Shown here: in pieces, positions 1 through 64,000 of the stretch
Position numbering within the stretch: the first letter of the stretch is position 1
Layout of the letters: each line of letters begins with the position of its first letter
Origin: Desulfovibrio ferrophilus
GTDB taxonomy: Bacteria; Desulfobacterota; Desulfovibrionia; Desulfovibrionales; Desulfovibrionaceae
Assembly: GCF_003966735.1 (NCBI RefSeq)
Contig: NZ_AP017378.1
Coordinates: forward strand, 1,287,501-1,351,500
Reading direction: 5' to 3'
DNA length: 64,000 nt
The notes under the pieces: model-generated
What the model was told of the DNA's origin: nothing
Seen by the model: the letters and a program-made list of their open reading frames with translations, nothing else
The model's database searches: none
Program-made: the position numbers and the translations under genes

Positions 1-196
1 ACAACTTAAATTGAGACTGCACGAGCCTTTTGAGGGTTCCAAAAGTTTCATCGGCGCACTGAAGACTGTGGAAGAGCAGCGCTTCACCATTATCCTTGAG
101 GACGGTGGTGACGAACTGACATTCGGCTTCGACGAAATAAAAAGAGTCCGAATTCGTTACCAGTTTCCCGCAAAGAACACGGGAAGAAAGGCATAA
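1..196 (+). CDS. rimP: Ribosome maturation factor RimP, C-terminal end (partial)
   Basis: The reading frame is open from the left edge (in frame from base 2) and stops at TAA 194-196. The last 64 residues match the end of RimP: the small SH3-like C-terminal domain, with the segment around FEGSKSFIGAL followed by strands ending in FDEIKRVRI. RimP helps mature the 30S ribosomal subunit in the cytoplasm. Its place directly before nusA is the standard bacterial order and supports the call. The N-terminal domain and the start lie outside the window. Confidence 0.85.
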   Translation, partial: QLKLRLHEPFEGSKSFIGALKTVEEQRFTIILEDGGDELTFGFDEIKRVRIRYQFPAKNTGRKA

Positions 197-249
197 ACCG
201 TCAATCCCCGGCCACGCCGGGAGCGTCGGAAGCTTCTGGAGGATTTTCC

Positions 250-1620
250 ATGAGCATGGAACTGAGAAAAGCCATCGATCAGATCAGCAAGGACAAGGGC
301 ATCGACCGCGACTTGCTCGTAGACACGCTTGAGGAAGCTGTTCGCACTTCCGTTATGCGCAAGTTCGGAGACGAAATCGACATCGAAGTCTCTTTTAACG
401 AAGAAGACGGCGAAATCGAAGTCTATCAGTTCAAGGCTGTAGTCGAAGAGGTCGAAGACGAGGGCACCGAGATCACTCTCGCAGATGCCCAACAACACGA
501 CCCCGGCGCACAGATGGATGACGAACTCGGCTTCCGCCTGAAGGTGGAAGATCTGGGCCGCATTGCTGCCCAGTCTGCCAAACAGGTCATCATCCAGCGC
601 ATGCGTGATGCCGAGCAGGAAATCATCTACGAAGAATACAAGGACCGCATTGGCGAAATCGCCAGCGGTATCATCCAACGCCGCGACAAAATGGGCTGGA
701 TCATCAATCTGGGCCGCACCGAAGCGTTGTTGCCCAAGGATGAGCAGATTCCCCGCGAGCGTTACAAACGTGGCGACCGTGTACAGGCCTTCATGATTGA
801 CGTGCGCCGTGAAGGACGTGGCCCTCAGGTCATCGTCTCTCGCTCGCACCCTGACTACATGATTACCCTGTTCAAGCGCGAAGTGCCCGAAGTTGCCGAC
901 AACACCGTGAGCATCATTGGTGTCGCCCGGGACCCGGGAAGCCGAGCCAAGGTGGCGGTGACCTCTCACGACCGTGATGTAGATCCTGTGGGCGCCTGTG
1001 TAGGCATCCGTGGCTCCCGCATCCAGAACGTGGTTCAGGAACTTCGCGGCGAACGCATCGACATCGTTGTCTGGAGTCCGGACGTGGCTACCTACGCTGT
1101 GAACGCCCTTTCTCCAGCCATCATCACCCGCATCACTGTGGATGAAGAAGAGAAGATGCTGGAAGTGGTCGTTCCCGATGATCAGCTCACCCTGGCCATT
1201 GGACGCAAAGGACAAAACGTCAAGCTCGCTTCCAAACTGCTTGACTGGAAGATCGATATTTTCACCGAGAGCCGTTATGGCGAATTGCACGCAGAGCTTC
1301 AGTCTCTGGAGCAGATCGCCAGTGTGGCCGAAATCCCCGTCGAAAAGTTCATCGTTGCGGGCTACGATTCCATGGAAAAACTCGTCACTGCCAGCGACGA
1401 ACAGCTCCAGGAAATCGAGTCCATCACCGAGGACAAAGTCGGGGACATCCGTTCCGCCATCAACTTGCTCAACTCGTTCCATTCCCAGGCTGCTGCTCAC
1501 GAAGAGCAGGACGGCCTGAAGGACGAGGAAAAGGCTCCTGCCACCGAGGCAGGAGAAGAGTCAGAGGCTGATGAACAGGCAGAAAAGCCTGTCGACGCTA
1601 CGGATGAATCTGCCGAGTAA
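250..1620 (+). CDS. nusA: Transcription termination/antitermination protein NusA
   Basis: NusA (456 aa) binds RNA polymerase and nascent RNA and modulates pausing, termination and antitermination. The order is typical: N-terminal polymerase-binding domain (residues 1-130), S1 domain (about 140-205), then two KH domains with the signatures GIRGSRIQN (about 245) and AIGRKGQNV (about 314). A helix-hairpin-helix-like region follows, and then a strongly acidic tail (about 415-456). A Shine-Dalgarno TGGAGG lies 8-12 bases upstream. Length and order are normal for a deltaproteobacterial NusA. It is co-transcribed with rimP upstream and ylxR-infB downstream. Confidence 0.97.
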   Translation: MSMELRKAIDQISKDKGIDRDLLVDTLEEAVRTSVMRKFGDEIDIEVSFNEEDGEIEVYQFKAVVEEVEDEGTEITLADAQQHDPGAQMDDELGFRLKVEDLGRIAAQSAKQVIIQRMRDAEQEIIYEEYKDRIGEIASGIIQRRDKMGWIINLGRTEALLPKDEQIPRERYKRGDRVQAFMIDVRREGRGPQVIVSRSHPDYMITLFKREVPEVADNTVSIIGVARDPGSRAKVAVTSHDRDVDPVGACVGIRGSRIQNVVQELRGERIDIVVWSPDVATYAVNALSPAIITRITVDEEEKMLEVVVPDDQLTLAIGRKGQNVKLASKLLDWKIDIFTESRYGELHAELQSLEQIASVAEIPVEKFIVAGYDSMEKLVTASDEQLQEIESITEDKVGDIRSAINLLNSFHSQAAAHEEQDGLKDEEKAPATEAGEESEADEQAEKPVDATDESAE

Positions 1621-1641
1621 CCCTGAGGGTACGGCAGGCAA

Positions 1642-1896
1642 ATGAAGAGACGAAACGGACCCGACATGAACGACGGCCAATCAAAACATGTTCCGGTCCG
1701 GATGTGCGTCATCTGCCGCAGAAGATTCCCCAAGCGGGAGTTGACGCGATACATCTGCCCCGCCGGTGCGCAGGGCCCGGTTCAGGACGAATCCCAGATT
1801 CTTCCTGGACGAGGCTACTACCTGTGTACCGATGAGGCATGCGAAATACGATTAAGTAAATACAAGGGCTGGCAAAGGGCGCCAAGGGGTAAATAA
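1642..1896 (+). CDS. ylxR: YlxR-family (DUF448) RNA-binding protein
   Basis: A small basic protein (84 aa) with the family signature [17 protein letters not shown] near residue 19 and the second half ending in [14 protein letters not shown]. YlxR proteins are nucleic-acid-binding and almost always sit between nusA and infB, as here. In Bacillus the family has been linked to RNase P modulation (RnpM); whether that holds here is unknown. Its TAA shares one base with the infB ATG, so translation is coupled. An alternative start is ATG 1666, just before the conserved part; neither start has a strong Shine-Dalgarno site. Confidence 0.88.
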
Positions 1897-4800
1897 TGAC
1901 GGATAAGCTTCGGGTAAAAGACATTTCTGCAGAACTTGGAATTAGTAACAAGGAACTTCTCCAGGCATGTCGCGAATTGGACATTCCGGTGAAGAGCCAT
2001 ATGAGCACGTTGGAAGACGAGGATGCATCGGCCATCCGCGGTCATGTAAAAAAGGCACCCACTTCCACCGAGGTTGTGACCAAAGAAGTCCAACCTGGTG
2101 CCGTGGTGCGTCGCCGCCGCAAGAAGGTCAAAGCCCCCAATGGTCAGGCTGAAGCCGAGGCTAAGCCTGAAATCATCCCCGAGCCCCAAGAGGAGCCCGC
2201 CGAGGCCGCGGCCAAGGTTCCGGAAACGGTCGCGGAGGAAGCCAAGCCCGAAGCCCCCGAGATCAAAAAGCCCGTTGCCAAAAAGAAAGCCAAAAGGCCC
2301 GAAACTCCTGCTGCCCGTATCGTAAAGCCCGTGGTTCCTGAACAGCCTGAAAAAACGGCTCCTACCGTGGATGAAGCCCCCAAGGCTGAAGAGGCTGCTC
2401 CAGAAACTCCCGAAGCACCTGTCGCAGAGGCTGCCAAGGTCGAGCCAGAAGCCAAGCCCACGGCCAAATCCGAAGAGACTGCTGAGGCTGTCAGCCCTGA
2501 ACCGGAAGCCGCCAAGGAAGCCGCACCTGAGCAGGTCAAGACAGCACCTACTGAGGCCAAAGACAAGCCCGAAGCAATCGCCAAGGATGCCAAGACTGAT
2601 GCTGGTGAAAAAACCAAGGTTGCAGCAAAGGCCGACGGCGAAGCTGGTGACGAGCCCAAGAAAAAGAAGAAGAAAAAAGAGCCTATAGCTCCCAAAGTTA
2701 AAATTATTTCTCGTCCTGACCCGGCGCTGGTTCAGGAACGCCGTGCAGCAGCAGCTACGGCCCGCCCGAGTGGTGGCCGTCCCGGCGGCCCTGGTGGTCG
2801 TCCCGGTGGCCCTGGTGGTCGTCCCGGTGGTCCTGGTGGCCGCCCCGGTGGTCCTGGTGGCCGTCCAGGTGGTCCAGGTGGCCCCGGTGGCCGTCCTGGT
2901 GGCCCCGGCGGTCCTGGTGGTCGTCCTGGTGGCCCCGGCGGTCCTGGTGGTCGTCCTGGTGGCCCCGGCGGTCCTGGTGGTCGTCCTGGTGGTCCTGGTG
3001 GCCCCGGTGGTCCGGCTCCTGGTGCAGCCCCTGAGGGCGATGGCCGTCGTCGTCGTAAAAAGGACAAGCGTGTCGTTGATTTTTCCAAGCGTGACAATGA
3101 GACACGTTTCGAGATGCAGGGACGCGGCAAAAAGGGCAAAAGAGGTAAGCGTGGTGGTGTCGAGCCACAGTCCACGACTCAGCCCATCAAAGCCGCAAAG
3201 CGCAAAGTCAGAATTGAAGAAGCTATTCGTGTGGCAGACCTCGCCAAACAGATGGGCGTCAAGGCTCAGTTGCTGATCAAGGCGCTGTTCACCATGGGCA
3301 TGATGGCAACCATCAACCAGTCCCTGGACTTTGATACTGCAGTACTGATCGCTTCTGACTTCGGCTATGAAGTCGAGAAGGTCGGTTTCTCCGAAGACGA
3401 TTACATCGTGCCCAAGGAGAAGGACGCTCCCGAATCCTTGCAGGATCGCGCTCCGGTCGTGACCATCATGGGTCACGTTGACCATGGTAAAACGTCCCTG
3501 CTGGATGCCATCCGTGAATCCAAGATCACCTCGGGTGAGGCCGGCGGCATCACGCAGCACATCGGTGCTTATGACGTCACCACTCCTCGCGGCAAGATCG
3601 TGTTCCTGGATACGCCTGGTCACGAAGCGTTTACCGCCATGCGTGCCCGCGGCGCCAAAGTCACTGACCTGGTCATTCTGGTTGTTGCCGCTGATGACGG
3701 CGTCATGGACCAGACCCGTGAAGCCATCAGTCACTCCAAAGCTGCTGGCGTGCCCATCATCGTGGCCGTCAACAAAATCGATAAAGAAGGTGCCGACCCC
3801 GACCGCGTGATGCGCGAGTTGGCCGATCATGACCTGGTCCCTGAAGACTGGGGTGGTCAGACCATCTTCTGCAACGTGTCCGCCAAGACCGGCGAGAACC
3901 TGGACACCCTGCTGGAGCTCGTTCTGCTGCAGGCCGAAGTCCTGGAACTCAAGGCCAACCCGGACAAGCCTGCCGTTGGCCACATCGTGGAAGCCCGTCT
4001 GGACAAGGGACGCGGCCCCGTGGCCACTGTCCTTATCGAGGCCGGCACCCTGAATCAGGGCGATTGCTTCGTGTGTGGTGTCCAGAGTGGTAAGGTCCGC
4101 GCAATGCAGAATGACCAGGGCCGCAAGGTCAAAACGGTCGGCCCCGCTACCCCTGTTGAAGTTCAGGGATTTGAGGGTGTACCGCTGGCCGGTGACGAAT
4201 TTGTGTGTGTCGAGGATGAAAAAGTCGCTCGCCGCATCGCACAGAATCGTGCCCTCAAGCAGCGTGAGCGTCAGCTTGCAAGCGAGTCCAAAGTGACCCT
4301 GGAAAGCTTCCTGGCTTCCAGCCCGGATAGCGATGTGAAAACTCTGAACCTGCTCACCAAGGCAGACGTACAGGGTTCACAGGAGGCCATTGGTGACGCT
4401 CTGAACAAGCTCTCCACCGATGCCGTCAAGGTCAACATCCTGCACTCCGGCGCAGGGGCAATCACCGAATCCGATATCCTGCTGGCTGCGGCTTCCAACG
4501 CCATCATCATCGGTTTCAACGTCCGCCCGACGGCCAAGATCAAGGAAATCGCCGAGCAAGAGCACGTGGAAATCCGTTTCTACGACATCATCTACAAGCT
4601 GGTGAGCGAAATCAAAGACGCCATGGCAGGTATGCTGGCTCCGATCATTTCGGAGAAGTACCTCGGCCAGGCCGAAGTCCGCGACACCTTTACGGTGCCC
4701 AAGGTCGGCACCATCGCAGGTTGCTTCGTTGTGGACGGTCAACTGACCCGCCACGCCAAGGTCCGCCTGCTGCGCGAAGGTGTTGTCATCTACACCGGTG

Positions 4801-4952
4801 CCCTGGCCTCCCTGAAGCGTTTCAAAGACGACGCCAAGGAAGTCAATAAGGGATACGAATGTGGTGCCGGACTCGAACGCTTCAACGACATCAAGACCGG
4901 AGACGTTATCGAGGCCTTCACGGAAGTGGAGTCCGCAGCAACTCTGGACTAA
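1896..4952 (+). CDS. infB: Translation initiation factor IF-2
   Basis: IF-2 (1018 aa) is the GTPase that places initiator tRNA on the ribosome. It has an N-terminal IF2_N segment (residues 1-50), a long Ala/Glu/Pro/Lys-rich linker (50-290), a Gly-Arg-Pro repeat tract (about 290-372) and a second IF2_N-like segment (about 440-500). The GTPase domain follows, with GHVDHGKTS (about 525), DTPGH (about 571) and NKID (about 625), then domains II-IV. A Shine-Dalgarno AAGGGG precedes the ATG, which overlaps the ylxR stop by one base. The Gly-rich tract is unusually regular at the DNA level. The conserved core looks intact. Confidence 0.98.
2764..3015 (+). repeat. In-frame GGRPGGPGG tandem repeat inside infB
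   Basis: About 250 bases of near-tandem units built from GGTGGTCGTCCTGGTGGCCC-like blocks encode alternating GGRPGGP and [10 protein letters not shown] motifs. The three copies between 2905 and 2990 are almost identical in DNA, which points to recent expansion or gene conversion. The tract sits in the flexible linker before the conserved C-terminal core of IF-2, so copy number can probably vary without harming GTPase function. Confidence 0.9.
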
Positions 4953-5014
4953 TCCATTAAGCCTGCCGGCGGAGGAAAGGACATCCTTGCCTCCGCCGGA
5001 ATGGATCGTGTACA

Positions 5015-5326
5015 ATGATACTGGGCCTCCTGCGGCTTGATTTCCGACTGCACGGCAACCGTTCCCTCAAGGGAAAACGGCAAATTGCCAACAGCCTGAA
5101 ACAAAAACTCAGGAACAAATTCAACGTCGCAGTGAGCGAAGTTGAAGCCCAGGACAGCCTGGACAGATTGGTTCTTGCCGTGGTGACGGTCTCACCGGAA
5201 TCCCGGCGGGTGGAAAGCCAACTCCAAAAGGCTCTCAATCACGCACAGGCCGCTACCAGCGAGGAACTTATCGACTCGCAGGTAGAGATTTTCAGCTCCG
5301 GCAACGACGCCGACGAATTTTTATAG
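5015..5326 (+). CDS. YlxP-like DUF503 family protein
   Basis: A 103-aa protein beginning MILGLLRLDF and carrying the family pattern SLKGKR near residue 18, then a Lys-rich helix with KLRNKFNVAVSEV. This matches the DUF503/YlxP family, which forms small ferredoxin-like dimers and is commonly encoded between infB and rbfA. The molecular role is unknown; context suggests ribosome assembly or translation. It starts 62 bases after infB and ends 9 bases before rbfA, so it belongs to the same operon. Confidence 0.85.
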   Translation: MILGLLRLDFRLHGNRSLKGKRQIANSLKQKLRNKFNVAVSEVEAQDSLDRLVLAVVTVSPESRRVESQLQKALNHAQAATSEELIDSQVEIFSSGNDADEFL

Positions 5327-5335
5327 AGGTAGCAA

Positions 5336-5674
5336 ATGCAACCCTCCGGATCACGCAGAGCCCACAAGCTGGGCGACCAGATCATGCGCATCGTGGCGCA
5401 ACTCCTTGCCACCGAAATCGATGACCAGCGATTGGCCATGGTGTCGGTAAGCGGCGTGCGCATGAATAAAGACATCTCCATTGCCGAGGTGCTCTATTCG
5501 GTACCCATGGGCTCAGACCCCGTTGAAATCGAAGCTGCATTCAAAAAATCTGCAGGCTTCTTCCGCTCCCAGGTGGGACGCGCCTTGAAAAGCAAGTACG
5601 TGCCTAAGATCATCTTCAAGCGCGACGACTTCCTTGAGGAGATGGTTTATGGACAGCCCGATCAAGGCCATTAG
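5336..5674 (+). CDS. rbfA: Ribosome-binding factor A
   Basis: RbfA (112 aa) binds the 16S rRNA helix region of free 30S subunits and is needed for late maturation and cold growth. The sequence shows the KH-type fold pattern: an N-terminal RRAHKLGDQI helix, LAMVSVSGVRMNKDISIAEVLYS strands and the C-terminal SKYVPKIIFKRDDF strand. A Shine-Dalgarno AGAGG lies just upstream. The last 26 bases overlap the start of nrnA in another frame, typical of this operon. Confidence 0.93.
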   Translation: MQPSGSRRAHKLGDQIMRIVAQLLATEIDDQRLAMVSVSGVRMNKDISIAEVLYSVPMGSDPVEIEAAFKKSAGFFRSQVGRALKSKYVPKIIFKRDDFLEEMVYGQPDQGH

Positions 5675-6632
5675 CCAGCGCCTGAGAGACGGCGAATCCT
5701 TCCTTATTGTTGCCCACAGCAGCCCCGATGGTGATGCCATAGGCTCCAGTACCGCCCTTGGTCACATCCTTCAGTCAATGGGCAAGCGAGTCGTGCTATA
5801 CAACGAATCCCGTTTGCCCAAGCCCTTTTGCTGGGTGCCCCTGCCCTGCCCACTGGTACAGGACGTCCCCAACGAAAAGTTTGATTGGATCATCTCCCTG
5901 GACTGTGGCGACAAGCACCGTATGGGCTCGGCGATGGCCGAAAACTTCGGGGCAAAAGGAACCATCAACATCGACCATCACCTGGGCAATCCCGAGTTCG
6001 CCGAAATCAACTGGGTGGACACGGGATACGCTGCCGTGGGCGAGATGATTGCCGTTCTGGCTCGCGAACTGGATATGCCTCTGTCCGACAAGCTCGGAGA
6101 ATGCATCTATCTAGCCATCGTAACGGATACCGGTTCCTTCAGCTTTGGCAACACCAGTCCCCGCACGCTGGAACTGGCGGCAGAAATTCTTCGCCAAGGG
6201 CTCGATCCTTCCGCTTTCGTGGCCAATCTCCAGAACCAATGGACACTGGGCCGCATGAAACTCTGGTCCCGCATTTTCGCCCAAGCTGAGCTGCACTGCG
6301 CTGGTCAACTTGGTGTGATCCATATCACCAAGGAAATGTTCGAGAATACCGGCACCAGTAGTGAAGACACCGATGGTGTTGTGAATTTCATCGGCCGGAT
6401 CAAAGGCGTTAAAGCTGCCATCCTGCTACGGGAAGACTCCCCAGAGCTGACCAAGATCAGCCTGCGCTCCACCGGGGACATCAATGTTCAGGCCATTGCT
6501 GCCGAACTCGGTGGCGGAGGCCACAAGAACGCCTCCGGTTGTGCGGTACACGCCCCCATCGACAAAGCTGAGCAGACCGTTCTTGAAGTCGCTGCCCGTC
6601 TATTGGGATGCCCAAGGAAAACTGATGGGTAG
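5649..6632 (+). CDS. nrnA: Bifunctional oligoribonuclease / PAP phosphatase (DHH family)
   Basis: A 327-aa DHH-DHHA1 phosphoesterase. The DHH domain has SSPDGDAIGS (motif I, about residue 24), the metal-binding LDCGD (about 92) and NIDHHLGN (about 115). The DHHA1 domain ends with the glycine-rich GGGGHKNASGC substrate-binding motif (about 297). NrnA degrades nanoRNA and can dephosphorylate pAp. The ATG at 5649 is chosen because GAGGAG sits 7 bases upstream and it removes an implausible leader; the longer frame opens at TTG 5634. It overlaps rbfA by 26 bases and truB by 8. Confidence 0.92.
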   Translation: MDSPIKAISQRLRDGESFLIVAHSSPDGDAIGSSTALGHILQSMGKRVVLYNESRLPKPFCWVPLPCPLVQDVPNEKFDWIISLDCGDKHRMGSAMAENFGAKGTINIDHHLGNPEFAEINWVDTGYAAVGEMIAVLARELDMPLSDKLGECIYLAIVTDTGSFSFGNTSPRTLELAAEILRQGLDPSAFVANLQNQWTLGRMKLWSRIFAQAELHCAGQLGVIHITKEMFENTGTSSEDTDGVVNFIGRIKGVKAAILLREDSPELTKISLRSTGDINVQAIAAELGGGGHKNASGCAVHAPIDKAEQTVLEVAARLLGCPRKTDG

Positions 6633-7548
6633 AAGTCGCAAACGCAGCAAGGAACAGCTGGACGGCCTGCTGGTTCTGAACAAACCAGAAGGCCCGACCT
6701 CAGCCGGTTGCTTGACAATGATCAAGCGAGGCTTACATCAGGGCAAGATTGGACATGCCGGAACCCTGGATCCGATGGCCACAGGGGTCCTGCTTGTCTT
6801 GCTGGGACATGGCACCAAACTCGCCCCTTACCTCACCGAAGGTCGCAAGACCTACTGGGGAGAACTGGAGTTGGGAACGGTCACTGACAGCTATGACCGC
6901 CAGGGCAAAATCGTCGAGCAAAAGCCGTTTGACCACTTGCCCCCTGAAGATGTAAGGAAGGACGTCCTTTCCTGGATGGAACTCTCCACCCAGGAGGTTC
7001 CGCCTGTGTCTGCAGCCAAACATCAGGGCAAGCCCCTGTATGAGTTGGCGCGAACTGGCCAGGAAGTTCCTGTAAAGGTAAAGGATATTGAAATTTTTCA
7101 TGCGGAGGTCCTGGAAATGGATCTTCCGCGTGTGCGCTTCCGGACAACGGTGAGCGCCGGAACCTACGTACGGTCCCTGGTCCACAGCTTGGGGATTCGA
7201 CTTGGGTGCGGCGCCATGCTCACCGCTTTGACCCGGGAGCACTGCCATCCCTTCGGACTCGATCAAGCCCATGACCTGGAAACGGTCCTGGACGAGTCCG
7301 AACGGTTTCCCGAACGGGTGATTTCCCTTGTGGACGCCCTACCTCACTGGCCCAAGGTGGTCGTGACCGCTGACCAGGCCGCACAGGTTCAAAATGGAAC
7401 CTGGCTGCCCGTAACGGACACAACCCTGGCTGGTGTACCGGGAGACAAGGCCATGATCATTGACTCCGGCAATACGCCGCTGGCACTGGTCGAAGCCAAG
7501 GAAAAGGAAGGCAGCGTGTCATGGTCCATACTCAGGGGGCTCTGGTAG
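6625..7548 (+). CDS. truB: tRNA pseudouridine-55 synthase TruB
   Basis: TruB (307 aa) isomerises U55 in the T-arm of tRNAs. It shows the N-terminal LLVLNKPEGPTS motif, the catalytic-Asp motif GHAGTLDPMATGVL (Asp about residue 48), the substrate-binding Tyr in KTYWGELELG, and the C-terminal RTTVSAGTYVRSL strand-helix. The ATG at 6625 lies within the end of nrnA (8-base overlap) and fits the family start; an in-frame ATG at 6484 would add 47 unrelated residues. It is part of the rimP-pnp operon. Confidence 0.96.
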   Translation: MGRSRKRSKEQLDGLLVLNKPEGPTSAGCLTMIKRGLHQGKIGHAGTLDPMATGVLLVLLGHGTKLAPYLTEGRKTYWGELELGTVTDSYDRQGKIVEQKPFDHLPPEDVRKDVLSWMELSTQEVPPVSAAKHQGKPLYELARTGQEVPVKVKDIEIFHAEVLEMDLPRVRFRTTVSAGTYVRSLVHSLGIRLGCGAMLTALTREHCHPFGLDQAHDLETVLDESERFPERVISLVDALPHWPKVVVTADQAAQVQNGTWLPVTDTTLAGVPGDKAMIIDSGNTPLALVEAKEKEGSVSWSILRGLW

Positions 7549-7599
7549 AGATCTCCGCACCCATGGTGGGTGCATCGCATTTAAACGGAGGATATCGCT

Positions 7600-7869
7600 G
7601 TGGTTATGACTGCTGAAGATAAGGCTAAGATCATTGAGGAGTACAGGCAGGAAGAAGGGGACACTGGTTCCCCCGAGGTTCAGGTTGCGCTGCTGACGCA
7701 CCGCATCGCCTACCTGTCCGAGCACTTCAAGACCCACAAGAAGGATCACCATTCCCGCACGGGTCTCTTGAAGCTGGTCGGTCAGCGCCGCAAACTGCTG
7801 AACTACCTGACTCGCAAAGACGTCCAGCGCTATCGCGATCTCATCGCTCGCCTGGGTCTGCGCAAGTAA
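7600..7869 (+). CDS. rpsO: 30S ribosomal protein S15
   Basis: S15 (89 aa) with the hallmark [17 protein letters not shown] and the 16S rRNA-binding [27 protein letters not shown] start at 7600 is preferred because GGAGG is 8 bases upstream; the ATG two codons later is 14 bases from it. S15 binds the central domain of 16S rRNA early in assembly. It is followed by a strong hairpin terminator, then pnp, the usual rpsO-pnp pair. Confidence 0.98.
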
Positions 7870-7881
7870 CGCAGCTTTACC

Positions 7882-7913
7882 AAAGGCCGCTCCGCTTGCG
7901 GGGCGGCCTTTTT
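7882..7913 (+). terminator. Rho-independent terminator after rpsO
   Basis: A perfect 9-bp stem, AAAGGCCGC paired with GCGGCCTTT, encloses a 12-base loop and is followed by T5. It lies 13 bases after the rpsO stop, in front of pnp. In this operon it probably causes partial termination between rpsO and pnp. Confidence 0.85.
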
Positions 7914-8052
7914 CCCCGGAAGGTCCAGCGCTGTGAGGTTGCAATGATGGGGCGTCGGTACGACGTTTCATCCTCTCAACTTTACAGCACGTCTCTTCCG
8001 GGATTGTCACGACAGACCGCCGTGGCACACTCTCTAAACAAGGACGTGAGTT

Positions 8053-10299
8053 ATGAAACTCGAATTTAATCCCACCCGCGTGACCACTGAGGTCGGCGGC
8101 CATGAAATCATCATGGAAACCGGTAAGCTTGCCAAGCAGGCCGACGGTGCCATCTGGGTCCAGTCTGGCGGCACCGTAGTGCTCGTCACCGCCGTGACCC
8201 AGGTTCTGCCCGAAGACCGTGGCTTCTTCCCTCTGACCGTTGAGTACAAGGAACTGGCATACGCTGCTGGCCGCATCCCCGGAAGCTTCTTCCGCCGTGA
8301 GATCGGTCGCCCCTCCGAGCGTGAAGTTCTGGTCTGCCGTCTGATCGACCGTCCGCACCGCCCGCTGTTCCCCGAGGGATTCCGCGACGAAGTGCAGATC
8401 ATCGCCCAGGTGCACTCCGCTGACGACACCGTCAATCCTGACATGCTCGCCATCTGCGGTGCTTCCGCAGCCCTGCACATTTCCAAGATTCCGTTCATGG
8501 GCCCCATTGGTGCCGGCCGTATCGGCTACGTGAACAACGAGTTCATCTTCAACCCCAGCTACGAACAGGCCGCTATCAGCGAACTGAACATCGTTGTTGC
8601 TGGCACCAAGGACGCTGTCGTCATGGTGGAAGGTGAAGCCAAATTCGCCCCCGAATCCCTGATTGCCGATGCCATCGAATGGGGCCACGAGAAGATTCAG
8701 CCCATCCTGACCATGCAGGATGATCTGCGTGCCAAGATTGGTCAGCCCAAGCTTGAAGTCATCGCCCCGGTTGTGGACGAGGAAATCAAGGCTGCCGTCG
8801 AGGAAATCGCCACTCCCAAGCTCAAGGAAGCCCTATTCATCCCCACCAAGATGGAGCGCTACGCCGCCAAGGATGCCATCAAGGATGAAGTCAAAGCTGC
8901 CCTGGCCGAAAAGTTTGCCGATCAACCCGAGCGCCTCAAGGCCATCGGCGGCGTGCTCAAGGACATCACCAAAAAGATCGTCCGCACCAAGATCAAGGAA
9001 GACAAGACCCGCATCGATGGTCGTGATCTGACCACCGTGCGCCCCATCGGCATCGAAACCGGCCTGCTGCCCCGCACGCACGGCTCGGCTCTGTTCGCCC
9101 GTGGCGAAACCCAGGCCGTAGTTACCGCCACCCTCGGTTCCACCCGTGATGAGCAGCGTACCGACTCCCTGATTGGTGACGACATCAAGCGCTTCATGCT
9201 GCATTACAACTTCCCTCCCTACTGCGTGGGTGAGGCCAAGTTCATGCGCGGCCCCAGCCGTCGCGATATCGGTCACGGCACCCTGGCCCTGCGCGCCATC
9301 CAGCCGATCCTGCCCCCTCAGGACGAATTCCCCTTCACCCTGCGTGTGGTCTCCGAGGTCATGGAATCCAACGGTTCCTCCTCCATGGCTACTGTTTGTG
9401 GTGCTTCCCTGTCCCTGATGGATGCAGGTGTTCCCGTGACCAACGCCATTGCCGGTGTTGCCATGGGTCTGATCAAGGAAGGCGATGAGTACCTCGTGCT
9501 GACCGACATCCTTGGCGACGAGGATGCCCTCGGCGATATGGACTTCAAGGTGGCTGGTTCCAGCGAAGGCGTTACAGCCATTCAGATGGACATCAAGATC
9601 ACCGGCATCCCGTCCGACGTGCTGCGTAACGCCCTGGCCCAGGCCAAGGAAGGTCGCAACCACATCCTGGCCGAGATGAACGAGATCATTGCCGAGCCTC
9701 GCCCGCAGCTGTCCTCTCATGCTCCGCAGCTGGAGATCGTTACGGTTAACCCCGAGAAGATTCGCTCCGTCATCGGACCCGGTGGCAAGAACATCAAGGC
9801 CATTACCGCAGCAACTGCGGCGTCCATCGACATCGAAGACGATGGCCGCGTGTTCATCTTCGCCCCCAATGCGGAGTCCATGGCCATGGCCCGTGAAATG
9901 GTGCAGTACCATGACCAGACCGCTGAAGTGGGCAAGGACTATGAAGGCCGCGTGACCAAGGTCATCGACTGCGGTGCAGTGGTCGAGATCCTGCCCGGCC
10001 TCGACGGTTTGGTGCACATCTCTCAGCTGGCCGAAGAGCGTATCGAAAACGTCTCCGATGTGGTCAAGCTGGGTGATACCTGCAAGGTCAAGGTCCTTGA
10101 GGTCGAGGCCAATGGCCGCGTCCGCTTGTCCCGTAAGGCCGTGTTGCTCGAAGCCCGCGGCGAGACCATCGACCTGGCCACCTTCGACAAGCGTCCCCCC
10201 CGTGGCCCTCGCGGCGGAGGCCGTGACAGCCGTGATAATCGTGGCGGTCGTGGTGGAGATCGTGGTGGTCGCGGTGGCGATCGCGGCGGCAGACGCTAG
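8053..10299 (+). CDS. pnp: Polyribonucleotide nucleotidyltransferase (PNPase)
   Basis: PNPase (748 aa) is the phosphorolytic 3'-5' exoribonuclease of the degradosome. It has two RNase PH domains, the second with SEVMESNGSSSMATVCG and the metal-site region GDMDFKVAG. An all-helical linker lies between them. A KH domain (IRSVIGPGGKNIK, about residue 569) and an S1 domain (about 630-700) follow. The last 30 residues are an Arg/Gly/Asp tail with repeated GGRGGDR. That tail is longer and more RGG-like than in E. coli and may add RNA binding. The leader from 7914 to 8052 shows no other gene; the ATG has a GGACG-like site upstream. Confidence 0.98.
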   Translation: MKLEFNPTRVTTEVGGHEIIMETGKLAKQADGAIWVQSGGTVVLVTAVTQVLPEDRGFFPLTVEYKELAYAAGRIPGSFFRREIGRPSEREVLVCRLIDRPHRPLFPEGFRDEVQIIAQVHSADDTVNPDMLAICGASAALHISKIPFMGPIGAGRIGYVNNEFIFNPSYEQAAISELNIVVAGTKDAVVMVEGEAKFAPESLIADAIEWGHEKIQPILTMQDDLRAKIGQPKLEVIAPVVDEEIKAAVEEIATPKLKEALFIPTKMERYAAKDAIKDEVKAALAEKFADQPERLKAIGGVLKDITKKIVRTKIKEDKTRIDGRDLTTVRPIGIETGLLPRTHGSALFARGETQAVVTATLGSTRDEQRTDSLIGDDIKRFMLHYNFPPYCVGEAKFMRGPSRRDIGHGTLALRAIQPILPPQDEFPFTLRVVSEVMESNGSSSMATVCGASLSLMDAGVPVTNAIAGVAMGLIKEGDEYLVLTDILGDEDALGDMDFKVAGSSEGVTAIQMDIKITGIPSDVLRNALAQAKEGRNHILAEMNEIIAEPRPQLSSHAPQLEIVTVNPEKIRSVIGPGGKNIKAITAATAASIDIEDDGRVFIFAPNAESMAMAREMVQYHDQTAEVGKDYEGRVTKVIDCGAVVEILPGLDGLVHISQLAEERIENVSDVVKLGDTCKVKVLEVEANGRVRLSRKAVLLEARGETIDLATFDKRPPRGPRGGGRDSRDNRGGRGGDRGGRGGDRGGRR

Positions 10300-10321
10300 A
10301 CTAACCGATCAATAATTCAAC

Positions 10322-10356
10322 AAGGCCGGAAGCGACTCGTTCGCTTCCGGCCTTTT
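10322..10356 (+). terminator. Rho-independent terminator after pnp
   Basis: A 14-bp perfect stem, AAGGCCGGAAGCGA with TCGCTTCCGGCCTT, with a 5-base loop and T4 end, 22 bases after the pnp stop. It closes the rimP-pnp operon. Confidence 0.92.
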
Positions 10357-10371
10357 CTATTCCTCTGCCCA

Positions 10372-10410
10372 AAAGAAAGGCGGTGATGCATTGCATCACC
10401 GCCTTTCTTA
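10372..10410 (-). terminator. Terminator between pnp and the minus-strand lipoprotein gene
   Basis: A long inverted repeat, AAAGAAAGGCGGTGATGCA against TGCATCACCGCCTTTCTT, flanked by A-rich and T-rich ends, so it can work in both directions. It sits 20 bases after the stop of the minus-strand gene at 10430. Confidence 0.85.
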
Positions 10411-10429
10411 TTCAGCTTATCAGGAACTG

Positions 10430-11176
10430 CTATTTCTCAATCTTCGCCACATCCGATGCATCGATGGTGTAGCGCAAAATCTGCCCATCCACCCGCACGA
10501 CCAGCTTGATCACATCGATCCCGACCTTGGCAGGGAAATAGATGTAACCCACTTTGGTGTAATCGGCGGGGACGGGTTCGTTGGACCATCCATAATCGGA
10601 CAATTCCTTGCGCACGGCACGCTTAAGGTCCCGTTCCGAGCTCTGATAGGTCCCTGCCGCGCCACCGAGCACGGCACCACCAGCAGCACCGATGGCTGCA
10701 CCCTTCCAGATATTATCGCCACCACCGATGGTCCCGATCAGGGCACCAAGTCCGGCTCCAAGGAAAGCTCCCAGAGCTCCCGTGCGTGACGCATTGGACG
10801 TAGTCACCGAAAAACTCTCGGACGCAAAGACCAGGGCCGAGGCCTCATCCAGCGAATACGGCAGATACTCACCGTCGGAGCCAACTCCACGGACTTCTTC
10901 CACCTGCACCTCGGGGCTTTGCAGGCTCTTGTTCTTGAAGACCAGAAAAATTGGTTCCAGACCGGCTTCCGTATAATCCATACCCTGTCCGAAATGCTCA
11001 TAATGTACCGCTCCGATATCCCAGCGAGAGGTCTGCACGGCACCTGACACTTCAGCTGGATCAATCACCTTGCGCGGCTGCGGCAACGGTTTGGTCGCGG
11101 CACAGCCCAGAGACAACACAATCATAGTATTCATCAGTACAACGGAACAGATTCGCATCAAGCGTTGGGAAAACAT
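10430..11176 (-). CDS. Glycine-zipper outer-membrane lipoprotein, unknown function
   Basis: A 248-aa predicted lipoprotein. The signal peptide ends in the lipobox LSLGC, with the modified Cys at about residue 25. A soluble part follows, then a glycine-zipper membrane segment (about residues 133-175, with GAFLGAGLGALIGTIGGG and GAAIGAAGGAVLGGAAG). The basic C-terminal domain ends with a strand-rich segment. Glycine-zipper lipoproteins are found in Gram-negative outer membranes; this one has no specific name I recognise. A Shine-Dalgarno GGAGG lies just before the start. It is transcribed alone, or after the MEMO-like gene 18 bases upstream. Confidence 0.72.
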   Translation of the reverse strand: MFSQRLMRICSVVLMNTMIVLSLGCAATKPLPQPRKVIDPAEVSGAVQTSRWDIGAVHYEHFGQGMDYTEAGLEPIFLVFKNKSLQSPEVQVEEVRGVGSDGEYLPYSLDEASALVFASESFSVTTSNASRTGALGAFLGAGLGALIGTIGGGDNIWKGAAIGAAGGAVLGGAAGTYQSSERDLKRAVRKELSDYGWSNEPVPADYTKVGYIYFPAKVGIDVIKLVVRVDGQILRYTIDASDVAKIEK

Positions 11177-11194
11177 AGTGGCCTCCTTGATCTA

Positions 11195-12004
11195 TCAACT
11201 CACCAGGACGCCGGCATACCCAACGACCTGCTCATAATCTCCGCTCACAACACCGGAATTGGTATATTCCACCAGCTCGGCCCGAGACGCACCCAGTGCC
11301 TTGGCGACCATCAACCCCATGGTCATGGGCAGGACTCCACACATGGTGATATGCCTATCACGCACCTCACGAAACAAACGCTCCGGGTCAAGGTCAAGCA
11401 CGGCCTGCAAAGCCAGACCATCCAATTCTCTAGCTTGATCGGCACTCACAAAATGGCTCATGTCTGAGCTGACCACCACGGATACGGGATTTCCTCTCTT
11501 CTGTATCACTGCGGCCATGCCAGCGGCGACTTCCCGCAGCACATCCAGCCGGTGCTCGGCCACGGCAATGGGCACGCAGGTAGAAACCGGATTCAATGCG
11601 GCCAGAAACGGAACCACCACCTCAAGGGAATGTTCCATATCATGGGCTTTGGTATCCGCAGTCAGAGCCGGGATGTCCTCCAGCAGAGCCTGGGCAAACA
11701 TCTCTTCCACCCCAAGGCAACCTCCGGGATACAGCCACTTTCCATCCGGCCATACAGCCAGAGGCTCACCCTTTCCTGTGTGGTTGGGGCCAAGCAACAG
11801 CACTGTGGAAGCAAGATTGGCTGCCCCCAGCGTTTTGCCCGCCACCGCTCCGGAAAACATATAGCCTGCGTGGGGAACCATGGCTAGCAGCGTTGGTTGA
11901 ACACCGGGCACGTCCGCCGTGTTTAGGTAACCATTTACCTCAACACTGAGTTCAGCACCATCCGACGTATAGAAACGTCCGGCGACCACTGGCGATCTAT
12001 CCAT
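11195..12004 (-). CDS. MEMO1 family protein (AmmeMemoRadiSam system protein B)
   Basis: A 269-aa member of the MEMO1 family, with PHAGYMFSG (about residue 50), LLGPNHTG (about 75), EHSLEVVVPFL (about 127) and SSDMSHFV (about 185). These His/Asp positions line the putative metal site. The family resembles extradiol dioxygenases; bacterial members often sit beside a radical SAM and an AMMECR1 protein, neither of which is in view. The start at 12004 is chosen because GAGGAGG lies 6 bases upstream; a longer frame opens at 12049. Catalytic role unproven. Confidence 0.8.
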   Translation of the reverse strand: MDRSPVVAGRFYTSDGAELSVEVNGYLNTADVPGVQPTLLAMVPHAGYMFSGAVAGKTLGAANLASTVLLLGPNHTGKGEPLAVWPDGKWLYPGGCLGVEEMFAQALLEDIPALTADTKAHDMEHSLEVVVPFLAALNPVSTCVPIAVAEHRLDVLREVAAGMAAVIQKRGNPVSVVVSSDMSHFVSADQARELDGLALQAVLDLDPERLFREVRDRHITMCGVLPMTMGLMVAKALGASRAELVEYTNSGVVSGDYEQVVGYAGVLVS

Positions 12005-12111
12005 GTCGTCCTCCTCGCTGGGTACGAGCATACCATTGAGTATAAGCACGACCAGCGTTACGGCAAAGTAAATAATGATTCAGAAAGGTACGGGGAGACG
12101 CACGAAACGAG

Positions 12112-15100
12112 TTAGAGACCGTTGCTCTGCGGTGAATACTGTCGGGCTGCCTGTTCCAGGGATTCCATTTCCAGATCTGAGGTGGCCATGCGGCCATAGA
12201 GACTCCCAGGATCCTTCTTGGAAATATCACTCAGAATTGAGCGCCATTTGGCCGAATTACCACCCTTGCGGTACAAACCGGCCACACGATAGCGCAACGC
12301 GGGTAAGCCCGGATTGCCCTCGCCCATCTTCTTTTCGTATTCAGAGGCCCATTTGATGGACTCTCGATAACGCCCGGAGCGCTCGGTGACATCAATCAGG
12401 ATATTAAGGCATTCCAGAACCTTGGGAGTATCCTGCCCATCAGTCAGTAGAATTTCATAAGCCTCACCAGCATAGTCGTAGGCCTTGCGCAACTGTTTAT
12501 TGTCCAGGGCGTCCCGCGCCAGAAAGAAAATAGCGTAGGCACGCTGCCGGTCGTCGAGTTCGCGGTCATCTCCCAAAGCCTCCCAAAGGGGGCGACTATC
12601 GTCGAAACGTCCCAGATTCTCAAAGGCCAGAGCCTGGGCATAATTCAACTCGCGTTGATAATCCCGTCCAATCTCCCACTCCCTCACGCCTTCACCCACA
12701 TCCAGCACCCGTTCCCAGGCCTGGTTGTCCACAAAAATTGACAAGGCAAGGCTCATGGCCATTTCGGAATATTTGGGAACCTGCTCCTCATTCATGAAGG
12801 GCAGCACCAGTTCCAAAGCCGTACCCGGACGTTCACGCTTCCAGAAAGACAAGGCCAAGGCCAGTTTGGCCGAGGGATCGAGCTCCTTGCTCTTTTCGCG
12901 GATAAACCCATAGTCTTCCCACAGATTGACGATCTTGGGGAAGTTCTCATCCTGAACGAGCTGATCTACGATTCGACTGAACGCCTTCACTCCAACGCTG
13001 CGAGCGCGTTCCCTCAACTCACTTTCCGGAAACTTATTCTCAAATTCCATGACTGCGGCCATGGAATCCACGTACTTGTTATTCCAGAGCTGCCAGATGG
13101 CCATCTTGAGCTGCGCCAGGGGGGCAAGGGGACTGTCCGGATGCTCCTCCACGATCTGCTGATAGATCTGCGCCGGCTTCAGATTGAGGGGCCGATCAAA
13201 GATGGAGAACATCTGCTCCACGGTCGGCTCGTCGTAAACGCCCTCTTCGGCAAGACGCATCTTGGCAATGAGCCCGCCTTCCCGGTCCGGGAAATCAGTA
13301 ACGGCTTTTTCGTACAACTCGCGCGCAGCCCCATCACGGCCGGTCTTGATGTAAATATCACCGAGCTTTGCCAGGATGATATCCGATTCGTCACCGTTGG
13401 GATCGATATTGTAGTAGGTCCAATAATCGCTTTTGGCCTTGTCGTAGTCTTCAACGGAAAAGGCAGCGTCACCCAGCAGGCGCAAGAACGGGGGAAATTC
13501 TACATAGAACCGGGGCCAGCGCTTTTCGATATAGTCCACAATCTGAAAAGCCTGTTTGTCATATCCCAATTTACGCAGTGATCGCGCTAACCCGAGGGAG
13601 GCCTCGCGCACGAACTTGCTGTCCGGAAAGACCTGGACCAGATACTGAAATTCGTCGGCAGCCTTCTGATAGTCACCATTACGGTAATGATGGTCACCCC
13701 AGTAGTAGTAGGTCAGAGGAACGTTGGGATCACCCTTGAACTTGTCACGAAGGATACGGAAAAACGCCTCGGCTTCGGGGGTATTGCCCACCTTCAGATT
13801 GATCACTCCCCGCCTGAGCAAAGCTGCGGGAACCCGCCAGGAATCGAGGTTGAAGTTGACGGCTGCCTCATAGGCTCCATTGATGGGATCAAAATTCTCT
13901 TCGAGTTCGCCCTTGTGCTTGGCGTAAAGGGCATCGGCCTTCGTGTAGAGCGCTTCCTCGCGCATTCCTTCAGGCAGCTTGCGCTGACGCAACAGCGTAT
14001 CCAATTCCTGGATCGCGCCGTCATAGTTACCGGAGCCCATGGCGGACTGAGCCGCAAACAGGACCTCTTCCAAAGCCTCTTTGCGGACGACTTCAGCATC
14101 TGTCAGAGGTTTCTCGCCTTCGGTTTCGGTCACCTCCATCTCGGATTCCATGGCCGGTTCGCCAGCCTGATCGGAGGCCGGAACAACAGCTGGCACGGCG
14201 TCGGGCTGAGGTAAAGGAGCCTTTTCTGCAGCGCTGGGCAACGGCTGCTCGCCCTGAGGCGATACTGCAGCAGTATCGGTTGGGGGCTCGTCCTGATCTC
14301 CTATTTTCATGCGAACGCCACTGCCAGCCATGGGAATGGAATCAGCTTGCGGAGTCACGGCTGCGCCGCGAAACTTCGATTTTGGGGCTGTCTCGTCAAG
14401 CAGGTTCCTGACCATGCGTTTGACGATTTCCTGCTGACTGGGCCGAGGAGCAGTCACGACTTCCTTGTCCGAATCAGACTTTGGAGGCAACAGAGGTTCA
14501 GCTTCAACAGGCGTTACCGGTGCCTCAGGACGAGAAGGCGTAGAGGGTTCGACCACCACTTCGAAATCTTCAGGGGCCTCTTCACCCGGGCGAAGGACCC
14601 GCCCGCGGAACACATGTGGTAAGCGGATGACCGTACGCTTGCGGGGCGTCAAAGTCGTATCCGGCCTGGAATCACTCTTCATGCGCGGTCTGTCGGTCTG
14701 CTGTTCGACAGGCTCGGAAGGCTGTGAACTGGCAGCCTTCATCTCCTGTTGCGCGGAGGGCACATCCGGTTGAGGCTGCACATCCTCGGCTTGCTTTGCT
14801 TGCGCAGTTACAGAAGGAGCCACAGTCGGGGCCGGGCGCTCAGACTGCACCTTGACCGGTTCCGGCGCCTCAGGTTTGACGGCAGCTAAATCCTGCTCAA
14901 ACGGTACGACGGCCTCGGCTCGGGGAGGCTTGGCTGGAGTCTTAATCTCGGGTTTGGCTACTTCTCGTGTTTTGACTGCGACAGCCGGTGCAGCAGCCCC
15001 ACGTGCAGCCCGCGGTTTCCAGCGAGCTCCCAGAGGATCGGAAAAAACATCCAGAACCAGTTTCCCACGTTCATCCAGGGCAAAGGCCACGTAGCCAAAA

Positions 15101-15501
15101 GCAGAAGACTTCAGGTTGATCACCACGGCGTCATTGGAGGGACGAATGGTCGACACAAAGCGGGTTCCGGTCAGATCAGGAATGACACCTGCATTTCCCA
15201 AGGAACCACCCGGAACGCGAAGGGTCAGTTCACGCTGAGCAGTACGGGACACGGAATATTGGGGGATTTTGTTGCCATCAAAGGCAAAGACAAGCCGTTC
15301 CTTGTCAGGATGTCGGCCGAAGCTATAGACCACGGCTCCTGCAGGAGCAGCAAGGACGAGCGCCAGAATTCCCGTCACGAGCAAGAGGCAGGCGGACCTG
15401 CAAACATGAAGCGAGCTCACGGCATATCGCTCTGCAAGGAACGTGCTAGACACACGGCTTGCTTCGTTGCCCCACCGGCGCCGCCGCTCAGCCCACTGCA
15501 T
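12112..15501 (-). CDS. Very large secreted TPR protein with AMIN-like N-terminus
   Basis: About 1129 aa. A basic N-terminal stretch precedes one hydrophobic signal/anchor segment (SACLLLVTGILALVLAAPAGA). Next comes a beta-rich AMIN-like domain, a long Pro/Glu/Ala-rich linker (about residues 130-450), and TPR-type helical repeats from about 490 to the end, with phrases such as YYYWGDHHYRNGDYQKAADE. It is probably a periplasmic scaffold. It follows the sigma-54 activator gene by 40 bases on the same strand, close to a flagellar rod-like gene, so a role in flagellar or envelope assembly is possible but inferred. ATG 15501 has a weak AGGGG site; GTG 15420, nearer the hydrophobic segment, is an alternative. 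Confidence 0.7.
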   Translation of the reverse strand: MQWAERRRRWGNEASRVSSTFLAERYAVSSLHVCRSACLLLVTGILALVLAAPAGAVVYSFGRHPDKERLVFAFDGNKIPQYSVSRTAQRELTLRVPGGSLGNAGVIPDLTGTRFVSTIRPSNDAVVINLKSSAFGYVAFALDERGKLVLDVFSDPLGARWKPRAARGAAAPAVAVKTREVAKPEIKTPAKPPRAEAVVPFEQDLAAVKPEAPEPVKVQSERPAPTVAPSVTAQAKQAEDVQPQPDVPSAQQEMKAASSQPSEPVEQQTDRPRMKSDSRPDTTLTPRKRTVIRLPHVFRGRVLRPGEEAPEDFEVVVEPSTPSRPEAPVTPVEAEPLLPPKSDSDKEVVTAPRPSQQEIVKRMVRNLLDETAPKSKFRGAAVTPQADSIPMAGSGVRMKIGDQDEPPTDTAAVSPQGEQPLPSAAEKAPLPQPDAVPAVVPASDQAGEPAMESEMEVTETEGEKPLTDAEVVRKEALEEVLFAAQSAMGSGNYDGAIQELDTLLRQRKLPEGMREEALYTKADALYAKHKGELEENFDPINGAYEAAVNFNLDSWRVPAALLRRGVINLKVGNTPEAEAFFRILRDKFKGDPNVPLTYYYWGDHHYRNGDYQKAADEFQYLVQVFPDSKFVREASLGLARSLRKLGYDKQAFQIVDYIEKRWPRFYVEFPPFLRLLGDAAFSVEDYDKAKSDYWTYYNIDPNGDESDIILAKLGDIYIKTGRDGAARELYEKAVTDFPDREGGLIAKMRLAEEGVYDEPTVEQMFSIFDRPLNLKPAQIYQQIVEEHPDSPLAPLAQLKMAIWQLWNNKYVDSMAAVMEFENKFPESELRERARSVGVKAFSRIVDQLVQDENFPKIVNLWEDYGFIREKSKELDPSAKLALALSFWKRERPGTALELVLPFMNEEQVPKYSEMAMSLALSIFVDNQAWERVLDVGEGVREWEIGRDYQRELNYAQALAFENLGRFDDSRPLWEALGDDRELDDRQRAYAIFFLARDALDNKQLRKAYDYAGEAYEILLTDGQDTPKVLECLNILIDVTERSGRYRESIKWASEYEKKMGEGNPGLPALRYRVAGLYRKGGNSAKWRSILSDISKKDPGSLYGRMATSDLEMESLEQAARQYSPQSNGL

Positions 15502-15541
15502 GACGACGGATGCCCCTGTTCCCGGTGACGCCTCGAAAACG

Positions 15542-16546
15542 TTATTTGATGCCCTTTTTCTTGAGCTTCTCAATCAAAGTCGTGCGTTTGATGCCCAAAA
15601 TTTCAGCGGCCTGATTCTTCACACCCTTGGCCATGTCCAAAGCTTCTCGGAGAAGTCGTTCCTCGATTTCATCCAAAAAGCCCTTGAGGTCGTCGCCCCT
15701 GCCCTTCAAATCCCGTATCTCGGGCCAGACAAAGCCTGCTGGTGCCACAAAGACTGGTTTCTTGGGTTTCTCACCAAGGTTACCCCATATCTTTTCGGGA
15801 AGATCTTCGGGCGTGACCTGATCGCCATCACAGAGGATGGACATGCGCTCCATGAAGTTTTCAAGCTCCCGCACATTACCGGGCCACGAGTATCGCAGAA
15901 GCATGTCGCTGGCTTCCGCAGTCAGCACCAGGGTCTTGCGATCCTTGCCCGAGCAGAAGCCTTCCATGAAATATTCGGCCAGCAGCATGATATCATCCCC
16001 CCGGTTCCGCAAGGGAGGCAACTGCATGGGAATCACATTCAGACGGTAAAACAGATCCTCGCGGAAGACACCAGCTTCCACGTCCTTTTCAAGATCACGG
16101 TTGGTGGCTGCCACAACGCGCACATCAACTTTTTTGGTAACAGTGCCGCCGACGCGTTCAAATTCCTTCTCCTGCAGCACTCGCAGAATCTTGACCTGGA
16201 GTGAGAGATCAAGCTCGCCGATTTCGTCAAGAAAGATGGTTCCACCATCGGCCAGTTCAAAACGGCCAGGACGGGCTCGGATGGCGCTGGTGAACGCGCC
16301 CTTTTCATGACCGAAGAGTTCGGACTCCAGGAGCTCCTTGGGGATGGCCCCGCAGTTGATCGGCACAAACGGCTTGTCCGTACGCTTGGAGTTGGCATGC
16401 AGCGCCCGCACCAAGAGTTCTTTGCCCGTGCCGGACTCACCAGTGACGAGTACCGTGCTTTCCGTAGGGGCAACCTTGGCAAGGACTTTAAAGACCTCCA
16501 GCAGCGCAGGGCTTCTGCCAATGATTCCCCTGGTATCGATGTCCAT
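15542..16546 (-). CDS. Sigma-54-dependent activator lacking a receiver domain, GAFTSA variant
   Basis: A 334-aa protein made only of an AAA+ sigma-54-interaction domain and a C-terminal Fis-type helix-turn-helix. Visible motifs are Walker A GESGTGKE (about residue 36), [13 protein letters not shown] (loop 1, about 80), Walker B FLDEIGE (about 103), the arginine-finger region and [12 protein letters not shown] (sensor II). The DNA-binding helix is [18 protein letters not shown]. Loop 1 reads GAFTSA instead of GAFTGA. No sensory domain is present, as in some flagellar master regulators of the FlrA/FleQ or FlrC type; the flagellar neighbours support that role by inference. The GTG at 16552 overlaps the AGGAG site, so ATG 16546 is preferred. 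Confidence 0.85.
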
Positions 16547-16592
16547 CATCACTCCTGGTGGGCGGATCGTTGGGGACGTGACTCCCGTCTAT

Positions 16593-16640
16593 TACATAAG
16601 ATACATGCTCTTGCTGTCAATTATCTGACAGATTGTCAAG
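16593..16640 (-). promoter_or_regulatory. Sigma-70-type promoter with repeated TGTCA half-sites upstream of the sigma-54 activator
   Basis: On the minus strand TTGACA (16615-16620) and TATGTA (16593-16598) are 16 bases apart. The -35 region is embedded in alternating half-sites: CTGTCA (16614-16619), TGACAG (16626-16631, perfect inverted pair with a 6-base spacer) and TGTCAA (16634-16639). This looks like an operator for a dimeric regulator, perhaps autoregulation. Inference from pattern only. Confidence 0.5.
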
Positions 16641-16724
16641 AAAACTTCTAGAATATTTTTTGCACCTTACTTCCCTGTACAGGAACAAGGCAATCATTAA
16701 TATCCACAACTCCTTGCTTTCAAA

Positions 16725-16752
16725 CAAAAAAACCGCGCCAGAGCGCGGTTTT
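16725..16752 (-). terminator. Terminator of the flagellar rod-like gene
   Basis: The stem AAAACCGCGC / GCGCGGTTTT with a 4-base loop ends in a T-run on the minus strand (A-run at 16725-16732). It lies 26 bases after the stop of the gene at 16778, whose transcription it ends. Confidence 0.88.
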
Positions 16753-16777
16753 CATAATTTATGAGCAAAAAAGAAAA

Positions 16778-17167
16778 TCAAACCATTTCATCCATGAACT
16801 GACCAATCATTTCGTCCTGAGTCCGAACCACCGCAGCATTGGCCTCAAAGGCACGTTGATTCATGATCATATTGACAGTCTCAGTGGCGATGTCCGTACC
16901 CGAAGCCTCGACCATTACGGAACTCTGTTCCATCAAGCCGGTAGCTTCATTCAACTCGGGACGAATGGTCTCCACAAGTGCTGCCTGAACATCCATCTCC
17001 TGAATGTCCTGCACGGCCACACCACCCATGTCCGGGCGTTCTTCAAGAATCACCCGCGAAGGGTTGAACTCCTCGGTATTCGCATTGGCGATGTTATTGG
17101 CGGTCACGGCCATGTCCACGGAAAACGCGTTCAGGGCCGAGAGCGCTGTATCCATGGTACTGACCAT
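16778..17167 (-). CDS. Flagellar basal-body rod FlgC-like protein
   Basis: A 129-aa protein with the N-terminal rod signature SVDMAVTANNIANANTEEF, typical of FlgB/FlgC/FlgG and hook proteins, and a C-terminal helix ETVNMIMNQRAFEANAAVVRTQDEM of the FlgBB_C type. These helices form the coiled core of the axial structure. It is short and stands apart from a canonical flgB-flgC-fliE cluster, so it may be an accessory paralogue. GGGAGG lies upstream of ATG 17167. Confidence 0.78.
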   Translation of the reverse strand: MVSTMDTALSALNAFSVDMAVTANNIANANTEEFNPSRVILEERPDMGGVAVQDIQEMDVQAALVETIRPELNEATGLMEQSSVMVEASGTDIATETVNMIMNQRAFEANAAVVRTQDEMIGQFMDEMV

Positions 17168-17225
17168 GGCCTCTCCCTCCCGTTGACCGCCCGAAGAAAT
17201 TCCGGCGGCCTACAGGACTATTGTC

Positions 17226-18008
17226 TCATAACTCGTTCTCACTTTCAATGCTGGCATAAGCGTTGTGATTATGGATGGATTCCTGACTTTCCACTTCCAC
17301 GCGATACCAGTCGATCTGCGGATGATCCGACAGAGCCCGGGCTGCTGCCCGCACCACATCCTCAACAAAGGCGGGGTTGGCGAAGGCATCATCGGTGACG
17401 ACCTTTTCGTCTTCACGCTTGAGCAGTGCATAGACTGGAGACGAACCCGCAGCTTCGGCAATGGCAATCAGGTCCTCGATCCACAAGAACCCCGTATGCC
17501 GGGTCAGCACGCGCACAATAGCGCGCTGGCTATGAGCGCCGCCGTCGCAGATGGCCAGCGAACAGGGGCAAACGGTCATGACAGGCACATCCACACCCAG
17601 CCCCCAGGTAAGTTGGTCGTCTTCCAACTCACCGGTCAACGTCACCTTGTAGTCCATGGTGCCGGGGCTACCGCTGGCAGGTGCCTTTTTGGTCAGGAAA
17701 TATGGAAACCTGAAACGGATATGAGCGCGGCGAGCTTCGAGCCTGTCACAAACGGATTGCAAGAGCGTCTTGAAACTCACATAATCTAGAGCCTCGGACC
17801 AGCCCTCGAGAGCCTCAATGAAACGGCTCATGTGGGTACCTTTGAAATGTGCGGGCAAATCTACATACAGATCAACCTCAGCGACGGTGTGGCGCACTTC
17901 TTCCTTGTCGTCACGAGTGCGCACCCGGACCGGGAGCGAGAGATTCTTCACGCCAACACGGTCAATGGGCAATGCCACATCAGCCGGTCCGCTTTGAACA
18001 TCTTTCAT
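17226..18008 (-). CDS. folE2: GTP cyclohydrolase FolE2 (type IB)
   Basis: A 260-aa FolE2 (COG1469), the metal-flexible GTP cyclohydrolase that makes 7,8-dihydroneopterin triphosphate for folate or queuosine. The signature [19 protein letters not shown] (about residue 145-163) carries the conserved Cys and His of the metal/substrate site, and [11 protein letters not shown] (about 58) is also characteristic. A GAGGAAACC site precedes the ATG. No preQ1 or zinc-responsive element was recognised upstream. Its end is 58 bases from the start of the rod-like gene. Confidence 0.92.
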
Positions 18009-18177
18009 GGTTTCCTCATCATTGAGATCGTGAATATATGGAGACGGCCACTCAACTTCGGAGTGCCCGGCTCTGGCTACAGAAAACAGCCAGCATCGAC
18101 CAAAGCCGACGGGCCTTGAAATATGTAACTCCCGGAAAGGTGGTTGTTTGCACCACCTTCAACAACAGTGGATGGGC

Positions 18178-18597
18178 TTAGACCAGATCTTCACCTGTTG
18201 TGGTCAAGCTCAGCTTACCATGCTTAACGCCCTTGGTGGAAATCAACTTCTGTCCCAGGCGGCGGACAACCTCGCCCTGGCCCTTCAAGACAAGCACTTC
18301 CAGGCAGTTGTCATGGTCCAGATGAACATGCAACGAAGACATGATGACCTCATGCGCCTCATGCTGCAGTTCAGTCAGTCGCTGGGCCAACTGGCTCTGG
18401 TGGTGATCATAGACCATCGTCAGAGTACCAGCGATTTCACGGTCCGTATCCTCCCACTCCTTCTTGACCAGAGTGTTACGAATCAGATCGCGAATAGCCT
18501 CGGAACGGGTCTGATAGCTCTGTTCCTCACAGAGCAGGTCAAACTTGTCCAACAGGTCCGAGTCCAGTGAAACGCCGAAACGAATGGTCTTGCCCAT
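18178..18597 (-). CDS. nikR: Nickel-responsive regulator NikR
   Basis: A 139-aa ribbon-helix-helix repressor with an ACT-like nickel-binding C-terminal domain. The N-terminal [16 protein letters not shown] strand-helix and [11 protein letters not shown] helix form the DNA-binding part. The Ni site residues are in order: His in LQHEAHEVI, then [17 protein letters not shown] with the H-x-H and Cys ligands of the E. coli protein. GGAGGATCGAC precedes ATG 18597, which also removes a long spurious leader. A hairpin (AAGGTGG/CCACCTT, 18136-18158) follows the gene. No nickel transporter is in the window. Confidence 0.94.
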
Positions 18598-18641
18598 GTC
18601 GATCCTCCGGGGTGGGTGGTTTACTGAAATATGCCGACGCG

Positions 18642-19304
18642 TCAAGCGTCTCGTTGAATCTCCAGAATATGCACGGTGACCGAATGGTCCTCGTGGGGGA
18701 ACCGCCGGGTCAAAGCCCGCTCGCACGAAAACCCGTGCTCGCGCATCCAGCGAATGAAAGGTGGTCCGATATTACGCCCCGGCTCTGCAATCCAGGCCAC
18801 CCCGTCGGGCGACAGGGCCAGATCAATAAAGCGCCCAACCGGTTCGATAAATCGGGTTTCATACACAATGTCTCCGCCCCAGATCACCCCCGCACGTCCA
18901 CGGCGTATGGCAGGGTCACGCCAGTCCATCTGCAGCCAAAGAGGCTGGGGCACGGCGTTGGCAGTGGCATTACCCATGGCAAATCGTAGCGGCTCAACCT
19001 CGTAATCAAAGGCCACGACCTGCGCTCCGAGACTGGTCCCGACAATGGCGGTCAACCCCAGCCCGCAGCCCATGTCCAGACATGTGCGATTCTGAATGCG
19101 CCCGGCATTGTCACACAGCCAATCCGCCAGAGTGAGGCTCGAAGGCCACAACTCAGACCAGTATGGCAGCCGCTCATCACCGCCAAAATCGTCCTCGCCA
19201 ATGGATTCCCAAAGGGTCTCCAGGTCAGAGGTCCGCTCGATGATCCAACGTCTGCCACAGGCTTCGGGCATCAGCCGTTGTACCGCCTGATCGTGTGCTT
19301 CCAT
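18642..19304 (-). CDS. Class I SAM-dependent methyltransferase (METTL16/ETFB-KMT-like)
   Basis: About 220 aa with SAM-binding motif [15 protein letters not shown] (about residue 75), an acidic motif II ([11 protein letters not shown]) and WGGDIVYE as motif IV. The opening [17 protein letters not shown] is characteristic of the nicotinamide-N-methyltransferase-like / ETFB lysine methyltransferase family (PF10294). The substrate cannot be told from sequence, but a protein lysine is plausible. Its stop is 44 bases before the nikR start, so they may share a transcript. The frame opens further up at TTG 19328; ATG 19304 is taken here. Confidence 0.75.
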
Positions 19305-19455
19305 GGTCACTCGTTCACTCCGCCGCAACGGCCAAGGGGTTCCTTAAAAAAACGTGCCAAACCTATGCACGCAACGCCTGCTTGATATCTCTGAACGTGT
19401 CACGACGTCAACGAGTAGTATCCCGAAAATGCATATTCCAACCAAAAAAACCACC

Positions 19456-19776
19456 TCAATTTGACAGATCAACAATGGAACCATCGAGACCGCACGCCCT
19501 AAAACAACGCTCACGAGTCAAAACAAAGTCAAGATCACTATCATGGGAAGCGGCAATACAGGCTTCACAGAGGGTGGGGAGAATGACGGTACGCCCAGGA
19601 TTGGCCCTGAGCGCCCAATATCGAATTGCGAAAAGATCATTCGCCGTCCACCTCCGCTGACTGGAGGATGTTTCCAATACCTGCTCCAAAGGCGACACGG
19701 CATCCTCTCCCTGAGCCATGCCTCTAAACATCATAACCGACAACAACAGAACAAAGACTACAATTCCATAACGCAT
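19456..19776 (-). CDS. Small secreted protein, unknown function
   Basis: A 106-aa protein with a clear signal peptide (MRYGIVVFVLLLSVMMFRGMAQG). The mature part of about 80 residues contains three cysteines (LCEAC and RCFRAC regions give four Cys in all within 30 residues), which could form disulfides. AAGGAGG sits 8 bases before ATG 19776. It is divergent from the LysR-type gene, with 166 bases between them, so the LysR protein is a candidate regulator. I do not recognise the family. Confidence 0.6.
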   Translation of the reverse strand: MRYGIVVFVLLLSVMMFRGMAQGEDAVSPLEQVLETSSSQRRWTANDLFAIRYWALRANPGRTVILPTLCEACIAASHDSDLDFVLTRERCFRACGLDGSIVDLSN

Positions 19777-19942
19777 GCCAATTCCCTCCTTGGTATTCAC
19801 GCTCCGCTTTACTGCGATTCGTGGATGATGCATCGTGTTGCGCATCTCAAGGATGAAACCTACTGCGGCTTCCAATCTGCAATCCAACGGGATGATTCGA
19901 TCAACCCGTTCGGCCAGACCGAACGGGGACAAGGTGACACTC

Positions 19943-20836
19943 ATGGAACTCTATCAATTGCGTACATTCATCGCGGTCGCCGAAGAAGGTCATCTGACTC
20001 GTGCAGCCAAGCGTATCCACACCAGCCAATCCGCTGTAAGTGGCCAGATCAAGGCTCTGGAAGAGGAGTTCGGAGTACCCCTCTTCACACGCAGCCCCAA
20101 AGGCATGATCGTCACCGAACAGGGGCAGACGCTGCTTGCAAAAGCACAACAGGCCTTATCCGCCGCCGATGGCATGCTGGATACGGCCCGGACGCTACGC
20201 GCCGAATTGACCGGACTGGCAAGGGTCGGGCTGAACATCAGCGCAGCCCATCGCCTGCGTACGGCGGAAATCATGGAGAGTCTGCGCACAACCCATCCCG
20301 GACTGACCGTTCACTTCATCAACTCAATGTCTCATCTCATTGATGCGGACGTGACTGAGGGCAAGCTCGATGGTGGCTTCATGTACGGAGAGCCTTCGAA
20401 TGAATTGGATGGATTGGAAGTGGATCGCACGAACATGCGTGTTGTTGCACCCGTGCAGTGGAAAGACAGAGTTCTTGGGGCACCACGAGAAGATATTATC
20501 CACATGCCCTGGGTCTGGACTCCGCCGGAGTGCCCTTTCAACCAAGTCGCCAAAGCACTGTTCGGCAACGAACAGCCAGCCCCCAACGCCGTGACCATTG
20601 CTGATGACGAGGCGCTGTTGCTGGAGTTTGCTGCGGCAGGCAGTGGCCTGGCGTTGATGTGCGAAGATGAAGCCCGTGCCGCCCGTGATCAGGGCAAGAT
20701 CGTTCTCTGGGAAAAATCCCCCGGGAGCGTCCCCCTCTATTTCATCACGTCACGGCGCCGGTCCGACGACAAACTCATCCGAGCCTTACGATCCTCGGTC
20801 CAAGCGGTCTGGCACAAGACGGCCGTCACCGCCTGA
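19943..20836 (+). CDS. LysR-family transcriptional regulator
   Basis: A 297-aa LysR regulator. The N-terminal winged helix-turn-helix (residues 1-60) has LRTFIAVAEEGHLTRAAKRI and TSQSAVSGQIKALEEEFGVPLF. The remaining 230 residues form the co-inducer-binding domain, ending with a degenerate RRRSDDKLIRAL helix. ATG 19943 matches the universal LysR start; the longer frame from 19835 is not supported. It is divergent from the small secreted protein gene, the usual arrangement for a LysR target. The effector is unknown. Confidence 0.9.
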   Translation: MELYQLRTFIAVAEEGHLTRAAKRIHTSQSAVSGQIKALEEEFGVPLFTRSPKGMIVTEQGQTLLAKAQQALSAADGMLDTARTLRAELTGLARVGLNISAAHRLRTAEIMESLRTTHPGLTVHFINSMSHLIDADVTEGKLDGGFMYGEPSNELDGLEVDRTNMRVVAPVQWKDRVLGAPREDIIHMPWVWTPPECPFNQVAKALFGNEQPAPNAVTIADDEALLLEFAAAGSGLALMCEDEARAARDQGKIVLWEKSPGSVPLYFITSRRRSDDKLIRALRSSVQAVWHKTAVTA

Positions 20837-20846
20837 GCCCAGCCCC

Positions 20847-21521
20847 CTACGTCCCTTCGACAGGTTTGTCTTGTGGTGTGCCCTCGGCGTTCGAATCATC
20901 CACACCATCATCACCGGGAAGCGGAACAGGAGAAATAATATCACTACCGATATCAGGCTGCGCGCTTTGTGCTGCCATGCCCACAACCAGCGTACCATTC
21001 CGGATGGTCGGTTCAGGAGGAACGTAGTCCAAAAGATCGTTGGACTTTTTCCTGGAAACCGGAGGGGCCTTCAACTCCCGCCAGAAACGAGCGGATGCTT
21101 GCTGGCTGGCAGCATCGACAAAAGCCCGCCACAACACAATCAACCCGACGCTGAATAGAATCGTATCACGAATGGCGGAGTGCATCAGGTTGCCCTTGGC
21201 TTGTGGATCTGCGGTGAAACAACCGCACCCCACATCCAGCCCGCGCGATATATTGAACCACAGCGCGCCCAGGAAAATCAGCAGCAAAAAGGACAGGATG
21301 AAGGAAGCCCCGCGGGCAAAACAGTTGGTGACCAACGCAGCCCCACAGACGACTTCCACCCAGGGCAGGATGATCGCCATGGGATTCACCAGCAGATCCG
21401 GAACCATTTGGTAATTGTAAATAACCTGCGAAAAATCAACAGGGTGAATGATCTTGCTCACACCTGCCGCCATGAACACCAACCCGAACCCGATACGCAA
21501 AATAGCGGTCAGCCAAGTCAT
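20847..21521 (-). CDS. MauE/DoxX-family membrane protein with long cytoplasmic tail
   Basis: 224 aa. Four hydrophobic segments in the first 140 residues, with GVSKIIHPVDF after the first and the ISRGLDVGCGCF motif before the fourth, match the MauE/DoxX-like family (PF07291). Members are linked to redox or disulfide chemistry in the periplasm, but function here is unproven. About 85 polar residues follow. GGAGGTGGTGG precedes ATG 21521. The ATG overlaps the stop of the upstream rhodanese gene by 4 bases, so the two are translationally coupled. Confidence 0.75.
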   Translation of the reverse strand: MTWLTAILRIGFGLVFMAAGVSKIIHPVDFSQVIYNYQMVPDLLVNPMAIILPWVEVVCGAALVTNCFARGASFILSFLLLIFLGALWFNISRGLDVGCGCFTADPQAKGNLMHSAIRDTILFSVGLIVLWRAFVDAASQQASARFWRELKAPPVSRKKSNDLLDYVPPEPTIRNGTLVVGMAAQSAQPDIGSDIISPVPLPGDDGVDDSNAEGTPQDKPVEGT

Positions 21522-22015
21522 TGAGCCACCACCTCCGATTCGCCTCCGGCTTCCACCCAGGCAGCCATGCCTCCGGCAAAGACCACCACGTTGGGATATT
21601 CCATAAAACCCAAGGCCAAGGCCAATTCCTGAGCCATGCCACAGGTGATGGAGCTGCAATAGATCACGTACTGTGCTTCCCTGTCATGGGAGGCAAGAAC
21701 GGCCTCGATCTCATCTTCAAACAGTCCAAGCGGAATGCTCAAAGCACCTGGGATGTGCCCCAGCGCGTAATCGGCCTCATGCCGGGCGTCAATGAACACA
21801 GCCTCATTCGCGGCGTGCAATCGCATGGCCTCGGTCACATCGATGTCCGCAACCGTTGCCAGCCCCGAATTGGCAACAATGGTGTCGTCCTCAATATTGA
21901 GCCAGGCCAACTTATCTGGATGAAGCTCGTTGGCAGACCAGCCCAAGGCAATGGAGACACTGACCAGGATGATGGCCTGATACAAAAAGACAAGACGCGG
22001 TGTATACAGCCTCAT
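21518..22015 (-). CDS. Membrane-anchored rhodanese-like protein
   Basis: 165 aa. One N-terminal transmembrane segment (about residues 8-26) anchors a rhodanese domain. The domain has the FIDARHEADYALGHIPGALSIPL signature and an active-site-like loop CSSITCGMAQELA, followed by FAGGMAAWVEAGG. The catalytic Cys is likely the first Cys of YCSSITCG. The protein is probably periplasm-facing and handles sulfane sulfur or thiol transfer. ATG 22015 has GAGG 7 bases upstream. It overlaps the MauE-like gene by 4 bases, and the pair is divergent from another rhodanese gene at 22169. Confidence 0.82.
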   Translation of the reverse strand: MRLYTPRLVFLYQAIILVSVSIALGWSANELHPDKLAWLNIEDDTIVANSGLATVADIDVTEAMRLHAANEAVFIDARHEADYALGHIPGALSIPLGLFEDEIEAVLASHDREAQYVIYCSSITCGMAQELALALGFMEYPNVVVFAGGMAAWVEAGGESEVVAQ

Positions 22016-22168
22016 GGGCAATCCTCATCTGGTTATTCGATTCACGCAAGCCATATACCTGCCCCAGCTTCCGAGCGCAAATTTTTCATCAAACCTATAG
22101 TAACGATTCCCAATAACTGATATTGAATACTCATGATGCTCGTAAAGTTGATCAACGGAATTCGGCAG

Positions 22169-22996
22169 ATGCAGTCCCACTATGAAACCTTTCAACCTGA
22201 CCAGGCCAAGGCTTATCTTGAGTCGCATACGGAAGGCGAATTCACACTTCTCGATGTCCGCGAGGACTGGGAGTACGAGGAGTTCCGTATTCCAGGCGCC
22301 ACCCATATCCCCTTGTCCGAACTTGGGGACCGGGTCAAAGAGATTGCCAAGGACAAACCCGTATTAGCCTATTGCCGCGCGGGTGGACGCAGTGCCGCAG
22401 CCGCAAGTCTGCTCAAAGGGCAGGACTACCCAGTTGTCTACAACATCATGGGTGGTGTGGACGCCTGGCAGGGCGGCTCGGCAGTTGGTCCAGCCACGGC
22501 AGGTCTTGCTGCCATTCCGGCGGATGCCTCCATCGAGGACATCATCGCCGTGGCCTGCCGCATGGAAGTCAACCTGGGCAAATTCTATGAGGCACAGGCA
22601 GAACAAGCCGAGGATTCCGAAACCGCCGCCACGCTGAAAAAACTGGCGGGATTCGAGGACAAGCACAAGAACTGGCTCTTGATCATCTATCGCCAACTGA
22701 CTGGTCAGGAACTGGACGGCACCTTCCTCACGGACAGCCTTGCCGATGGCGATCAGCCCTTGGAAGGCGGACTGACTGCGGAAGAATTCATGGAACTCAA
22801 TCAACCCTGGCTGGACGAACCCGTCAGCGTGGTTGAAACCGGCATGATGTTCGAAACTCAAGCCCTGGACCTGTACATGCGCTACGCAAACAAGGTTGAG
22901 GACAAGGAATCCAGGGATCTGCTGCAGAAACTCGCACAGGAAGAAAAGGCACACCTGAAGGCCCTTGGCACCCTGCTGAAGCGTATCGGAGGCTAA
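22169..22996 (+). CDS. Rhodanese-ferritin-like (rubrerythrin-type) fusion protein
   Basis: 275 aa. A rhodanese domain (residues 1-100) has LLDVREDWEYEEFRIPGATHIPL and the active-site loop AYCRAGGRSAAAA with its catalytic Cys. A ferritin-like four-helix domain (about 125-275) follows, with likely di-iron ligands in NLGKFYEAQ, GFEDKHKNW, FETQALDLYMRY and EEKAHLKAL. The fusion suggests coupling sulfane sulfur or peroxide chemistry to a di-iron site in the cytoplasm; this is inference. An in-frame ATG at 22133 lacks a Shine-Dalgarno site; ATG 22169 has a modest CGGAA. It is divergent from the rhodanese-MauE pair. Confidence 0.82.
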   Translation: MQSHYETFQPDQAKAYLESHTEGEFTLLDVREDWEYEEFRIPGATHIPLSELGDRVKEIAKDKPVLAYCRAGGRSAAAASLLKGQDYPVVYNIMGGVDAWQGGSAVGPATAGLAAIPADASIEDIIAVACRMEVNLGKFYEAQAEQAEDSETAATLKKLAGFEDKHKNWLLIIYRQLTGQELDGTFLTDSLADGDQPLEGGLTAEEFMELNQPWLDEPVSVVETGMMFETQALDLYMRYANKVEDKESRDLLQKLAQEEKAHLKALGTLLKRIGG

Positions 22997-23034
22997 CAAC
23001 TTTTTACGCGGGCACAATCCTGCCCTCCGAATTC

Positions 23035-23080
23035 AAAAAAGCCCCTCGCTTGCTTCCGGCAGGCGAGGGGCTTATTCTTT
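23035..23080. terminator. Bidirectional terminator between the rhodanese fusion and tlyA
   Basis: The stem AAGCCCCTCGC / GCGAGGGGCTT is flanked by A6 on the left and a T-rich end on the right. It lies between converging genes ending at 22996 (plus) and 23086 (minus). Confidence 0.88.
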
Positions 23081-23085
23081 CGAAT

Positions 23086-23838
23086 CTATGAAAGAGGCTT
23101 TCGAAGGTAGACGATGTACTCCTGGTTGCCCTTGGGGCCCTTGAGTTTCGAGGGAACTTCACCCACAAACTCCAACCCAAGTTCGGAAACCAAAAAATGA
23201 ACGACCTTGTCCACCGCCCCACGACGTAAGGACTCGTCCTTGACAACCCCCTTGACGGTTTGCCCCGGTCCGACCTCGAACTGTGGTTTGACCAGAGCGG
23301 CAACCTCGCCTCCAGGACGCAGAAAACGATTACAGGGGGGCATAATCTTGGTCAGCGAAATAAACGAGACATCCGCCACCACAAGATCAACCAATTCGGG
23401 GATCAGATCATCAGGAGCCAGGCGCAGATTGACCCGCTCCATGTTCACCACACGAGGATCAGTCCTCAGCTTCTGGTCCAACTGGCCATAGCCCACATCA
23501 ACGGCATAGACTCTGGTGGCACCATGCTCCAGCAGAACATCAGTAAAGCCACCCGTAGAGGCCCCCGCATCCAGGCATGTCTTGCCCGTGGGGTCCAACC
23601 CGAATTCCTCGATGGCCGTCAGCAGCTTGTGTGCCCCGCGCGAAACCCAACGCCGTCCGCCCTTGACCGACAATTCGCTCTCCGGGGACAACTGCTGACC
23701 GGGTTTCTCCACAGGAACCTTGTTCCCGTCACGCTCCAGAAACACCTGCCTCGCCATGATCAACCTTTTGGCTTTCTCGCGGCTTTCGGCCAACCCTAGC
23801 TGGTGTAACAGGTGATCTGCTCTTATTTTTTTCGGCAT
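23086..23838 (-). CDS. tlyA: TlyA family rRNA 2'-O-methyltransferase
   Basis: 250 aa. An N-terminal S4 RNA-binding domain (residues 4-65, HQLGLAESREKAKRLIMARQV) is followed by an FtsJ-like methyltransferase. That part has KTCLDAGASTGGFTDVLLEHGA (SAM site), VYAVDVGYGQL, VVADVSFISL and ALVKPQFEVG. TlyA enzymes methylate ribose in 16S and/or 23S rRNA. It is followed 22 bases upstream on the map (same strand) by the transglutaminase gene, so the two may form one transcript. Confidence 0.92.
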   Translation of the reverse strand: MPKKIRADHLLHQLGLAESREKAKRLIMARQVFLERDGNKVPVEKPGQQLSPESELSVKGGRRWVSRGAHKLLTAIEEFGLDPTGKTCLDAGASTGGFTDVLLEHGATRVYAVDVGYGQLDQKLRTDPRVVNMERVNLRLAPDDLIPELVDLVVADVSFISLTKIMPPCNRFLRPGGEVAALVKPQFEVGPGQTVKGVVKDESLRRGAVDKVVHFLVSELGLEFVGEVPSKLKGPKGNQEYIVYLRKPLS

Positions 23839-23860
23839 CTCAACAATCCTACGGCAATAT

Positions 23861-26398
23861 TCAGTGAAGGGCTCGTTGCACAGCAGTCAGGCATTCAGCA
23901 CACATGGTTTCGGGCTTGGCATCCAACTCGCGCAACGACAAGCTTCTGGAGCATACACACTCGGCGTTGTTGCATGGGGGGGCTCCCAAAGCCAAGGACA
24001 GACTCCCCAGAGTCTGCTTGACCAACCGGGACAACAGGCGTTGGCGGTCCTGCCCTTCTCGCCCCTCAAACCGCGAGGTCATGCGGTGATAGGACACCAT
24101 GGCGGAACCAGAGTTGGAATATCCGAGCAGGTATTCCACTCCCGGATCGAACAAATCACGTTCGGTCACGCCCAACACAACTCGCTGGGGCTTGTCTTGC
24201 CCCAAGGAGAACCGGGCGGCAAGACTTTTGAGCAATGGCATAACCCGATACTGCTCCTGGCCCCGCAACTTTGAAGTCTCCACCAGAAAATCAAATCGCT
24301 CCTGCCGCTTCTCTCGCCCGGCCGCAGCGTAGTAGGCCTTCATGAATTCCAAGCGCTCTTGGTGGGTGCTGGGCCGTCCTGTCTTCCCCATGGATGCAAC
24401 CAGCCTCCGGCTCAATTCAGGCTTGAGTCGGGAAGCCACTTCCCGAAAAGCTGCAAAAACATACCCTTGGGCCTGAGTACGCTGGGGGCTATCCATTGGT
24501 TGTCGGTGACCATCAACGGCGACTTGAACACCCAGCAAGGATTCAATACGAACGGCTACTTCTCGCAGCAATCGACGCTGAGGGGTCCCCACCGGCACAA
24601 AAACAATTCGGGCATCACCAAGACCTGACTCACCAGCTTCGACAGGAGGCATTCCCGGGCCCTTGTCATTCAAGAACAACATGGCCTGATCCACAAGCTT
24701 CGAATCTTCTGCATGCCTCAGCACTGACCGGGCATGGGCAAAGGCCTGATCATCGCGCCCCAGAGATTTCAGCACACGAGCCAGCAACATCTCCGTAGAG
24801 GGCATACCAGGGGCCAGGGCCACAGCTTCTTCCAGACGTCTGATGGCAAGATCGTCATGGCCTTGGGTAAGGTCATCAGCGGCAAGCATGGACAACAACT
24901 GTGCCCGCTGCCCGCTTGGCAGTTTCCCTGCACCTAATACCTGTTCCAATTCTTCGCGTGGAGCCTCGTACCAACTGACTTTGCGCACTCGAAACATGAG
25001 ATCATCCACGGGCAAGGCAAGCAGTCCTTCCTCGCCTGCGCCCAAACGGACATGAGTCGCGTCCAGCACAATCTGTCCCAGAGTCGGGTCCATCCCCTGC
25101 CAGCATCCGTCCAGAGCGACCTCAACCCAGGCATGTCCACTGAATCCGGGGGGTTGCCGAGAGTCATACAACAGGCCGTACACTTCGCGCACGGCCAGCC
25201 CCAGGCTTCGCCCCAACGCCGTATACAGCAGTGCATGTTCCGTGCAGTCACCGCGCTTGTGCTTCAACACGGTCAGCACGTCTGTATATTGGGGGGTTGG
25301 ATCGTCAATCACATAATTCTGAACGAACTCAACCAGCAGTTCGGCCTGCCTGCGTGCATCCTGTTCTCCCTGCACGGCTCGCCGAGCCAGCGACTTCAGG
25401 ATGTCATTGCCCGAGGCATAGCGACGTTCAGCCGTTGTGGCCTGTTTGATCTCAACGCTAGATGCCCTCGATGGCTCCACATATAACGTCCCCAACTGGA
25501 GCAGTACCGAACCGTCCTCCAGCGTTTGTAAACGTTGACCGGGCCCGGCTTTTAATTTTCTAGCATCGGCACCAAAGGCCTCCATCTCCAGCCCGTCCAA
25601 CCACTGTGCACCGCCCAGCTCACGATCCACAGGGCATTGAAACAGATTGTAGAGATCAACGGCCCCACTCCCTGCCTGCGCCTGCTCCTTGGACATTCGG
25701 CGCATGCTCAGCCCAGCACCGAGTTCCGCACGCAACAAATGCCCCTGAATACCGGTCCGGATGGCATAGACACGTTCTCTGCCATCACGCAGCGAAATAT
25801 CGAATTCCCCGGTTTCAGAAACTATGGACTGAATAGTTGCCCTATGAACCTGCATTTCTGCATCTTCAAGGGACAGCGCCCGATAGTCCATGACCTGGCC
25901 CGATTGTGCCCCTCGGCGAACCCAAAGCTCAGGTGTCAACAAATCCGCGTACACAAAATTCCACGGACGAACCACTGCCTGCTTCATCTCACCGCCAGAA
26001 TTGGCCCGCACACTCCACTTGTCTTCTCGTGCCAAAATCTCCACACGAATTTTTCCGTCTGATATCAACCGGGCGCTGATCAGCCGGTGCGGGGCCTGGA
26101 GGTCAAACAGGAACTCCGATCGCACCCGGGAACGCACACGCTTGCCCATGGACACATAGTTAAGAAACACATCCTCGGCGAACAAATGCCCGGGATGCTC
26201 TGCATCCAGTGAGAAGCCACGCTCTGCACGCATATGCCCGGCTTTGATCTCGCCCAGATAGACCCCGAACCATTCTACCCGACGCTCGGACAGCTCCACA
26301 GGCGATGGCATCAGGCGTATCAACTCGGCCCGAGCCAGGCTGGCACAGCACACCAACAGGAGTATCAAGATGGCAAGAATATTGGATAATTTTTTCAT
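23861..26398 (-). CDS. Secreted transglutaminase-TPR protein with degenerate archaemetzincin domain
   Basis: 845 aa. A signal peptide (MKKLSNILAILILLLVCCASLARA region) is followed by a beta-rich part (30-330). The transglutaminase-like core keeps its triad: Cys385 in RGDCTEHALL, His422 in GHAWVEV, Asp437 in MDPTLG. A short TPR-like segment (about 500-580) comes next. Residues 594-845 follow the archaemetzincin plan (IVFVPVG, VLGVTERDLFDPGVEYLLG, AMVSYHRM, LDAKPETMCAEC). The zinc motif HExxHxxGxxHC is replaced by GSLSLALGAPPC, so the metal ligands are gone while five Cys remain. GAGG lies 8 bases before ATG 26398. Its target is unknown. Confidence 0.8.
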   Translation of the reverse strand: MKKLSNILAILILLLVCCASLARAELIRLMPSPVELSERRVEWFGVYLGEIKAGHMRAERGFSLDAEHPGHLFAEDVFLNYVSMGKRVRSRVRSEFLFDLQAPHRLISARLISDGKIRVEILAREDKWSVRANSGGEMKQAVVRPWNFVYADLLTPELWVRRGAQSGQVMDYRALSLEDAEMQVHRATIQSIVSETGEFDISLRDGRERVYAIRTGIQGHLLRAELGAGLSMRRMSKEQAQAGSGAVDLYNLFQCPVDRELGGAQWLDGLEMEAFGADARKLKAGPGQRLQTLEDGSVLLQLGTLYVEPSRASSVEIKQATTAERRYASGNDILKSLARRAVQGEQDARRQAELLVEFVQNYVIDDPTPQYTDVLTVLKHKRGDCTEHALLYTALGRSLGLAVREVYGLLYDSRQPPGFSGHAWVEVALDGCWQGMDPTLGQIVLDATHVRLGAGEEGLLALPVDDLMFRVRKVSWYEAPREELEQVLGAGKLPSGQRAQLLSMLAADDLTQGHDDLAIRRLEEAVALAPGMPSTEMLLARVLKSLGRDDQAFAHARSVLRHAEDSKLVDQAMLFLNDKGPGMPPVEAGESGLGDARIVFVPVGTPQRRLLREVAVRIESLLGVQVAVDGHRQPMDSPQRTQAQGYVFAAFREVASRLKPELSRRLVASMGKTGRPSTHQERLEFMKAYYAAAGREKRQERFDFLVETSKLRGQEQYRVMPLLKSLAARFSLGQDKPQRVVLGVTERDLFDPGVEYLLGYSNSGSAMVSYHRMTSRFEGREGQDRQRLLSRLVKQTLGSLSLALGAPPCNNAECVCSRSLSLRELDAKPETMCAECLTAVQRALH

Positions 26399-26537
26399 AA
26401 TAACTGCCTCAATGGCTCCGTTACACAGAAACCGAAAGCTAGCACGGCTCACCACCAGCCCGCAATGTCACCCTTAAACCCGTATTTATTCCCCACCAAG
26501 GTCAACAACAACACTTTCCGCAACCAGTCCTCTGCCC

Positions 26538-26597
26538 TTGACATGGCAAAAGAATGGTGGATAACAGTCGGTAGCACGTGTTACATTTTAGTAATAC
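26538..26597 (+). promoter_or_regulatory. hydAB promoter with 26-bp operator-like element
   Basis: TTGACA (26538-26543), 16 bases, then GATAAC (26560-26565) resembles a sigma-70 promoter. Just downstream, at the expected start point, lies TAGCAC-GTGTTAC-N6-GTAATAC (26572-26597). The last two parts form the inverted repeat ACGTGTTAC / GTAATACGT (8 of 9 paired) around a 6-base spacer. The same element lies before the TM1266-TonB-ABC genes. Its position over the start point suggests a repressor, or an activator of an alternative start. Confidence 0.6.
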
Positions 26598-26732
26598 GTA
26601 TCCATTGAAGCACACCAAGGCTGTGCGAACAACTTTCTCACGGAGGAACAACCTATGTCTGGATGCAGGGCCAAAAGCCCACCTGTTGCCCCAGTCAATC
26701 TCAGTCACATTAAACCCGACAAGGAGGGAACT

Positions 26733-27989
26733 ATGAGAGAAATCGAAGGCGTCTATTATCAGACCAACGCCCCCAAGGGGATCGACCCTGACAGTATCTT
26801 CTTCGTCCAGGTCGATGCCACCAAATGCGAAGCCTGTGGAACCTGTGAGGAAGTTTGCGGAACAGGAGCCATCCAGTCCATTAACGATGAAGGAATCCGT
26901 CAGGTGGTAGACCCTGCGGCCTGCATGAACTGCGGCCAATGCCTGGTCAACTGTCCTTATGGCGCCATCTACGAAGGCGTCTCCTACGTTGACGAAATCT
27001 TCGAGAAACTGCGCGACCCGGAAACAATCGTTGTTTCAATGCCTGCCCCGGCTGTCCGGTATGGCCTGGGTGAGTGTTTTGGAGCATCCACAGGCACCTA
27101 TGTAGGCGGCCAGATGCACGCGGCTCTCAAGAAAATGGGATTTGATTATGTCTGGGACAATGAATTCACTGCCGACGTGACCATCATGGAAGAAGGCACC
27201 GAACTCATCCAGCGAGTCCAGGAGCAGGGGAAACCCGACGCTCGTCCGTTGCCGCAGTTCACTTCCTGCTGCCCCGGTTGGATCAAGTTTGCCGAGACGT
27301 TCTACCCTGACTTGGCCCCCAACCTCTCAAGCTGCAAATCCCCCATCGGCATGCTTGGCCCCCTGGCCAAAACCTATGGCGCACATGAGACTCACACCCC
27401 AGCCAAGAAGATGTACACTGTCTCCATCATGCCTTGTATTGCAAAAAAATACGAAGGTTTACGCCCCGAACTCGCCGACAGTGGCTTCAGGGACATCGAT
27501 GCAACCATCGACACCCGTGAGCTGGCATACATGATCAAAAAAGCTGGCATCGACTTCAACAGCCTGCCCAGCATCGCTCCCGATCCTGCCTTGGGTGCCT
27601 CCACAGGCGCAGCCACCATCTTCGGTAACTCCGGTGGTGTCATGGAAGCAGCCTTACGACTGGCCTACGAGGTGCTGTCCGGCAAAAAGCTGGCCAACCC
27701 CGAGATCAAAGTCGTTCGCACCCATGAAGGAATCAACACGGCCAATGTCGATGTTCCCGGCTTCGGCACCGTCAAGGTTGCCGTGGTCAGCGGACTCAGC
27801 AATGCAGCCAAACTCTGCGACGAAGTACGTGCAGGGAAATCTCCCTACCACTTCATCGAAGTCATGACCTGCCCCGGCGGGTGTGTAAACGGTGGTGGAC
27901 AACCGCTGGATCCCGACGTGCAGGCATCCCTGTTCCGGAGCACCATCGCCAGGATCAACAAGCGCTTCCGCGCTCGCACCGTTGCCTAA
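26733..27989 (+). CDS. hydA: Periplasmic [FeFe] hydrogenase large subunit
   Basis: 418 aa from ATG 26733 (AAGGAGGG 5 bases upstream). Two [4Fe-4S] ferredoxin motifs (CEACGTCEEVC and CMNCGQCLVNC, about residues 31-75) precede the H-cluster domain. That domain has L1 FTSCCPGW, L2 MPCIAKKYE and L3 MTCPGGCVNGGGQP, which supply the four cluster Cys. The protein oxidises H2 or reduces protons in the periplasm and is exported with HydB, since it has no signal of its own. The same frame extends upstream to ATG 26655, also with a good GGAGG site, giving 26 extra residues. It is 11 bases before hydB. Confidence 0.95.
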   Translation: MREIEGVYYQTNAPKGIDPDSIFFVQVDATKCEACGTCEEVCGTGAIQSINDEGIRQVVDPAACMNCGQCLVNCPYGAIYEGVSYVDEIFEKLRDPETIVVSMPAPAVRYGLGECFGASTGTYVGGQMHAALKKMGFDYVWDNEFTADVTIMEEGTELIQRVQEQGKPDARPLPQFTSCCPGWIKFAETFYPDLAPNLSSCKSPIGMLGPLAKTYGAHETHTPAKKMYTVSIMPCIAKKYEGLRPELADSGFRDIDATIDTRELAYMIKKAGIDFNSLPSIAPDPALGASTGAATIFGNSGGVMEAALRLAYEVLSGKKLANPEIKVVRTHEGINTANVDVPGFGTVKVAVVSGLSNAAKLCDEVRAGKSPYHFIEVMTCPGGCVNGGGQPLDPDVQASLFRSTIARINKRFRARTVA

Positions 27990-28000
27990 AGGAGGACCAT

Positions 28001-28345
28001 ATGAGCAGTTTAGTTACCATGACCCGACGCGGATTCATCAAAACCGCTGGCATCGCTGCCGGCTACTCGGTGTTGAGCATCAATCTGACCCGTCGGGCCT
28101 TCGCATCGGCATTGAACTTTGTCGGCCTCAGACAGCAGTCCGTCTACAAGACCGACGCTGAGGTCTACAAGATTCGGAAATCTCAGGACAACCCCATGGT
28201 CCAGAAGATTTACAATCATGAAACCGGTTTCCTGCATGAAGGCCCCTGTGGCCACATGTCGCATCACCTGCTGCACACCCACTATGAGGATCGCAGCGCA
28301 AGGGTCAATGCCTTGAAGGCCAAGGGCTACAAGCTGGCTCTCTAA
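28001..28345 (+). CDS. hydB: Periplasmic [FeFe] hydrogenase small subunit with Tat signal
   Basis: 114 aa. The twin-arginine signal MTRRGFIKTAGIAAG and a hydrophobic stretch end near AFA at about residue 36. The mature part (VYKTDAEVYKIRK through HLLHTHYEDRSARVNALKAKG) matches the small subunit that wraps HydA in Desulfovibrio. It carries the HydA-HydB complex through the Tat system. AAAGGAGG precedes ATG 28001, 11 bases after hydA. No convincing terminator follows; an imperfect hairpin (CCGTACGCA/TGCGTAACGG) lies at about 28366-28416. Confidence 0.93.
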   Translation: MSSLVTMTRRGFIKTAGIAAGYSVLSINLTRRAFASALNFVGLRQQSVYKTDAEVYKIRKSQDNPMVQKIYNHETGFLHEGPCGHMSHHLLHTHYEDRSARVNALKAKGYKLAL

Positions 28346-28717
28346 CAACACTGACAACCTGCCATCCGTACGCAACCTGCCGGAAGGACGATCTGACCCA
28401 AGGGTCTGCGTAACGGACCACACCTCGCCCAATATCTTCTCCCGATCTTGACGCCCCCTCCTGCTGCATACCTATTTAAAAAAAATATACTAAAAGTAAT
28501 ATCGCACTTGACAATACAAAGCGTGACCGTTAGCCATTAGCACGTTTTATAAAAACGTAACACACAAACGGAATCGGCCTGCGGCAAGGACTCAATCTGA
28601 ACCTCAGGGTGGAAAACTCCGGTCAAGTGATCCTTACCCCATCGCGACCGGCTTGCATCTGCCCAATTGTGCTCTTTCCTCCCTGCCGCAGTCGATTCCA
28701 GCCATCGAGGAAGCAAT
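28346..28717 (+). promoter_or_regulatory. 372-base intergenic region: promoter, 26-bp operator-like element and long leader
   Basis: The AT-rich part (28468-28503) precedes TTGACA at 28508-28513. A weak -10 (TAGCCA, 17-base spacing) touches the element TAGCAC-GTTTTAT-N6-GTAACAC at 28538-28563, which matches the hydA element in layout and at every consensus position. A leader of about 155 bases follows before the TM1266-family start. It can form an outer stem CTGCGGCA (28579-28586) / TGCCGCAG (28684-28691) and an inner stem CCGGTC (28619-28624) / GACCGG (28646-28651). No gene was found in this region and no known riboswitch consensus was recognised. Confidence 0.55.
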
Positions 28718-28972
28718 ATGAGCACGCACATCGGAGTCATCGGCATTATCATTCAGGACAGGGCCAAAGCCGCACCGAAGGTCAACAGAATCCTCACAGA
28801 TTTTGGGAGCCTGATCATTGCCAGAACAGGCCTGCCCTACAAGGAACGCGGCCTGAGTGTGATCTCGCTGATCGTAGAAGCCAGCACGGACCAGATCGGA
28901 GCGCTCACCGGAAAACTCGGTATGCTCGAAGCCGTGAAGGTCAAGTCCCTGGTGGTCAAGCCATGCGTCTAA
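28718..28972 (+). CDS. TM1266-family iron-only hydrogenase system putative regulator
   Basis: 84 aa. It matches the small ACT/NikR-C-like family annotated as the iron-only hydrogenase system putative regulator: IGVIGIIIQDRAKAAPKVNRIL, IIARTGLPYKERGLSVISLIVE, and a C-terminal GKLGMLEAVKVKSLVV. The fold resembles a ligand-sensing dimer without a DNA-binding domain. In other genomes it lies near hydEFG maturases, which are not in this window. ATG 28718 has GAGG 7 bases upstream, and its stop overlaps the TonB receptor start by 10 bases, coupling it to uptake. Confidence 0.85.
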   Translation: MSTHIGVIGIIIQDRAKAAPKVNRILTDFGSLIIARTGLPYKERGLSVISLIVEASTDQIGALTGKLGMLEAVKVKSLVVKPCV

Positions 28973-30990
28973 ACCATATTCCCCCTACCTCCACCGTGCT
29001 ATTTGTTCTCGCCCTCTTTGGGTTGATTCAGGCTACTCCTTGCTTCGCACAGGATAAATCCGAACCATTGGCTCTGGACCCCGTTGTAGTGACTGCCAGA
29101 GGATTTGAAAGCCCCCTTTCCACCATCCCCGGCTCCATCGGTGTTGTCGACGAGAATGAAATCGAGCTTGCAACAAAAGCAAGTATTGCCGACGCCGCAT
29201 CTCGCATCCCCGGCGTCGCCCGCACAGGAGACTCTCCTTGGGGACAGGCCTTGAATATCCGGGGACTTAGTGGATCATCCATCATTTTTCTGATCGACGG
29301 TAAACGAGTCAATACTGCGCAGGATATCAATGCTCAGATGGGATTCGTCATGCCTCTGGACATTGAGCGCATCGAAGTCCTCAAGGGACCTGTGAGTGCA
29401 CTGTACGGAACTGGCTCCATCGGTGGCGTTGTCAACGTCATCACCAAGAAAGGCACCTTCACCAGCGACAATCAGGTGCACGGTGAACTGTCACAATCCT
29501 TTTCAACCAACACGGAAGGCACTGACTCTTATGGTCGGGCGATCTTCAGCCAGGAGAACCTGTGGTTGCAGTTGTCAGGCGCCTTCAGAAACCATGACGA
29601 CTACTCAGGCGGCGACAGTGCATTGATCCCCAACAGCCGCTACGAAGACAAACAGTTCCGGCTCGCATCAGGAATCAAGTGGACGAACAACCTGAGCAGT
29701 GAAGTTCAAGTCCTGGTCAACGAGGCCAACGAAATCGGCTTGCCAGGCGGAACATCGACCATGCCTGCCACGGCAATGGTGACATATCCCCGAACGAGCA
29801 ATGTCATGGTTTCCTTGGATAATACCTGGGAAGTCGAATCGGAGTTCCTGCAGCGCATCAAGGCGGATGCCTACTACATGAAAAATGACCGCAGGGTCCG
29901 CCTTGAGAATATTCCCAATCCTGCAGTGAACATGATTCGACCCGGGGCCGATCACGAGACCTGGGGTGGCAAGCTCCAGGGCCTGTTCTGGCTGGGTGAC
30001 CATACACTCGTGGCAGGAATGGACGCCTGGAATTGGCATATGGTGTCATCCCGCACCAAATTTCTGATCTCGGGGGCCACCATCACAGATAGCCCCACCC
30101 CCAACACAACCATGACCTCAAGCGGCGTCTTTGCTGAAGATGACTGGATGCTGACTGAAAATTTGAGCCTGAATCTGGGAGCCAGGCTGGACAGCGTCAA
30201 CATTGCCAATCAGGAAAGTGCCCTCGCTGAGGAAGGAAGCTCAACCGACTTGGGCTGGAACATCCACGCTGGCCTGGCCTGGCGTTTTGCCGAAGGCTGG
30301 AGCCAGAACATGATCGTCGCAAGCAGCTACCGTGTTGCAGATATCATGGAGCGTTTCAAAAACATCAACCTGGGGAACGGCACCGTGTTGTCAGGCAATC
30401 CTGACCTTGACCCCGAGCGCTCCATTCATCTGGAATACGGCCTTTGTTACACCAACGAGAAATTCACGGCCTCCGGCAGCGTATTCATGGACACCATCAA
30501 AAACTTCATCACCGAAGAACGGGTTTCCAGCACCAGCATCACCATGAAAAATGTGGGGGATGCACGTCTGTATGGAGCAGAAGGTCAAGCGCGCTGGCAA
30601 TTCATCCCGCACTGGGCACTCTACGGCAACGTGGCATGGCTGTATGGCAGAGACGAGAACTCGGACACTCCGCTTCCGGCTGTTCCCCCTTTGAATGGTG
30701 TCACTGGCCTACGTTACGAAAACGACAAGGGATTCTGGACCCAGGGGGAATGTCAGTGGGCAGCAGGCAAGCACAATGTACCCCAGGGAACGGACCCAAC
30801 ACCGGGGTGGGCAACCGCCAATCTATCAGCAGGCATCACTGTCCCTCATAAAGGCCTGGCCCATAGTCTCAGTATAAACCTGAACAACCTGTTCGACCGA
30901 CGCTTTGTCAACTACCTGGCCAATGCCAGAGGCATCGAACTGCTGGAGCGTGGATTCAATGCGGAACTCATTTACAGCCTGAAATTCTAA
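28963..30990 (+). CDS. TonB-dependent outer-membrane receptor
   Basis: 675 aa. The signal peptide ends near CFAQD (about residue 30), then a TonB-box-like PVVVTARG. A plug domain (SIADAASRIPGVARTG, LNIRGLSGSSIIFLIDGKR, IERIEVLKGPVSALYGTGSIGGVVNVITKK) is followed by a 22-strand barrel ending in the terminal Phe typical of outer-membrane proteins. It imports an unknown ligand with TonB energy. It overlaps the TM1266-family gene by 10 bases and is followed 3 bases later by an ABC importer, so the genes form one uptake operon. Confidence 0.93.
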   Translation: MRLNHIPPTSTVLFVLALFGLIQATPCFAQDKSEPLALDPVVVTARGFESPLSTIPGSIGVVDENEIELATKASIADAASRIPGVARTGDSPWGQALNIRGLSGSSIIFLIDGKRVNTAQDINAQMGFVMPLDIERIEVLKGPVSALYGTGSIGGVVNVITKKGTFTSDNQVHGELSQSFSTNTEGTDSYGRAIFSQENLWLQLSGAFRNHDDYSGGDSALIPNSRYEDKQFRLASGIKWTNNLSSEVQVLVNEANEIGLPGGTSTMPATAMVTYPRTSNVMVSLDNTWEVESEFLQRIKADAYYMKNDRRVRLENIPNPAVNMIRPGADHETWGGKLQGLFWLGDHTLVAGMDAWNWHMVSSRTKFLISGATITDSPTPNTTMTSSGVFAEDDWMLTENLSLNLGARLDSVNIANQESALAEEGSSTDLGWNIHAGLAWRFAEGWSQNMIVASSYRVADIMERFKNINLGNGTVLSGNPDLDPERSIHLEYGLCYTNEKFTASGSVFMDTIKNFITEERVSSTSITMKNVGDARLYGAEGQARWQFIPHWALYGNVAWLYGRDENSDTPLPAVPPLNGVTGLRYENDKGFWTQGECQWAAGKHNVPQGTDPTPGWATANLSAGITVPHKGLAHSLSINLNNLFDRRFVNYLANARGIELLERGFNAELIYSLKF

Positions 30991-30993
30991 GGC

Positions 30994-31995
30994 ATGAGCA
31001 CCATGAAAATTCGATTTTTCTCTCTGGTCCTGGCCTTTCTATGCGGGTTGACTCTGGCCGTGTTCATGAGTCGTCCGGGGGCCGAAGCTGAATCCCAACC
31101 GCCCCCCAAAGGCCTGACCTTTTATACCACCGGCGGCGCGACAACCCCTCAGATGCCCTTTTGGAAAGCTGTTGCGGACAGCGCCATACCTGAACTCGAC
31201 AATCTAGATGTCCATTATTGGAAGAACCTCGACGACCTGCGAGGGGTCGTACTTGCAGGTCGTGGTGATCTCTGGTTGGGCCACATTGAAGGTTTTGCCC
31301 AGGCGGCCATGCGAGGGGCTCCGGTACGCCTGCTGGCTGTCACGGGCTGGCGCAAGTTCAGCATTCTGACCAATGCCCCGAACATCCAAACCCTCGAGGA
31401 TCTCCTGCAATGTCCCGCCGGAACCGAGCTAGCCGTGGCGCCACCCCAATCTCCGGCGATCCCGATCATGCGGACGATGGAAAGCTTTGGACTTCCCCGA
31501 TTTGTCTATGTCCCACATGAACCTCGGCAATTGATGCTGGAGTCTTTGCAGAAGCCCTCCATTCTGATTCTGACACCTGAACCGATGACAACAGTCCTGC
31601 TGGGCAAGATTCCAGGACTGCATGTTGTAGCCCAAGTCGAAGATTTGTTTGGGCGCTTCACCGGGCGCGTGCCCTTGCTGCCCATCGCAGGAATCGCGAT
31701 CAACGAACAGCTGGCCCGTCAACGCCCGGAATTGATTCACGCTCTTCAACAAGCGCTTGTAAATGCAGGGCAAGAACTGGCCGAAGCTCCGACAAAAGGC
31801 CTTGAGTCACTGCCCGAGGACTTTGAACAATTCATGACCCGAGACATCGTTCGGGATTCACTCAAACGGGACATCATCCTTGTCCGTCCGGCCCGGGAAT
31901 GTCGCGAGATCATCACCCAATACCTGAGCATGGTCTTGCCCGATGATAATCAATCAGCCATCCACAACCTGCCCGACAGCTTTTTTGGGCAATGA
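30994..31995 (+). CDS. NitT/TauT-type ABC transporter substrate-binding protein
   Basis: 333 aa with a signal/anchor peptide (KIRFFSLVLAFLCGLTLAVF) and a periplasmic binding fold of the NMT1/SsuA-like type. Visible landmarks are LTFYTTGGATTPQMPFW near the mature N-terminus, GRGDLWLGHIEGFAQAAMRGAPVRLLAVTGW, and FVYVPHEPRQLMLESL. The type usually binds small organic anions or pyrimidine precursors, and the ligand here cannot be read from sequence. The start could be ATG 31003, which is better spaced from AAGG. Its end overlaps the permease start (ATGA). Confidence 0.82.
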   Translation: MSTMKIRFFSLVLAFLCGLTLAVFMSRPGAEAESQPPPKGLTFYTTGGATTPQMPFWKAVADSAIPELDNLDVHYWKNLDDLRGVVLAGRGDLWLGHIEGFAQAAMRGAPVRLLAVTGWRKFSILTNAPNIQTLEDLLQCPAGTELAVAPPQSPAIPIMRTMESFGLPRFVYVPHEPRQLMLESLQKPSILILTPEPMTTVLLGKIPGLHVVAQVEDLFGRFTGRVPLLPIAGIAINEQLARQRPELIHALQQALVNAGQELAEAPTKGLESLPEDFEQFMTRDIVRDSLKRDIILVRPARECREIITQYLSMVLPDDNQSAIHNLPDSFFGQ

Positions 31996-32753
31996 TCAAA
32001 GTCCTGACACCATATCTATTCTCCATGAGTCTGATCTTTGCCGTGTGGACAGCGGCAAGCCTATGGACCGGACCTATCCTGATCCCAACGCCATGGAGAG
32101 TCTTTCCCGCATTGGGTGGCCTGCTTCAGGATGTTGAATTCTGGGGAACCATAGGACTGACTCTGGCGCGAGGAGCATGCGGACTCGTAATGGCCCTGAC
32201 GGCTGCCCTCATCCTGGGCATCCCGGCCGGGCTATCGCCGGGGTTCATCCGATTGCTCGGCCCACTTGTGGCTGCACTGCAATCCTGTCCACCTGTTCTA
32301 TGGATCAGTCTGGTTCTTGTCTGGGTGGGAACAGGCTCTGCAGTCCCTGTAGTTGCCGTGTTCGCGTCCATCTTTCCCATCCTGTTCATCAATATCTCCC
32401 AGGGCTGCCTATCCATCGATAGGCGCTTACTGACCATGGCTAGCTTGTACAAAGTATCTGCTGCCCGAAAACTCACCCATATTATCCTGCCCGGCGTCAC
32501 GCCTGCGCTTCTGGCGGGCTTATCTTATGCATTGTCGGCCACCTGGAAGGTCGCTGCCGTGGCCGAATATCTGGGGTCCGGAGAGGGTATAGGAGCACGT
32601 ATCTACTGGGCTTATCGCATGCTGGACATTCCAGACCTGTTTGCCTGGGCGCTTGTGCTGGCTGGCATTGGCGTGGGATTGGAAATGAGCCTTGTCGCAC
32701 GGTTACGAAACCTCGCTGCGCGATTCAGGACAACCACGAGGGAGAGCGCATGA
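31992..32753 (+). CDS. ABC transporter permease, NitT/TauT type
   Basis: 253 aa with about six transmembrane helices and the cytoplasmic coupling loop ASLYKVSAARKLTHIILPGVTPALLAGL, the EAA-type motif of SsuC/TauC permeases. Overlaps of 4 bases with both the binding-protein gene and the ATPase gene mean translational coupling. It forms the inner-membrane channel for the substrate delivered by the TonB receptor and binding protein. Confidence 0.9.
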   Translation: MIKVLTPYLFSMSLIFAVWTAASLWTGPILIPTPWRVFPALGGLLQDVEFWGTIGLTLARGACGLVMALTAALILGIPAGLSPGFIRLLGPLVAALQSCPPVLWISLVLVWVGTGSAVPVVAVFASIFPILFINISQGCLSIDRRLLTMASLYKVSAARKLTHIILPGVTPALLAGLSYALSATWKVAAVAEYLGSGEGIGARIYWAYRMLDIPDLFAWALVLAGIGVGLEMSLVARLRNLAARFRTTTRESA

Positions 32754-33349
32754 TCCGCCTGCATAGTGTTGGCAAACACTACGACAACGTTGAGGTTTTA
32801 CCCCACACCACTCTTCATATCCAAACAGGGAAAGGGCTCTGTCTGACCGGCCCATCAGGATGTGGCAAGACTACGCTGCTTGAAATTGCTGCGGGCCTAA
32901 ATCCTCCTGACTGTGGACGAATTGAACTCGGTTCGCAGAACATCGGCTGTGTATTCCAGGATGACGCCATCATCCCCTGGCTTGATGCCGAGGCAAATAT
33001 CACTTTTGTCCTGCACGACAAAAAAAGGCTCCGGCAAAGAATCGCCCGCTACTGGCTGCGCCGCTTCGACCTGCCCCCCCAGATTCTACCCCCGGCAATG
33101 AGCGGTGGCATGCGCCGCCGACTGAATCTGGCCCGTGCCTTTGCCGTTTGCCCGGATATCCTGTTTCTGGATGAGCCCTTCGCGTTTCTGGACAGCCAAT
33201 GGCAACGCAAACTGCTCCTTCTGATTGAGGAATCCTTGCACAAGGGGATGACCATACTTATGGCCAGTCACCAGCTCGGCGCCCTGCGTCAAACACTCCC
33301 AAGCCTCGATTATCAGGAATTATCAGCAACATCCGCACAAAACGAATGA
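32750..33349 (+). CDS. ABC transporter ATP-binding protein
   Basis: 199 aa with Walker A GPSGCGKT (about residue 35), Q-loop VFQDDAIIPW, signature MSGGMRRRLNLARA, Walker B ILFLDEPFAFLD and the H-loop ASHQ. It is at the short end for this family (usually 230-260 aa) and lacks the extra C-terminal part. The signature reads MSGGMRRR instead of LSGGQRQR, as in some NitT/TauT ATPases. It drives the permease encoded just upstream. Confidence 0.9.
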   Translation: MIRLHSVGKHYDNVEVLPHTTLHIQTGKGLCLTGPSGCGKTTLLEIAAGLNPPDCGRIELGSQNIGCVFQDDAIIPWLDAEANITFVLHDKKRLRQRIARYWLRRFDLPPQILPPAMSGGMRRRLNLARAFAVCPDILFLDEPFAFLDSQWQRKLLLLIEESLHKGMTILMASHQLGALRQTLPSLDYQELSATSAQNE

Positions 33350-33404
33350 CGCACGGAGCAATGCTTGCCTCCCCCAATTCAAAGTCATGTCCCATAAACG
33401 GACA

Positions 33405-33426
33405 AGGCCCGGCATATGCCGGGCCT
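33405..33426. terminator. Perfect 22-base palindrome between converging genes
   Basis: AGGCCCGGCAT and its exact complement form a hairpin with no real loop spacer. It lies between the ABC ATPase stop (33349, plus) and the thrC stop (33454, minus). No T-run follows on either strand, so termination strength is uncertain. Confidence 0.5.
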
Positions 33427-33453
33427 CGTTCAACACAATCAAATCGTTTCAAG

Positions 33454-34905
33454 CTATCGGGCTTTGAGTCCCAACTTTTCCACCACGGCCTGAGCCGCAT
33501 TGGCAGTGTAATCCTCTGCTGACAGGCGATCCTTCTCCGCAGGCTCAATGACCAGCGAAGGCCTATTGGCCAACTCGGGCTTGGGAGTAATGCCATACTC
33601 GGGCGGGAAGGTGTTCTCGAAATACATTTCCTGGAATCCGATGAATTTGAGCATATGCGCCGTGGCATCAAGAATGGCCAATTCCTCGGACTTGATCAGG
33701 CCAGCCTCACGAGCCTTGGCCAAGCCGGCCAGGCATTCGCCGCCCTGGGTGCAGGAGATATGACCATGGTTGTTGGCAGTAAGCATGGCCTCGACCACAT
33801 CCTGTTCAGTCACCTGAACGACATTGAAGGCATCATCCCCGGCAATGGCCTGATACTTCTCAGCGAAATACTTCACGCGCGGAAAGGAGACTGGATTGCC
33901 AATCATGGCAGCCTGGGCCACAGACGGGGTCACGGTCACGGCCTCGAACTTGCGACTTCCAGCGGGCTGGTCGTAGTAGCGATAGACCGGATCGGCATGG
34001 TGGGACTGCACACCGAACACTCGGGGCAGGCTCTCGATGGCACCAAGCTCATGCAGCTTCAGGAAACCACTCATGATGGCAGTGATATTGCCCGCATTGC
34101 CGATGGGCACGAAAATACATTTGCCGGAAAGATCCCAATCGTACCACTGGGCGACCTCGAAGGCATAGGATTCCTGCCCCAGAATACGCCAGGCATTCTT
34201 GGAATTGAGCAAGGCAACCTGATAATTATCCGCCAGATATTCCACGACCTTCATGCAATCATCAAACACGCCCGGAACTTCCAGCACCTCTGCCCCACTG
34301 CCCAAAGGCTGGGCCAGTTGTTGAGGAGTGACCTTGCCCTGAGGCAAAATCACCGCACTCTTGATGCGTCCCCCCACGTAGGCAGCATAAAGCGCGGCAG
34401 CGGCGGAGGTATCACCAGTGGAGGCGCACACGGCCAGGACTTCATCCAGATCCTGACTGCGGATCAAGGACTTCAGAAAACTGAAAGCGCAGGCCATGCC
34501 CCGGTCCTTGAAGGACGCTGAGGGATTCTGCCCATCATTCTTGAAGGCCAGACGCTGGCCCCCCATGCGCTCCTGCAACATTGGGCTGGCCTCGATAATG
34601 GGGGTCTGCCCCTCACCCAGGTAGACGATGTCCTCTGGATCAACGACCGGGGCCATGAGCTCATAGAACCGGAAAATGCCTCGCAGGGCGCTATCTTTAG
34701 AGCACATCCGGGCATCGAAAATCTCGCGCCAAGTCTGGCCGGAAGTCTGCTTCAGATCATCAAAGCCATTGTCCCGCAGCAGGAACACGTCCCCACACTT
34801 GGGGCAGGTGTAATGCAACTCGTCAATGCCATAGACCGCGCCGCAGCCCAGGCAAAAATATTCCATCCGGCCTCGATACGCCGGGAACGCGCTTGATTCT
34901 GACAT
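33454..34905 (-). CDS. thrC: Threonine synthase
   Basis: 483 aa. An N-terminal zinc-ribbon-like segment (YFCLGCGAVYGIDE, YTCPKCGDVF, residues 17-42) precedes the PLP fold. The PLP lysine lies in NPSASFKDRGMA (about residue 134), and ASTGDTSAAAALYA and PIGNAGNITA bind the cofactor phosphate. It converts O-phosphohomoserine to threonine. GAGGAC lies upstream of the ATG. It is not in a thr operon here: DUF456 and the CoA ligase genes lie upstream on the same strand, 153 bases away. Confidence 0.93.
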   Translation of the reverse strand: MSESSAFPAYRGRMEYFCLGCGAVYGIDELHYTCPKCGDVFLLRDNGFDDLKQTSGQTWREIFDARMCSKDSALRGIFRFYELMAPVVDPEDIVYLGEGQTPIIEASPMLQERMGGQRLAFKNDGQNPSASFKDRGMACAFSFLKSLIRSQDLDEVLAVCASTGDTSAAAALYAAYVGGRIKSAVILPQGKVTPQQLAQPLGSGAEVLEVPGVFDDCMKVVEYLADNYQVALLNSKNAWRILGQESYAFEVAQWYDWDLSGKCIFVPIGNAGNITAIMSGFLKLHELGAIESLPRVFGVQSHHADPVYRYYDQPAGSRKFEAVTVTPSVAQAAMIGNPVSFPRVKYFAEKYQAIAGDDAFNVVQVTEQDVVEAMLTANNHGHISCTQGGECLAGLAKAREAGLIKSEELAILDATAHMLKFIGFQEMYFENTFPPEYGITPKPELANRPSLVIEPAEKDRLSAEDYTANAAQAVVEKLGLKAR

Positions 34906-35058
34906 GTCGTGTCCTCTATCTGATCCTTGAGGGAATATGAAACAGGCAACAAGGTAGAAAGATGCGAGCCGCTAGGCAAGCACTCTTTGAAGTGGCCTTT
35001 CGCTAACAGATTCTCAGGCGATGACCTTGCGCAAACGCAGATCATCAGCCAAAGCCAA

Positions 35059-35568
35059 TCAACTCCAGATGGCAGGAACGCAGATGGAAAGGATTACGCC
35101 GCCCATCCCGGCCTTGACCGTCAGTCCGAAGAACTTGCCCCACATGGCTCCCCAGGCAGCAGCTCGGGCCTCGTCAAAGGAGCGTCCCATAAGCGTCTCC
35201 ACCAACAGGCAACCACCATAGGCACCGAGAAGAGCACCAGGTAATGCGCCGATGCCAAACAGGAATCCAGCACCGATAATGGCACCGGCAATGGCTCCGA
35301 TGATTCCACCTATGTTCCCCTTGCCCGAGGCTCCGTATTTCTTGGAACCCTTGAGCTGGATTACGAATTCCAGCACCTCGGCAATCACAGCAAGCCCGGC
35401 CAGTCCGCCGAACCACATCCAGGTCAGAGGCATCTCGGGGTGCATGGCCTTCCAGCCTGCCACCAGGGCCAGCAGCACCCAGTTCGCAGGCAGGCTGAAA
35501 ATATGCAGCCCCAGTACGCCAAAGCAGATGATGATATACAGCCCTGCCCAAATCTGGCCAAAATCCAT
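35059..35568 (-). CDS. DUF456 family membrane protein
   Basis: 169 aa with about four hydrophobic segments and the Gly-rich GNIGGIIGAIAGAIIGAGFLFG that marks DUF456. Typical features are the start IWAGLYIIICFGVLGLHIF and the motif EFVIQLKGSKKYGASGKG before the Gly-rich helix. Role unknown. It begins 3 bases after the phenylacetate-CoA ligase stop, so they are co-transcribed. Confidence 0.85.
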   Translation of the reverse strand: MDFGQIWAGLYIIICFGVLGLHIFSLPANWVLLALVAGWKAMHPEMPLTWMWFGGLAGLAVIAEVLEFVIQLKGSKKYGASGKGNIGGIIGAIAGAIIGAGFLFGIGALPGALLGAYGGCLLVETLMGRSFDEARAAAWGAMWGKFFGLTVKAGMGGVILSICVPAIWS

Positions 35569-35571
35569 GGC

Positions 35572-36864
35572 CTAATCCTCCTGGCTTCTCTGGTCCACAA
35601 CGCGTTGCGCCTTGCCCTCGCTCTTGGGCAGGCTGTCACTCTGTACTAAATCGACCCGGGGAGTGACCAGGATTTCGTTGCAGAGTTGGGTCTGAATCTT
35701 CTTCTGCAGTCCTTTCAGAATGCGCATGTCTTCCTCAAAGAAGTCTTCTTTGATCTCCACGCGTACGCGAATCTGATCAATGAATCCTTCCTTCTCCAGC
35801 ACAATCTGATAGTTCTCTCCAACCTCAGGCAGTCCCATCAGTACCTGTTCGATCTGCATGGGGTAAATATTCACACCCTTGATGATCATCATGTCATCGG
35901 CTCGGCCGGCGATGCGATCCAGCCGACGATGCGCCCGACCACAGGCACAGGTGCCCGGAATGAAGCGGCACAAGTCCTTGGTGCGGTAGCGGATGATGGG
36001 CATACCCTCCCGAGTGATTGTGGTCATGACCACCTCGCCCAACTCACCCTCCTTGACCGGCTCCAAGGTTTCTGGGTCGAGTATTTCAACTATAAAGGCA
36101 TCTTCCCAGACGTGCATCCCGTCTTGATGCACACACTCGAAAGCCACACCCGGGCCGTTCATCTCGGACAATCCATAGGAATTGTAGGCTTTCAGATTGA
36201 GCATCTCCTCAATCTTACGGCGAACTTCCTCGGTATGCGGCTCGGCACCAATCAAGGCGATGCTGGGTGTGAAAGTGGCTGGATCAATGCCCGCAGCTTC
36301 CAGAGCGCCCGCAAAATACAAGGCATAGGACGGGATGATGTGCAGCACGTCCACATCGAAATCCTGGATCATCTTGATCTGACGCTTGGTGTTTCCAGCC
36401 CCGGAGGGAATCGTCAGGCACCCAAGTCGTTCGGCACCGTAATGGATGCCCAATCCGCCGGTAAACAAGCCATAGCCAGCCATATTCTGAAAACGATGTT
36501 CGGCGCGCACACCGGCAATATGCATGCTACGAGCCATCAGGTTCGCCCATGTATTCAGATCATTCTGGGTATAGAAGATAACGGTGGGAGTGCCTGTGGT
36601 GCCCGACGAAGCGTGCAAGCGAACGATTTCATCGGTGGAGCAAGTCAATAGACCGTAGGGATAATTATCCCGCAAATCCTGCTTGGTGGTCAGAGGCAGG
36701 CGCCGGATGTCGTCCACAGAAGTGATGGAGTCGACATTGAAGCCCTTGAGCTTTTCACCATAGTACGGAGAACGCATGGCGCGTTCCACGGTACTTTTCA
36801 GACGAACAGTTTGTAGATTATCGATTTCTTCGCGAGACAAAGTTTCTGCGGTATCGAAGTACAC
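35572..36864 (-). CDS. paaK: Phenylacetate-CoA ligase
   Basis: 430 aa of the PaaK type of the ANL superfamily. It has the P-loop-like HASSGTTGTPTVIFYT (about residue 87), SYGLSEMNGPGVAFEC (about 230), the hinge FIPGTCACGRAHRRLDRIAGRADDMMIIKG and a PaaK C-terminal domain with the IKGVNIYPMQIE lysine region. It activates aryl acids such as phenylacetate, often from amino acid fermentation. In this group it usually pairs with indolepyruvate oxidoreductase genes, absent here. It lies between dnaB and the DUF456 gene. Confidence 0.9.
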   Translation of the reverse strand: MYFDTAETLSREEIDNLQTVRLKSTVERAMRSPYYGEKLKGFNVDSITSVDDIRRLPLTTKQDLRDNYPYGLLTCSTDEIVRLHASSGTTGTPTVIFYTQNDLNTWANLMARSMHIAGVRAEHRFQNMAGYGLFTGGLGIHYGAERLGCLTIPSGAGNTKRQIKMIQDFDVDVLHIIPSYALYFAGALEAAGIDPATFTPSIALIGAEPHTEEVRRKIEEMLNLKAYNSYGLSEMNGPGVAFECVHQDGMHVWEDAFIVEILDPETLEPVKEGELGEVVMTTITREGMPIIRYRTKDLCRFIPGTCACGRAHRRLDRIAGRADDMMIIKGVNIYPMQIEQVLMGLPEVGENYQIVLEKEGFIDQIRVRVEIKEDFFEEDMRILKGLQKKIQTQLCNEILVTPRVDLVQSDSLPKSEGKAQRVVDQRSQED

Positions 36865-36908
36865 GATGAGCTCCCAAATATCTGTGTTATTGGCGGAATG
36901 CGCAGCCC

Positions 36909-38266
36909 CTAAACCGGGTCTGGCTCTCGGGAAAGATTACGAAAAGCGGTATACTCTTTATCGAAATAAAGTTCCACCATTCCAGTCGGTCCGTTGCGGT
37001 GCTTGCCGATAATGACTTCGGCAATGTTGGCCTTGGGATTATCAGGCGCGTCATTATACACGGAGTCACGATACAGGAACATGATCATGTCAGCATCCTG
37101 CTCAATGGCTCCGGATTCGCGCAGGTCAGACAGCTTGGGCTTTTTGTCCGTACGTTCTTCCACCTTACGGTTCAGCTGCGACAAGGCGATGACCGGAACA
37201 TTGATTTCCTTGGCCAAAGCTTTGAGCGTCCGCGAAATTTCGGAGATTTCCTGTTCGCGGGAATCGATCTTGCGACCAGCACGCATCAGCTGCAGATAGT
37301 CGACAACGACCAACCCAAGATCCTTTTCAGCCTTCAGTCGACGACAACGAGCCCGCAGTTCCAAGGTACTGATGGAAGGTGTATCATCGATAAAAAGCGG
37401 TGCCTGCGAGAGATAATCTCCAGCATCGTACAGACGAGCCCAATCCTCGTCATCAAGATAGCCGCGACGCAGGCTGGACAGATTGACCCGAGCCTTGGTG
37501 CACAGCATACGCATCATCAGCTGGTCCATACCCATTTCAAGGGAAAAGACCACAGACGGCACGCCGTAGTCGGCGGCGGCATTCAGCGCAAGGTTCAGGG
37601 CAAAGGATGTCTTACCCATGGCAGGACGAGCCGCTACAATGATCAGGTCAGTGGGCTGCAAGCCCGCCGTAATCTCGTTCAACTCGTGGAAACCGGTAGG
37701 CACACCCGTGACCAGTTCCTTGCGGTTGTACAACTCGGTCAGCTTATCAAAAACCGACTGCAGCAATTCCTTGGAACTGACGTACGACTTGTTGGAACGG
37801 GCCTCGGAAATGGCAAAGATGGACTGCTCGGATTCGTCCAGCAGGCTGTCCACCTCGTTGCGTCCTTCGAAACAGTTCTCGATAATGGACGAGGCCACTG
37901 AGATCAGCTGGCGCTGCACCGAACGATCACGAACGATCTTGGCGTGGTGCGGAGCGTTCGCTGCGGCAACGGTGCTAGCGGCCAGTTCGGCCAGATAGAC
38001 GGCACCACCCACATCGTCCAGCTGACCCTGCAGAGATAATTCTTCCTGCACGGTCAAAAGGTCCATGGGTTTGGACTTGCGGAACAGTTCTTGGAAGGCT
38101 TGGTAGATGGTCCGGTGAACCGGAGAGTAGAAGTCGTCGGGGCCGAGGATATCCACCAGATCGTGGAAGACCTCGTTCTTCATGAAAACCCCGCCTAGAA
38201 CAGCCTGCTCGGCTTCCAGGTTATGGGGGGGACTTTGCGCAGGAGGTCACTGGTTGTCCTGTCCAA
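36909..38266 (-). CDS. dnaB: Replicative DNA helicase DnaB, apparent frameshift near the 5' end
   Basis: From ATG 38183 the frame gives 424 residues with Walker A VAARPAMGKTSFAL, Walker B LVVVDYLQLM and QLNRKVEERTDKKPKLSDLRESGAIEQDAD. Family homology starts earlier. Upstream of that ATG the same frame reads HNLEAEQAVLGGVF, and before it a different frame reads DRTTSDLLRKVPP from TTG 38266. The two join at a run of seven C (G7 at 38225-38231, plus strand); eight C would restore the usual LRKVPPHNLEAEQAVLGG. This is probably an indel in the sequence or assembly, but could be a real frameshift. Replication helicase, essential. Confidence 0.85.
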
Positions 38267-38282
38267 GTCGCCGCCAGAAGCG

Positions 38283-38306
38283 GCGCCGGTCCCGTAGGAC
38301 CGGCGC
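38283..38306 (-). terminator. Strong hairpin between rplI and dnaB
   Basis: The 10-bp perfect stem GCGCCGGTCC / GGACCGGCGC has a 4-base loop. It lies just after the rplI stop (38319 side) on the minus strand but has no T-run, so it may only pause or partly attenuate transcription into dnaB, or protect the rpsF-rplI mRNA 3' end. Confidence 0.55.
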
Positions 38307-38318
38307 TGCGCTGTGGTA

Positions 38319-38924
38319 TTATTCGGTCGGTTGTTCGTCAGCCTGTTCTGCGTCATCGCTGGCGGTTACTTCCTCGGTGGTCTCGACTTCAGCAGCCTTT
38401 TCCTCAGCGAGGGCGGCGGCTTTAGCCTCGGAGGCAGCCAATTCGGCTTCCTCAATGGTGATGGGCTCACCTTCAACCCAGTTGTGGCGCACCACAGCGA
38501 CTTTGATTTCACAAGTCACATCGGGGTGCAGCTTCACGGGAAGAGTGTACTCGCCCAGGGCGCGAATCGGATCGCCAAGCACGATCTTCTTCCGATCCAC
38601 TTCTATGCCCATCTCGAGCAACTCGTCAACGACATTGGCGGTGGTGACGGAGCCGTACATCCTGTCGCCTTCACCCACGCGAACGCGGACGATGGCACGG
38701 GACTCGACCAACTTGTCAGCCAGCTCCTGAGCCGCAGACTTGATGGAATCCATCTCGGACTGCAGCTTTTTGCGCTCCAGTTCGAAGGCCTTCAGATTGC
38801 CCTTGGTGGCGGTCATAGCCAGCCCCTGGGGCACCAGATAGTTGCGCCCGAAACCGGGCTTGACTTCGACGATATCACCAAGATGACCAAGGTTATCGAC
38901 GTCGGCGCGTAAAATCAGCTTCAT
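38319..38924 (-). CDS. rplI: 50S ribosomal protein L9 with acidic C-terminal extension
   Basis: L9 (201 aa). The N-terminal 23S-binding domain (DVDNLGHLGDIVEVKPGFGRNYLVPQGLA) and the long connecting helix are clear. The C-terminal domain ends at about residue 150 (LHPDVTCEIKVAVV). About 45 additional residues rich in Glu, Ala and Thr follow; L9 is usually near 150 aa. The extension has no known function. It is the third gene of rpsF-rpsR-rplI. Confidence 0.95.
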   Translation of the reverse strand: MKLILRADVDNLGHLGDIVEVKPGFGRNYLVPQGLAMTATKGNLKAFELERKKLQSEMDSIKSAAQELADKLVESRAIVRVRVGEGDRMYGSVTTANVVDELLEMGIEVDRKKIVLGDPIRALGEYTLPVKLHPDVTCEIKVAVVRHNWVEGEPITIEEAELAASEAKAAALAEEKAAEVETTEEVTASDDAEQADEQPTE

Positions 38925-38936
38925 GTCGATTCCTCC

Positions 38937-39197
38937 TTAGATGGTCCTCTTGCGCACAGCAGAGCTATGCACAGCGGTGTAATACAGCAGAGCCATCTGG
39001 CGAGCGCGCTTGATCTCAGTAGTCAGGCGGCGCTGATGCTTGGCACAGGTTCCAGTAATACGGCGAGGAATGATCTTGCCACGCTCGGTGATGAAATCCC
39101 TCAGGATATCAGCACGCTTGTAATCGATGGGCAATTCCTTGTCTGCGCAGAAGCGGCAGAACTTACGCCGGGGGGTAAACTTTTTACGGAAAGCCAT
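38937..39197 (-). CDS. rpsR: 30S ribosomal protein S18
   Basis: S18 (86 aa) with a CxxC-like [12 protein letters not shown] near the N-terminus, then [34 protein letters not shown], the family core that binds the 30S platform with S6. It follows the rpsF stop directly with no gap, and rplI starts 12 bases later. Confidence 0.97.
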
Positions 39198-39500
39198 TTA
39201 CGCAACCTCCTCGACGTCTTCAAGTTTAACGGTCACGAACTTGAAAATGCCATCCGTGATACGGATGTTGCGCTCCAGTTCAGCCACGGCGGGGCCGGGC
39301 ATCACGGAATTGATCAGCACGTAGTAACCGCGATCCATCTTGCGCACGGCGTAAGCCAGATCGCGCATGCCCCACTCATCCATTTCCAGGATCTTGCCAC
39401 CTTCACGCTCAATAATGGCGATCAGGTTGTCAAGAATGCCCTGGCGTTCCTCAGCTGACAACTCAGGGGAGAGCAGCAGCAGATTCTCATACTTTCGCAT
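39198..39500 (-). CDS. rpsF: 30S ribosomal protein S6
   Basis: S6 (100 aa) with the start MRKYENLLLLSPELSAEER, GKILEMDEWGMRDLAYAVRKM and GYYVLINSVMPGPAVAELERNIRITDGIFKFVTVKLE. It binds S18 on the 30S platform. AGGAGG lies before the ATG. No Glu-rich tail like that of E. coli S6 is present. It heads the rpsF-rpsR-rplI(-dnaB) operon. Confidence 0.97.
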   Translation of the reverse strand: MRKYENLLLLSPELSAEERQGILDNLIAIIEREGGKILEMDEWGMRDLAYAVRKMDRGYYVLINSVMPGPAVAELERNIRITDGIFKFVTVKLEDVEEVA

Positions 39501-39564
39501 GCCAAAACCTCCTTATGGTCATACGGCCCCCGCCACTTGGCGGGAGCAAGGCGAACAGGGGCTA

Positions 39565-40710
39565 TTAGCCCCTTTGAATATCTCTGTCAAGAAGGTATTC
39601 ACGCGGGTTCATACCCATCAGGCAGTAGACTTCGTAACTGATAGTCCCCCACCACTCGGCCAATTCGCAGGCACTGATCGCTGCGGGGGAGTTCCCACCC
39701 AGCAACCAGACGGTATCCCCGGCGCGAGCATCCGCTACATCAGTAACATCAACAGCGGTCATTTGCATACAGACACGACCGACCACTGGCACCCGTTTGT
39801 CACCAACGACCATCCAGCCCTTGCTGGACAGATTGCGGGAATAATTATCCGCATAGCCCACACCGACAATGGCCACCCGCATGTCTCGTTCGGCACGATA
39901 CGTCAGACCATAGTTAATACCCTCGCCTGCCTTCAGGTCATGAACCTGATAGATACGCGAGGTAACTTCCATGGTCGGGCGCAGACAGCAACCCAACTCT
40001 TCCCTGCTTGTCCCATAGAAAGGGTTGCCACCATACAGTGAAATACCCGGGCGCTGCCCATCGAAATGATATTCCGGAAAAGCCAGCAGTGCAGCTGAAT
40101 TGCACAGGTTGGCCTCGATCTCCAGACCACCGGCGCGCAAGACATCCACGACGCCCTTGAACCGTGCGCCCTGCTCATGGACATGTGCTTCCTGCTCAGG
40201 TTCATCCGCCGTAGCCAGATGCGAGGACACCATTATGGCCTCGAGATTCGGCAGACTCTGCACCAGCTCCAAAACCTCAGAAGCTTCTTCGGGCAAAAAA
40301 CCGAGGCGGCGCATTCCCGTATCGAATTTCAAAGAGACCCGGGCCTTGCGTCTGGCAAGCACGGCAGCTTCATTCAGCCTACGAAGCTGTTCACGTCGCC
40401 CACAGAAACAAATGACATCATGCGCCACAGCCAGAGGGTAATCTTCCGGCAATTGTGCCCCGAGCAGCGCAACAACACGGCCCGTAAAGGTCGTATTCGC
40501 CAGAGATGCGGCTTCCTCCACCGTCCCCACGGCCAGGGTTTTGGCCCCTGCCCCGGCAAGTGCTTCTGCAACCACAGCCAATCCATGCCCATATGCATCG
40601 GATTTGACCACGCCGTAACAATTGCCGCCACGACGGTTCATTTCCAAAAAATTATCAGCAATGGCCCGGACATGTATCCTGGCTCGAACATGATTGTACC
40701 CAATACTCAT
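39565..40710 (-). CDS. alr: Alanine racemase
   Basis: 381 aa PLP enzyme supplying D-alanine for peptidoglycan. The PLP lysine is in YGVVKSDAYGHGL (about residue 36), and the second catalytic Tyr region is the C-terminal GEGINYGLTYRAERDMRVA. Phosphate-binding and VGRVCMQMTAVDVT segments are also present. ATG 40710 follows GGAGAAAGCAC; a long open extension to 41133 overlaps lptD antisense and is rejected. The stop codon lies in the loop of a GGGGC/GCCCC hairpin (39558-39572). It is upstream of rpsF and divergent from lptD. Confidence 0.93.
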   Translation of the reverse strand: MSIGYNHVRARIHVRAIADNFLEMNRRGGNCYGVVKSDAYGHGLAVVAEALAGAGAKTLAVGTVEEAASLANTTFTGRVVALLGAQLPEDYPLAVAHDVICFCGRREQLRRLNEAAVLARRKARVSLKFDTGMRRLGFLPEEASEVLELVQSLPNLEAIMVSSHLATADEPEQEAHVHEQGARFKGVVDVLRAGGLEIEANLCNSAALLAFPEYHFDGQRPGISLYGGNPFYGTSREELGCCLRPTMEVTSRIYQVHDLKAGEGINYGLTYRAERDMRVAIVGVGYADNYSRNLSSKGWMVVGDKRVPVVGRVCMQMTAVDVTDVADARAGDTVWLLGGNSPAAISACELAEWWGTISYEVYCLMGMNPREYLLDRDIQRG

Positions 40711-40873
40711 GTGCTTTCTCCTTTTTGCAAATCCGGGCACCTGCCCGCAACACGGGGGATATAATGGATTTCCCACACCATGCCTACTGTTCATTTGAGT
40801 AAGGGTGTGATAGGTGCGTTGAATGCCCATCGTGGGGGCTCCAACCTCTTCACCCCATAGCCATGCGATAACG

Positions 40874-43246
40874 ATGACACAGCACAACGCGCGATTCATC
40901 TCCCGTCCGATACCCGCCATTCTGGCGCTCACCGCCTTCCTGCTTTTCGCTTTGGCGGTGACTCCGCTCCCGGGGTTTGCCGCTGCCGAACCTGCACCCA
41001 CGGCGACGGCAACAGAGCAAGAGCCAGAAGCACCGGCCTCCGAACAGTGGCAGATCAAGGCTGACAAACTGTCCGCCCAGCACGACACTGAAATTCTTGA
41101 GGCCGAAGGCAATGTCCACCTCTGGCAGGGCAAACAGTTCCTGAAGGCCGACTTCGCCCGTTACTACCGATCTACGGGTTGGGTCTACCTGCGCGGCAAT
41201 GTCGAGGCCGTACTCGGCAAAGACGAGATGGAAGCCGAAGAAGCTGAATTCGACCTGCGTAACAAGACGGGTTGGCTCAATAACGGGCAAATTTTCACCC
41301 CCACGCAGAATCTGTACTTCAACGGTGAACACATCGAGAAGCATCAGGGCGACACTTACAGCTTCAAGAATGCTACCGTCACGGCTTGCGATGGCGATGA
41401 AAAAGCATGGTCCATCGACATGGTCGAAGGCGAGGTCACCCTCGAAGGCTACGCCTGGCTCTGGCATCCCAAGCTCAAAGCCGGTGACTTCCCCGTCTTC
41501 TATTCGCCGCTGGCCATCCTGCCAGCAAAAAAGAAACGCCAGAGCGGACTGCTGATGCCCGAATGGGGAACCAGTTCGCGGCTGGGCACCTTCTACAACC
41601 AACCCTATTTCTGGGCCATCGACGATGAATCAGACGCAACCTTCTATTTCAACTATATGAGCTCGCGCGGCTACCAGCAGGGACTGGAGTATCGCCATAC
41701 ACCAGACACAAAGACCAAAGGCCTGTGGAAACTGGACATCATGCGCGACAACGTCGTGGATGACACCGAAGCCGACGAAGACGGTCAATTCGACAACGAC
41801 GGCCTGACACGTTCCAACAGCAGCCGCTACTGGTTCCGCAGCAAATACGACGGCTACCTGTTCACACCGGACTGGATCACGAAGCTTGATATTGATTGGG
41901 TCTCGGACCAGAACTACCTGCGTGAATTCGACAACGGAATGTTGGGCTTTGCCGAAAGCGACAAGATCTTTCTGGATGAATTCGACCGCGACTTGGACAA
42001 CGCCGATGATGAGACACGCGAATCCACCCTGCTCATCAACCGTTCATGGGATTATGGCGGAGTGGCCCTGAAATCGCAGTGGACTCGCAATCTGAATTTT
42101 GAGAACGGTAACAACAATAGCAGCGAAAACGATACCGTCCAGGTTCTGCCCGAGCTTTCGGCATACCTCTGGAAAACGTCATTGTGGGAGACTCCGCTGG
42201 AAGGCCAACTAGATGTCAAGGCTTCCAATTTCTGGCGTGAATACGGAACCACCGGATCCCGGCTGGATATCCACCCCAAGCTGAGTTTGCCCGTTGCCTA
42301 TCAGGGCATATCAATTATTCCCACCATCGGAGTCCGCGAGACGGCCTGGATGACAGACAAGGATGCGGGCAGTCCCTCCACGGAAACGGACAACGACGCC
42401 ACCGCAAGACTCCTCCTCGATGCCAACATCACTGCCTTCACCGAGTTTTACAAGGTCTTTGATCTTGGAGGTGAAGACGAGCTTATCCGGCATGAGAGTT
42501 TCACAGGCGAAAGCCGTTGGACCAAACTCAAGCACTCCATTCAGCCGCGGATCGAATACGACTGGAAACCCTACGTCAGCCAGACGGAGAAACCTTTCTT
42601 CGATGAGGTCGATCGAATTTCGGCCCAAAACGAATTGGTCTACTCCCTAACCAACCTCTTTGACCGCCGCCGGGAAACCGTAACAACGAAGGAAATTGAA
42701 GGCCAAGGCTCGCTCACGGCACTCTCCACCGACTACTTGGAATTCATGCGTTTTCGCCTCGAGCAGGGTTATGACCTGCGCGAAGCTACGCGCACAGACG
42801 AGCGCGACGAGTATGCCAGACGCCCCTTCTCGGATGTCATGGCCGAGTTATCATACACACCGCGGGAATGGCTGACCTATACCCACCGCTCGTTCTTCTC
42901 CCCCTACCTCGGGGAATGGACCGAAACCAACGACTCCATCCGGGTCAGTTGGGATGATGTGGGTTGGTTCAGAGTCCGTTACGACTTCAATCGTGCCATC
43001 GACGAATACAAACGCCAGGACCAGAACCAAATCAGACAAATCAGATTCGACACCTATTTGAGCCTGTTTGACCCCTGGTACATCGGCGTGGGCTATCGCT
43101 CCAACCTGAAGACAGGAGCGACACTGGAAAAACTACTCACGCTCATCTACCGCCACCAGTGCTATGCCTTACACTTCTTGCTTGACTCTACGGAGAATGA
43201 CACCCGCATCGAAGCTCGCATCGTGCTGATGGGCATCAGCTTCTAG
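40874..43246 (+). CDS. lptD: LPS-assembly protein LptD
   Basis: About 790 aa. After a signal peptide (about residues 12-36, ending near GFAAA) comes the OstA/LptA-like jellyroll (QWQIKADKLSAQHDTEILEAEGNVHLWQG). The large C-terminal barrel starts with SPLAILPAKKKRQSGLLMPEWGTSSRLGTFYNQPYFWAI and ends with many amphipathic strands. It inserts LPS into the outer leaflet with LptE. ATG 40823 would add 17 residues; neither start has a strong Shine-Dalgarno site. Divergent from alr. Confidence 0.93.
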   Translation: MTQHNARFISRPIPAILALTAFLLFALAVTPLPGFAAAEPAPTATATEQEPEAPASEQWQIKADKLSAQHDTEILEAEGNVHLWQGKQFLKADFARYYRSTGWVYLRGNVEAVLGKDEMEAEEAEFDLRNKTGWLNNGQIFTPTQNLYFNGEHIEKHQGDTYSFKNATVTACDGDEKAWSIDMVEGEVTLEGYAWLWHPKLKAGDFPVFYSPLAILPAKKKRQSGLLMPEWGTSSRLGTFYNQPYFWAIDDESDATFYFNYMSSRGYQQGLEYRHTPDTKTKGLWKLDIMRDNVVDDTEADEDGQFDNDGLTRSNSSRYWFRSKYDGYLFTPDWITKLDIDWVSDQNYLREFDNGMLGFAESDKIFLDEFDRDLDNADDETRESTLLINRSWDYGGVALKSQWTRNLNFENGNNNSSENDTVQVLPELSAYLWKTSLWETPLEGQLDVKASNFWREYGTTGSRLDIHPKLSLPVAYQGISIIPTIGVRETAWMTDKDAGSPSTETDNDATARLLLDANITAFTEFYKVFDLGGEDELIRHESFTGESRWTKLKHSIQPRIEYDWKPYVSQTEKPFFDEVDRISAQNELVYSLTNLFDRRRETVTTKEIEGQGSLTALSTDYLEFMRFRLEQGYDLREATRTDERDEYARRPFSDVMAELSYTPREWLTYTHRSFFSPYLGEWTETNDSIRVSWDDVGWFRVRYDFNRAIDEYKRQDQNQIRQIRFDTYLSLFDPWYIGVGYRSNLKTGATLEKLLTLIYRHQCYALHFLLDSTENDTRIEARIVLMGISF

Positions 43247-43269
43247 CGTCACCTTTTCGCAATAATCAA

Positions 43270-43304
43270 CGCGCGAAACCAAATGGTTTCGCGCGTTTTC
43301 TTTT
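43270..43304 (+). terminator. Rho-independent terminator after lptD
   Basis: The stem CGCGCGAAACC / GGTTTCGCGCG with a 4-base loop is followed by TTTTCTTTT, 23 bases after the lptD stop. Confidence 0.92.
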
Positions 43305-43350
43305 GCCTTCTGGGGTTTTCGGCCAGCAGCCTTTCCGGTACACTCTGACC

Positions 43351-45207
43351 ATGCCAAGCAGCACCCCAAAAAACAAACGTCCCATTCAGGTCATGCCTCC
43401 CGAACTGCAAAATCAGATCGCAGCGGGAGAAGTTGTCGAGCGCCCGGCGTCGGTACTCAAAGAGCTCATGGAAAACAGTCTAGATGCCGGGGCAACAGCC
43501 ATCGACGTGAGCATAGACCAAGGCGGACAAGGCCTGATTGAAATCCTCGACAACGGCTGGGGCATGGCTCCCGACGAGATGGAGTTGGCACTGACCCGTC
43601 ACGCCACAAGCAAAGTCACCGACATCAGGGAGTTGGCCACCATCGACAGCTTCGGCTTCCGAGGCGAAGCCCTGCCATCCATTGCCTCGGTCTCGCGACT
43701 GACCCTGACTTCCATCACGCAAGACCGGGACGAAGGCTTCGAAATCAAGTTGGATGCCGGACATATTGCATCCAAGGGACCCGCCGCACTCCGCTCAGGC
43801 ACCCGTATCACAGTCCAGGACTTGTTTGTCAGCGTCCCGGCTCGTTTAAAGTTCCTGAAAACTCCTGCCACTGAGGCCCGCCGCTGTCAGGATGCCTGCT
43901 TCCGACTGGCATTAGCCCGTCTGGATGTACGCCTGACATTCACCTCGGGCGGCCGAAAGATATACACCTTCCAGGCCGGGGAATCCCTATCCAAACGACT
44001 TTCTCAGGCCTGGCCCCCGGCGGTGACCGATGTTCTGCACCCCTTCGACTATCAACGCGACGAATATCGCGTGCATGGTGTCACCGGGGACCCTCAGGCA
44101 GCCCAAGGCAGAGGCGATCGAATCCTGCTGTATGTCAATGGACGTCCGGTTCAGGACAAAATGCTGCTACGGGCCGTGCGCGACGCCTATTCGGGCAGGC
44201 TGCTCAGTCGCGAGTACCCACAAGCCGTTGTGTTTGTCGAAATTCCCGCGCATGAAGTGGATGCCAATGTTCACCCGGCCAAGAATGAAGTTCGTTTTCG
44301 CAACGAGAAATCCGTCTTCTCAACCGTACGCCGTGCCATTCTCTCTGCTCTGGATCATACCAATTCCTCCGGCCCCGGCATGGGCAGCACATTCGCCAGC
44401 GAAACAATCCGCCACGACAATCATCGCGCGCGCAATCCCCTTGGGGCCAGCGGCAGTGCCGCATCGCAATCCTATTCCAACTCCCACATCACATCTCTGA
44501 GCAACAAATTCAATCACGCGACAGAACGTAAGCTGACGTTGGATATTGCCCCACACCGTTCCAGCGCCGACGGAAATCATTGGCTTGAGGCCGACATGGT
44601 CGCCAGTGCTCCTGCCGGGGCAACATCGATAACTGCCGCCGCCCCCCCCGTCGCCTCCGGCCCAGAAACTTATCTGGGGCAACTGGCGGACACCTACCTC
44701 ATCCTGCGTGGCGAAGACGGAATGCTTTCTCTCATCGACCAGCATGCCGCCCACGAACGGGTGCTTTTCCACAGCTTCGAACATGCAGGACAGGGCGGCG
44801 ACAGCCAGCCTCTGGTTACCCCGTTGCAATTGCCCCTGCACCCTTCCGAGGCCTCAAGACTTCAGGAACTTTGGACGGACCTGAAGCAACTTGGTTTCGA
44901 CATGCGGACGCCAACGCCTGAGACCCTGTCAATACACGCCATTCCAGCACTGCTGACGGCTTCACGAGCCAAGGATTATCTCCGTGCTGCCATCAGCGGG
45001 CAGGCCAAAAACATTCGTGACCTGTGGGCCATGATGTCCTGCAAGGCTGCCATCAAGGCCGGACAATCCCTGGCCAGAGATGAAGCCCTCTCGCTACTCT
45101 CCACCTGGCGCACGACCCCGGACAAAGACTATTGCCCACACGGGCGCCCCATTCGGATTTCATGGAGCCTCAGTGAATTGGAGCGTCTGTTCAAACGCAA
45201 AGCCTAA
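43351..45207 (+). CDS. mutL: DNA mismatch repair protein MutL
   Basis: 618 aa. The GHKL ATPase domain has QIAAGEVVERPASVLKELMENSLDAGA, LDNGWGM, TSKV and GFRGEALPSIASVSR. A Ser/Ala-rich linker (about 340-440) leads to the C-terminal dimerisation domain. That domain has endonuclease-type motifs: LIDQHAAHERVLFHSF (about residue 463), SCKAAIKAGQSL and YCPHGRP. In DQHA-xx-E-xxxx-E the second Glu reads His. Together these suggest a nicking MutL of the non-methyl-directed kind. ATG 43351 fits the family start, though no good Shine-Dalgarno site is seen. Confidence 0.95.
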   Translation: MPSSTPKNKRPIQVMPPELQNQIAAGEVVERPASVLKELMENSLDAGATAIDVSIDQGGQGLIEILDNGWGMAPDEMELALTRHATSKVTDIRELATIDSFGFRGEALPSIASVSRLTLTSITQDRDEGFEIKLDAGHIASKGPAALRSGTRITVQDLFVSVPARLKFLKTPATEARRCQDACFRLALARLDVRLTFTSGGRKIYTFQAGESLSKRLSQAWPPAVTDVLHPFDYQRDEYRVHGVTGDPQAAQGRGDRILLYVNGRPVQDKMLLRAVRDAYSGRLLSREYPQAVVFVEIPAHEVDANVHPAKNEVRFRNEKSVFSTVRRAILSALDHTNSSGPGMGSTFASETIRHDNHRARNPLGASGSAASQSYSNSHITSLSNKFNHATERKLTLDIAPHRSSADGNHWLEADMVASAPAGATSITAAAPPVASGPETYLGQLADTYLILRGEDGMLSLIDQHAAHERVLFHSFEHAGQGGDSQPLVTPLQLPLHPSEASRLQELWTDLKQLGFDMRTPTPETLSIHAIPALLTASRAKDYLRAAISGQAKNIRDLWAMMSCKAAIKAGQSLARDEALSLLSTWRTTPDKDYCPHGRPIRISWSLSELERLFKRKA

Positions 45208-45343
45208 TTGGACCGCTCCGAATGTATCGATGATCTCCCCAACCCTCGGTTTTGCTTGCACAACACTTACGGGCAGGGGTATATCTTCAAGTCATGGACC
45301 TACCTGTTTCAGCTCCCGCCCCCTTGAACAAGGAGTGCTTCAG

Positions 45344-46006
45344 ATGCAATTGACCGTTGAAATTTCCGGATACAAAGATGAAATCGTGATTTCCTCCGTG
45401 CCCCAGGCCTTTCTGGCCAAGGTTGTACGCCATTGCTACGGCAAAAATAACACCCCCTACTTCGCACACAACTGCTTCAAGGGTGTCCTCTATTTCGATG
45501 AGGGATTATCCCGAAAATTCGCCGAATCGGTAGGCTATGAATGGAAAGGTTGGTGGGACGAAAACAGGTTCTATCACGGCTCGGCTTTTGTCCTGGATGA
45601 CAGCATGTCCATTACCGTCAAAATCGACGGTGAATCCATTCAGGAAATCTATCCCAACAAAATCGCCGTTGATGAAACACCTGTCTCCCCTGCTCCGATG
45701 CTGTCCCAGATCAACAAGGACGAGTTGCTCATTCTCATGGGCTCGGTGGACAAGGGCACTTTGAATTGGACCCTTGACGATGTGAAGGGTGACTTCAAAC
45801 CCTCCCTGCTTAGCGTTTGCGTTGAAACCTTCCCCAGCTTCGGCCTGGAAGATCGGTTGCTCTCCTCCATCACGTACAATGGAATCCCTTTGACCGCAGG
45901 AACCGACACCACCAAGGGCAAGCGAATGATCGAGCCCGTGGTACTCAACCCACAAGGCGACGACCTGGACCTGGATGACATGATCGAAGGATTCGAACTG
46001 GAATAA
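45344..46006 (+). CDS. Unknown 220-aa acidic protein
   Basis: Translated from ATG 45344 with AAGGAG 7 bases upstream. The protein is soluble and beta-rich, with no signal or membrane segment. Notable stretches are VEISGYKDEIVISSVPQAFLAKVVRHCYG, YEWKGWWDENRFYHGSAFVLDDSMSITVKIDG and a very acidic tail (DDLDLDDMIEGFELE). I do not recognise a family. It lies 22 bases before a PilZ gene and probably shares its transcript. Confidence 0.65.
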   Translation: MQLTVEISGYKDEIVISSVPQAFLAKVVRHCYGKNNTPYFAHNCFKGVLYFDEGLSRKFAESVGYEWKGWWDENRFYHGSAFVLDDSMSITVKIDGESIQEIYPNKIAVDETPVSPAPMLSQINKDELLILMGSVDKGTLNWTLDDVKGDFKPSLLSVCVETFPSFGLEDRLLSSITYNGIPLTAGTDTTKGKRMIEPVVLNPQGDDLDLDDMIEGFELE

Positions 46007-46028
46007 TACTGATCGGGAGGCCCTTTCC

Positions 46029-46391
46029 ATGCCCGGCGAAGATAAGCGCGCAGCGCCACGTTTCAGCCTGAAGCTCAAAGGGAACAGCGCAGCCTACACC
46101 GCCGAAGTAGCCCAATGCGGTACGGTACACTGCGAACTACTCGACGTCAGTTCAGGTGGGCTACGTGGTCGCTTACTGAATCCCGATACACTCGACACCC
46201 CGCTTGAGCGTGGCCTAGTGATCGAGCTCCAGTCCTTTGCCTCTGAGAGATTGGAATTCATGCAGGACAAAACTGGCACCATTGCCTGGTATAACCAATT
46301 GGGTAGCCAATTCGGAGTCAGATTCGACGACAACCTGCCCAAGGATGATGTCGAAGCCCTGATCTTCCATTTCTCCTCTTTCTTCGGCTAA
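46029..46391 (+). CDS. PilZ domain protein
   Basis: A single-domain 120-aa PilZ protein. The c-di-GMP-binding RxxxR lies at EDKRAAPRF (residues 4-12) and the D/N-x-S-x-x-G motif at LLDVSSGGL (about 38-46). Both are present, so it can probably bind c-di-GMP. It may act on motility or surface traits, fitting a flagellated host. GGGAGG lies upstream. Terminator at 46404 follows. Confidence 0.85.
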   Translation: MPGEDKRAAPRFSLKLKGNSAAYTAEVAQCGTVHCELLDVSSGGLRGRLLNPDTLDTPLERGLVIELQSFASERLEFMQDKTGTIAWYNQLGSQFGVRFDDNLPKDDVEALIFHFSSFFG

Positions 46392-46403
46392 GCCGATTCC
46401 ATC

Positions 46404-46440
46404 GAAAAAAGACCGCTTCCTAATGGGAGCGGTCTTTTCT
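46404..46440. terminator. Bidirectional terminator between PilZ gene and hldD
   Basis: AAAAGACCGCTTCC pairs with GGGAGCGGTCTTTT around a 4-base loop, with A-run and T-run on opposite sides. It ends transcription of the PilZ gene (stop 46391) and may also end hldD (minus, stop at 46546). Confidence 0.88.
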
Positions 46441-46545
46441 TATCTTTGAGTAAACTATGATTGCACACCAAACCGACGCATATTGGACAGATACAAGGGG
46501 CGGAGTGCATCAAAGTAACGCTATCAGTGCGGGAATTTCAACGGC

Positions 46546-47517
46546 CTACAGGTAAGGATCGGCCTGTGCCAAATAATTCTGCACATAATCCCTTGCTGCA
46601 TCCTCCAGGCTCGTGAACCCAACCGGACAACCAGCTGCCTTGAGCTTGTCCACGTTGGCTTCGGTATAATACTGGTATTTGCCCTGTAACTGTTCGGGCA
46701 TATCGATGTAGTGGATATCCTCGGGCACATCCATTGCTGCAAAGACAGCCCGGGCCAAATCGTTCCAGGTACGCGACTGGCCGGTGCCGACGTTGAAGAC
46801 TCCACCAGTCTGAGGATTCTCCAAAAGCCACCACATGACCTCCACGCAGTCCTTGACGTACACGAAATCCCTTTTCTGTCCCCCATCCTCATAATCGGGA
46901 TGATAGGACTTGAAGAGTCGCATGGTCTCGGTTTCACCAATCTGCTTGTAAGCCTTGCAGATCACGCTTCGCATATCGTCCTTATGATACTCGTTTGGTC
47001 CGAAGACATTGAAGAACTTCAGACTCGCCAAGCGCCCCATGCAACCGGCCCGAAGCGCCCACAGGTCGAACAACTGCTTGGAATAACCATACATATTCAG
47101 AGGCTTCAGGCTGGGAATCAGTTCTTCATCATCCATAAAGCCCAGTTCACCATCGCCATAAGTGGACGCCGACGACGCATTGATGAATCGCGCATCGTTC
47201 TCCAGACACCACGAGGCCAGGGTCACGGAATAACGATAGTTGTTCTCCATCAGGAAATCGGCATCGCGCTCGGTAGTGGAAGAACAGGCCCCCATATGCG
47301 TGATGGAATCGACCTCGAACGGCAATTCATCGTGCAGAATCATGTCCAGAAAATCGTCGCGATGAAAATAGTCCACGTAGCGACGGTTGACGAGATTCTT
47401 CCATTTCTCGGTCTCGCCCAGGTTATCCACGATGATGACATCGTCGATACCCATCTCATTCAGCTTCCAGACAAAAGCGCTGCCGATGAATCCAGCTCCG
47501 CCGGTAACAATATGCAT
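46546..47517 (-). CDS. hldD: ADP-L-glycero-D-manno-heptose 6-epimerase
   Basis: 323 aa NAD(P)-dependent extended SDR. GGAGFIGSAF binds the cofactor, and SSASTYGDGELGF with YGYSKQLFD gives the catalytic Ser/Tyr/Lys set. ACSSTTERDADFLMENNY and FFNVFGPNEYHK are HldD (RfaD) signatures. It makes the ADP-L-glycero-D-manno-heptose of inner-core LPS. ACAGGAGAACGT precedes ATG 47517. It is divergent from hisH, with 258 bases between; I see no other gene there. Confidence 0.95.
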   Translation of the reverse strand: MHIVTGGAGFIGSAFVWKLNEMGIDDVIIVDNLGETEKWKNLVNRRYVDYFHRDDFLDMILHDELPFEVDSITHMGACSSTTERDADFLMENNYRYSVTLASWCLENDARFINASSASTYGDGELGFMDDEELIPSLKPLNMYGYSKQLFDLWALRAGCMGRLASLKFFNVFGPNEYHKDDMRSVICKAYKQIGETETMRLFKSYHPDYEDGGQKRDFVYVKDCVEVMWWLLENPQTGGVFNVGTGQSRTWNDLARAVFAAMDVPEDIHYIDMPEQLQGKYQYYTEANVDKLKAAGCPVGFTSLEDAARDYVQNYLAQADPYL

Positions 47518-47775
47518 ACGTTCTCCTGTGGTCAGTAAATGTCTCGTATAAGGTCCGGGCTTAGCCGGAACGGCCCCGTCATACACCGCAGTCGTCCGAA
47601 GGGCAACGCACCGGGATACGGTACCTTCCATGAGACATGCTCTTGTACAAGTCGACTTCCGCTCACAATCACACCGACGGCATCGCATCAACTCAGAAGG
47701 ACAAACAATCGATTTTCACTTGTGTCCAAGCCCAATATTTACTAATTCGGCAGGTCTCACCATAGGAGAAGGAAC

Positions 47776-48420
47776 ATGCTTGCAATTCTCGACTATAAGG
47801 CTGGCAACCAGACCTCGGTCCGGCGAGCCCTTGATAATCTGTCCATCCCCTGCCGCATCACGGCAGACGCCGAAGCCATTGCCAGGGCCGACGGAATCAT
47901 CTTCCCGGGCGTGGGCGCTGCGGGACAGGCCATGGGCAATCTGACCTCTACGGGACTGAACGAAGTCCTGGCCGAACAGGTCGCCGCAGGCAAACCCCTA
48001 CTGGGGATTTGCGTGGGTTGCCAGATCATGTTGGATTACAGCCCGGAAAACGACACCAAGACACTGGGCATCGTCCCCGGTGAATGCCGACTGTTCAACC
48101 CTGGTTGGCTCGATGAAGACGGCCACCCCATCCGTGTTCCCCATATGGGCTGGAATAAAGTCGCCCTCAATCATCCCGAGGAACGACTGTTCCGTGGCAT
48201 CGACCCCAATTCTGAATTCTATTTCGTCCACAGCTACTACCCGGCACCGGCCGAAGAATACATGCTGGGCATGACCACCTATGGCGCAGAGTTCTGCTCA
48301 TTCCATGGCCGCGAAGGCTTGTGGGCCGTACAGTTCCACCCTGAGAAGAGTGGTCGACCAGGTCTGGCACTGCTATCCAACTTCGCCCAGTACTGCAAGG
48401 AGGTGCGTGATGCTCAGTAA
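47776..48420 (+). CDS. hisH: Imidazole glycerol phosphate synthase subunit HisH
   Basis: 214 aa class-I glutamine amidotransferase. The triad Cys is in [13 protein letters not shown] (about residue 78), and the His/Glu pair in [12 protein letters not shown] (about 192). It supplies ammonia to HisF in histidine biosynthesis. The nucleophile motif reads GICVGCQ instead of the common GICLGMQ. ATAGGAGAAGGAAC precedes the ATG. It overlaps hisF by 11 bases. Confidence 0.94.
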
Positions 48421-49189
48421 AAGAATCATCCCCTGCCTCGACGTGCGCGATGGCCGCCTCACCAAGGGCATTAAATTCAAGGATAATGTCGATATCGGCG
48501 ACCCGGTGGAAACTGCTCGCGTCTACTATGAGGAAGGCGCGGATGAGTTGGTCTTCTACGACATCACCGCCTCCCACGAACATCGCGGCATCATGCTGAA
48601 CGTGGTGGAGGAAGTAGCTAAACAGATCTTCATTCCGTTCTCCGTAGGTGGCGGCATCAATTCCCTCGAGGAAATGCGGGCCGTGCTCCTGGCCGGAGCC
48701 GAAAAGGTCTCCCTGAACTCACCTGCCGTAAAAAATCCGGACCTGATCAGCCAGGGTGCAGCCGCTTTCGGTTCCCAGGCTGTGGTCGTGGGCATGGACG
48801 TGCTGGCCGTCGACAAATCAGAGGCCTGCCCCTCCGGCTACGAAATCGTAATCCACGGTGGTCGCAAGCGCATGGGCATGGATGCACTGGAATGGGCAAA
48901 GACGGTTGAAGCCCTCGGGGCCGGTGAAATCTGCCTCAACTCCATTGATGCCGACGGCACCAAGGATGGCTACGAACTCAATCTGACCCGAATGATCTCC
49001 GAGGCCGTCTCCATCCCGATCATTGCATCGGGTGGCGCAGGCAATCCGGACCACATGGCTGATGCCTGCCTGGAAGGGAAAGCCTCGGCGGCTCTCATCG
49101 CCTCCATCGTTCATTACGGCGAGTATTCCATCAAGGATTGTAAAGACGTAATGAAAAAGCGAGGAGTGAAGGTCCGCGAAATCTGGTAG
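48410..49189 (+). CDS. hisF: Imidazole glycerol phosphate synthase subunit HisF
   Basis: 259 aa beta/alpha barrel. The catalytic Asp residues are in [12 protein letters not shown] (about residue 11) and [15 protein letters not shown] (about 183). Phosphate-binding loops are [13 protein letters not shown] and [14 protein letters not shown]. With HisH it makes IGP and AICAR. AAGGAGGTG precedes ATG 48410, inside the end of hisH. Confidence 0.96.
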
Positions 49190-49237
49190 CCCTACATTCT
49201 TCTTCCCGCCAATCGGGAGCACTTCTCTTTCAACACA

Positions 49238-49275
49238 ACAAAGCCTTCGCCAAACGACGAGGGCTTTGTCTTTTT
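49238..49275 (+). terminator. Terminator after hisF
   Basis: CAAAGCC pairs with GGCTTTG, extended by an imperfect TCG/CGA pair, then TCTTTTT. It lies about 50 bases after the hisF stop, following a small TCCCG/CGGGA hairpin at 49203-49219. Confidence 0.8.
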
Positions 49276-49413
49276 CCAATTCAAACGCCATGTCCCCGAT
49301 CGTGTTTTTATCATGTGCTAAAGTCTGACCAAGTCTCCCGCACTTGATCCCGATTGAAATTATCGGATATAGTTTCCTCGCAACTTAATCCGAGTGACAC
49401 ATCTGGAGAAACC

Positions 49414-49848
49414 ATGGGTACCATCCACGCCGTATGCACCAGCACAGTCAAGCACCAGAAAAAGGAAACCGTCGACAAGGCTCTCCTTCAGGCAGGAATT
49501 GGCATGGTGGGCGACGCCCATGCCGGGAGCGAACGCCAAGTCAGCCTGCTTGCCTTGGAAGGCATCCAGCGCATGCAGGAGAAAATGCCAGAACTGGTTC
49601 CAGGGGATTTTGCCGAAAACCTGACTACGACAGGACTTCCGCTGGAATTGCTGAAGGTTGGGACAAAGCTCAGAATCGGACCGGACATCCGCCTTGAGAT
49701 CACTCAAATCGGGAAGAAGTGCCACAGCAAATGCAACATTCACAAGACTGTGGGATATTGCATCATGCCCAACGAGGGAATCTTCGCCAAAGTCGTCGTT
49801 GGAGGCATGGTCAAACCTGGTGACTCCGTCGATATCACCGGGAGTTGA
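49414..49848 (+). CDS. MOSC domain protein
   Basis: 144 aa from ATG 49414 (TGGAGAAACC before it). It matches small stand-alone MOSC proteins: GIGMVGDAHAG, RQVSLLALEGIQRM and VPGDFAENLTTTG, then the Cys-rich QIGKKCHSKCNIHKTVGYCIMPNEGIFAKVV. MOSC domains handle sulfur on molybdenum cofactor or related substrates. With moaC 0.9 kb away, a Moco-related role is plausible but not proven. A strong terminator follows. Confidence 0.88.
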   Translation: MGTIHAVCTSTVKHQKKETVDKALLQAGIGMVGDAHAGSERQVSLLALEGIQRMQEKMPELVPGDFAENLTTTGLPLELLKVGTKLRIGPDIRLEITQIGKKCHSKCNIHKTVGYCIMPNEGIFAKVVVGGMVKPGDSVDITGS

Positions 49849-49890
49849 GTTCCCGACAACACCAGCTTTTTCCATAAGTACAACTCCACA

Positions 49891-49931
49891 GCAGGTAAGG
49901 GCGCATAGTTCGCCCTTACCTGCTCTTTTTT
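49891..49931 (+). terminator. Terminator after the MOSC gene
   Basis: A 13-bp perfect stem (GCAGGTAAGGGCG / CGCCCTTACCTGC) with a 7-base loop and a T6 tail within TCTTTTTTGGG. Confidence 0.93.
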
Positions 49932-50059
49932 GGGCGAAATCTTATTCCACGAGCTGAAGACAATCTAACTCATTATACTGATATTATTAAGAATCACTTT
50001 CTTGCATGGTCCTTGCTGTGTTTTGAATAGAACAAAACAACAAAAAGGAGGATACCGCC

Positions 50060-50617
50060 ATGAAGATTGCCGTCAGCAGCACGGGAAACACGCTCGACAG
50101 CGCCATGGACAATCGCTTTGGCCGTGCGGTCATGTTTATCATCTACGACACGGAAACCGAGCAATTTACAATTATGGACAACTCAAACAACTCTGCTCTT
50201 GGCCAGGGAGCCGGCATCCAAACGGCCCAGGCTGTTGCCGCAGCAGGGGCGACTCGTGTCGTCACCGGTCGCGTCGGGCCCAATGCCTTAGCAGCTTTGA
50301 CTCAGGCTAAGATTGAAATCATGAGCGCAGCTCCCGGCACAGTAGCTCAGGCACTGGAACAGACCAAGAACGCAGAGTCTGGTGCGCAAACGACACCTCA
50401 ACCCAATGCAGCAATGAGCATGGGCCAAGGCCGTGGCATGGGCCAAGGTCGTGGCATGGGTCGTGGCATGGGCCAAGGTCGTGGCATGGGCCAAGGTCGT
50501 GGCATGGGCCAAGGTCGTGGCATGGGCCAAGGTCGTGGCATGGGTCGTGGCATGGGCCAAGGTCGTGGCATGGGCCAAGGTCGTGGCATGGTTACGGGAC
50601 GCGGTGGCCAAAACTAG
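50060..50617 (+). CDS. NifX/NifB-type Fe-Mo cofactor domain protein with MGQGRG repeat tail
   Basis: 185 aa. The N-terminal 105 residues form the Nitro_FeMo-Co (NifX/NifB C-terminal) domain: MKIAVSSTGNTLDSAMDNRFGRA, FTIMDN, GIQTAQAVAAAGATRVVTGRVGPNAL and a final helix. Residues 121-176 are a repeat tail with eight MGQGRG and two MGRG units. Relatives bind Fe-S or Fe-Mo clusters in the cytoplasm and are common in sulfate reducers without nitrogenase. AAAAAGGAGG precedes the ATG. It is transcribed alone between two terminators. The tail is unlike any nearby gene. Confidence 0.82.
   Translation: MKIAVSSTGNTLDSAMDNRFGRAVMFIIYDTETEQFTIMDNSNNSALGQGAGIQTAQAVAAAGATRVVTGRVGPNALAALTQAKIEIMSAAPGTVAQALEQTKNAESGAQTTPQPNAAMSMGQGRGMGQGRGMGRGMGQGRGMGQGRGMGQGRGMGQGRGMGRGMGQGRGMGQGRGMVTGRGGQN
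50420..50587 (+). repeat. 18-bp tandem repeat encoding MGQGRG
   Basis: The unit ATGGGCCAAGGTCGTGGC is repeated eight times, with two 12-bp short units (ATGGGTCGTGGC) splitting the array into 2, 4 and 2 copies. The first copy differs at one base; the rest are identical. Near-identical DNA means recent duplication, possibly slipped-strand expansion; frame is kept since 18 and 12 are multiples of 3. Confidence 0.93.
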
Positions 50618-50700
50618 TCCGACTTCACGACAGCTCTCTCACCGCCCCTATGTACACAAGCCAGAGGAGGCTTAATCAGCAAGTCTCAATAAACCAACGA

Positions 50701-50739
50701 AAAGGCCCACTCCAAACGGAGCGGGCCTTGATTTTTTAT
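50701..50739. terminator. Bidirectional terminator between the NifX-like gene and moaC
   Basis: AAGGCCCACTCC / GGAGCGGGCCTT, with a single A-C mismatch and 4-base loop, ending in T6. It lies between plus-strand gene end 50617 and minus-strand moaC end 50755. Confidence 0.85.
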
Positions 50740-50754
50740 TCGAACTAAAGAGGC

Positions 50755-51234
50755 TTAGCGAGCTTCGTAGGTCCCGCTTTTACCACCACTTTTGTGCAGC
50801 AGACGACACCCCTCAATCACGATGTCCTTTTGCACGGCCTTGCACATGTCATAGACAGTGAGTGCTGCCACCTGAACAGCTGTCAGGGCCTCCATCTCAA
50901 CACCGGTAGGACCGGCAGTACGAGATTCAGCCTCGATTCGCAAGGAGCAGGTTGCCTCGTCCGGTTCAAAACGGACATCCACGTAGGACAATGCCAACGG
51001 GTGACACATGGGAATCAGCTGATGCGTGCTCTTGGCAGCCAGAATACCGGCAACCTTGGCGGTCCCCAAGGCATCACCTTTGGGTAAAGCGCCTCCAACC
51101 AGAAGAGCATAGGTCTTACTCGAAAGCTTAACCCAAACCTCGGCAATGGCTACACGTCTGGTGGACGCCTTGTCTCCAACATCCACCATGCGAGCATTGC
51201 CTGAAGCGTCAATATGCGTCAGCTTGTCGCCCAT
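50755..51234 (-). CDS. moaC: Cyclic pyranopterin monophosphate synthase MoaC
   Basis: 159 aa. The MoaC signatures are [35 protein letters not shown] with the catalytic His, [30 protein letters not shown] and the C-terminal KSGGKSG. It completes cPMP formation in molybdenum-cofactor synthesis, after MoaA (not in the window). It starts 2 bases after the dnaJ stop on the same strand. Confidence 0.95.
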
Positions 51235-51236
51235 TT

Positions 51237-52346
51237 TCAGTCTCCCATGGCCTTATCTTTAGCCCGCTTGAAAAAGCTCTTGGCCTTGTTCTTCAGCTTC
51301 TTGTCCTCCAGCTTCCAGAACTCTTCAAGGAGTTCCTCCTGACGCTTGGACAAACTCGTGGGAGTCGCCACAAGGACCTCTACCAGCAAATCGCCAGTAC
51401 TCTGCCTATTGATAAAAGGCAGACCCAATCCACGAAGTTGGAAGACCTCGCCACTCTGGGTTCCCTTGGGAACGGACAGGGGGACGGGTTCATCCAGGGT
51501 GGGAACATCAACAGTGGCTCCAAGAGCCGCCTGCACCATATTGATTTCTACGGTGTGCACCAGATCCTGGCCCTGACGACGGAAGGTCTTGTCCTCATCC
51601 ACGTAGATGACCACATACAGATCGCCTGAGGGGCCACCCAATTCGCCAGGTTCACCCTCACCGCGCAGACGCAGGCGCGAGCCGTTATCCACTCCCGCTG
51701 GAATGTTGACCTGCAGCTCGCGAGTCTCCTGAACAATGCCTTCACCCCGACACTTGGCACAGGGATTCTGGATTACTGTTCCACGGCCACGGCAAATCGG
51801 GCATGGAGTGGAGACTCGGAAGAATCCCTGGGCTTGCGTCACCTGCCCCGAACCGCCACACTGTTGGCAGGATTCAGGCTGACTGCCAGGCTCGGCTCCG
51901 CTGCCGTCACATTCCGTACAGCGCGCCTTGCGGGGAATCTTGAGTTCCATCTGATCGCCCTTGGCGGCCTGACGGAAGGATATCCTCAGATTGTACCGAA
52001 GATCGGCACCCTTGGTGGCACGTGGCCCACGCGACGGACCAAACCCAAACAGGTCGCCGAAGATATCGGAGAAGGAGCTGAAGATGTCGTCGGTATTGGA
52101 GAAACCACCATAGCCATTGCCATTGACCCCTTCGTGTCCAAACTGGTCATATCGGGCCCGCTTGTTGGCGTCCCTAAGCACATCGTAGGCTTGAGCGGCT
52201 TCCTTGAATTTTTCTTCGGCCTGGGCGTCATCGGGGTTGCGATCTGGATGAAATTCGAATGCCTTCTTGCGATAGGCTTTTTTGATTTCATCCTCACCGG
52301 CTTCGCGACCAACGCCCAGAACATCATAGTAATCTTTTTGACTCAT
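51237..52346 (-). CDS. dnaJ: Chaperone protein DnaJ
   Basis: 369 aa class A DnaJ. It has a J domain with the catalytic HPD ([10 protein letters not shown], about residue 33), a Gly/Phe-rich linker (about 70-110) and four zinc motifs: [30 protein letters not shown] and [10 protein letters not shown] (about 138-205). The C-terminal substrate-binding domains follow. It stimulates DnaK ATPase in folding. It is 3 bases after rpoZ and 2 before moaC on the same strand; no grpE or dnaK is nearby. Confidence 0.96.
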
Positions 52347-52349
52347 GGT

Positions 52350-52571
52350 TTAGCTATCGGCAGTCTGAAGACCAACTTCAGTAAGTTTATCGCCAGGGAT
52401 CACCTTGTGACCGGCAATCTCGCGCAGAGCGGTTACGGCTTCCTTGTTCTTGCAAACCACCAACGGCTCGTAGCCTTCGCGGTACTGTTTCACGCGCTTG
52501 ATACCCATCTGGACGATAAGAAAACGATTGTTTACCTGGGCCAAGCAATCTTCCACAGTGATTCTAGCCAT
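52350..52571 (-). CDS. rpoZ: DNA-directed RNA polymerase subunit omega
   Basis: 73 aa with the omega pattern ARITVEDCLAQVNNRFLIVQMGIKRVKQ and KNKEAVTALREIAGHKV. Omega supports beta' folding and ppGpp sensing in RNA polymerase. GGAG lies 9 bases before ATG 52571; an upstream ATG at 52577 would be too close to it. It is directly followed by dnaJ and moaC. Confidence 0.9.
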   Translation of the reverse strand: MARITVEDCLAQVNNRFLIVQMGIKRVKQYREGYEPLVVCKNKEAVTALREIAGHKVIPGDKLTEVGLQTADS

Positions 52572-52647
52572 GGTCATATACTCCGTGATCACAACGTTGG
52601 ACCCATGCGCGTCCGCACGAGCCTATTAAGTTCAATGCATGGGGGCT

Positions 52648-53931
52648 TCACTCCGCAAGCGGAGGCAGCATTCCCTTAAGATCCATAAACAAACGGCTAT
52701 CTACCGGGTGAAAGGCCTTTTCGCCATATCTCCCAGCCCAGCACTGGCCACCGGGCAACCCGGAGTCCGTATAAAACACAAGATCAAGCAGTGGAACACC
52801 CTTCTCGCCCTTTAAAACGAGCCGAAGCGCCTGTTCCGCACTGGCAGGAAGTGCACCCACCGGACCGTATTCGTACTGCAAATCAGTAAGACGCCAGAGA
52901 CGCATGTCAATGCCCGTCAATTCCCCAGCGCCTTCACTTCGCCAATTTTCACCATCACGACGGGCAATGAAAACACGTCCTGCATGGGTCAATTCAAGCC
53001 GCCGCACCTGCCCGAGTTCAACAAGAACAAGTCGACGGTCGATCAGCGAAAAAGCGTTTCTGTTTAATTTCTCAACCCGCTCCTGGTCAAGCAGAAAAAA
53101 CACATCCTGTCGTGACGAGGAAACCATCCAGGGTTTTGAATCATCTAACGGGCGCCATAGTTTCAGAAAAGAATTTCGTCCGCCTTTCTGGCGCAAGATC
53201 AAAGCCAAATCGGGTAAACGCCCTTGTTCAGGGGGCATAGGGGCCAGACTTACAGCTTGCAGCGCTCCGAGTTCATGTAACCACAAATCCATAGCCTCGC
53301 GCTGAACTCGCGACGAGCCAAGGATATCCGGCTTGACGAATACAAATTCTTCTTTTTTGCGCTGAATCTCCCAGCCCTCGTGCATGCTGGACATGCGAAT
53401 GACAAGGACATCTTCCACACTCAAGTCCATGAGCCGTGTATCCAAATACGCAGCGGGCAAACGGCCGAGCACATCTGCATAATCTTTTGATAGCACCATC
53501 AGGCCCGGCTTGTCCGCCATTCGTGCGAATACGCCAACGCCAGAACCATCGTCTCCTCCAATTTCCAAACGGGAGCGGCCTTCTACTGTAACGGCGGCTC
53601 TTGGCTGAAAACCACCCCCCGGACCGGCACTGTTTGACAGTCTGCGGATTGGCTTATTCAATGCCAGAAACTCCAGCAAAGCTTCGACCTTACGGGATTC
53701 GGCCAAAGGCAATACACCTCTGTCCGGTAACCGCAACCGCCATGCACCGTCCTGACGCAACAACTCAAAGACCCCTGAAGGCCCTTCGAGAATGACCCGA
53801 TCTGCAGCCGCAGCACTATACTCGGGCCAACGCTCGTCCTGCGGAGCAGGAATCACAGCTTGCCTAGTCAGGACAATGCCAGCCGCAACCACGGCAATCA
53901 GAAAGAAGAAAACAAGAGCACCAATTCTCAT
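52648..53931 (-). CDS. DUF4340 domain membrane-anchored protein
   Basis: 427 aa from ATG 53931. An N-terminal transmembrane anchor (about residues 2-22) leads to a periplasmic region typical of DUF4340: RVILEGPSGVFELLRQDGAWRL, then repeated beta-rich blocks (VFVKPDILGSSRVQREAMDLWLHELGAL). DUF4340 proteins usually accompany gliding-type GldG ABC transporters; none is visible here, so it is an orphan. The function is unknown. In the 297 bases upstream I see only a CCGGC/GCCGG hairpin (53941-53954) and nothing else clear. Confidence 0.75.
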   Translation of the reverse strand: MRIGALVFFFLIAVVAAGIVLTRQAVIPAPQDERWPEYSAAAADRVILEGPSGVFELLRQDGAWRLRLPDRGVLPLAESRKVEALLEFLALNKPIRRLSNSAGPGGGFQPRAAVTVEGRSRLEIGGDDGSGVGVFARMADKPGLMVLSKDYADVLGRLPAAYLDTRLMDLSVEDVLVIRMSSMHEGWEIQRKKEEFVFVKPDILGSSRVQREAMDLWLHELGALQAVSLAPMPPEQGRLPDLALILRQKGGRNSFLKLWRPLDDSKPWMVSSSRQDVFFLLDQERVEKLNRNAFSLIDRRLVLVELGQVRRLELTHAGRVFIARRDGENWRSEGAGELTGIDMRLWRLTDLQYEYGPVGALPASAEQALRLVLKGEKGVPLLDLVFYTDSGLPGGQCWAGRYGEKAFHPVDSRLFMDLKGMLPPLAE

Positions 53932-54228
53932 AGCGATATAACCGGCCTCTGCCGGAACTAAAGATTCGCGGAGAAATCTCAAACGGAAGGGCCCCACAGC
54001 TTGAAACTACGGCATGAATACCGAACTGCGGCCCAATCACAGGCTATTACCTAAGGATTATTGACTATGCCCTGCACGCCTTTAATGTCAAGAATCGACG
54101 AGAATTCGATAAATTCGACTGAATCGCTCGGGATAGTTGCGTCAAGCCCAATGTTCATCTATTGATTCGCCCACAGGCCGTGTTTAGCGAATGGCCACAT
54201 TCCAGCGACCGCCAGGAGGAAACGAATC

Positions 54229-54978
54229 ATGGCTAGATGGGGCAAACTGACTTACGCCCAAAAACAATGCCTGGGCGCAACAGGCAAGCTCATGCAGCAG
54301 ACCGAGATGGTGTATCCCGGAGCACGAATCGGTATCGCCGCATCGGGTGGCGTGGACAGTTGGCTGATGCTGAAAATTCTCACCATGCGCCAACGCATCG
54401 TTCCCTTCCCCTTCGAGTTGATGGTTCTGCATGTCAATCCAGGATTTGATCCTCATAACCATGCCCCATTGGCAGCATGGCTCAAGGAGAACGGCGTAGC
54501 GGGGCATATTGAACTGACCGACCACGGACTGCGAGCGCACTCGGATGAGAACCAAAAGAAATCGGCCTGTTTCTATTGCGCCCACCAGCGCCGGAAAAGA
54601 CTTTTCGAATTATGCGATCAGTACAAACTCACCCATCTGGCCATGGCACACACGGCCGATGATCTTATGGCTACATTTTTCATGAATATTTTTGAGACAG
54701 GAAAGGTTCATGGCATGTCAATAAAAGAAGACTTCTTCGGTGGCGTGCTTCAAATGATCAGACCACTGATGTACCTGGAAAAAAAGACTGTTATCAAAGC
54801 TGCAAAGGATTTTGATTTGCCTGTCTGGCAAAATCCCTGCCCAAGCGCTGGCAAAACCAGACGCACAGAAACCGAAGATTGGTTGGCAGAAAGATTTACC
54901 CGAGACAAGCGCATCAAAAGCAATGTTTTAAAGGCCCTGCAGCGCTGGCAGCTTGACATAACCTTGAATACTAAATAA
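54229..54978 (+). CDS. TtcA-like PP-loop ATPase (tRNA thiolation or related)
   Basis: 249 aa. An N-terminal nucleotide alpha-hydrolase (PP-loop) domain has IAASGGVDSWLMLKIL (about residue 35-50). The CxxC motif is SACFYCAHQRRKRLF (about 111), and AHTADDLMATFFMNIF follows. A second region, PVWQNPCPSAGKTRRTE, carries the third Cys. TtcA makes 2-thiocytidine in tRNA with a [4Fe-4S] cluster held by Cys; the layout here is similar but the second CxxC is reduced to one Cys, so the substrate could differ. CAGGAGGAAAC precedes the ATG. It lies between the DUF4340 and M23 genes. Confidence 0.8.
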   Translation: MARWGKLTYAQKQCLGATGKLMQQTEMVYPGARIGIAASGGVDSWLMLKILTMRQRIVPFPFELMVLHVNPGFDPHNHAPLAAWLKENGVAGHIELTDHGLRAHSDENQKKSACFYCAHQRRKRLFELCDQYKLTHLAMAHTADDLMATFFMNIFETGKVHGMSIKEDFFGGVLQMIRPLMYLEKKTVIKAAKDFDLPVWQNPCPSAGKTRRTETEDWLAERFTRDKRIKSNVLKALQRWQLDITLNTK

Positions 54979-54990
54979 ATATCGGTAAAT

Positions 54991-55026
54991 TAGGTTCGGG
55001 CGTGAAGGATTTTATTCACTAACCTA
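54991..55026 (+). promoter_or_regulatory. Hairpin in the leader of the M23 peptidase gene
   Basis: An outer stem TAGGTT (54991-54996) / AACCTA (55021-55026) encloses an inner stem GTGAA (55002-55006) / TTCAC (55015-55019), 28 bases before the gene's start. It could affect mRNA stability or act as a pause site; no T-run follows. Confidence 0.35.
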
Positions 55027-55053
55027 CCGGAACGCCGTATTTTTCGGAGGCTC

Positions 55054-55956
55054 ATGCTTTCTAAAAAATATCACATCGTCGTCTTCAAGGGCAACGAAGG
55101 TTGCTCGAGAAAGCTTCGTGTTCGCGGCTGGATCATCGCTTTGATGCTTCTGCTGAGCCTTGGGCTCATCGGAAGCAATGTCTTTTTTTGGCGATACTTC
55201 GTCAACTATCAGACCGTAGAAAAATCATTCGATGATTCTCAGAAAACCGTGCAAGAACAACGTACGCAGCTTCTGTCTCTGGCTTCGAAAATCAAGACCC
55301 TGCAAAAAGACATCCTGCGAATTCGGGACTTTGACTCCAAGCTTCGTGTCATGATCAACATTGATCAGGACCGCAAGGGGGGCACCTCCCTTGGTGGAGC
55401 CGAGTCTTCCGACTTTACGGACAGCTACCTGCCCACCCATCGTCAGGAGCTCCTTGCCCGCAAGATGCACAATTTCCTGTATCAGTTGAATACAGAGGCC
55501 AGGCTGGAAGAAATCCGCCAGCAGGATCTGATGCAGGTCATCCGCTCCAACAAGGAACTGTGGGCCTCGACACCGAGCATCTGGCCTGTCCAAGGCTGGA
55601 TTTCCTCGCGCTTCGGCTACCGCTCATCTCCGTTCACCATGCAGCGTGAATTCCACAAGGGGCTGGATATTTCCGCTCCCACAGGAACACCGATCTATGC
55701 TCCGGCAAAGGGGAAGGTCACTTTCACGGGGCGTGATGGCGGCTATGGCTTGGCCGTAACCGTTGACCACGGAACTGGTATCCTGACGCGCTACGCTCAC
55801 CTGCATTCCGTTGCCATCAAGAACGGTCAGAAAATCACCCGCGGTCAACTCATTGCCTATGTGGGCAATACTGGCCGCAGCACCGGTCCGCACCTGCACT
55901 ACGAAGTGCGGTTGAACGGCGTGCCGGTCAACCCCATGCGCTACATCCTGAACTAA
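55054..55956 (+). CDS. M23 family metallopeptidase (cell wall)
   Basis: 300 aa. A cytoplasmic N-terminus (KKYHIVVFKGNEGCSRKLRVRGW) precedes one transmembrane helix (about residues 26-48). A coiled coil (about 55-90) then leads to a LytM/M23 domain with the zinc ligands in HKGLDIS (about 205) and HLH (about 283), plus SSRFGYRSSPF. It is probably a peptidoglycan endopeptidase or a NlpD/EnvC-like amidase activator. The zinc residues look intact. CGGAGGCTC precedes the ATG. A terminator follows. Confidence 0.9.
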   Translation: MLSKKYHIVVFKGNEGCSRKLRVRGWIIALMLLLSLGLIGSNVFFWRYFVNYQTVEKSFDDSQKTVQEQRTQLLSLASKIKTLQKDILRIRDFDSKLRVMINIDQDRKGGTSLGGAESSDFTDSYLPTHRQELLARKMHNFLYQLNTEARLEEIRQQDLMQVIRSNKELWASTPSIWPVQGWISSRFGYRSSPFTMQREFHKGLDISAPTGTPIYAPAKGKVTFTGRDGGYGLAVTVDHGTGILTRYAHLHSVAIKNGQKITRGQLIAYVGNTGRSTGPHLHYEVRLNGVPVNPMRYILN

Positions 55957-55979
55957 GCGATTCGCACAGAATCAATATG

Positions 55980-56013
55980 GCCCTCCCGCTCCCTGCGAGC
56001 CGGAGGGCTTTTT
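55980..56013 (+). terminator. Terminator after the M23 gene
   Basis: GCCCTCC / GGAGGGC stem with inner CGCTC/GAGC pairing and a T5 tail, 24 bases after the gene stop. Confidence 0.88.
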
Positions 56014-56133
56014 CATTCCATCGACGGCGATGCCAAAAATTCGACTCCACAACCAACTCTAAACCCAGGACGCAAAAGGCTTCAACTATCTTATTTTATG
56101 GTATAAACACATTAGCCAAACACTTTGACACAG

Positions 56134-56149
56134 TGGCCCGCCCCTTGCA
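56134..56149 (+). promoter_or_regulatory. Sigma-54 (-24/-12) promoter of the fliR flagellar operon
   Basis: TGGCCCG-CCCC-TTGCA fits the sigma-54 consensus TGGCACG-N4-TTGCW with one mismatch, and has GG (56135-56136) and GC (56147-56148) 10 bases apart. The calculated start point is about 56160, next to the fliR ATG at 56161. The operon is flagellar and a receiver-less sigma-54 activator is encoded in the window, which supports the call. Confidence 0.6.
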
Positions 56150-56160
56150 TCTCCACCGGC

Positions 56161-56940
56161 ATGGATCTGTTCAACTTCGACCCCGCAACCACTTTCAGCT
56201 TTCTACTCACCCTGCTTCGGGTGAGCATCGTTCTGTTTGTTCTACCATTCTTTGGCGGACAAACAGTGCCCAAATCAGTCAAAGGTGCCTTATGCCTGAT
56301 TCTAACCTGGGCATTATGGCCACACTTATCCTTCCCTGGAGTTCTGCTTCCCAACCACCCATTTCAATTGGTTTTGATGTTCCTCGGAGAACTGGTCATT
56401 GGAATGACACTTATGCTTGTTGTGCGCTTCCTGTTTGCAGCCGTACAGATGGGCGGTCAGGTCATTGGTTTCCAGATGGGTTTTTCAATGATCAACGTCG
56501 CCGACCCACTCACTGGTCAGCAAGTCGTCATCACTTCACATTTTCTGTACATGACCACCCTGCTGACCTTTCTATCACTCGGTGGTCACCTTTATCTACT
56601 TGAGGGACTAGCCGATAGTTTTGCCCTGATTCCGCCCGGAGGTCTGGTTTTCACTGTAACAGCTGCGCACGATCTGATTAGATTTGCGGAGCAGATATTC
56701 AGCATGTCCATCAAAATTGCCGCCCCCGTCATGGGCGCCATATTCATGGTCGATTTGGCACTGGCTTTGGTCGGACGAGCCTCACCACAAATGAACGTCT
56801 TGATTTTGGGCTTCCCCATTAAGATCAGCGTAGGATTCTTCTTTCTTGGGGTCCTGTTCACAACCCTGTCCCTGCACGTGGAGGGCTTTATTGCCCAAAT
56901 GGGGCCCATGTTCAGACATCTTTTAATGGCCCTAAGTTGA
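56161..56940 (+). CDS. fliR: Flagellar biosynthetic protein FliR
   Basis: 259 aa export-gate subunit with about six transmembrane helices. Landmarks are TLLRVSIVLFVLPFFGGQTVPKSVKGAL, GELVIGMTLMLVVRFLFAAVQMGGQVIGFQMGFSM and ASPQMNVLILGFPIKISVGFFFLG. It helps form the core of the flagellar type III export apparatus with FliP and FliQ. ATG 56161 has no Shine-Dalgarno site; an earlier ATG (56125) lies upstream of the promoter match. First gene of the fliR-flhB-flhA block. Confidence 0.93.
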   Translation: MDLFNFDPATTFSFLLTLLRVSIVLFVLPFFGGQTVPKSVKGALCLILTWALWPHLSFPGVLLPNHPFQLVLMFLGELVIGMTLMLVVRFLFAAVQMGGQVIGFQMGFSMINVADPLTGQQVVITSHFLYMTTLLTFLSLGGHLYLLEGLADSFALIPPGGLVFTVTAAHDLIRFAEQIFSMSIKIAAPVMGAIFMVDLALALVGRASPQMNVLILGFPIKISVGFFFLGVLFTTLSLHVEGFIAQMGPMFRHLLMALS

Positions 56941-56967
56941 TTTATAGATACCAAGCGAGTTTGAGCG

Positions 56968-58035
56968 ATGGCCAAAGATCCAAGTAAAACAGAAACTGCG
57001 ACTGATAAACGACGCAATAAATCTCGCGAGGAAGGCAACGTTCCCAAGGGCCAGGAACTGGGCAAGACCACTGTCCTGCTCGCAGGATTGATTGGCCTGA
57101 CGGTATATATTGATGTTATCGCCAGCGAATTGAAAGTCATCTTCGCCTGGTTTCTGAGTACGGCACCTTCAACCGTTCTCAGTCCGTCCGGTGTCTACAC
57201 TCTGCTCACTGATGTTGCTGGTCGCATTGCGTATATGACTCTGCCTGTCATGCTATTCATTGCCTTTGTGGCTTTCCTTACTCAACGACTTCAGGTTGGC
57301 CCACTCTGGACAACTAAAGTTCTCAAGCCCAAATTTGATAAAGTCCTTAATCCACTTGGTGGATTGAAGAAGTTAATGATCAACCCCAAGACGGTCATCA
57401 ATCTTACCAAAAACCTGCTTCAAGCCATTGCCATCGGCTTTGCACCATACCTGGTGCTCAAAGAGGAAATTAACAAGGTCGGACCGCTGTTCTACGCCAC
57501 CACCGAGGGCATCGCCGTCTATATCCTGTCCACCGGAGCCAAGATGGTCATCTACGCTCTGGTGCCCATGCTGATCATTGCCATCGCAGACACTTGGTAT
57601 ACTCGCTGGGATTATGAAGAAAATCTCATGATGAGTAAGGATGAGGTCAAAGACGAACGCAAACAGGCAGATGGAGACCCCAAGGTCAAAGCTGCTCAGC
57701 GCCGTAAAATGCTTCAGGCAATGGCCGAACGAATGATGCAGGATGTACCCAAGGCTGATGTGGTCGTCACCAACCCCACGCATATTGCTGTGGCTCTGCA
57801 ATACAATCCTATGGTTGCTCCGGCACCTATTGTGCTGGCTAAGGGTGCCGAACATCTTGCCCAAAAAATTAAGGAAATTGCCAGAGAAAACGGCGTTCCC
57901 ATCCGCGAGAACAAGCCACTGGCACGGGCCTTGTATAAGAGTGTGGAGATTGGAGAGGCGATCCCCGAAGAGCTGTTCCAAACCGTTGCAGCGGTACTCG
58001 CCCAACTCAACAAATTCAAGCGTCCCCAGCCTTAA
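56968..58035 (+). CDS. flhB: Flagellar biosynthesis protein FlhB
   Basis: 355 aa switch protein of the flagellar export apparatus. The N-terminal basic part (KRRNKSREEGNVPKGQELGKT) precedes four transmembrane helices. The cytoplasmic domain has DEVKDERKQADGDPKVKAAQRRKM and the autocleavage site VVTNPTHIAVAL (about residue 268). Cleavage between Asn and Pro switches export from rod/hook to filament substrates. Spacing 27 bases after fliR and 38 before flhA. Confidence 0.97.
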   Translation: MAKDPSKTETATDKRRNKSREEGNVPKGQELGKTTVLLAGLIGLTVYIDVIASELKVIFAWFLSTAPSTVLSPSGVYTLLTDVAGRIAYMTLPVMLFIAFVAFLTQRLQVGPLWTTKVLKPKFDKVLNPLGGLKKLMINPKTVINLTKNLLQAIAIGFAPYLVLKEEINKVGPLFYATTEGIAVYILSTGAKMVIYALVPMLIIAIADTWYTRWDYEENLMMSKDEVKDERKQADGDPKVKAAQRRKMLQAMAERMMQDVPKADVVVTNPTHIAVALQYNPMVAPAPIVLAKGAEHLAQKIKEIARENGVPIRENKPLARALYKSVEIGEAIPEELFQTVAAVLAQLNKFKRPQP

Positions 58036-58073
58036 ACGGCAACTGTCCGGAATAACAAGAGGGTGTCAAGAAT

Positions 58074-60173
58074 ATGGCTTCAGCAAGTAGCACAATGAAC
58101 ATGAACTACGAGAAGTTCAGCAAGCAGGGCAATATCCTGCTCGCTAGCGGCGTGGTGACCATCCTGTTCGTGATGCTCATCCCGATGCCGACGATCTTCC
58201 TAGACATCATGATGACTATCTCCATTTCCCTGGCTCTGGTTGTGCTGGTCACTAGCCTGTTCATGAGCAGCCCCCTTGAATTCTCCATTTTCCCTTCCCT
58301 GTTGCTGGTCACCACCATGCTTCGACTTGCGCTGAACGTGGCCTCCACGCGCCTGATTCTGATGCATGGAGACGAAGGCACAGGTGCTGCGGGCAAAGTC
58401 ATCCAGACCTTTGGCGAATTTGTTGTTGGTGGTAACTACGTTGTCGGTATTGTCATCTTTTTGATTTTATTCGCCCTGAACAAAATGGTCATCGTCACTG
58501 GTACCTCGCGTATCGCCGAAGTGGCCGCACGATTTACTCTGGACAGTCTGCCCGGTAAGCAGATGGCCATTGAGGCGGACCTGAATGCAGGACTCATTGA
58601 CGAAGACGAAGCCAAGCTCGAACGCAAGAATATCCGCAGAGAGGCCGACTTCTACGGTGCCATGGACGGTGCGGGCAAGTTCGTGGCTGGAGATGTCAAA
58701 GCAGGCATCCTAATCACTGCCATCAACATCGTCGGTGGCATTTTCATTGGTATGGTCCAAAAGGACATGTCCTGGATGGATGCAGCCCAGACATACACCC
58801 TGCTGACCATCGGTGACGGTCTGGTCTCGACCATTCCGTCAATCATTATTTCCACCAGTGCCGGCCTCATCGTTTCCCGCGCCGCTGCCGAAGCACAGAT
58901 GGGCGAGGAATTCCTGGCCCAGTTGACCTACCACACCCGTGCGCTGAAGCTGGTTGCCGGTATTCTGATTATCTTTGCCCTTATCCCCGGAATGCCGACG
59001 CTGGTCTTTCTGGCCCTGTCCGGATTGCTCTTCTTCCTGTCCCGCATGTCAGGTGACCAGCAAGACATCACTGCTCAGGCCGCCAAGGACAAGAAGAACA
59101 GCGTTCCGAGCCTGGACACCCCCGAGGAAGTGCAAAGCCTGCTGCCTCTGGACATGCTCGAACTGGAAGTGGGCTACGGTCTTATTCCTCTGGTGGACGA
59201 GGAGCAGGACGGCAACCTCCTGTCCCGTATCCGCTCCATTCGCCGCCAGTTCGCTCTGGACATGGGCGTGGTGGTTCCCTCTCTGCACCTGCGGGACAAC
59301 CTGCAGCTCAAGCCGGGCCAGTACTCGGTCTTGGTCAAGGGCAACGAAGTCGCTGCCGGAGAAATCATGGTCGACCATTATCTGGCCATGGACCCGGGCG
59401 ATGCCAAGCATCGAATCCAGGGCGTCGAAACTGTGGAACCCGCATTCAACCTCCCTGCCCTGTGGATTCCCCAGGCTCAGAAAGAAGAAGCTATGCTTGC
59501 CGGGTACACTGTTGTGGATCCATCCACAGTCATCGCCACACACCTGACCGAAGTCTTCAAGCATAACATGCATGATTTCCTGGGCCGCCAGGAAGTGCAG
59601 AGCCTGTTGGACAACCTTGCCAAGCGTGCCCCTAAGGCCGTGGAAGACCTCGTCCCCGGACTGTTGGACCTCGGAACCATCCAGAAAGTCCTGCAAAATA
59701 TGGTTCGCGAATCCGTATCCGTACGCGACCTGCTCTCGGTGGTGGAAACACTGGCCGACTATGGCCGGTCCATCAAGGATCCGGATCAACTCACGGAATA
59801 TGTCCGCGCACGCCTGTCGCGCACGGTCATCAAGCCCTATGTGGACAGCAAAGGTGCCCTGCCAATTGTCGTGCTTTCCCCTAACGTGGAGAGAGCCTTC
59901 AGCGACAATATCCGCCAGACGGATCAGGGAGCCTATCTGGCTATGGAACCCAATCTGGCCCAGCAAATCATCCAGAGCATCAACAACGCCGCCGAGCAGG
60001 CCGTTGGGACCGACGGTCAACCCGTTGTCCTGGCCTCTCCGGCTGTACGACCTCACCTCGCCCAGCTCCTCGTCCGCTTCATCCCGAATCTGCCCGTCAT
60101 CTCCCAGGCGGAGATCCCGGCAGATGTGAAGCTGCAAACCTTAGCCAACATTGATGTGCCCTATGCAGGTTAA
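58074..60173 (+). CDS. flhA: Flagellar biosynthesis protein FlhA
   Basis: 699 aa major component of the export gate. About eight transmembrane helices lie in the first 330 residues, with the conserved FHIPEP-type loop (LILMHGDEGTGAAGKVIQTFGEFVVGGNYVVG and SLPGKQMAIEADLNAGLIDEDEA). The cytoplasmic ring domain (about 360-699) contains MLELEVGYGLIPLVDEEQDGNLL. It binds export chaperones and energises transport. ATG 58074 gives a short lead; ATG 58089 or 58095 are alternatives. Confidence 0.97.
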   Translation: MASASSTMNMNYEKFSKQGNILLASGVVTILFVMLIPMPTIFLDIMMTISISLALVVLVTSLFMSSPLEFSIFPSLLLVTTMLRLALNVASTRLILMHGDEGTGAAGKVIQTFGEFVVGGNYVVGIVIFLILFALNKMVIVTGTSRIAEVAARFTLDSLPGKQMAIEADLNAGLIDEDEAKLERKNIRREADFYGAMDGAGKFVAGDVKAGILITAINIVGGIFIGMVQKDMSWMDAAQTYTLLTIGDGLVSTIPSIIISTSAGLIVSRAAAEAQMGEEFLAQLTYHTRALKLVAGILIIFALIPGMPTLVFLALSGLLFFLSRMSGDQQDITAQAAKDKKNSVPSLDTPEEVQSLLPLDMLELEVGYGLIPLVDEEQDGNLLSRIRSIRRQFALDMGVVVPSLHLRDNLQLKPGQYSVLVKGNEVAAGEIMVDHYLAMDPGDAKHRIQGVETVEPAFNLPALWIPQAQKEEAMLAGYTVVDPSTVIATHLTEVFKHNMHDFLGRQEVQSLLDNLAKRAPKAVEDLVPGLLDLGTIQKVLQNMVRESVSVRDLLSVVETLADYGRSIKDPDQLTEYVRARLSRTVIKPYVDSKGALPIVVLSPNVERAFSDNIRQTDQGAYLAMEPNLAQQIIQSINNAAEQAVGTDGQPVVLASPAVRPHLAQLLVRFIPNLPVISQAEIPADVKLQTLANIDVPYAG

Positions 60174-61254
60174 GACTTTCCATGGCAAAGACACCAAGAG
60201 TGCCCTCAATCTCGTGAAGGCGGAGCTTGGCCCCGACGCGGTGATCCTTTCCAGTCAGAAACGCTCCGAAGCCGGACGTTGCTGGTACGAAGTCACCGCA
60301 GCCCTTGACGGCGCCTGTGGTAGCGAACCGATGGCAGACAGCCCTGATCAGGACACAGGCCTTGCCCCCGGTTGGGGTGAATGGCACCGCGAATGGGATC
60401 AAATCAGATCCCACATGATGACACTCATGCGCCCCCAGATGGACTTCTCCAATCTGGCACCGCGCCAGCGCCAGCCCCTTGAGCACTTGGAGCGCGAAGG
60501 TGTTGGCGCTGGCGCTATCCTTTCGCTTCTGGCTGGGCTCAAGCATGACACCGACGCATCCATTCTTTGCCCACTGAGCAAACAGGTCCCGGTCAAACCC
60601 TTTGGACCCGACGAATGGAGCGAACGCGTTCATGCCGTTGCCGGTCCCAGCGGCGCAGGCAAAACGAGTGCCCTGTTGCGCCTGGCCATGCTGCACCACA
60701 ACCATGCGCCCCACTCCAGAATTCTGGTCATCGACGCCGCTGGCACACAAGGCCAGGGCGGTCGTTACCTGAAGCACTATGCAGAGCTGGCCGGCATGAG
60801 TCACAAGACAGTCGAAAGCTCCAGGCAGCTGGTTGAACTACTGGATGACACCCGTCATTTTGACAGCATCTTCATCGATTTACCCGCTGCTACAGCGGCC
60901 ATGAACCTGGATTCGCACCTGAAGCTCTTGGGACTGGCAAATCGCAATGACCTTGCTGTGCACTTGGTTCTCTCACCGCTCTATGCACCGGCACAGCTCA
61001 AAGAATATTTCCGGCGGCACAAATCCCCGAAAACCAAGTCCATCGTCTGGACGAAGCTCGATGAAGCCTGTAACTACGGGGACATCGTGAACGCGGCGTT
61101 CGCTACGGGACTTCCCGCATCCGCCCTGTCCTTCGGACCTGGCCTGCGCGGCACCCTTGTCCCGTCCAAGGCAGTAATGCTCTGGAAGCTCCTGTTCAAG
61201 AAGGAGCTCCCCCTTAGCCCCGTCGAGGAGAAACGTGGCAGATACGCTCACTAA
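60163..61254 (+). CDS. flhF: Flagellar GTPase FlhF
   Basis: 363 aa SRP-type GTPase that sets flagellar number and place. The B domain starts MQVKTFHGKDTKSALNLVKAELGPDAVILS, and the NG domain has P-loop AGPSGAGKTSALLRL (about residue 161), ILVIDAAGTQGQ, FIDLPAA and TKLDEA. It begins inside the end of flhA (11-base overlap) and ends in flhG (20-base overlap), so all are translationally coupled. The NG domain's G2/G3 motifs are shorter than in the signal recognition GTPases, as usual for FlhF. Confidence 0.93.
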   Translation: MQVKTFHGKDTKSALNLVKAELGPDAVILSSQKRSEAGRCWYEVTAALDGACGSEPMADSPDQDTGLAPGWGEWHREWDQIRSHMMTLMRPQMDFSNLAPRQRQPLEHLEREGVGAGAILSLLAGLKHDTDASILCPLSKQVPVKPFGPDEWSERVHAVAGPSGAGKTSALLRLAMLHHNHAPHSRILVIDAAGTQGQGGRYLKHYAELAGMSHKTVESSRQLVELLDDTRHFDSIFIDLPAATAAMNLDSHLKLLGLANRNDLAVHLVLSPLYAPAQLKEYFRRHKSPKTKSIVWTKLDEACNYGDIVNAAFATGLPASALSFGPGLRGTLVPSKAVMLWKLLFKKELPLSPVEEKRGRYAH

Positions 61255-62095
61255 AGACAGGAAGGCCCCCCGCGCAGGAAGCGCTGCCACCGTTCCCCAG
61301 GTCATTTCAGTGACCTCGGGCAAAGGTGGCGTGGGCAAGACGAACATCAGCGTCAACCTGGCAACCATGCTGGCCCGCAAGGGCAAACGAGTGGTGCTCA
61401 TGGATGCTGATCTCGGCCTTGCTAATGTAGATGTACTCCTCGGGCTCACGCCGGAGAAGAACCTCTTCCACCTCTTTGAGGAAGGCGCCAAACTTACGGA
61501 TGTCCTGCTTGATACACCCTACGGATTCAAGATCCTGCCCGCCGCTTCCGGCGTTGCCGAGATGCTTGAACTGGATACGGGACAAAAGCTGGACCTGCTG
61601 GAATCCATGGATGTCCTGGAAAACAACGTGGATTTCCTGATCGTGGATACCGGCGCGGGGATCAATGAAAACGTGTTGTACTTCAACCTGGCGGTTCAGG
61701 AACGTTTACTGGTGCTCACCCCCGAGCCCACATCCCTGACCGACGCCTATGCCCTGATCAAGGTCTTGAAGGCCGAACACGGGGTTCAGCGTTTCCGGGT
61801 GGTGGTGAACATGGCCAAAACACCGGCGGCGGCAAAAGAAGTTTATTCCAAGCTGCACAACGCCTGTGACCAGTTCCTTTCGGGTATCTCCCTCGACCTT
61901 GTCGGGGTTCTGCCCTTGGATCCTGGGGTGCGAACGGCCGTAATCAACCAAAAACCGTTTTCAGTCATGTACCCCGACGGCCCGGCGACTACGGCGCTCA
62001 CGAACGTGGTCAGCAAGATAACCTCGTGGAAGGGAACGGCTCAGCTCGATGGCAACATTAAGTTTTTCTGGAAAAAGCTCCTCTTCCAAGACTGA
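61235..62095 (+). CDS. flhG: MinD/ParA-type ATPase FlhG (FleN)
   Basis: 286 aa. A deviant Walker A SGKGGVGKTN (about residue 28), VVLMDADLGLANVDVLLGL, and IVDTGAGINENVLYF are typical of FlhG/FleN. It limits flagellar number, working with FlhF and, in some bacteria, with a sigma-54 activator such as FleQ or FlrA. It starts at GTG 61235, with GAGGAGAAAC upstream, overlapping flhF by 20 bases, and it overlaps fliA by 47. Confidence 0.95.
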   Translation: MADTLTKDRKAPRAGSAATVPQVISVTSGKGGVGKTNISVNLATMLARKGKRVVLMDADLGLANVDVLLGLTPEKNLFHLFEEGAKLTDVLLDTPYGFKILPAASGVAEMLELDTGQKLDLLESMDVLENNVDFLIVDTGAGINENVLYFNLAVQERLLVLTPEPTSLTDAYALIKVLKAEHGVQRFRVVVNMAKTPAAAKEVYSKLHNACDQFLSGISLDLVGVLPLDPGVRTAVINQKPFSVMYPDGPATTALTNVVSKITSWKGTAQLDGNIKFFWKKLLFQD

Positions 62096-62837
62096 GCCCT
62101 GGAAGTTCCTGGAGACCGGAGAGGTCATCTGGGAAGACTTCAGTGCAAGGGACAAGGATGAGATCGTCAGGCACTATGCGCCGAAGATCAAGATTCTTGC
62201 GCTCAGACTCAAGGGAAAACTGCCCCAGCAGGTAGAGCTCAACGAGCTCATCTCTGCCGGGTCTTTGGGGCTGATCGAATGCCTGCGCAAATACAAGCCC
62301 GAGCTGAACATCAAGTTCGAGACCTATGCGGAAAACCGCATCAAGGGTGCCATGCTGGACGAACTCAGACGCATGGACTGGTTTTCTCGTGGGCTACGAG
62401 CTCGTGTCCGCCAATTGGAAGACGCCATCCGAACCATCGAACACCGCACAGGCACAACGCCTACCCGCGACGAAATCATGGAGGTCACTGGCCTCTCCCG
62501 CAAGGATGTCGAATCGGGCTTGGCAGCACTGCAAAATCAGCTCTGCCTGTCGCTGGAAACCATCCAGGAACATTTCTCGCCGGAATCCAGCGCCCACCAC
62601 GACAACGAACCATACCGCAGTGCGGCCCTTCAAGACGTCGTTGACAAAATTGCCGGTTTAATAGACGAATTGACGCTTCGAGAGAAACTGGTATTATCTT
62701 TGTACTACAGTGATGAGTTGAACATGAGGGAAACTGCCGAAGTTATGGGGATAACCGAAGGCAGAGTGTCACAACTCCACTCTCAAGCACTCAAAAAATT
62801 ACGCAAAAAATTTAGAGCCGCCTACGGCCTCGAGTAA
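62049..62837 (+). CDS. fliA: Flagellar RNA polymerase sigma factor FliA (sigma-28)
   Basis: 262 aa. Region 2 is RDKDEIVRHYAPKIKILALRLKGKL with ISAGSLGLIECLRKY and FETYAENRIKGAMLDELRRMDW, region 3 spans about 100-150, and region 4 has LREKLVLSLYYSDELNMRETAEVMGITEGRVSQLHSQALKKLR. It transcribes late flagellar genes such as flagellin and chemotaxis genes. The start lies 47 bases inside flhG. cheY begins 13 bases later. Confidence 0.96.
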   Translation: MATLSFSGKSSSSKTEPWKFLETGEVIWEDFSARDKDEIVRHYAPKIKILALRLKGKLPQQVELNELISAGSLGLIECLRKYKPELNIKFETYAENRIKGAMLDELRRMDWFSRGLRARVRQLEDAIRTIEHRTGTTPTRDEIMEVTGLSRKDVESGLAALQNQLCLSLETIQEHFSPESSAHHDNEPYRSAALQDVVDKIAGLIDELTLREKLVLSLYYSDELNMRETAEVMGITEGRVSQLHSQALKKLRKKFRAAYGLE

Positions 62838-62850
62838 AAAGGAGACATAC

Positions 62851-63234
62851 ATGGCTTACGACAAAAACATGCGGGTCCTCGTTGTCGATGACTTTTCCAC
62901 CATGCGCCGCATCGTTAAGAACATCCTTCGCCAATTGGGCTTCAATAATATCGTGGAAGCCGATGACGGTAGCACCGCGTGGGAAGTCCTGAACAAGGAC
63001 AAGATCGACTTTATCGTCTCCGACTGGAACATGCCCGAGCTTCCCGGTATCGATCTGCTTCGCAAGGTTCGCGCCAGCGAAGAGTTCAAAGATATTCCTT
63101 TCCTCATGGTCACTGCTGAAGGCCTGCAGGAAAACATCATCGAAGCGGTCCAGGCAAAAGTGTCCAATTACATCGTCAAGCCCTTCACTGCGGAGACTCT
63201 TGGCCAGAAGATCGACAAGATTTTTGAAAAATAA
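62851..63234 (+). CDS. cheY: Chemotaxis response regulator CheY
   Basis: 127-aa single receiver domain. The acidic pair is in VVDDFSTMRRIVKNIL (residues 11-12), the phospho-Asp in IVSDWNMPELPGIDLL (about 58), the switch Thr in VTAEG and the Lys in YIVKPFTAETL (about 110). Phospho-CheY binds FliM to change flagellar rotation. AAAAAGGAGA precedes the ATG. It follows fliA and precedes a FliL-like gene. Confidence 0.95.
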   Translation: MAYDKNMRVLVVDDFSTMRRIVKNILRQLGFNNIVEADDGSTAWEVLNKDKIDFIVSDWNMPELPGIDLLRKVRASEEFKDIPFLMVTAEGLQENIIEAVQAKVSNYIVKPFTAETLGQKIDKIFEK

Positions 63235-63263
63235 GCATAACCTCAACGGCCCGGCGTAAATAA

Positions 63264-63998
63264 ATGGTGCTGCTCGCTCCCGACACCGAGCTCGAGGAAG
63301 ATCTTTCCTCCGTCATGGAGGAACATGATGGAGAGCCCAAAGCTGAACTTGATGCCGAGGAGCTGACCAAAGATCTTCCCAAGGAGCAGCAAAAGGTCGA
63401 ATTGGACCTTGAGGATGCACCTTTTCTCGAAGACGACGACGATGAAGATGAAGAAGAGGACGAGGAGGAAGAAGTTCTCCTCGAGGAGCCCGAACCGGAT
63501 GGCACTCCGGTTTGGTACAAGAACAGAAAGATCCAGATCGCCGCTGGAGCCATCCTGCTCTTGTTGGTGGGAGTCATCATCGGCACCCTGATCCTGAAGC
63601 CTGAACCGGAAGTCACCCAGCCAGAAGTCGAGCAGGAAACGCTGGAAGCCGAAGAAGCCATCCCGCCTCCGCCTCCTGAGGAGCCCGAGCCCGAGGAATA
63701 CCTCGTTACCCTTGACCCGTTCTGGGTTGAGCAAAAAGGCGAGAACGACAAGATCCGATTCCTGGTCTGCCAGTTCACTGCCGTCACCCAGAACGAAAAG
63801 CTGTCATTTGAGATATCACAAAAGACAACAATCCTCCGGGATGCCGTCTTCTACTATCTCAAGAATAAGGATTTAACGTTCCTGTCCGATAAGAAGAATG
63901 CAGAGGCATTGAAAGCCGACGTCCTATCGGTAGTGAATCAATATTTAAGTGTCGACCGATTGGAGACCCTGCTTATCGAGCAATACCTGGTGAAATAG
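63264..63998 (+). CDS. FliL-like flagellar basal-body protein with long acidic N-terminus
   Basis: 244 aa. A very acidic cytoplasmic segment (about residues 4-75, with runs of Asp and Glu) precedes one transmembrane helix (about 91-110). A Glu/Pro-rich spacer (about 113-148) and a C-terminal FliL-type domain (YLVTLDPFWVEQ, FLVCQFTAVTQN, ILRDAVFYYLKNK, VDRLETLLIEQYLVK) follow. FliL supports stator function around the motor. The 80-residue acidic cytoplasmic part is longer than in typical FliL. No clear Shine-Dalgarno site precedes ATG 63264. The gene ends 2 bases before the window edge. Confidence 0.8.
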   Translation: MVLLAPDTELEEDLSSVMEEHDGEPKAELDAEELTKDLPKEQQKVELDLEDAPFLEDDDDEDEEEDEEEEVLLEEPEPDGTPVWYKNRKIQIAAGAILLLLVGVIIGTLILKPEPEVTQPEVEQETLEAEEAIPPPPPEEPEPEEYLVTLDPFWVEQKGENDKIRFLVCQFTAVTQNEKLSFEISQKTTILRDAVFYYLKNKDLTFLSDKKNAEALKADVLSVVNQYLSVDRLETLLIEQYLVK

Positions 63999-64000
63999 CA

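Follow-up and report, generated by a model that had tools for sequence, protein, structure and literature searches.

A transglutaminase-like gene of Desulfovibrio ferrophilus with a predicted signal peptide and a C-terminal archaemetzincin domain that lacks its catalytic zinc ligands

The archaemetzincins (peptidase family M54; Pfam PF07998, NCBIfam NF033823) include AmzA of Methanopyrus (2x7m) and the proteins of Archaeoglobus (3zvs, 4axq) and Methanocorpusculum (3lmc), and a passage of PMC3427221 gives their consensus as HEXXHXXGXXHCX4CXMX17CXXC. The initial annotation of the present locus regarded such proteins as single-domain zinc peptidases, a description that is too simple, since a non-proteolytic M54 protein is already known, namely CarG of Myxococcus xanthus (PMC3427221, PMC8156234). 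According to sections of PMC8156234, PMC4374960 and PMC3427221, CarG carries an M54-type motif and binds CarD, protease activity being absent; it has about 170 residues (PMC4374960), keeps its His ligands (HQxxHxxExxHC), binds two zinc ions and functions in transcription together with CarD (PMC8156234). A term search of the main text of a review on inactive metallopeptidases (PMC11266112) returned no occurrence of M54, archaemetzincin or CarG. Another protein of relevance is EipB, which is presented in a portion of PMC10787603 as a periplasmic barrel protein linked to envelope integrity.

The gene considered here was found in a window of 64,000 nucleotides, the whole stretch of D. ferrophilus DNA that was analysed, as a minus-strand frame of 845 amino acids that reads without internal stop. 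The coordinates initially given for this frame and for its motif at residues 798-809 are exact. However, the initial two-domain picture overlooked TPR-like helices and an EipB-like barrel, and four modules follow the signal peptide. In the features below, the end of the signal peptide, the limits of the TPR-like part and the start of the M54 domain are our own readings of sequence, models and alignments.

23861-26398, minus strand: whole gene, 845 amino acids plus stop (ATG at 26398, stop at 23861-23863)
26327-26398, minus strand: predicted Sec signal peptide, residues 1-24, ending in SLARA and followed by E25 (sequence inspected by eye)
25679-26311, minus strand: N-terminal beta-barrel or spiral domain, about residues 30-240, with an EipB-like (DUF1849, 6ntr) fold (AlphaFold model and VIA-align)
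25085-25393, minus strand: transglutaminase-like (TGc) domain, Pfam span residues 336-438
25244-25246, 25133-25135 and 25088-25090, minus strand: TGc triad C385, H422 and D437, respectively (alignment)
24659-24910, minus strand: TPR-like helical repeats, about residues 497-580 (sub-cut-off Pfam TPR matches, helices in the model, Foldseek)
23864-24619, minus strand: pseudo-archaemetzincin (M54) domain, residues 594-845 (Pfam, NCBIfam, PDB search, model, alignment, tree)
23972-24007, minus strand: lost catalytic zinc motif, residues 798-809, GSLSLALGAPPC in place of HExxHxxGxxHC (alignment)
23891-23974, minus strand: Cys4 cluster still present (C809, C814, C833, C836), with Cys816 at the position of the Met-turn Met (alignment)
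24089-24091, minus strand: Tyr770, found in 5/5 pseudo-M54 rows versus 2/37 intact rows

When the frame is cut into 13 blocks of 65 codons, codon position 2 is the G+C minimum in 12. Only block 586-650 departs from this, with position 3 lowest (GC1 0.80, GC2 0.46, GC3 0.38); since the frame in this block still aligns with a separate protein from another genome, G383, no frameshift is seen there. A local frameshift or assembly error, which had been named at the outset as a possible flaw, is not borne out, the 845 codons being unbroken and block 586-650 still aligned with the G383 protein.

The C-terminal domain, residues 594-845, is archaemetzincin-like, as initially claimed. PF07998 matches the whole protein with an E-value of 6.1e-8 and 33.3 bits against a cut-off of 24.4 (36.2 bits in the whole-genome search), placing the domain in the M54 homology family, and searches of the PDB with the single sequence returned 3lmc (5e-9), 2x7m (3e-8), 3zvs (1.1e-7) and 4axq (1.2e-7). 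The Pfam match spans residues 741-842 only (profile positions 97-194), and support for the N-terminal part of the domain, 594-740, comes from the alignment, the model and the 2x7m match, which starts at residue 667. NF033823 matches with an E-value of 1.8e-20 and 73.6 bits, under its cut-off of 145, so that the domain does not score as an active archaemetzincin. The two halves of the protein were modelled separately, and the AlphaFold model of residues 496-845 (mean pLDDT 86.6, pTM 0.83) superposes in VIA-align on 3lmc with a Z of 22.4 (rmsd 2.2, 172 aligned), on 3zvs with 22.0, on 4axq with 21.6 and on 2x7m with 20.8, the next-best metzincins reaching 13.2 at most; the fold is thus that of a metzincin and, more closely, of M54. 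Because the alignment fed to this model included 37 intact archaemetzincins, which pull it towards the M54 fold, independent evidence comes from the single-sequence searches, and the M54 relationship of the domain is sound. The segment preceding it can be called TPR-like only, since all Pfam TPR matches are sub-threshold (the best by E-value, TPR_19, with 18.9 bits against 25), the model contains helices and Foldseek matches the ideal TPR 1na3 at 2.3e-3. Although the occurrence of the fusion in one genome only would be in keeping with an artefact, chance similarity, frameshift and assembly error were rejected as hardly credible in view of the Pfam, NCBIfam and PDB E-values, the gapless alignment of the motif, the repetition of the TPR-M54 order in the separate G383 gene (25% identical) and a colinear remnant in a congener.

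It was verified that the His ligands and the Glu are gone while the Cys skeleton is kept, as initially claimed. In an alignment (A3) with 37 intact archaemetzincins, the window row is gapless across the motif and GSLSLALGAPPC stands opposite HELGHxxGLxHC; all three His positions and the Glu position are substituted, the Met-turn Met is replaced by Cys816, and the motif of an active archaemetzincin is therefore absent. The structural cysteines 809, 814, 833 and 836 are all present and provide the complete set of Cys4 residues, with a spacing of X16 versus X17 in the archaemetzincin consensus. The 37 intact rows were preselected from 57 listed because they carry HExxH in a frame no longer than 240 amino acids, so that the motif count of 37/37 is true by construction. 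A less biased count covers the 97 distinct frames that match either profile at E <=1e-3 among the loci fetched up to then, a set that is no census: 89 carry HE..H..x..H and 8 do not, the latter being three cuts of the window gene, four other pseudo-M54 proteins and one TPR-only protein (L175).

These four proteins, encoded in the genomes G383, G502, G382 and G780, are stand-alone, exported-looking combinations of TPR-like and dead M54 parts. The G383 protein, found by a search with the whole window protein, has 418 amino acids, a signal-peptide-like start and the TPR-M54 order of the window protein; its best Pfam TPR match (7e-6) lies slightly under the cut-off and PF07998 matches at 8.8e-11. 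The G502 and G382 members were found by profile search, and later the G780 member likewise. Neither G502 nor G382 yields a Pfam match at E <=1, and their NF033823 matches (6.1e-10 and 1.6e-6, respectively) are sub-cut-off. The motif position reads SSTFFLFDIPRC in G383, PASLKKLNIQRS in G502, PASLKSLKIPRS in G382 and PASLKTLGIPRS in G780. By inspection, the N-termini of all five pseudo-M54 proteins are signal-peptide-like, and their genomes, the window genome included, fall into four family codes (f17 for G383, f39 for G502 and G780, f16 for G382). The initial expectation that orthologues would keep the loss stands as far as the module is concerned, homologues of which were found in these four genomes; for the fusion it does not, as the fusion has no orthologue among the genomes searched and the gene was apparently deleted from the congener.

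In a tree of 42 sequences over 159 alignment columns, from which the motif columns were omitted, the five dead domains fall on one side of a branch with support 100/94, opposite the 37 chosen intact archaemetzincins, the root not being fixed and long-branch attraction being possible. This common placement suggests that the zinc site of the five domains was likely lost in one old event. The terminal branch of the window row is long (1.32), and the top pairwise identity of this row (31%) is with an intact archaemetzincin, L061. Additionally, Q716, R791, C814 and D826 are conserved in 5/5 pseudo and 37/37 intact rows and K794 in 5/5 and 34/37, suggesting that the fold is under selection. G383 and G382 also encode an intact archaemetzincin; in G502 and G780, the pseudo-M54 gene is the only M54 gene found. 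Inspected by eye, the neighbours of the four stand-alone genes include no common gene. The three most altered pseudo-M54 proteins (L109:8735-10276, L110:7791-9326, L128:1030-2664) have unassigned N-terminal parts of about 130-150 residues that look alike, for which no Pfam match was obtained in the two checked. Other M54 proteins with N-terminal extensions, located at L113:6862-7905, L116:3581-4477, L114:2491-3510, L117:1675-2583 and L173:953-1981, present motifs such as HETAHMFSISH, in which Ser replaces the conserved Gly.

The cysteines of the five domains bear on two other explanations of the module. All four structural Cys are left in G383, where the fifth is absent, and one of the four in G502, G382 and G780. 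The retention of the four structural Cys in the window protein, together with a fifth at the Met-turn position, could indicate a redox or metal sensor, in which C809, C814, C816, C833 and C836 would bind zinc or form periplasmic disulfides and thereby switch the TGc domain; in fact, a passage of PMC3427221 discusses Cys4 oxidation as a speculative regulatory route and mentions other metzincins with two disulfides in that place. However, with the fifth Cys missing from G383 and a single Cys in three other members, this could not be a general role of the family, and such a sensor is considered improbable. Alternatively, the module could serve as a structural cap or spacer, which would stabilise the protein and bind no ligand itself. 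The absence of three of the four structural Cys from 3/5 pseudo domains, which implies loose constraint on details, and the apparent loss of the gene in the congener would suit a cap, but the module occurs without TGc in four genomes, and is thus more than a cap for the window enzyme, and Y770 and several fold residues are common to all five; the cap is accordingly held to be unlikely, although a less distant prospect than the sensor. A tentative and on balance doubtful proposal is that the five proteins make up a hitherto undescribed family of archaemetzincins that are exported and metal-free, each placed behind a TPR-like segment, which may now serve as a recognition module for envelope proteins or peptides, and which in the window organism would have been joined to a barrel-TGc protein to give a one-chain enzyme with a dead-protease targeting head.

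The enzyme half belongs to the TGc superfamily, PF01841 matching with an E-value of 2.7e-18 and 66.6 bits against a cut-off of 23. The triad C385, H422 and D437, which the initial annotation took to be functional, is intact and invariant in 29/29 aligned rows, window included (alignment A4 holds 28 of the 35 other frames listed, L039, L046, L049, L055, L066, L067 and L010 being left out), and the domain is presumably active. A profile of these 29 rows retrieves from the PDB 3isr, a putative cysteine protease (4.1e-14), and TgpA (2.1e-7). In the model of the N-terminal half (mean pLDDT 84.8), the TGc part gives a Z of 16.6 with 3isr over residues 265-477, 10.8 with TgpA (6g49) and 10.6 with LapG (4fgq). 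Eukaryotic transglutaminases, with Z 10.7-13.8, fall between 3isr and TgpA/LapG, and the fold therefore does not separate a hydrolase from a crosslinker. Many bacterial TGc enzymes are hydrolases; between cutting and crosslinking by this domain, its sequence cannot tell. The barrel part, residues 30-237, superposes in VIA-align on EipB (6ntr) with a Z of 15.6 (rmsd 3.3, 192 aligned, 8% identity), an unrelated-looking chain of the bovine sperm axoneme (9fqr_Xh) scoring 16.3, and Pfam DUF1849 has no match in the window protein at E up to 1.

The existence of TGc relatives without M54, among them those of G032 and G024, indicates that the C-terminal half is an added module. Such relatives directly precede ABC ATPase and permease genes in 3/14 compared loci, which the window gene does not, and these neighbours hint that the TGc family acts at the envelope. 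The three loci are L059:4505-8521, L060:4120-8102 and L063:4026-7973, with PF16949 in L059 and L060 and an overlap of 4 to 29 bases between TGc and ATPase frames; possibly, they represent a barrel-TGc plus ABC exporter unit of the window phylum. A LapG-like protease and adhesin system reported in Desulfovibrio vulgaris in 2026 (PMC13090378) may be relevant to TGc proteases of sulfate reducers.

The count of transglutaminase plus M54 architectures that had been suggested initially was run within the window phylum, with at most 2 to 4 candidates scored per genome, and there, among the matches listed, the pair was found in the window genome only. Of the 288 family genomes, 11 show at least one match at E <=1e-6, and both halves are matched in the window genome alone (at most 3 candidates scored per genome). 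PF07998 is matched in 9/297 genomes of the order, the other eight having frames of 89 to 383 amino acids, the longest of which (G049, 9.4e-4) is sub-cut-off. The pseudo-M54 profile is matched in 7 of 348 class genomes, by the window gene and by frames of 182-204 amino acids in six genomes, in which HExxH is present. In the phylum (395 genomes, with up to 2 candidates scored in each), the matches listed include no further row with a match to both halves; with the C-terminal profile, the longest frames after that of the window, among the matches listed and with at most 4 candidates per genome, have 558 (G649), 535 (G382) and 520 (G502) amino acids, and a Pfam TGc match is absent from all three. 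In the window genome, no second M54 match appears at E up to 10, and two more weak TGc matches lie barely above the cut-off. Beyond the window phylum, a related-locus scan of genome contigs with the window protein gave 16 candidate stretches and no relatives, and a contig scan with alignment A1 as query gave one locus, taken as the contig of G383 itself, whose class comprises 3 genomes, 1 with a match. PHROGs gave no match at E up to 0.01. In agreement with the initial statement that no protein with this domain pair was known, no described combination of an archaemetzincin or "peptidase M54" with a transglutaminase was found in open-licence PMC papers.

The next gene downstream, 22 nt away on the same strand, encodes a TlyA-like RNA methyltransferase with FtsJ and S4 domains. 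In G001, the single congener compared, TlyA (87.6% identity) adjoins the iron hydrogenase (92.3%) and the gene is absent, but a 51-nt stretch of 82% identity, colinear and in the same orientation, matches window positions 24187-24237 (BLAST E 4.8e-8 within the two stretches; local score of 58, where 200 dinucleotide-shuffled sequences reached 37 at most). This remnant lies at L186:9320-9370, between TlyA and the hydrogenase, and is likely a deletion scar. On this basis, a recent insertion into the window genome was rejected, and it is most likely that the gene was present before the window species and G001 split and was then deleted in G001, an apparent deletion that implies a dispensable gene. 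The same deletion, the end branch of 1.32 and the odd codon-position composition at 586-650 could also be the marks of a decaying relic, a formerly separate archaemetzincin domain under loss. However, the 845-codon frame is intact with position 2 lowest in G+C in 12/13 blocks, the loss is common to five proteins on one branch side and in four family codes, and the relatives are unbroken TPR proteins with signal-peptide-like starts, so that a relic is given a low probability, similar to that of the redox sensor. Elsewhere in the window, by eye, 22133-22996 is one ORF in which a rubrerythrin/ferritin-like helical domain comes after a rhodanese-like domain, and 28609-33349 holds a TonB-receptor-like gene followed by the solute-binding protein, permease and ATPase of a putative ABC uptake system, the receptor, binding protein and ATPase of which have matches in G001 in the same order.

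Computation directly shows in what order the domains stand, the fold, the lost motif, a TGc triad that is intact and the placement of the five dead domains on a common branch. The preferred interpretation, with a rough probability of 0.45, is that the gene encodes a periplasmic TGc cysteine enzyme in which a metal-free archaemetzincin acts as docking module. The protein would be exported to the periplasm, and its TGc domain would most likely be a peptidase, an amidase or an acyl-transferase whose target is a protein or peptide of the envelope. With none of the catalytic zinc ligands left and the catalytic Glu lost, the M54 mechanism should not operate; the dead M54 cleft and the TPR-like helices may instead bind a segment of a partner or substrate and keep it close to the TGc site, by analogy with CarG, which binds CarD rather than cutting. 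Since no other M54 protein was found in the window genome, the dead domain is unlikely to be a regulator of an active paralogue there. Several observations count against docking: the TlyA-like neighbour gives no operon support, the gene was apparently deleted in the sole congener G001, a fusion seen once leaves selection on the fusion unsupported, and the end branch of 1.32, the best identity to the intact L061 (31%), the unfixed root and the bias of the model alignment weigh in the same direction. The retention of the fold with the metal dropped, the apparent move outside the cytoplasm and the new partners suggest that the cleft offers a useful surface for binding, and a TGc enzyme with a dead-protease head and its relatives without one form a testable pair.

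In comparison with known systems, the window domain has in common with the archaemetzincins the fold, the Cys4 cluster, the GVT strand and the Q716, R791 and D826 positions, and differs from them in lacking HExxH, the third His and the Met-turn Met, in its exported-looking context and in being joined to TPR-like helices and TGc. Both CarG and the window domain belong to M54, CarG being the non-proteolytic precedent, but the zinc-ligand motif HQxxHxxExxHC of CarG is missing from the window domain, which scores 42.7 bits against a cut-off of 250 with NF033824 (Myxo_non_zincin), presumably the CarG family. With 3isr, TgpA and LapG-type proteins, which we take to carry the Cys-His-Asp triad positions as per the Pfam family, the window protein shares the TGc fold; unlike them, it has a barrel before TGc and TPR and M54 parts after it. 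With EipB it shares the barrel fold at low identity, and the description of EipB in the relevant portion of PMC10787603 contains no join to TGc. As far as seen in open-licence PMC papers, three features are new: the full loss of the ligands for catalysis, a TPR-linked branch that looks exported and the fusion with TGc.
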